From: Cochliopodium minus
Lineage: Eukaryota > Discosea > Himatismenida > Cochliopodiidae
DNA length: 30,161 bases
Assembly: GCA_024220525.1 (NCBI GenBank)
Contig: JAMYWO010000164.1
Coordinates: 1-30,161 of the forward strand
Reading direction: 5' to 3'
Shown here one piece after another: positions 1-30,161 of this stretch. The position numbers were made by a program, and so were the translations under genes. Under the pieces are notes generated by a model that saw nothing but the letters and a program-made list of their open reading frames with translations, was not told where the DNA came from and did not search any database. Positions within the stretch are counted from its first letter, which is position 1. The number at the start of each line of letters is the position of its first letter.

Positions 1-268
1 GTTGGAAACAAATCTTTTCAATTCATGGGATCATTGGATGGCAATCACTATAGAATCTCAAATGTTTATATTTTATAAGATATCAATTTCAATCGAACAT
101 ATAATGGAATAATTGGATACGGAAATGGTTCATTTAAGAAATTTGGTAAAAGAATTTGAATAACTTTCCTTATAAACTATCATGTCCAAATATTAAAAAT
201 AATAAAATATTGGTTGATAAAGTTTCATCTAAAGAAAAATATTGGTTGGAAATTTTTAAAAATCATTG
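1..268 (+). pseudogene. Fragment of a GLUG/beta-helix-like coding sequence at the window edge
   Basis: Frame 1 opens with residues reading FQFMGSLDGNHYRISNVYI, which resembles the 'F.G.LDG..y.IsN..I' rung of GLUG or pectin-lyase-like right-handed beta-helix proteins. A TAA at about 79 interrupts it. The same frame then continues with coding-looking sequence (NRTYNGIIGYGNGSF) to a TGA near 161. A further coding-like stretch in another frame ends near 268. The 5' part lies outside the window. I see no convincing intron that removes the TAA, so a decayed 3' end is the simplest reading, but an unusual splice cannot be excluded. It is convergent with the kinase gene whose stop is at 329. Confidence 0.25.
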
Positions 269-328
269 ATTATTGGAATACAATTAAAATAAGACAATAC
301 AAAAAGAAGAAACTATAGGAACAAAATT

Positions 329-3300
329 TTAATTATTTTCTATCAATTTGTCTAATTGAACTTTGATCTTCTTGTCTTTAAGTATTTGGTAAACAATCGA
401 AGCAGTAGGCCTGTCAAAAATGAAAAAAAAATTTAATTTTAGAGGAAATTAATCTGTTACCTTTCGTTCGGATCATAAAGAGTCATTTGTTTGAGAATGG
501 TAACAAACATGGGAGGGCATTTGTGAACGTCAGGGACAGGAATATCTGGTATCTAAAGAATATTAATACTTTTGTGATTTTTTTAGAAATTAAAATAACC
601 ATTTCGTTGCTTTTGAACTTTTCTATTACTTCGTGTAAAAATTGGATGTGAACATTATGATAAGCATTTTTTCCTAGGTAAATCTTTGTCAATGAAAATT
701 TAGAATTTTTCCTAAAAATAAAGCTTTTAAAATAATTAACTTCAATAAATAAAATCCCCAAAGAATAAATGTCTGCAGATTCCCCGTACTTTGAGCTTAT
801 AATTATTTCCTTTTCTAATATAAAAAAATTCTCCAAAAAAAAAAAAAAAAAAAATTTTACAGGGGCCATATAAAAAAGTGTTCCAGCGTCCTTTGTCATA
901 GTGTTTTCTTCATATTTAGAAACAGAAACTCTTGAAACACCAAAATCTAAATATAAAATTTACTTTTTAATCGGAATTTCATTTTGTTGAATTTCATTAA
1001 TTTTTTTTACCAGCTAACTTGAACATCCCCTCTTTATTGACCAACACATTAGAAGGCTTGAGATCCCTGTGAAGAACGGGTGGGTCAAAAGAATGGAGGT
1101 ACTTCATGGCATTGCATATTTGGGTGCAACATTCCAACTTTGTTTTGGGATTCATTTTTTTAATTATTTTCTCAACATCTGTGTCCATGAGCTCTGTCAC
1201 CAACCTTTATAAAAAAAATAAAAAATAAAAAATTTGTCTTTATTTAAACAAAAATGAATATAAACTCAAATTATTTGTATTTCTTACATGAGCTCGTCTG
1301 AATGGACACATATCCCATAAATTTTCAAAATGTTTTCATTTTCAAAAGTGGACATCAATTTGATCTCCTTCAAAAACTCTGCGAAAAAGAGTTCACTCAT
1401 TTGCAATATAGTTTTGGCAGCCACATTTTTCCCTATTTTAAAAATATTAACCATACAACATTCTCATTTTTATTTTTCTTTGTGTTAACCTTTGTAAACT
1501 CCTTTTCTTACGAGTGCTTGTCCTCCTTTCCCTATTGTTTCACCTAATATCAATTTTTTAGGGTTAACTTTTGGAACATTTTCATCGTTCAAAATTGAAT
1601 TCAAATTTCCTATTAATAGAAAATTAAACAAAAATGAAAAAGATTGATTGATGAAAAAAAAACCTTGAATTGAATTTTCATTGAAATTTGGCAATAATAT
1701 GTAATTTCTAGATTTGTTTTTGTTTTTTTTGTAAAAAAAGACAGAAATACAAATAATGAGCAGCAACACAAGTAATACAACCAAACCCAACAAAAAAATT
1801 CTAAAAAAAGTCCATTCAAATGAAGAATAATTAATAAGATCCATCGCTTGGACACCCGAAGATGTAGCAACAAAGTATTCATTACTAGCTAATTCAAAAA
1901 CAAAAAAAAAAAAAATCTTAAAAAAATTATTATAATATTATAAAGTTTACCTTGTTGATAGTATATTTGTTCAATACCAGTTTTACTATTAACAGTGAGA
2001 AGATAAACGGTTTCATTGATGGCTGATATAGCGATTTGGTTGACTATTTGATCGTTTGTTTGAAAGAATTGAAATCTTTGATTTATGTTTTGTGAGAACT
2101 CCCTTTCTGTGATGTTGTATGCAGCAATATTCGTCATTGAGAGTGTGGAAGCCCTGTTAAAAATTTCATTTTTGGGAGATAAATTAAATAATAAAATAAC
2201 TTTAAATTACACAAAATTGAAATCTCCTCCTAAATATAATATATCTCCTTCAACATTTAGAGTTATTATATTGGAAGTAGGTAAGGTGGGACCTTTAATG
2301 GGAATGAAAGTTCCGTTCGTGTTGTTTGGGTCGGGTACTTTATACATAAGCAGGTTTGTAAAGTTAAAACCTTAAATTAAAAAAAAATAAAAAATTTGAA
2401 ATAAAAAATTTGAAATAAAAAATAAAAAATAAAAACAAAATAAATGGTACTCGTGGTATTGAATGTAAACTTTCCTCCAATAAAAATATAGCCGTTATAA
2501 GCTGCCAAAGAAACGAAATCACCATTATAAGAAGGAGAGTTTAAAATCAACTGAAATTTACTATCGATCCCAAAATCTGAGTCAAAGGAGAAAATCTCCA
2601 AAGAGCTCGATCCTCCCTGAACCAAAAGATAACCAATTCCTAAAAAAAAAAAATTTATTTGAAATATTCAAATAAAAAAATAAAACTAAACGTTACAAAT
2701 TATCGAATCAAATTTGTAAAATTTATTTTTTACCTGTCAATTGATCAACTGCCATTACATTTAAATTTCTCTGACTTCCATTGGGCAAATAAATGCAAGT
2801 CATATCAGAACTTACCTGACATTGCCTCTTGCAAACCTTTACATAAGCAGCGCTGTTGAATCCGAGGAACACATAGTCTTTGTAGTTTGAGAAATACACA
2901 GAATAAATTCCCTTCTCATTATGGACTTCAATAATCTCTTCCCAGTCATAACCTATTATAAAGATCATGAAAATAAATATTTTTAAAAAGTGATTTTTTT
3001 TTTTTTTTTTTTTTAATATAATAATGTTTAATTATTTTTAATGAAAAATAATTTTAAAAATATTTTCAACATTACCATCCCAAAAAGCTATCGAATTCAA
3101 GTTTTGTTCTTCTATGGAAGTAAACTCTCCAAAAACGTAAAAGGAGTCAACACCGCAAGACTTGATGCTTTTGATGGAGGGGGTATAATACAAGTTGGAA
3201 ACGTTAGAGAAAGTAGTGACGTCAGAGTCAATGTAGAAAGTTCCATTAATGGAATAGATATTGTCATAGTCAGGTTTCACTCGAGTGACAGTATAATTAT

Positions 3301-4742
3301 TTGAGTCGTAAAATAATGATGGAGAAGGGTAATAAATGCTATCTTTAAAAAAAATTTTTGAAGAAGAGAAATTTAATTCTCATATTTTACCTTTTGTAAT
3401 ACTAACAAATCTCTTGTTTAGATTGCTTATTGACAAATCAGCATATTGAAAAGAAGGCATCTTCACATTCGAGAGTAAAATCCTTTGATATATTTTTATT
3501 AAATTTGCTAGTTTATTTTTTTTTTTTAATATTTACCATTTTTGGTTGTCATTCTCATTTAAATATTGAATAGTTTCATTTTGGATGTTGAACAAGAAAA
3601 TTCTCCCATTTTCATCGCTATCAATGTAAAATGCTCCGATATAATAAGGATTGTTGACAATTTCCAGATTTCCTGTCACATTTTCATAAGAGAAACTTCC
3701 ATTGTACAGATTATTTGTGTACTTCAAAACTCCTAGTTCAGTCAAAAAGTAAGACACCTTTCAAATAAAACAATATAAATTCTTGATGTGATTAACATAT
3801 TTTACAAGATAATCGATATTTTGAAATTTATAAAAAATTTTTTTACTATTATTTGATCAGATACATATTTCCCTTTTACTCCATGATAAACTGTACCAAA
3901 AGTGTTGTTATATTTGAGATCAGAATTGAAGCATTTCTGCATAGGATCGTACCAATGAAAATTAGAAATTTTCTCACTACCGTCACAATTTTTTAAGTTG
4001 ACCTCATTGTACAACAGGATTGTTTCGCCTACCCAACCCAATACATTATAACAACAAGGTGAATTCGTTAAATAAGTAGTCCATTGTCCTTCAATAAAAT
4101 CATAAGATACCAAATTAGGGTATAGTTCGTCGTTGAGATATTGAATATAGATTTTGGAGATTCCGTCATAGGAGGTGGTTGCGCAGTTTGTGTAGTCTTC
4201 GATCCCGTTTCCCATCACGTCACAAAACCTCGTTGTTAGATCACATCTCATGATGTTGTTGGCAGGAATGTCTCCCAAAGATTGTATTTCTCCAATCAAA
4301 ATCACTGTATTATCTATTTAATTTAATTTAAAAATCATTCAATATTTATTTTTATAATAGGATAATTCAATCATGAATTTTCTTTTTTACTCGACAGCTT
4401 GATGACATAATCAATGGATTGACAATTTATATTTGGGAAATAGATTTGAGGAGTGCCATCTTGAGATAATAAAATGAGATTGCTGATAACTTTATTATCT
4501 AGCAGTGACATTTTGCCATAAATGAAAACATAATCTTGTCCATTCAGAGTGATATGCGTCAATCCCCTCATATATGATTCATTCTGTATGTATCCCTTGG
4601 AAATAGCCTTCGAAATCATATTATTTTGAGAAAAATAAAAAAATCCATTGTTGTTGATGGTATTGGTTGGATTGTACATTATCAAACCCTCTTTCATAAA
4701 TACAGAAACCAAAAGAATGAAGAAAAAAATTATTTCTTTCAT
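329..4742 (-). CDS. Receptor-like protein kinase: secreted kelch/Rax2-like ectodomain, one TM helix, kinase domain
   Basis: Multi-exon gene. The chosen ATG (4742) opens a signal peptide (MKEIIFFFILLVSVF); an in-frame ATG at 4778 is an alternative. Exons between 4742 and about 1890 encode a long ectodomain with repeated 'YIFIGGKFT', 'FYVFGEFTS...IAFWDG' and 'MILIGEIQSLGD' units, like the propeller repeats of Rax2/kelch-type proteins. One hydrophobic helix (about 1805-1735) is followed by a basic stop-transfer stretch. The cytosolic kinase has GKGGQA (glycine loop), VAAK (ATP lysine), a helix-C Glu (FLKEIKL), HRDLKPSN (catalytic Asp), DFG after splicing, DIYSLG, and DPNERPTA near the C terminus; the stop is at 331-329. 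All key catalytic residues are present, so it should be active, most likely TKL-like Ser/Thr. Oddity: my splice gives MAP-N rather than MAP-E at the APE motif, next to a long poly-T intron end. The ligand is unknown. Confidence 0.8.
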
Positions 4743-4831
4743 TTTTATTTTATTATTTTTCATAAATCTGTTTTTCATAAAACAAAAATGAAATTTTATT
4801 TTGATAAATCGAAAAGATACAATTGCCATTC

Positions 4832-6136
4832 TCAATAATCTATGATCCTATAAGTGAAATCGATCATTTTTCCGTTGTGCTCGGGAGTCATGAAATCCAA
4901 AATGTTCAAAATCCTGAGAGCACCAATAAAAGGGGATTCAGCAATACCATTGCCATAAAAAGCAAAAGAACCTTTTTTTTTTAAATTTAAAAAAATAAAA
5001 ATGAAATTCTTTGAAAATTTTCGAAAATAAAAGATTTTATTCACCAGAAGCAACGAATCCAGGGTTCCCTGTCGCCAACATCACATTGTGTTTTTCATAA
5101 TCAAGAGAAACATTTTTAACCAAAGCATTCAAAGCAGTCAAAGAAATTCTTTTAAAAAAAGAAAATTAAAGTAATTTGAAGAAATAATGTTTTTTAATTT
5201 GTCAAATTTTACCTTGTTGCATAGACCCTTGAAGAAAAATTATCGGACATAGAAGCGAGTCTACTTGAAATAACCAACACTTTGGGTTTAGTTTTTAAAA
5301 CAAGATCATTGAATACTTGTAACACATACATTACTAAAGTAAAATAAACAATTTAATTTAATTATTTGATTAAATTAATAGAAAAAAAAAAATGAAATTT
5401 ACCAGAAAAAAAAACTTGTCCCATTGCTACATCAATAGAATCTCTCTTTTGGCTCTCTATGGTTTGCTTTGGATCAAACCCCTCAATATAATACACATAA
5501 ACACCAGTTAAAAGTATGTCGAGTTTTTTTAACCTGAAAATGAAAAAAAATAAAAAAAATTTTAAAATTAAACAAATAAAAACAAATAAAAACAAAAATA
5601 AAACAAATAAAAACCAATAAAAATGATAAAAAAAAATTTAAAAAAAAACCCTTTTTCTACACAAAGTTTGTATGCATTTTGTAAGGAATTGATATTGACG
5701 GGATCGTAAGCTATTGAAGTAACAAGGTTTAGAGTGGAAACTTCTTTGAATGCTTCATCCACATCAAATTTTTTGTCTCCTTCATCATACAAAGCAAAAA
5801 CTTGGTAACCTGTAAAAAGATGATTAAAATAAATAAAAAATAAAATATAAAAAACTACTAAAATAAATAAAAAATAAAAATAAAAAAAATAAAAATAAAA
5901 AATAAAAAATAAAAAATAAAAAATAAAAAATAAAAAATAAAAAATAAAATAAATAATGAATGAATAAATTAGATTAATTAAACCAAGAGAGGCAAGTCTT
6001 AGTACAAGATGTGTAGACATGGCGAGATTAGCATTGGTAACGACAGCCACCAATCCCTGGTCTTTATGAATAGGGGAGATTTTCGAATAAGACTGTTGGG
6101 AAGAAACAGATGCAATATTCATATTAATTTTTTCGT
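4832..6136 (-). other. Degenerate short-chain dehydrogenase/reductase domain at the C terminus of the giant gene
   Basis: Six exons encode a Rossmann-like SDR of the C-factor/sniffer type. GLVAVVTNANLAMSTHLVLR is the beta1/glycine-motif region, LASLGYQVFALYDE is alphaB-beta2, KKLDILLTGVYVY is the 'LDILINNAG' strand, PKVLVISSRLASM holds the catalytic-Ser strand, and YATRISLTALNALV is the active-site helix. MLATGNPGFVAS corresponds to the 'PG.V.T' strand. The glycine motif has lost its glycines (TNANLAMS), NNAG is TGVY, and the YxxxK helix has Leu where Lys is expected (S-L-T-A-L-N against S-K-x-A-L-N). The fold is therefore probably retained without dehydrogenase activity. It joins the upstream LRR exon in phase 1 across intron 6287-6137. 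Confidence 0.7.
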
Positions 6137-9100
6137 CTGTAAAAATATGATTAAAATAAATAAAAATAAAAAAATAAAAAAACAAAAAATAAAAAATCAA
6201 AAAATAAAAAATCATTAAAAATAAAAAATAAAAAATAATAAAAATAATAAAAAATAAAAATAAAAAATAATAAAACAAAAAAACTACCAAAATACATTTT
6301 CTTCCTTAATTGATAAGATGGATCAAGATTCTTCATATATTTTTGAGAGATCTCTCGTTTTTTCTCTTCTGGAATTTTCAAATTATCGAGTTTGAAATGA
6401 ACGAGGTTCTTGAAAGGATAAATGTACTCCAAGAAGTTTTCGCTGAGATTTTCTGTTCTAATGAGAAGAGATCTGAGTGACTGAGCAAGGTTTGATTCGC
6501 CCCAAGCTAATATGAAAAAAATAAAATAAGAAAAATAAAATAAAATAAAATAAAAAAACAAAAAATAAAAAAATAAAAATTTTAATTAAAATAACCTTTT
6601 AAGAACTCTGGATTGGTCGCTAAAAGTTGATTGGTTGTTCCGTTCAAAGTGTCAATTTGATCTAAGTTTAAATCTTTCAGTGAGATCATATCCAAGTTAT
6701 AAATTAACTAAAAAAAAAAATTATAAATTAAAAAAAATTAACTAAAAAAAATTAACTAAAAAAATAAAAAATATTTTTGAGAAATAAATAAAAAATAAAA
6801 ATTACATTATGGGTTATTGCAAGTTTTCTCAACTTTGGAAGCAATGCAACAGACCTGGCCACATTTTCGTTGTAGAACCAACCTTTGAAGGTCCTCAAAT
6901 TGGGAAAGTAAAAATTATTGCTCTTGGTGTTTCTCGAAGTGACCATGAAAGTCGAAGAAATTTTACGGAGATAATATCCACATTTCTCCGCTATCACTCC
7001 AAAAATCCCGGTTGTGATGGTTGTATTTTTGTTTGCTTTGAATTTGACCAAAGTAGGTTCGTTCTTGAAAAGACTTTCAAAACCTAAATGAAAATTTTTT
7101 TAATATTTTATATTATTTTTTTTATTGTTACTTTTTTTGTTATTTTTATTTATTTAATTTATTATTTTCATTTTTATTTCATCAAAACTTCTTTTTTTTA
7201 AATCATTATTTGAAAACATGTTCAAAAAATTTTTAAAAAAAAACTTTTTTTATTTTTTTATTTTAATTTTTATTTATTATTATTTTTATTTTTATTTATT
7301 TTTTTTAAAAAAATTTACCTTCTTCGGATACATTTGGGCAATCAAATACGTTGAGTTCTTTGAGCTTGGGATGTAAATTGGAGATGTAAGAAAACCCTTC
7401 ATTGGTTACGTTGCTGTCTGTAACTCCGAATTTGACGAGGTTTTTTAGTGTCGTACACAAAAGTTTCATTATTTGATCGTTTATATTACAATTGTAGACT
7501 TTTAATTCCACCAGATTGTCCTGATTAAATGAAAAATAATTTAACAAAAAATTAAAAAATAATTATTAAAATTAAAAATGATAAAAATAAAAAATGAATA
7601 CCAATTTATTGATTATGGATTCAACTTCCTTTAGTATTATATTTGATTTATAGATTTTAAATTTGAGCAAATTTTCAAACTTAAAGTTTTTTAAATGCTT
7701 GAATTCCACAGAAGAGATAGTTAGATGCTCTATTTTCCCGCAGCTGGAAAGTTTGGATAAGGAGAAGGCGGATAGTCTCTCACATAATTTTATACGGAGC
7801 ACTTTCAAGGTACTTAATGAATTTTCGAGAATTCTTGAGAATGTCTTGTCCCTTTTACAAAAAATAAAAAATAAAAAAAATGAACAACAAAAAAATTAAA
7901 ATTTAATAAAATTTTTAATTAAAAATATGAAAAATGAAATAAAAATTTTTACGTTATTAGAGTTGATTGAATGTCGAGATATTCAAGATTGTTATTGTCC
8001 AGAGAAGACAAAAATTGATCTCCAACACTTTTGCAATAACGAAGATCAAGTTTGGTGATAGATGTCGGCCACTTGATCGAAATTTCATCATTAAAATTTT
8101 CGTTGCATCTGGCTAAATAATTATGATTTATTTAAAAAAATTGGAAATGTAAAAAAAAAGAATTATTTTACCTTTAAACTCTTTCAATTTTTGAAACTTT
8201 TGTACTTCTAAAAAAATTTTTTAAAATCAAACAATAAATTAATTTTAAGAAATTAAATTTTGTTAACCCGATATTCCTTTGTTTGTTATTTCACAGCAAT
8301 GGTTAATAGAAAAATACTCCAGCTGGCCAGAAAATTCTCTTGCAACGAACTCAATGTCGCAGTCTTTCAACAAACAAAGAGTTATGTCCAAGTTATTAAG
8401 ACAAGGGAAATTGTTTCTGTTGAAATTTAGTTCAAAATGAGAACCTATCAACCTCGAACAGTTTTTAACTTTAAGAGTTTCCAAAGAAGCAATCTGGGGT
8501 AGGCGATCTAACTTGGAACATTTTTTCAAATAGAGGCATTTCAATTCTTTGAGTTTGGAGAGATGTGTGAGTGAATCAGAGTCGATCATGCTTGGCCCTA
8601 AGGTGATTTGGGTCAAGTTGGACATGGTTGAGAGACTTTGAATTCCGTCGTTTCCGAGGTTCCAATAATTTCCCAAATATATTTCTTTGAGTTTGGGAAA
8701 CCACCTTAAATGAAAAAGTTTAAATAAATTTAGTTTTTTTAAAAAATCCAATAATGGTACTTTGAAAAAGTTTTTAAGGTTTCGTTGGTCAACATTCCAC
8801 TATCATTCATATGCAATGTTTCTACGACATTGTGGTTTGACAAAATGTCCAATCTGTCCAAAATCAGTTTATCTTCATTCAAAAAAAAAAAATTGAATAA
8901 ATAAGAATTTATATTTAAAAGTGCAATAGCTCACCTGTAATGGATCCCTTGATGTATCTCGAAACATCCAAAATTTTGAGTTTTTCAAAAAAAAATTTCA
9001 TTCTCCCAAACAACGTGGTACAATATCCAGACAACTCCAACAAGATCCTGGTGACACAGCCCTGCTCTTGAGCAAAATTTTCAGAGATGATGTTCAATAT

Positions 9101-12100
9101 TTTGTTGTAGACGTGCTCATTGTTGATCACTATGATAATATCGTGGTTTTCTTCTGTGATGAAGTTGGTAGATTCCCACGAATATCTAGAAATATTTTCC
9201 TAAAAAAAAAACAGAATATAAAAATAAATAAAAAACAAAAACAATAAAAAAATGTTTTTGATAAAACAATATAAAAATAAAAATAATGAAGTTAAAACAA
9301 ATCAACTAAAAAATAAAAACAAATAATAAAACAAAAAAATCAAAATAAAAAACAACAAAAAACAATAACAAAAAAAAAATAGTTTACATATGTAATGACG
9401 GCCAATTCTTCAAGAAACGCAACTTTCTTTGGAAACTCTTCTTTCTCCGTGTACTTCTCTAACTTTTTATATACACGTACAATCTTGTCCAATCTCTTGG
9501 TGGCACCATAAGAATTCCTGAAAAGAGAGAGTTCTTGCATGATGTTCTTGATTTTGATGTATTTGAATTTTGGCGGCAAAACTTCTTCATTGAACTTTGC
9601 GAGCTTGTAGATTTCAGAGAAAATCTCTTGTGTGTAGTAGAAATACTTTTTGAACTTTTGCATCCACGTCTCATTTTTGAAAAACTCTTTCTGAGCCAAC
9701 GCAAAGTTTAATGTGTAAATCCTGAGTTTCAAGTAACTAATTCTATCGATGGTGTTCCCCCTGGAACCTTCATCCATCATTTTAGAAGCCCTATGAAAAA
9801 TCAATTTAAATTTTTTTGAATTAAATATGTTTCATGAAATACCTGATGATCATTTTTAATTTTTCTTTGATATCTTTTTTGCTGGATATTGCCTTTAAAT
9901 TTTAAATGAAAATATCTTTAGAAAAAAAATGTTATTTTACTTGTTTCAGTAAGTTTTTTCCACTCGCTATTGAAAAGAATTTGATCCCTTTCACGTTAGA
10001 AGTTATAGTGTCAAAGTCTTCGTAAAAAAACTCAGAATCAAAGTTGTTGTAACTAATTTGCAGGTCTTCAAATTCATCTTTTTTCATTCTTTTACTTTCA
10101 TAAACTACAAGCCTTTTCATCACATCTTTACCCAAATGAACCCCTAAAAAAGGTAATTTTGTACAGAGGATCAAAAATATTTCATTTTTTTTTGGAAATT
10201 TTAAAGACCTATTTTTTCTGATATCATTTTGAAAACATCCGAAATTAGCATTCCTTTAACAAGATTATATGAAGAATCTTTCTCTTCCTCTGTCAATGAA
10301 TATTCCCCAAATTTTTCCCTATTGTTTTTAAAATAAGACAAATTAATATTTTTAGTTAAAAAAAAAAATTCACATAATTCTTTTTTTGATTTCATTTGTG
10401 TTTTTTAGTAGAGAACTGCTAGGGTCAAAAAACTCTGCATAAAGTTTGAGGGTGATCTTCAGAAAAAGTTCATTCTTGAAAATCCCCATTTTTTCTCCTT
10501 CTTCCCTGAATGACCTATTAAAAAATAGATTTAAGAAACAAATTTTAAAAATAAATTCCAAATAAACAAACTCTTTCAATAAGGTAGCACATGATCTACA
10601 AATCCTGTTTTTTTTAAAAAAAAAAATATCAAGAATATAGGTAGTTGGAAAAAAAAGATTTACATTTCGTACAGAGCCTGCTTTTTGATCTCTCTATTTA
10701 CCAAATGAGATCTGACAAGCCCCAAATACCTTGCATTAATTCCTCTTTCTTTCATTCTCTTTCAAAAGAAATAAAAGAATGCAAATTGTAAAATGTTGAT
10801 TTTTTTACCTGTGAGAGCCAAGTGAGGTCATACTCTTCTTTCTCGTCGGGTAGTTGAATAACTTCACAAAACTTTGGAATTCTTTCTTCACGAAGGACTC
10901 TCGATGCTTCCAAAATCTAAAAAAAAAATTATGATGAAAAAAATTATAATGAAAAAAAAAAAATTACTTCTTTGTTGTGTTCCTTTGCTCCATTAAGCCC
11001 AAACCTTGAAAATGCATCACTACTCAACGGTTTTTTATACCACTTTATGAACTCGGGCCTGAATTGTTGATAGAAAATGGAATTAGGGCTGGACATCAAA
11101 AAATCAGGAGGAAACAATCTGAAATAAGATAGATTCAATAAAAAATGAACGAATTATATTCTCAATTAAAACATACCTAGCAACATCCACGAAATACAGA
11201 TTTCCATCCCTCCCTTTATGTATCTCAATGTCACAAGGACCATAACACAAGTGCTTGTTGTGTTGAGAGTCAACGCAGTAATGTGGCTTCAAATAATATA
11301 CCTTGCTGATGTATTGCATAATTGTGTTTGCATCCTTGTTTAAATCCAATATTGTTCTTCCACCTTTGAAAATTGAAAATTTTAAAAAAAACTAAATCCA
11401 AAAAAAAACTACCATCCTGGGAACCATATACCAAGGAATTACCACCAATAGGAAGTAAAGCCTGTACTATAAATAAACGTGATTAATTTAAATATCAAAG
11501 TTTTCTTTCCAAATAATTTACCTGACAAACTGTAACCCAAAAAATCTATTCTGCAAGCAAGAGATATTTTTAGCAATTGGCCAGAACACTTTGTTGCAAC
11601 ATCAAAAAGAGCGGTCGTTGCTTTGAAACAAAATATTAAAGCGAAAAATTGTTTTTTTTTTTTTTTTAACCTTTAATCTCCAATCCTACAGATTTTTGGG
11701 CTAAATTATCATTTCTCTGGGAGCCTCCATATATAAACGCACCTGGTGCTATTTCAATATCTTATAATCAATTAATAATAATTAAATCAAAATATTAAAT
11801 GTATTATACCCTGTGCAAATTTGAAAAGCATTCCATGAACTTCATTTAGTAAAAAATATATCAGCAAATTTTGATAAAAAAACAAAATATGCGATATTTA
11901 CCAACAAATTTTTCTCCTCCAGCTATACCACCAAGTGATACAGGTTTGATTGTCTTTTTTGATAAAGGAAGAAATTTCTCAGAGATGATTATCTCTCCAT
12001 ATTTCTATTTGAAAGATTAAATATTTATAAAGAAAAATTTTTCAAATTTACCCTGGCATTGATATTGAAATTTTTTGTCAATGTGGATATCATTGAATTC

Positions 12101-12735
12101 TTCTCATCTTCATCATCCATTTTCAATATGTTCTGGAATTGTTCATTCCAGTCTGTATATGTTTTATAATCATCTTCTTGTTGAGATATATCCTCAATAC
12201 TGGTGGATAAAAATATTCCATGTTGATGGGATGATTTGTTTTTGATGACGGGTTTATTTTCGGGAGTATCAACCTTTGAATAATAGTAGATATTAATTCT
12301 TTGTTGGTGGAAACAAAAATTTTAAAATCTATTTACAGATGATGAATCTATGATTGTGGGCAAATTACTATATGGGTCATAGGGATGATAATTATCATCC
12401 ATTTTGGTTTGACCAAATAAATTTAAATCTGAAGTTGAAAATGAGCCGAATGTTGATGATGAATCAATGCTCTCATCCATTACAATCATATTGGAATAAC
12501 TATTTGTATATTTGTCGTTTAATAATTGAGGATTGGAAGTGTAATTCGGCAATTCAGTTTTGTTTTTGGGGTTTTTGGCCAATGGTTGATAATCATTGGT
12601 ATCATTCTCAAAAGATTCATCCAGATCAGATTCTGAATCCATATTAAAATTTACATTTGGGTTGTAATTATCATTGGATAGATATTTGAGATTTGAATTT
12701 GTCAATTGTTGATAAAAATTTTCTTCTATATCCAT
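4832..12735 (-). CDS. Giant CLU - leucine-rich-repeat - SDR-like fusion protein
   Basis: I can splice about 33 exons in matching phase from ATG 12735 to TGA 4832 with no stop, giving about 1,840 residues. Residues 1-150 are acidic and Asn/Ser-rich. A CLU-family region spans about 180-570: the hallmark DWNEQFQ (as in CLUH/Clu1), then IDFLGYSLSVQALLPI, SLVYGSQDGGRTI, DGNLYFVDVARLFPPD, and RGINARYLG. CLU proteins bind mRNAs for mitochondrial proteins and affect mitochondrial distribution. Residues about 570-920 are helical and unrecognised. About 920-1560 are leucine-rich repeats (LKCLYLKKCSKLDRLP, LEYLDIQST). About 1575-1839 resemble a short-chain dehydrogenase. Introns at the domain joins (9387-9200, phase 0; 6287-6137, phase 1) keep frame. 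Its stop is 89 bases upstream of the kinase gene's start. Alternative: two or three genes with start or stop signals I missed; no in-frame stop supports that. Confidence 0.72.
5881..5950. repeat. Simple (AAAAAAT)n tract inside an intron
   Basis: A run of about eight AAAAAAT units lies in the intron between the first two SDR exons. On the sense (minus) strand it is T-rich, the common composition of introns in this gene. Confidence 0.8.
6288..9199 (-). other. Leucine-rich-repeat segment of the giant gene
   Basis: Exons from 9199 down to 6288 carry irregular cysteine/asparagine-type leucine-rich repeats of the kind found in F-box/AMN1-like and RI-type LRR proteins. Examples are KLKEIYLGNYWNLGNDGIQS, LKCLYLKKCSKLDRLPQIAS, ITKLDLRYCKSVGDQFLSSL, LKVLRIKLCERLSAFSLSKL and LKELNVFDCPNVSEEG. 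They would form a solenoid for protein binding. I do not see a clear F-box in front of them; the stretch around 9130-8940 (ILNIISENFAQEQGCVTRIL) is helical, but its Leu-Pro signature is missing. Each intron in the segment is phase-consistent with its neighbours. Confidence 0.75.
10400..12270 (-). other. CLU-domain segment of the giant gene
   Basis: About a dozen short exons encode the CLU core. Read in order, they contain DWNEQFQNIL, IYGGSQRNDNLAQKSVGLEI, CRIDFLGYSLS joined to VQALLPIGGNSLVYGSQDG, GRTILDLNKD, HLCYGPCDIEIHKGRDGNLY, DVAR joined to LFPPDF, LTWLSQRMKERGINARYLG, and LYEMICRSCATLLKE. Order and spacing follow CLUH/Clu1, where the same blocks include YGS.DGGRT and RGIN.RYLG. I see no TPR-like repeats, which end canonical CLUH; LRRs take their place here. 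Confidence 0.8.
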
Positions 12736-12967
12736 CTTTTTTTATTTTTTCAATTGTATAATATAGAACTGGCTATTTGTAAATTTGATTGGATCATATC
12801 TCTTTCCAATATAATTGATTGAATGGTATTTGATCAAAGATATATGAAAATTTCATTTTAATTTATTTTTGCATTCTCTGAACCTTGAAAACTGATTATA
12901 GACATAAAATAAGAAGGTATATAATTCATTGAAAAATATAGGAAATATTCGAAAAAAAAAAAAAAAA
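12736..12967. promoter_or_regulatory. 232-bp divergent intergenic region
   Basis: This gap separates the start codon of the minus-strand CLU-LRR-SDR gene from that of the plus-strand RCC1 gene, so it must hold both promoters. It is AT-rich and ends in a run of A just before the plus-strand ATG (12968). I see no clear TATA or other named element that could be distinguished from the background. Confidence 0.45.
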
Positions 12968-15179
12968 ATGGAATACAAACAAACAACTATTTATAGTTGT
13001 CTATCAGAATCAACATTCATAAAAAAGGGTACATACTATTTTTCCCTTAAATAAATATCATTATTTTTTGAATTCAAAGATAATCAAATATTTGGAGCTG
13101 GTGACCAACTTTTTGAATACAATTCCTTTATTAATATTGAATTTTGACAAATCTCATCATTAGGAAACATACAGAATCCTAACTGCAACAAAAACCTATT
13201 CCAACCAATAATTTGGTTGGATCCCTTCATAAAGAAACATGGAATGAGATCTATGAGGAGTGGATATGATCATTTCTTACTCATCACGAAAGACAATCAG
13301 ATAATAGGTAAACATATATCAAATAAATCGTTTATATTTGAAATAAAATTATAAAATGTAATATAGCATGGGGAAGAAATTATAATGGTAAAAGAATGAA
13401 TGGATCCATAAATGAACATTAATATTAATTGATTTTCTCAAAAAATAGGCCAATTGGCATTGAACAGAAAGATGGGGGGTGCAATCATGCCTGTATATAT
13501 TGTTCCATCATTAAAGATGACAGGAAAGATTAAGGGTTCACCAAAAAATAAAATTAATAAATTTTTTTTAATTTAAATTTTCGTTAAAGATGTGAGAGCT
13601 GGAGGAGAATATGTAAAACATAAAAAATTAATTCAATCAGAATAAAGTATATTTCAAAATCATATTAATAAAACTTAAGAGTGCTATTCTTTCAACAACT
13701 GGAGAACTATGGACATGGGGTATTTTTTTATTTTAAATAATTTTATTTCATTTTATTTATTTTTTAAAAAATATTTTTATTTTATTTATTTTATTTTTTA
13801 TTTTGCATTATTCTTATTTAGGGAGAAATCACGATTTTGATTCAGGACAAGATGGCACACAAAATGAAATTAACAAAGTGAATTGCCCCGAACCATTGAT
13901 TGCAATCAGAACAGGCTACTCATTTGGAATAGGGGTTGGTGTTTCAGGTACCTTGGTAAAAAAAAAAATTAAAAAATTTTAATATCAAAACAAATAAACA
14001 GATAAATTAATTTAGTATGGATGGGGTAAAATTTTTTAATTTTATTTTAATTTTTTAAATATTTTTATTTTATTTTTACATTTAAAAATTTTGAATTTTA
14101 AATTTTTTTTTCTATTTTGTGTTATAAAGGCGACAATTCAAAGGGAGCTATCACTTCCGACAAAAACTACAAAAAAGAGGTTTTAAAAGTAGACAAACCC
14201 TATTTTTACAAAAATGTACTGGATATTTCATGCAGCAGAGATGCAGTGTTTGTTCTCACATTAGACAACAAGGCACAACAAATTATTTTCTTTTTATTTT
14301 TTTTATTTTTTCTTTTATATTTTTTTTTTATATTTTATTTTAGGTATTTTTTTGGGGTTATTTCTGCAGAGAATTTTACAATGAGGCCACTTATGTCCCC
14401 TTTGATGTTCCCATCGAGGCTATAGGAACTGGCAGTAATTTCGTTGTTGCTGTTGATAAATTCAAAAAGGCACACCTTTATGGACATTTTCACAACAAAA
14501 GCGAACAGTTAAATAGTCCTTCAATTATTGGTATTAATTTTTAATTTTTTATTAATTTTTTATTTTATTTTTAATATTTAATTTAATTTTTCTTAATGTT
14601 TGATTTTTAAGATTTAAAATTTTCAGTAAAAAAAAATTAATTTCTTTTCAAAAAATTTAGGAAATAATGTTGATATGATTTTTTGTGGCTTTAACCATTG
14701 TATTATAAGAGAAACAAGTAATTTTTAATTTCGTTTAAAATAAATTTAACAAAAAATCACAAATAACAGACCAAAACGGGGAGGTGGTGTTCAAAAGTTG
14801 TGGACTAAAGAATGACGATGGGTTATTATTACGAGAAAAAAGCGAAAATGACATTCCACACAAATGGTAAAAGATTTTTTGATTTTTTAATTATTTTTTT
14901 AAATTTTATTTTTTAAATTTTTAAAACTTTTTTGACAGGTCCATTGCCATGGAAAAAAGAGATGTAAACCTCTTCGAATTCTTCCACTCTTCTACCCCTA
15001 TACTCAACCACTGGTCCAAAACCTCTCACAAGTCGCTTCTTTTGACTGAACTGTTCAACAAGCAAGTGATCCAATTGCTCCTCTCCTTCAGGTTCTTGAA
15101 ACATCATAGAAACTATCTCTTTCCTTCCACCTTGATCAATCTTCTCCTTCAATATTTATATGATTCTCATTTCTATTAA
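12968..15179 (+). CDS. RCC1-repeat (regulator-of-chromosome-condensation-like) propeller protein
   Basis: Multi-exon gene of roughly 400 residues. Splicing gives MEYKQTTIYSCLSESTFIKK at the start, then RCC1 blades: DNQIFGAGNIQN, SGYDHFLLITKDNQIIGAWG, AWGRNYNGQLALN, VRAGGEYSAILSTTGELWTW joined to GRNHDFDSGQDGTQ, IRTGYSFGIGVGVSGTLYGW, ISCSRDAVFVLTLD and IFCGFNHCIIRETNQNGEVV. The 'G..GQL' and 'aGe.hs..l...G.l..WG' pattern is diagnostic. Introns are in phase (for example G|GT..AG|AT before DNQIF). The last exon (about 14940-15179) adds a tail beginning MEKRDVNLFEFFH and ending LINLLLQYLYDSHFY, faintly like a BTB C-terminus. RCC1 propellers act as exchange factors or protein scaffolds; the partner here cannot be told. 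It is divergent from the CLU gene. Confidence 0.78.
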
Positions 15180-15238
15180 ATGTTTATCCAAAAAATATCT
15201 TTCGATTTTTATTAATAGTATATTTTTTAGTATTTATT

Positions 15239-15406
15239 ATGAGGGTCAATTTTTAAATATTTTTTGTTTCCTTTCTCAAAGAGAAAAAAGAAATATTTGT
15301 TTGTGGAGACAGCACAAGAGGGCAGCTTGGAATGAATTTTGGGGTCCACAATACTCCTTGCAAATTGGAATTCAATGGATTAGTGCTGCATAAAATTAAA
15401 AACTAA
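15239..15406 (+). pseudogene. Isolated RCC1 blade, probable gene remnant
   Basis: Exon 15284-15406 reads KKEIFVCGDSTRGQLGMNFG then VHNTPCKLEFNGLVLH and a stop; the first part is a textbook N-terminal RCC1 blade. An ATG at 15239 can be joined to it through a 39-nt GT-AG intron. Nothing downstream continues the propeller: the next acceptor leads to a stop. It lies 60 bases after the stop of the RCC1 gene. It may be a truncated tandem copy, a second terminal exon of an alternative transcript, or the start of a gene whose later exons are lost. Confidence 0.45.
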
Positions 15407-15770
15407 AAATTAAAAATTAAATAATAAAAATTTAAATTTTAGCTTTGAAGAAATGGTCAACTGAATATCATTGATACTTTGGGAAATTTTTCAAGGAGAG
15501 AGTTCTCACATTCTTATTGTGTTCCAAAATTTCTCATAATCCAACTAAACTTCCCAAACCTATCAAATACCTTAAATTCAAATTTTCATTTGAAGTTTTA
15601 ATTAAATTATCAAATTTGAAAGATTATTAACAATATAGTTTATAAAAAAAAAAAAATGATTTTTATACATAAAATTAAATTTGCTGTCATATTTCTCCCA
15701 TTGAGGAAGATGAAATATGTAAAATTAATAAAAAAAACTCGAATCTGAACATTTTTTTGAATTCCAACCA

Positions 15771-17669
15771 ATGAAAAAAATTAATTTTAAAGAAGAGATC
15801 AACAACAGAATACAATTGGTTGGTAATTGGATTGATAACAATATATAACCACAATAAAATTCTTTATTGAAATTTAAAGGGGAGGAATTATATCTGAGGG
15901 AATTGGCCAAGGATTTCTCAATGATGATGTTGAGCGAATTGAATGTTAGATTGACACAGAGGATCATGGAGCTCGAGGAGATGCTTCAACAACTCACAAC
16001 TTGCAAATGGATGGGGATGAATAGCGATGAGTTGATGATGGAGAAGCAGAGGAAGATGATAAGCGTGTTGAAGGAGAAATTAAAGAAATTATCCATCGAA
16101 TTAGAAGAGATAAAAAAAAAAAATGGCACAAACAGTTTTATCAGGCCTATTGATACCTTAAATGTGCATCTTGATAATAATGAATCATCCTCTTCTGAGA
16201 TGTTCCTCCTCTTAAAGTTCTATCAGATGGAATTAGACAAGGAGAAGAAGCTCAGCCAACAACAAGCTTCGATTATTCTCGAGAGGGAGAATAACAACAA
16301 GATCTTCGGCGAACAATTCAAATTACAAGTAAAAATTTACATCAACTAATTTTTACCTTCTTTTTTTTTTGAATAATTGATTTTTTTATTCAAATATATT
16401 TAAATTGTTTTATTTTTTAAAAAATTAAGAAAATTTTTATTTTTTTATATTTTTATTAAATTTCGATTTTTAATATTTAAATTTTTTAATTTTTGATTTA
16501 AAGAAATTTCAATTTATTTAATTTATTTTTATTCTTATTTATTTTATTTTAATTAATTTTTATAAATTGTTTTCAGACAGAAAATACTATCAAAGAATTG
16601 TTGCACGTTTCTGAGAAGTACAAGATAGAGTTGGAAACTTGCAAGAACAAAATTAAGCAAAAGGAAGAGACAATAGAAGGGATGCAATGTCAAATGAGCG
16701 AATTAAACAAGAACCATACAAAAATGAAAAAAATGATAGAAGAAGAAGGTATTCTATTAAAAAAAAATTATTTTTATTTTTATTTTAATTAATAATTTTT
16801 CATTTTTGAAACAAAGTTTCTTACGTAAAAAGCGAAATGAACAGCTTACACGACAGAATCAACACCATGATAAATTTCAACGATCAGTTGAAGTTGCAAC
16901 ACACAAGTGAGATTGGAGAATTAAAGGAACAGTTCCAAATTAAACTCGAGAGCAAAAAAAGTAATTAAAAATAAAATAAAAAAAAAATTATAAAAATAAA
17001 AAAAAAAAAAAAATTATAAAAAATATAAAAAATAAAAAATAAAAAAAAAATAGAAAATAGAAAATAGAAAATAGAAAATAGAAATATAAAAAATATAAAA
17101 ATTTTGTAGAAAAATTAAACAGTTTTCACGAAACATCAACCCAAAATCTGATGAAGGATCACCTCTCTAAAATTGAGTCTCTTCAAGATTCTTTTCAAAA
17201 AACCCTCTATCAAAACAACTTGGACCATCAACTCCATCTCTCTCAAATACAAAAGGAGGGTCAGCAACATTGCGAACACCTCAAAAACTTGTTTGAAGAA
17301 AAATTGTCCGCCTCCAAAAATTTATTAGGGCAATTTGAAGAAAAAAAAAAGGTTTTAATAGTTTTTTCTTCATTTAAAAATAAATTTTGACTATTTTTTT
17401 TTGAGATTGAGGTAGATTTTTTGCTCAAGAAATTCCACTCAGAGTTTGAAATTTACACAGAGAAGTTCGATTACAAATATTATGAATTGAAAATTCAAAA
17501 GAGGGATCTTCAGTTTCAACTCTACAAATCATTCTTTCAAACTGAGGTATTTGAGCTTCATTCTTACAAACACTTTCTCAAGAGAAAATGTGCCCAGATT
17601 GATTTAAAGATAATGGAGAGTTCACAAAACGTGAAGAGATTGAAATCCAAAATTGATAACAAAAATTGA
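15771..17669 (+). CDS. Coiled-coil protein of unknown function
   Basis: Six exons, about 445 residues. The start at 15771 (MKKINFKEEINNRIQLVG) joins across an intron ending at 15886 to EELYLRELAKDFSMMMLSEL. The second large exon ends at KLQ before the intron starting at 16330. Later exons read TENTIKELLHVSEKYKIELE, SYVKSEMNSLHDRINTMINF, FHETSTQNLMKDHLSKIESL and IEVDFLLKKFHSEFEIYTEK; the stop is at 17667-17669. All joins are phase-consistent. Composition is rich in K, E, Q and L with heptad-like spacing throughout, as in long alpha-helical rods. There is no signal peptide, TM helix or catalytic motif. The intron at 16961-17109 is unusually A-rich with (TAGAAAA)n, unlike the T-rich introns elsewhere. 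A structural or scaffold role is inferred only from the coiled coil. Confidence 0.7.
17051..17090. repeat. (TAGAAAA)n microsatellite in an intron
   Basis: Five consecutive TAGAAAA-type units lie within the 149-nt A-rich intron of the coiled-coil gene. Confidence 0.8.
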
Positions 17670-18242
17670 AAACAAAAATTCAAAAAGTTTCCAACATCAA
17701 TTCTCCACATTTGAAAATTAAAAAATTAATATCAATATGAGTTTCTTTGTTAATTTTAGAAGGAAAAAATAACCATACCAGATGAAATATATAGGTTACG
17801 TTAATACTTATAATTGCAAAAAAAAAAAAACAAGAACAGTAAAAAAAAATGACAAATTAGAGACTAAGATTTATTTATGACCACTGCAAACCACAAGGGC
17901 AAGCAAACCAGAGTGGTTCATTCAAACAAACAAAAAAAAATAAAACTAAAAATTTTAAATTAAAGAAAAAATAAATAGCCTTTAAAAAATTTTTCACAAA
18001 AACTTCTCTATTGTGGACCTGTGATGTATTTGAGTGTTTTTCATATTCAAAAATTTTTATAATACTTGATTATTTTTATTTTTTTTTTACTCCGCAAACA
18101 AAAAAAATGAAATTTCATTTAAACTGAAATTAAAATTCCAAAAAAATTTTTAAATTCTTTGCAAAGTTTCTTAATTAATGTATTTTATCAATTTTTAGAT
18201 TAAGCGGCAGTGAAATTCTGTACAGTGTTAAATAAAATAAAA
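17670..18242. other. Intergenic, no gene seen
   Basis: About 570 bases after the coiled-coil gene, with many poly-A runs and stops in all frames. I see no RNA gene or open frame of note. Confidence 0.5.
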
Positions 18243-18455
18243 ATGAAAAATGAATCTCTCAAAGAATCTCTCAAAGAATTTTTAGAGAATAAAATGTAAT
18301 GAGTATTATGATATAATAAAAGAATTCAAAGAGAAAGAAAATTTTTGACTTTGATCAAAGAAGAGAATTTGGATAAACTAGGATTTAAGATTAAACCCAA
18401 ATTGAAAATATTAGAAGAAAAAAGGGCAAAAAAAAAATCCCAATCTCCTTTATAA
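18243..18455 (+). pseudogene. Frameshifted SAM-domain-like remnant
   Basis: Reading starts MKNESLKESLKEFLENKM. After stops it resumes with EYYDIIKEFKEKENF and, one base out of frame after a T run near 18345, LTLIKEENLDKLGFKIKPKL and KILEEKRAKKKSQ to a TAA at 18453. The combined pattern (helix, then 'L..L.eenL..LGfk...klkIL') matches a SAM domain. SAM domains mediate protein-protein association. The two frame breaks argue for decay, or for a sequencing slip in the T run. Confidence 0.4.
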
Positions 18456-18518
18456 TTATTAATTTTTCTTTCATTTAGCAATTCCTTTTTCATTTCAAAT
18501 ATGAAGAAATAATTAAGA

Positions 18519-18842
18519 ATGGAAAATAAAGAAGTGGTAGATTTGATCAATAACATTGATAGTATAGAAGAAAATGATAAGAAAAGATATATTGTGAGTT
18601 TAATTGATAATAAATTAACAACAAAAGAAAAATTGAGAAAGATAGATGAACTTCATTTGGGAAAAATAGGAATAGAAATTGGTGACAGATACTCAATTTT
18701 CGATTCAATAAAAGTAAATATTTATCTGGTTCAATTAATTCATCATAATTTATTTATTTTAAATTCACAAAATCGATCTTGTCAATCCATTTATCGTATA
18801 AATCTGAAAAATAGACATGTCCAAATATTACAACTTTGTTAG
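18519..18842 (+). CDS. Small SAM-like protein or first exon
   Basis: The ORF begins MENKEVVDLINNIDSIEEND and runs to RKIDELHLGKIGIEIGDRYS and IFDSIK at 18714. The second half matches the SAM C-terminal helices ('L..lGI..GdR..Il..Ik'). A good donor, GTAAATATTT, follows at 18715, so the true exon may end there. Read through, the ORF continues 43 residues to 18842, but that tail is antisense to the last exon of the deiodinase-like gene and looks less protein-like. No downstream exon was identified. It could be the surviving N-terminus of a larger SAM protein; the SAM remnant immediately upstream is related in type. Confidence 0.4.
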   Translation: MENKEVVDLINNIDSIEENDKKRYIVSLIDNKLTTKEKLRKIDELHLGKIGIEIGDRYSIFDSIKVNIYLVQLIHHNLFILNSQNRSCQSIYRINLKNRHVQILQLC

Positions 18843-19497
18843 AGGATATAATATTTTTAATAACAAAATTTAAACTGTTGTAATATTTTTGGACATCTCC
18901 ATCTGAAAAAGAGGAAATTTTAAATTTAAAAGTTTATAAAAAATATAATGGTATTCTTCATAGATTGATTCAAAAATAATTGGAGAATAGTATCTCTTTA
19001 TTGATCTATTGTTAATTTAATTTAAATAATATTTTAAATCAAAAGATTATATTATTCTCTTACGATTGATTTTGATCGTTTTATTGTGGAATGGCAATCA
19101 AGATGAGCTTCCAAAGTTCAATAGTACCATATCTTTAGCAACCAAATCGAATAATTTGATTTCTTTTTGTTGATCAATTGAATATACTGGGGTGTTGGGT
19201 ACATCTCCTCCTATCTTCAATGATCCATCCGATGAAAAATCCCATTTTTTGATATTCTCTTCCGTCAATTCACTGTAAATAATTTTGTCTGTATAATATG
19301 GGCTAATATAGGAGTGTAAAAGTTGGATTAGGGAAATTTAAAATATTTTGAAAGGATAATGAAAATTATTTGTTCTATGGTTAAAGAATGGGGAATATAT
19401 TTAAATTTGGATTTATAATTTTATCTTTACCACATTCTTCCCACATGATCTTTTTCTTCACAAAAATAACAATAAGCTTTTCCTGTATCTCAGACAT
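18754..19497 (-). CDS. CCHC zinc-knuckle / deiodinase-like thioredoxin-fold protein, probable selenoprotein
   Basis: Three exons: 19497-19431, 19302-19064 and 18902-18754. Exon 1 encodes CYFCEEKDHVGRM. Splicing (TG|GT..AG|C) completes a Cys, giving a perfect CX2CX4HX4C zinc knuckle followed by PYYTDKIIYSELTEENIKKW. Exon 2 then reads LKIGGDVPNTPVYSID, LFDLVAKDMVLLNFGSSS, TGA (19100-19098), LPFHNKTIKIN. Iodothyronine deiodinases have NFGSCT-Sec-PPF at this place, so the TGA aligns exactly with selenocysteine. Exon 3, in phase 1, gives GDVQKYYNSLNFVIKNIISS and KVVIFGHVYFSDLYDKW, like the helix and the 'vdFL.IYi.EAH..DGW' strand that follow, then a TAA. The usual last ~90 residues are missing. 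The ATG at 19497 is one base out of frame with the knuckle (an A-run at about 19480). I could not find a SECIS element by eye. Confidence 0.55.
18814..18899. repeat. Near-perfect ~21-bp inverted repeat inside a coding exon
   Basis: GACATGTCCAAATATTACAA(C) at 18814-18834 is matched in reverse complement by the sequence at 18877-18899, with one mismatch and a two-base A insertion. The loop is 42 bases. Both arms lie in exon 3 of the deiodinase-like gene, so its mRNA could form a long hairpin here. Confidence 0.75.
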
Positions 19498-19859
19498 TTT
19501 TTTTTATTTTTCATTTTAATCAGAAAAAAATTTTTATGGGAACATATGTTTGATATAAAATTCATTTAACCAGTTCGAGAAGTAAAATAAGCAAATACTC
19601 GGAAAACTGGATCTGATTTAAATATTTCTTTTGAAGTAAACTTGTATTTATAATTAAAATTTATTTATTTTTTAATCACATACATTTTTCCTTGAATTGG
19701 ATTTCATAAAGGAAAGGAAAATGTTTTTTGTTGGTTTCTTTTCCTCATTTCATTCTCATCAATAATCTCTTAATCCTTGGTGTTAAACCTTTTTTTTTTT
19801 TTAAAGTTTTTGCTTTTTTGTGAAATTGAAAAATTTGAAGATAAAAAAAAAAAAATAAA
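19498..19859. promoter_or_regulatory. 362-bp divergent intergenic region
   Basis: The region lies between the start of the minus-strand deiodinase-like gene and the plus-strand PB1-like ORF. It is AT-rich, with T-runs and a poly-A run just before the plus-strand ATG. No specific element stands out. Confidence 0.35.
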
Positions 19860-20045
19860 ATGGATTTTGAAATTGATTTGAGTTATGGAGAATTTTTGAT
19901 TGAAGCAAAGTTTAAAAAAATTGATAACTTTAAAGAATTATCAAAACAAATAAAGCATCATTTTTCAATAAAGAATGAGATAAAAATAAAATATAAGAAA
20001 GGAGAAAAANTATATAGGAATTTCAATATATATATCCAAAATTAA
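19860..20045 (+). CDS. PB1/ubiquitin-like small ORF, possibly the first exon of a larger gene
   Basis: The 61-residue ORF begins MDFEIDLSYGEFLIEAKFKK and continues DNFKELSKQIKHHFSIKNEI then KIKYKKGEK. The arrangement of a short beta strand, a 'F.eL...I...F.i' helix and an 'ikYk..' strand resembles a PB1 or ubiquitin-like N-terminal domain. Such domains assemble signalling or autophagy complexes. An ambiguous base (N) at 20010 falls in the codon after GEK, and the reading ends soon after, so truncation by an assembly or sequencing fault is possible. No continuation was found downstream. Confidence 0.35.
   Translation: MDFEIDLSYGEFLIEAKFKKIDNFKELSKQIKHHFSIKNEIKIKYKKGEKXYRNFNIYIQN
20010..20010. 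other. Ambiguous base N
   Basis: The only non-ACGT base in the window, inside the PB1-like ORF. The base call or assembly here is uncertain. Confidence 0.95.
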
Positions 20046-20912
20046 AATATCTCACATCAATATTGAAAATCTGATTATCATTTTAAGTGAACACCCCAGT
20101 TTTTCGGAAAAAATATAGCTATATCTTGATCATCTTTTTTGTATTTTGATCAAATCTCGTACCTACTGTTCAGACTATAAAAAAAAAAAAAAAAAACAAT
20201 TGAAAATTTTCATCGTTCAAAATTTTTCGGACGTCTACAACCACAACCTCCAACCCCTAACTTTATTTGTTCACATGTTCAATAAACAACGAACAAAATA
20301 AAACAGACTACGCTTCTAGCCTCAGTTATTTACTTTATCTGTAGGTCAGGAGATATGAAAGTTTTGAGTTGACACTTGGAGACTCCACGAACCAAGCAAT
20401 AGAAAATAACAATACGATTGTCCGTTCTTGTATTGAAAATACTTTGTCCAAAAGTGATCAGCATCTATTCAAAACAGTCTTATGTGATTTCTTGCAGATA
20501 CAGATCTTTAGGATTCATGTATTTATCTTTATAGATAAGAGTACAGAGGGCAATTCTGGGCTTGATGATTCAAAAATTCTCAACAGAAAAATCTTCAAAT
20601 TTACATCAAACCCTTTATTTCTGCTTTTTTAATAAATTCTTGAAGACAATTTTTTGTTGATTCGGCTTTGTCTTATATCAATTAAATTCAACAGGAGAAA
20701 ATAGATTTAATTTTGTCATGATACAAACGATCACTAATTTGATCTAGTTTTATTGAAAGATTTACTTTCATTTTTAATAAAAGTGATGGGTGATGATTTA
20801 TGTATATGGTTGGTAAAGTTTAGAATAAAAACAATAGATTATCATTCTTATCTAAATTTTCAGATAAAAATGATAGAAAAGTCGAAAACATACACAAGGT
20901 GAAAATGAAGGT
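20046..20912. other. Mostly non-coding, with one short orphan frame
   Basis: A plus-strand frame at about 20360-20631 reads LTLGDSTNQAIENNNTIVRS then CIENTLSKSDQHLFKTVLCD and ends in a stop. It has mixed composition but no ATG at its start and no family I recognise. The rest holds poly-A runs and no gene. The frame may be an exon or a decayed fragment. Confidence 0.3.
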
Positions 20913-21755
20913 CCTAGGATACTCTTTGAAATTCTACATTCAAGGTGGGGAAGACTGAAACAAACTAACAAGTAAACTAGATAATTAGGGCAATAATATA
21001 AATACTATCAAGAAAACTGTATAGGATACCCTATGGGTCTGTTTCAAAAGTTTAAAGTAAAAATTTTTTTTTTTAAAATTTTATTTTATTTTTTTTTTTT
21101 TGAAAAAAGGGTTTAAATCAAATTTTAAAAAGATTGTAAAAAAAAAAAAACATCAAAAAAGGTTAAAAAATTATTTCTTCAATTATTTTTCTTTCATCAT
21201 TACATCTCAATTAATAATTTTTTAGAAAACAAGTTTTAAATTTGTTTCAATTGATTAAAAGTCTGAGTTTTTTTTCATAATTGAATTAAAAAGATTTTTA
21301 ATTTTTTATCTTCAAATTTTAATTTTTTCCATTTAAATTGCATTTTCAATCATCTTAATTTCTGCAATTTTTGTTTAAATTTTAACTAATATTCAATTTT
21401 TAGGTTGTTTTTATTTGAATCCATCATCTTATCAATCTGCTCCTACTTTATCATTCTTTTCTGATATGTTGGGGGGATGAAAAAAAAAAAGTATATTTAT
21501 TTTTTCTTCAAAATATAATACAAAACCACGAAACATTTTCTCGAATAATAATCCAATGAAATACTAAAAGAATTTCCTAATAGTTTTTTATAAATAAATC
21601 ACAAAAAATAGGATTTAAATAATAAGAAAGCAAAAATATCACCAATCAAAAGAAATGATCATAATCATACACATTGAATACTTTGATGGTTATTGGTTGG
21701 CAAAAATATGACTCATTTTTTTTCAAATAAACAGTAAATAAATTAATAGAATAAA
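20913..21755. repeat. Direct repeat copy 1 (about 0.84 kb)
   Basis: The copy starts at CCTAGGATAC (20913) and ends near TTAATAGAATAAA. It matches the copy beginning at 22249, offset by about 1.33 kb. The first ~130 bases are well conserved. The rest shows scattered substitutions and indels, but the same landmarks occur in order (CATCATCTTA..CAATCTG, TCTGATATGTTGG.GG, CCAATGAAATACT, TCAAAAGAAATGATCATAAT, GGTTATTGG). There is no open frame in either copy, so it is non-coding or a degraded element. Confidence 0.75.
20955..21046. repeat. 92-bp conserved core of copy 1, bounded by inverted ends
   Basis: The core begins CTGAAACAAAC and ends GTCTGTTTCA, so its ends are inverted complements over about ten bases (one mismatch). 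It contains the hairpin ATAGG-ATAC-CCTAT (21021-21034). It has the same length as the core of copy 2, with only about six substitutions and no indel, whereas the flanks have diverged much more. This is consistent with a structured RNA or a protein-binding or transposon-end sequence. Confidence 0.65.
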
Positions 21756-22248
21756 CAACTTATCAGATGTTATATTTTGGAGATAATTAGATTGGATGTC
21801 ATCGCCATAGTAACTTATATTTTCATTAAAATCTTCGATAAAATTCACTTTCAAAAATTAAAACAATTCATCATATTGTACTTGACGAATTCAAAAAAAA
21901 CAAAAAAAAAATAATGTTGTTTTCAAACTGTCCTAATAGATGATTATTTTGCACTAAATAAATTGTTGATATCATGTTTTATTCATTATTTCTCTTTTCT
22001 AATATCTAAAGTAATGTCCCGCTGTCTGTTTTTTTTTTTTTGTATTTTGAAAGTAAATTGAAAGTAAATTTCAAGGAAAATTTTTTTTTTCTTGCAAATT
22101 TCTTTCGACACTAAATATGGTTTAGAAAATTATATTTAAAAAAAAAATTGAATGGAAAATTCTTTGGAAAAATTAGGTTCAAATCAGCAAAAATTGTTCA
22201 TTAAGTGGGAAAAGTGGTTTAAGAAAAATTAAAAAAAAGCTTCACTTT

Positions 22249-23070
22249 CCTAGGATACCCTTATATATTAAAGGGGGGCAAAGCCTGAAACAAACTAACA
22301 AGTAAACTACACAATTAGGGCAATAATATAAATACTATCAACAAAATTGTATAGGTCACCCTATGGGTCTGTTTCAAAATTTTACTGTAAAATTTTTTTT
22401 TATTAATTATTTTTAATTTTATTTTTTTTGTAAAAAGGGTTTAAATTAATTTTAAAAAGGTTTAATTATTTTTCTTTCATCCTTACATCACAATTCATAA
22501 TTTTGAAAAAATCAAGCTTGAAAAACAAGTTGGGATCTAAATTTGTTTAAATTGATTTAAAATTAGAGTTTTTAATGATTAATGTAGGATAGAAAAGATT
22601 TTAGTTTTTTATTTGAATTTTTATTTTTTCCATTTCAATCATCTCAATTTTTGTAATTTTTGTCAAAAATTTAAATAATCAATTTTTAATTTAATTTTAT
22701 TTGAATACATCATCTTAACAATCTGTTCCTACTTTATCATCATTCTATTCTGATATGTTGGGAGGATGATAAAAATTAAAAAAAAATTTCTTTAAAATTT
22801 AATTTCAAAACTATGAAATGTATTGTATTCTCGAATAATTATAATAATCCAATGAAATACTTTGAGTATTTCCTAATTGTTTTTTTTTTCATAATCACAA
22901 AAATAAGGATTTACAAGAAATTGAATAATAAGACAGCAAATATCAACAATCAAAAGAAATGATCATAATCAAACTTGGTGAATAATTTGAAGGTTATTGG
23001 ATGGAAAGAATATGACCTCATTTTTTTTTTTTTTTTTTGCAACAAAGAGTCAAAATATTTATAGAATAAA
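22249..23070. repeat. Direct repeat copy 2 (about 0.82 kb)
   Basis: The copy starts at CCTAGGATAC (22249) and ends near TTTATAGAATAAA. It is the partner of the copy at 20913. The order of landmarks is the same, with length differences mainly in T and A runs. About 490 bases of unrelated AT-rich sequence lie between the copies (21756-22248). Confidence 0.75.
22285..22376. repeat. 92-bp conserved core of copy 2
   Basis: Same length and ends as the core at 20955-21046. The internal hairpin stem ATAGG/CCTAT is unchanged, while its loop differs (TCAC instead of ATAC). Confidence 0.65.
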
Positions 23071-23885
23071 GGAATAGGATTGAAGCATTTAAAAGCTGCA
23101 AAACAAATATATAGTTTCAATATTGTTCAGTTGAATTTCTTTGTATTGTATTGATCTCATCAAATTTTGTGAATTATTCTTCCCTTTTTTTTTTAATAAA
23201 TTCTTCACTATTCATTTTATTCCACTTTGGATTTTTCAATTCATTGGATTATTTGAGTGGCTCTGTTTTGTATGGACGAGATTTTTTTGTCTCAAGAAAA
23301 TAGCAAATGAGTGTGAATGAATATTTTAATTATCAGTTCAAAATTTAAATAAAAATTTGATTAAAGTAGAATTGTATCAATTTAAATCTCTTCCATAATT
23401 ATAAACTCCGATGGAAAAATTTTCTATTTAAGTTTTCTCCATCAAATTTTTGTTTTACTCTCTCCCAGAAATATTAATTTACTTCTTCACTTGTTTGATT
23501 CCAAAACACTAGGTTAACCAAATTAATTGGGACAATTCGTGTCGTACATTTTTACTTTTTTTTTTTTGTTGGATTTTCTTTATTAATAAATATCTTTTTA
23601 TATTCGGAGAAAAAAGAATAATATTTTTGAAATCAAAAAGATGATTTCGATTTTTTCCAAAGATAATATTTATGGGGTATGAAGTAAATATGATTTTGCA
23701 ACAATATACGAGACATAAAATAGGTCGAAAAACAATAGAACTCAAATGTTTATTTATCGATAAACTACAAAAAATAGAGATTCTGACAATTATCACCATA
23801 ATTTAAATTTAATTAACCAATTTCTCTTTCATCTCGTCGAACTTTAAACTCTTCATCATTTCATGGGTAAATTTTAATTTTAATT
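23071..23885. other. Intergenic, no gene seen
   Basis: About 815 bases between the second repeat copy and the stop of the minus-strand orphan gene. Short frames on both strands lack family features, and I regard them as chance. Confidence 0.45.
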
Positions 23886-24900
23886 TTAATTTCTTTTTTG
23901 GAAACTCATCTGTGTTTGGTTCTCATTGTTTTGGCAGTTGAAAGAGTTTTCAGATGGTGTTACACAAGAAGGTAGCTTATCTTGACTCTTATCCGACATT
24001 TCATCATGGTTTCTAAATCCCAAATCAGAATCTTCGTCTGTGCTTTTGTTTCTTGTTTGTGTTAACTCTAAAAATTCATTTTGAATTTCCACTTCATATT
24101 CAACTTCTTTATGATAGGTTTCCTCTATTTCCACAAAAAGAGGTATTAAATCTTTGTTAGTTACTTTCAAGCTGCCTAAAAAAGATTGTTTACCATTGCT
24201 TGGTGTAATTTCTTTTGGAGATTCAACTTCTCCAAATTTTGAATAAATGTGATCCAATTCTTTTTTGAAATGATACACAAATGAATTGACTTTCGATGGA
24301 AATTCGTGTGGAAACTTATCAAACAATTTTCGGGTTATTGATGATGTATTTGGTTGTGTATTTTGGCCTGGTTGATACAACTGTCCCATCAAAACAGTTG
24401 ATTTCTCAGAAAACAAGAAAATGTAAAATCCCACTTTTGTTTCTTTGTGAGTGCGCCTATAAAAAAAATTTTTAGTTCCTGAATAACTAGAAATTTTCAC
24501 ATTTCATTTTCTATTTCTCAAAGTAAATACCAATGAAGCTCAATATTTACCCAAGAAAAATTTAATTCAATATAAAAAGAGCTTTGAATCCCTCTCATCA
24601 AATTGAAAGAAATTATAATTTAAAATTTTTGTACTGCAAATAAGCTATAAGAGAGCTACTCCGCAAATGACAAATTTATTTTTGGACAAAAAGAAACGAA
24701 ATAATTTTACTTGGCTTCGCTTTTATTCCTTTTTCTTTGTATATAGACCCAAGCTCTTGTGAAAACACTTCTCCAAAACTGATACTTTGACCAAAATAGG
24801 TGTTGTATCTCTTTATGAATTGTTTCTCCACTGTTTGGAATGAGTCTTTGGTGTTGGAAGTAAGTTCTCCAATCTCTTTGCTAATGGAGCGTTTAAACAA
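23886..24900 (-). CDS. Orphan multi-exon protein of unknown function (5' end unresolved)
   Basis: Three exons splice in matching phase: about 24900-24711, 24591-24531 and 24456-23886. They read LFKRSISKEIGELTSNTKDS, YNTYFGQSISFGEVFSQELG, KAKP joined (A|GT..AG|GG) to RIQSSFYIELNFSWVNIELH, then (TG|GT..AG|G) W joined to RTHKETKVGFYIFLFSEKST and VLMGQLYQPGQ. The third exon continues with KLFDKFPHEFPSKVNSFVYH and a hydrophilic, acidic Ser/Asn/Gln-rich tail ending SFQKRN. About 273 residues are visible. There is no ATG at the front, so a further 5' exon must exist; an acceptor near 24920 could begin this exon. I do not recognise the family. No TM helix or signal is evident; the FYIELNFSWVNIELHW stretch looks like a beta-strand core. 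Confidence 0.55.
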
Positions 24901-27132
24901 GTTAAAAAAAAATGAATTCCTTTTAAAAAATGTTTTTAAAAATTAACAATAAAATTTGTTTGTAAAAAACGAACTTAAAGCACTTGTCGCAAAACTTGGT
25001 TTTTATCTCTCCTCAAAAGCAGAAATCTTTATAGTTTTCTTAAAAAATTGTTAATAATGAATTTTGAATGATTATTTTTGAGCATCTTTATTATTTTTGT
25101 TAAGATTAATAGATTTCAGAGAAAAAAATCTATTATGTTTCATATTTCTTTTTTATGAATTTATACAATCAAATAAATTGTATATTCAAAATAATTCAGG
25201 ATAATGAAAATAAAGCTCCTCTTACGATTTTTTTTTTGAGAAAATAAAAAAAAATAAAAAAAATTGTGCTGTTTATATTGTTAATATCAATTTTATATTA
25301 GATTATCATATATCTATACTAAATTCCAACCTCCTTAATGCCCAACAGGGAAATTTGATAAAGTATAATTGTTTTGTTAAAAATTTATTAATTGTATATT
25401 TTCATATTAACTTTTTCAAACCCACTCTAGAAATTTTTAATCAAATAAAAATAAAAATAAAATAAGAGGAAGAGTATATCAGGTTTGATGGATTTGTAGG
25501 AACAAGATGTTACAATTTGGAGCAATCATATCTTTGTTTCTATGATTTATATCAATCATGTTATTTTTTGAAAATATAAAAATACGTGGAACATATATGT
25601 TCACCTCAAAATCCAGTAATATGAAAGAGAATATACCATTCAAATTTAAAATCTTGATAGAGATAATTAATATTTCTTTCAATCGAAGGTATTTAATTTA
25701 TTTAGCATTATTTTTATATCATTCTATCTCCATAAATGAAAAGATATAAGAGATTAAAAAAATTTGGATACATAATATTTATCATTTGTAATTTAATTTA
25801 CCTTCCATAATTTTATAATGCTCGATTTATTTGATCAATCCAAAATTTTCACTATTTGTCTCAAATGAGATGATAAATAATTTCCAATGAGTTGATAAAT
25901 GGGAAAACAAAACGTAAATTTTTTTTATATTTTTAATTTATTGCTTTCATAATTTTCCATTTATTTAGTTGATTGGGTAATCATATCTTTATTATTGGGA
26001 AATTCTTTTTCTGAATTATTTGATCCCTCATCTCCTGCCTCCTTCTCATCTGGGTTTTTTTTAACTCAATCTCTATTTGGGGGGATATTTTGGAGAAATC
26101 GCTAAATTCATCTATATTTTTTGACATACCCTTGCAGAAAAATTTTCCCTTGAAAGATGTAAAGAGCTAGATATCTTCAGATATGCAATGTTTTCTCAAT
26201 GATTTGGATGAAGGGATCCTTCTCTTTAATTTGACCACAAGGATTTATTACAATCTCCATTTTGTAAAAATTCCCATCTAATTCCTTGGAATTCTTAATA
26301 ATTCTTTTTTTTTTTATAAAATTTGAAAGTAATTTTTATTGATTGTTCATTATCTATCATCCATTAGATACACTGATGGAGAAACAACATTTTTCTTCCA
26401 TTTGAAAAAAGTAAAATTCCATTATGTATAACTCAAAATATGAGATTCAAAATTGATATCTCACACAAAAATAACAACAAAAATAATGAGATAAAATCAA
26501 TAAGAGTGAACTAAGATATCATTGATAAACAAGAAATAAAACAAATGAATAATGAATTTTCCATTATTGAAGATTCTATTAAAGAAGAAAGGGAACAGAA
26601 GATATATCTTTGGATAAGGCCGGAAAAAGAATAGAAAAGAATTTGGAGAATTATTGGAAGTGATGATTATGAAAATATCAAACTTGCAAGAAAATTATTT
26701 TGCAAGAAAAATCGCAAATGATGAAGATAATGAATTACAAGAATTGGGTAAAATAAGAAATTTTGGTTTGGGCAATTTATGCCAAGATAATGTTGCAATT
26801 AAAATTCCATCATCTCTTAATTGTATTATCTTTTTTGGATATGTTCGATTATTCGAACATTAAATAGGTTTCAAAAATATATATAATGGAAACATGATTA
26901 TTTGTTGATTTAAAAACAATTCATAATGTATATTTTTCTTAAATTTCATTAAACTTTGATAAGTAAAATCAAAATTGTTATATCCCACTCAGATGATATA
27001 CAATCAATGATCCCAATGTGATGTTTTTTCATAGTTATATCAATATCCAATATGTCTATAAAGCCTCTTTTGATGGCTTGGAAATTTTAGAATATAAATA
27101 AATTTTATATAATTCAATTTAAAAAAAGAAAG
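24901..27132. other. 2.2-kb gene-poor AT-rich region
   Basis: It must contain the missing first exon of the orphan minus-strand gene and the promoter of the plus-strand PARP gene. Short plus-strand frames at 25558-25749 and 26654-26863 (the latter with EDNELQELGKIRNFGLGNLC) show no recognisable domain; stretches in neighbouring frames at 26550-26700 look weakly coding and may be a decayed gene. No RNA gene, transposase or tandem repeat was seen. Confidence 0.45.
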
Positions 27133-30100
27133 ATGTTAAAATCTACTGAACAACAATTAAATGATTTGTTGGAAGAATTGAGTAACATCAAAGAAGAAGA
27201 TGATTTAAATTTGAACGAATTGAATTATTTAAAAGAAATACCAAAGGTGGAAGAAACATTCTTTGATGATTTGGATGATTCATTGGGAGATAATATAAAT
27301 AAAAAGGAAATTGATCAAGATGCAGGATTGGATTATATTTCAGATACTCAAGGAATTTCAAACTATAATATAGACGATCTATTGAATGAATTGAATGATT
27401 TAGAAATAGAAGAGAATAATCAAGGAGAGGAATATCAAAATGAGAATTTGGGGGAAGAATATCATGAAGATTCTCTTATATTTGATGATAATGAGCCAAT
27501 AATTGATGATGAAAGAGGCACAGATCAAAATTTGGAGAAGATAAAAGACGAGAATCTATTGCCATACTTGATAAACAATTGCTCCTATGAATCCAGGAGA
27601 TTGATGCATGAAATGGATGATAAAATCAGAAATACAAAAGTAGATTTTGTGGAACAAAGCAATATAGAAATAGATAAATTCAAAGATCAATTATTGCAAG
27701 ATATAAGAACCAATGATAGAAATGTTGATAGTATATTTGTAGGATGTAAATTCTTTTTGGAATCCACTCTTTTGAATACAGAATATAAAAAAAACATGGC
27801 AAAGATTATCAAAGATGGGGGAGGTCAAATAGCATATATCTTATCCAAACAAGTAAAATCAAATTTTTATTATTGAAAATAATTAATCTTATTAATTCAA
27901 ACAAAGACAACACATTATCTTACCAACCAACAAACTTTTTATGAAAAAACAAACAACTTTAACAAAGCCAAAGAGTATGGAGTACCCATTCTTTCAACAG
28001 AGTACATTCAAGAGAGTTCCAACCAAGGTTTTCTTTTGGATATTCAACCGTACCTTATTTCAGAAGAGAATATCAGGTCTCAAGAGTCTCAATACGAAAC
28101 AATTTTAAGGAATGTTTCTTTTGCTTCATTAATCTGTAAACATTCTTTCCGAAAATAAAAATGATCTTAATAATTTATTTTAAAAGTGGAAAAGAAGAAT
28201 GTATATTTAACAAAACCAACAATTAATGTTGATGAACTACCTATAATTCCTTACTCAAATGAAACAAATTCTTTCCCGGAATGTGAATATGAAATAATTA
28301 GAAGTGATGTCTTTCAGTCCAATAAAGAATCAAAATTTTATGCATTGGAACTGCATGTAGGAATAGTTAGAGACTCTCCAAATATCATCGAGGCAGAAAA
28401 GAGTCTGAGTCTTCCTATCAAAAATTATTCGTTCCGAGTTTTTACACATGAAGGATCAATTGATAAACTAAAGTACGATCCAAATGAAGGAAATAAATAT
28501 ACAAGGTAAAAAATTATTTTTGAGTCTACTAAAAAAAGTTAATTTTAATTTCAATAGGGAAGTGAATAATATTGATGAAGCAGAGGTTTTGTATTCTATA
28601 CTCATATCAAGAATGATTATTAATGACTATACTCAATTGGGACTATACTCAAACAATATAGGATCCGACAAAGCTAAGATAAGTGGTTTATCTTTGACAA
28701 ATAATACCACTAATCAACTTCCAAATGAAGTTTCATCAATGGTGGAGTACATTTTCAATGAGGCTAACAAGAAACTCAATCAAATAGTGAAAGGACATCT
28801 AACTATCGAGGGAACAATCAAAACTCCATTGGGAATACTATCTTTGAATCAACTTGAAAGAGCACAAGTGGTTTTATTTCAAATAGGAGATTTACTTAAG
28901 GAAGAGGAAGTTGATAAAAATAGGATTGGAACATTATCTAACGAATATTACAGTTTGTTCCCTCAAGATATCAAAGAAAACATTAACACCCCACAAATTT
29001 ATGAATCTCAACAAGAAAAGATTCAACTTCTCAAAGATGTTCTTAATGTTGGGGAGGTAACTGGTGGATCTCTTTTCTCTTCTCTTGTTCAATTGAAGTA
29101 TAAATCTTTGAGTTGTCAAATCGGACATTTGGATAACAAATCCAAGGATTACTTTGAAATATCTCAACTATTCTCTCAAAACTCCCTTAAGGTTTCCAAC
29201 ATTTTTACTCTTTACAAACCAACTGAAAGAAATACTTTTAAATCTCATATTCCAAACCAAAAACTATTGTTTCACGGCTCAAGAGTAAGTAATATTGTTG
29301 GAATTTTGAGTAGAGGATTACTTTTACCAAAAACTGTTGTCTCAAAGGGTGTTAAAAGAACAGGTTATAATTTTGTTTAATTTTTTTTTTTTTTTTTTAT
29401 TTTCTTTCATAGATTATGGATATCTTGGTGCTGGTATTTATTTTGCTCCTGATCCCAAAACAAGTTCGATCTATACTGATGTTGGATATCAAGGTACAAG
29501 ATTTATGTTTGCTTGTAACGTTGCTTTAGGAAAAGAAAAACATTATCTCAAGCAAATGCCACATTTAGAAGGTAAATAAAAATTTTATTTTTGATTAATT
29601 CATTATTTAGTTTTATATTAGGAGCCCCTGAATCTTTTCATTCAGTCAAAGGGGTCAAAGGAAGTGAATTTGAGAACGATGAATATGTGATCTATGACGA
29701 AAGCCAACAACATTTAGAGTATTTGATTGAGTTTTCTCTCGAGGGAGACCAAAAAACAACTATCCCAAATCTTGTTAATGATTCTCAACGTATGGAATAC
29801 TCTTCAGAGAAATATCACGACCTTTATGATTATGGAAAGCCTGAAAAACAAGAGGAAAAGATAAAAAGTGGATTGAGATCAACAAATGGGGATGTTGCTG
29901 TCCCTTTAAAAAAGGTATTCGTAAAAGGGAAACTGTTGGACATGGTGGGCGAAATAATTGTTTTTCAACACTACAAAAATGAAGGAAATTCCCCTATTGA
30001 AGCAAAATATGTCTTTCCCTTGGATGAAATGAGTGCTGTATGTGGATTTGAAGCATTCATAAACGGAAAACACATTATAGGAAAAGTTAAAGAAAAAGAG

Positions 30101-30161
30101 GAAGCAAGGAGAGAATACAAAGAAGCGATATCAAAAGGTATTTTTTATTTTTTTATTTTTT
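27133..30161 (+). CDS. Vault poly(ADP-ribose) polymerase, PARP4-type (3' end outside window)
   Basis: Six exons: 27133-27852, 27907-28135, 28187-28505, 28558-29363, 29413-29571 and 29622-30137, all in phase. Residues 1-195 are an acidic, low-complexity extension (E/D/N-rich). A BRCT domain (about 197-290) follows: SIFVGCKFFL, DGGGQIAYILS, THYLT, GVPILSTEYIQES. Next comes the PARP regulatory helical domain (about 430-600), then the ADP-ribosyltransferase domain with the H-Y-E triad: LLFHGSR (His about 661), GAGIYFAP (Tyr about 700) and NDEYVIYD (Glu about 765), so polymer synthesis is chemically possible. From about 850, a VIT domain begins: PIEAKYVFPLDEMSAVCGFE, GKHIIGKVKEKEEARREY. Order and motifs are those of PARP4, which modifies itself and major vault protein in vault particles. 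A vWA domain is expected beyond the window. Confidence 0.93.

Follow-up and report, generated by a model that had tools for sequence, protein, structure and literature searches.

A probable selenocysteine deiodinase-family gene in Cochliopodium minus, cut short beside a MITE-like element and very likely continued on another contig

A 30,161-nucleotide stretch of Cochliopodium minus DNA (contig JAMYWO010000164.1; here called the window) carries on its minus strand a deiodinase-like reading frame with an in-frame TGA, which raises the question of whether this TGA is a selenocysteine (Sec) codon and whether the gene around it is complete. The original prediction placed the TGA at the Sec position of the deiodinase active site, let coding continue beyond it to a splice donor and joined a third exon to it. 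Exon 2, which reads DVPNTPVYSIDQQKEIKLFDLVAKDMVLLNFGSSS ahead of the TGA, gave VLLNFGSSS-TGA-LPFHNKTIKIN on the minus strand, with the TGA in the column that holds Sec (or Cys) in the motif NFGSxx-U-xPF, and was closed by a GTAAGA donor from 19063. When it was read through the TGA, the only Pfam family matched at E values up to 10 was T4_deiodinase (PF00837), at profile positions 73-120 and with a score just below the curated cut-off of 27 bits. Both the placement of the motif and the coding past the TGA were thus borne out. The exon matched only itself in its own genome, its best deiodinase match in the PDB reached only E 0.52, and a PF00837 search of the genome did not return it. Rfam, applied to the window at the gathering threshold, gave 0 matches. 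The features of the locus are collected in Table 1.

Table 1. Positions of the deiodinase-type gene, the inserted element and the neighboring features in the window
Feature	Positions	Strand	Evidence
Predicted exon 1 of the deiodinase-type gene; ATG at 19497; MSEIQEKLIVIFVKKKIMWEEC	19431-19497	minus	In-phase join to exon 2 over a GT-AG intron
Exon 2, with the motif NFGSSS-TGA-LPF	19064-19288	minus	PF00837, E 5.5e-6, 26.3 bits, read through the TGA
In-frame TGA at the selenocysteine position	19098-19100	minus	Alignment column shared with the TGA of three other deiodinase genes
Target-site duplication, copy 1, TTTTTCAGA; contains the original acceptor AG	18902-18910	minus	
90-bp terminal-inverted-repeat (MITE-like) element at the intron 2 acceptor	18812-18901	minus	39 other scored places at at least 85% identity; 22 copies aligned; inverted repeat; missing at the C10 site
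Target-site duplication, copy 2, TTTTTCAGA; restores the acceptor beside the true exon	18803-18811	minus	
What is left of the true exon 3; agrees with C10 as far as 18765 and diverges beyond; TAA at 18756-18754	18754-18803	minus	
Junction from the deiodinase exon to an intron of the convergent gene; probably near the high end of the range	18727-18765		Limits of the C10 and convergent-gene matches
Convergent gene, 5' part, of a small repeated family; cut at the junction	18513-18726	plus	Relatives on C40, C176 and other contigs; GTAAAT donor next

The same search of the genome with PF00837 returned genes on contigs C43, C358 and C40 above the cut-off and a place on C10 below it (24.2 bits), and no match was obtained in any of 14 control genomes. 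Aligned with the window gene, the genes on C43, C40 and C358 placed their TGA in one column with that of the window, within the motifs AGSNT-U-PPF, AGSIT-U-PPF and GGTVS-U-PPF, respectively, and all three read on beyond it. In the C358 gene the codon is split as TG|A by a 75-nt phase-2 intron (GTAAAA...TTTTAG; L002 1898-1824, minus strand), so this Sec codon would exist only after splicing. The available portions of PMC2612030 and PMC3316567 contain no statement on split Sec codons. The alignment that the original prediction had drawn to the deiodinase family therefore holds across four genes, and the window very probably carries a genuine member of the deiodinase type, with the TGA as its selenocysteine codon. 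The C43 gene (L001) carries EAM where the other three have EAH.

Most of the machinery for Sec decoding was found in the genome. The tRNA-Sec lies on C394 (66.4 bits, anticodon TCA) and eEFSec on C511, where eEFSec_4th (PF21131) scored 72.9 bits and euk_SelB_III (PF21208) 34.7 bits and where the G-domain piece was closest to the eEFSec structures 5izk and 7zjw (1.6e-14). In addition, SepSecS was matched over five stretches on C6 and selenophosphate synthetase on C19, whereas one model for PSTK found no match in the genome. The tRNA and the elongation factor named in the original prediction are thus both present. Two of the other selB-type matches proved to be different GTPases: that on C359 is eIF2-gamma and that at 235 kb on C10 is EF1A-like. 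On reading their open frames, the candidates on C533, C271 and C72 were set aside, and those on C231 and C42 were set aside as probable EF1A. An ordinary stop function of TGA is also seen in this genome: in the EF1A-like gene on C10, it closes the frame once the C-terminal domain is complete. The selenophosphate synthetase (L023, 573-1655) is a Cys form (LKGCGCKVP) and no selenoprotein. The C533 locus (L025) holds two adjacent, similar EF1A-like GTPase genes with the unusual start ILFCGAHRSGKSTLIGS, and the C359 locus (L021) has at 3048-3797 an open frame that encodes a repeat of about 40 residues (KSHHGNYLRADTNGTVNLTQV...) in near-identical copies.

The third exon of the original prediction was said to join in phase and to be deiodinase-like. 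The first part stood: the frame is open from 18902 to 18754 in the correct phase. The second part fell, because this exon is mostly a 90-bp repeat element and has no deiodinase match on its own; in Pfam, the stretch 18933-18754 alone gave only a subthreshold match to another family (E 0.06). When positions 18700-19070 of the window were searched against the genome (44.65 Mb), 455 first-look candidates were obtained, of which 40 were scored (the window and 39 other places). All 40 span window positions 18896-18812 at an identity of at least 85%. Twenty-two of the 39 other copies were lined up, and these are about 97% alike. In 18 of the 22, the flanking 9-mers agree at 8 or 9 of 9 bases in a fixed register, and 16 of the 22 have the tip TAGG, where the window copy has TGGA. 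The element thus resembles miniature inverted-repeat transposable elements (MITEs) in its length of about 90 bp, its inverted ends, its 9-bp flanking direct repeats as a target-site duplication and its many near-identical dispersed copies. The best Rfam match in window positions 18000-19100, of microRNA type (E 0.022), sits on this element.

The phase of the predicted join follows from the size of the insertion, because element and duplication together measure 90 + 9 = 99 bp; it is arithmetic and no sign of coding. The whole predicted model did score 29.2 bits for PF00837, above the cut-off and 2.9 bits more than exon 2 alone, with a matched stretch that ends at residue 113, about 16 residues into the predicted exon 3, which starts at residue 98. 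The case illustrates how an in-frame exon can be mimicked by a small transposon that sits on a splice site.

The rest of the gene very likely lies on C10, a judgment that applies jointly to the whole explanation given below. The C10 copy opens directly after a single N and resembles the window at 93% in the end of the intron and at 96% in the start of the exon. It is an empty site, with one TTTTTCAGA, no element and the same acceptor. From position 176636, three exons read HLYDKWIDKIDIVTIYITEAHPIDEWK... up to a stop. By itself, this half scored 74.9 bits for PF00837 at profile positions 127-235, and exons 1 and 2 of the window followed by the C10 exons scored 113.5 bits at positions 67-235, with the join staying in one frame. 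The E-A-H motif of the deiodinase family has a catalytic role. It belongs to the second half of the domain and is present on C10 as YITEAHPIDEW; the window copy is cut before it. Compared with solved structures, the joined protein matched mouse type III deiodinase (4tr3) at E 2.2e-23, gapless at the joint, and type II deiodinase (9h48) at 3.6e-14, over the Sec motif and EAHP-D-W. Two points count against this joining, which is a predicted one: the halves lie on different contigs, and the C10 half starts at a single-N joint.

We then considered the SECIS element that a Sec codon needs. By eye and by folding, a SECIS-like hairpin was seen in the 3' flank of the C10 gene and of the C43, C40 and C358 genes. 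A pattern set after viewing these four hairpins (ATGA, an arm of 9-13, AAA, a pairing arm, YGA) matched exactly once in the 600-base 3' flank of each of the four genes, with a spacing of 12 bases between ATGA and AAA in all of them. A first energy-based scan had found nothing in L002, whose 3' core is CGAC, and the 3' core of the pattern was widened to YGA after this miss. Per 1,000 shuffles, 8 (L001), 9 (L002), 12 (L003) and 1 (L004) were as good, and among 260 ordinary 600-base genomic segments read on both strands, the pattern occurred in 7 at the weakest of the four energies and in 4 at -6.0. The folding energies of the hairpins alone are modest or weak (z of -2.97, -1.89, -1.70 and -0.97). 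In Rfam at E up to 10, L001 and L003 gave 8 matches, none of them to a SECIS family.

Covariance models were built in both directions. That of the C10 hairpin scored the other three at 31.2, 26.3 and 24.4 bits, against a background in which the antisense of its own hairpin reached 27.3 bits, amid the three, and the next match 21.5 bits. Because MAFFT aligned the 3' arm poorly, a model-guided alignment that leans to the structure of the C10 hairpin was used; in this three-hairpin alignment, 89.7% of the cells pair and 11 of 13 pairs changed on both sides. The three-hairpin model, whose alignment had previously been fitted to the C10 model, scored the C10 hairpin at 70.2 bits, with the next match in 33 kb at 22.8 bits. 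These results point to candidate SECIS hairpins for the C10 copy and for the three other deiodinase genes. The same scan 3' of the window gene was negative: no pattern match occurred in 600 bases downstream, and the single weak match in 1,500 bases was equaled by 157 of 1,000 shuffles. The models gave only noise there, the best minus-strand score of the C10 model being 15.1 bits and the three-hairpin model returning nothing at E up to 1. Thus, completeness and Sec decoding of the gene in the form drawn in the window were not supported, on three grounds, namely an exon 3 made mostly from a mobile element, a catalytic second half that lies on C10 and the lack of a recognized SECIS. Sec decoding itself, called plausible in the original prediction, is supported for the gene, with its family and its Sec codon, by the machinery and by the TGA and hairpins of the three further genes, but not for the window copy, which is half a gene with no recognized SECIS.

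The way in which the window copy ends was examined from both sides. Of the true exon 3, it retains about 40 bp. On the other side, the similarity of the window to relatives of the convergent gene extends to 18720 for C40, to 18725 for C176 and, for a weaker relative on C6 (75%), to 18756. Because the C10 match and the convergent-gene matches stop there, both genes of the window are cut within 18727-18765. The convergent gene had no Pfam match; further open frames lie downstream on C40 and C176 and may be taken as the remainder of its relatives. Upstream of the deiodinase-type gene, window positions 19654-20009 have a 91% copy at C39:148462-148828 and border a single N at window position 20010.

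Altogether, we consider it highly probable that the window holds the 5' half (two exons) of a Sec deiodinase-family gene that was interrupted by a MITE-like element and whose remainder, with a putative SECIS, is on C10. In this proposed mechanism, the 90-bp element would have inserted at the acceptor of intron 2 and duplicated TTTTTCAGA, and the window version would leave the true exon 3 for the convergent gene after about 40 bp. An intact mRNA would run from the window exons through the C10 exons to a type II-like SECIS hairpin at its end, and this hairpin, with tRNA-Sec and eEFSec, would recode the UGA. The product would be a thioredoxin-fold redox enzyme in which the UGA is meant as Sec. 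UGA recoding would thus belong to the intact version. As drawn, the window UGA would act as a stop, because the second half of the enzyme and a recognizable SECIS are missing, and the drawn copy is probably either nonfunctional or an assembly chimera.

The last point allows two versions of this explanation. In the first, which we place just short of an even chance, the junction in the window is an assembly error, the real gene is intact and runs from the window to C10, and the remainder of the convergent gene lies elsewhere. On the deiodinase profile, one half covers positions 73-120 and the other 127-235, so that they complement each other; the C10 half begins at the joint, and one junction cuts two unrelated genes beside an element with many near-identical copies. 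However, element and junction are separated by about 40 bp of unique exon, which a misjoin at the element itself would not account for, and the overlap of window and C10 differs in sequence.

The second version, to which we give a somewhat lower but still substantial probability, takes the window copy as real, namely as a second near-identical copy or allele that was disabled by the element and by a rearrangement that joined it to the convergent gene, with C10 as the working copy. The 5' half of C10 would then have been lost at a scaffold joint by collapse with the window copy, and the window UGA would now be a stop. The overlap differs by a 5-bp indel, one exon base and the element, and therefore two versions are present in the sequenced DNA. 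Moreover, the window crosses the junction with no N. On the C10 piece, the first difference comes about 45 bp after the start, which is what a collapse of identical 5' parts would produce. In the loci examined, an isolated N follows an AT-rich run at four places, and a block of 549 Ns occurs once; the 5' part of C10 may therefore have been lost at such a joint. Against this version, no second assembled copy of exons 1 and 2 was found in the genome, a missing match that does not prove absence, and the cut of the convergent gene at the same junction also fits a false join.

If the window copy is real, it can tentatively be read as a natural loss-of-SECIS event, in which the Sec codon was kept and the SECIS was cut off by a rearrangement beside the element insertion. 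Two copies in one genome would then read the same UGA differently, one as Sec and the other as a stop, and the target duplication of the element would have restored the splice acceptor.

Two other readings fared much worse. It is very unlikely that the TGA is a plain stop mutation or a sequencing error in a former Cys deiodinase; the drawn copy is indeed broken and TGA is a normal stop in the EF1A-like gene, but three other deiodinase genes carry TGA in the same column and read on, and the Sec machinery is present. Least probable of all is an element exonized in frame, with ATG 19497 to TAA 18754 encoding a working Sec protein served by an unrecognized SECIS, which the open frame and the score above the Pfam cut-off favor, but which leaves a mostly repeat-derived exon 3, no conserved second half with its EAH motif and downstream sequence with no pattern match in 600 bases and noise-level matches to two models.

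The deiodinase family is known outside animals, and the window gene is a new member of it. As the original prediction noted, such selenoproteins include one from Dictyostelium: passages of PMC2375036 report a Sec deiodinase homologue in Dictyostelium discoideum, with a type II SECIS that has an unpaired AAA in the apical bulge and UGUA before the core. Null mutants of this homologue (didA / DDB_G0275741) showed normal DIF dechlorinase activity according to parts of PMC3205185. The present genes resemble the Dictyostelium gene, as those passages describe it, in being Sec homologues from a nonanimal eukaryote and in the AAA at the apical bulge, which all four hairpins have, but the four hairpins lack UGUA before the core. 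A comparison of the published description also sets the one gene reported there (PMC2375036) against apparently four here, one of which (C358) has an intron-split Sec codon. Four such genes, one with a split codon, bear on the origin of deiodinases and on their role without thyroid hormone. The joined protein differs from the vertebrate deiodinases in leaving the N-terminal profile positions 1-66 unmatched, and its substrates, as those of a putative thioredoxin-fold selenoenzyme, may be disulfides, peroxides or halogenated compounds. Elsewhere in the window, PARP regulatory and catalytic domains were found at 28472-29380, together with a weak BRCT match at 27091-27876.
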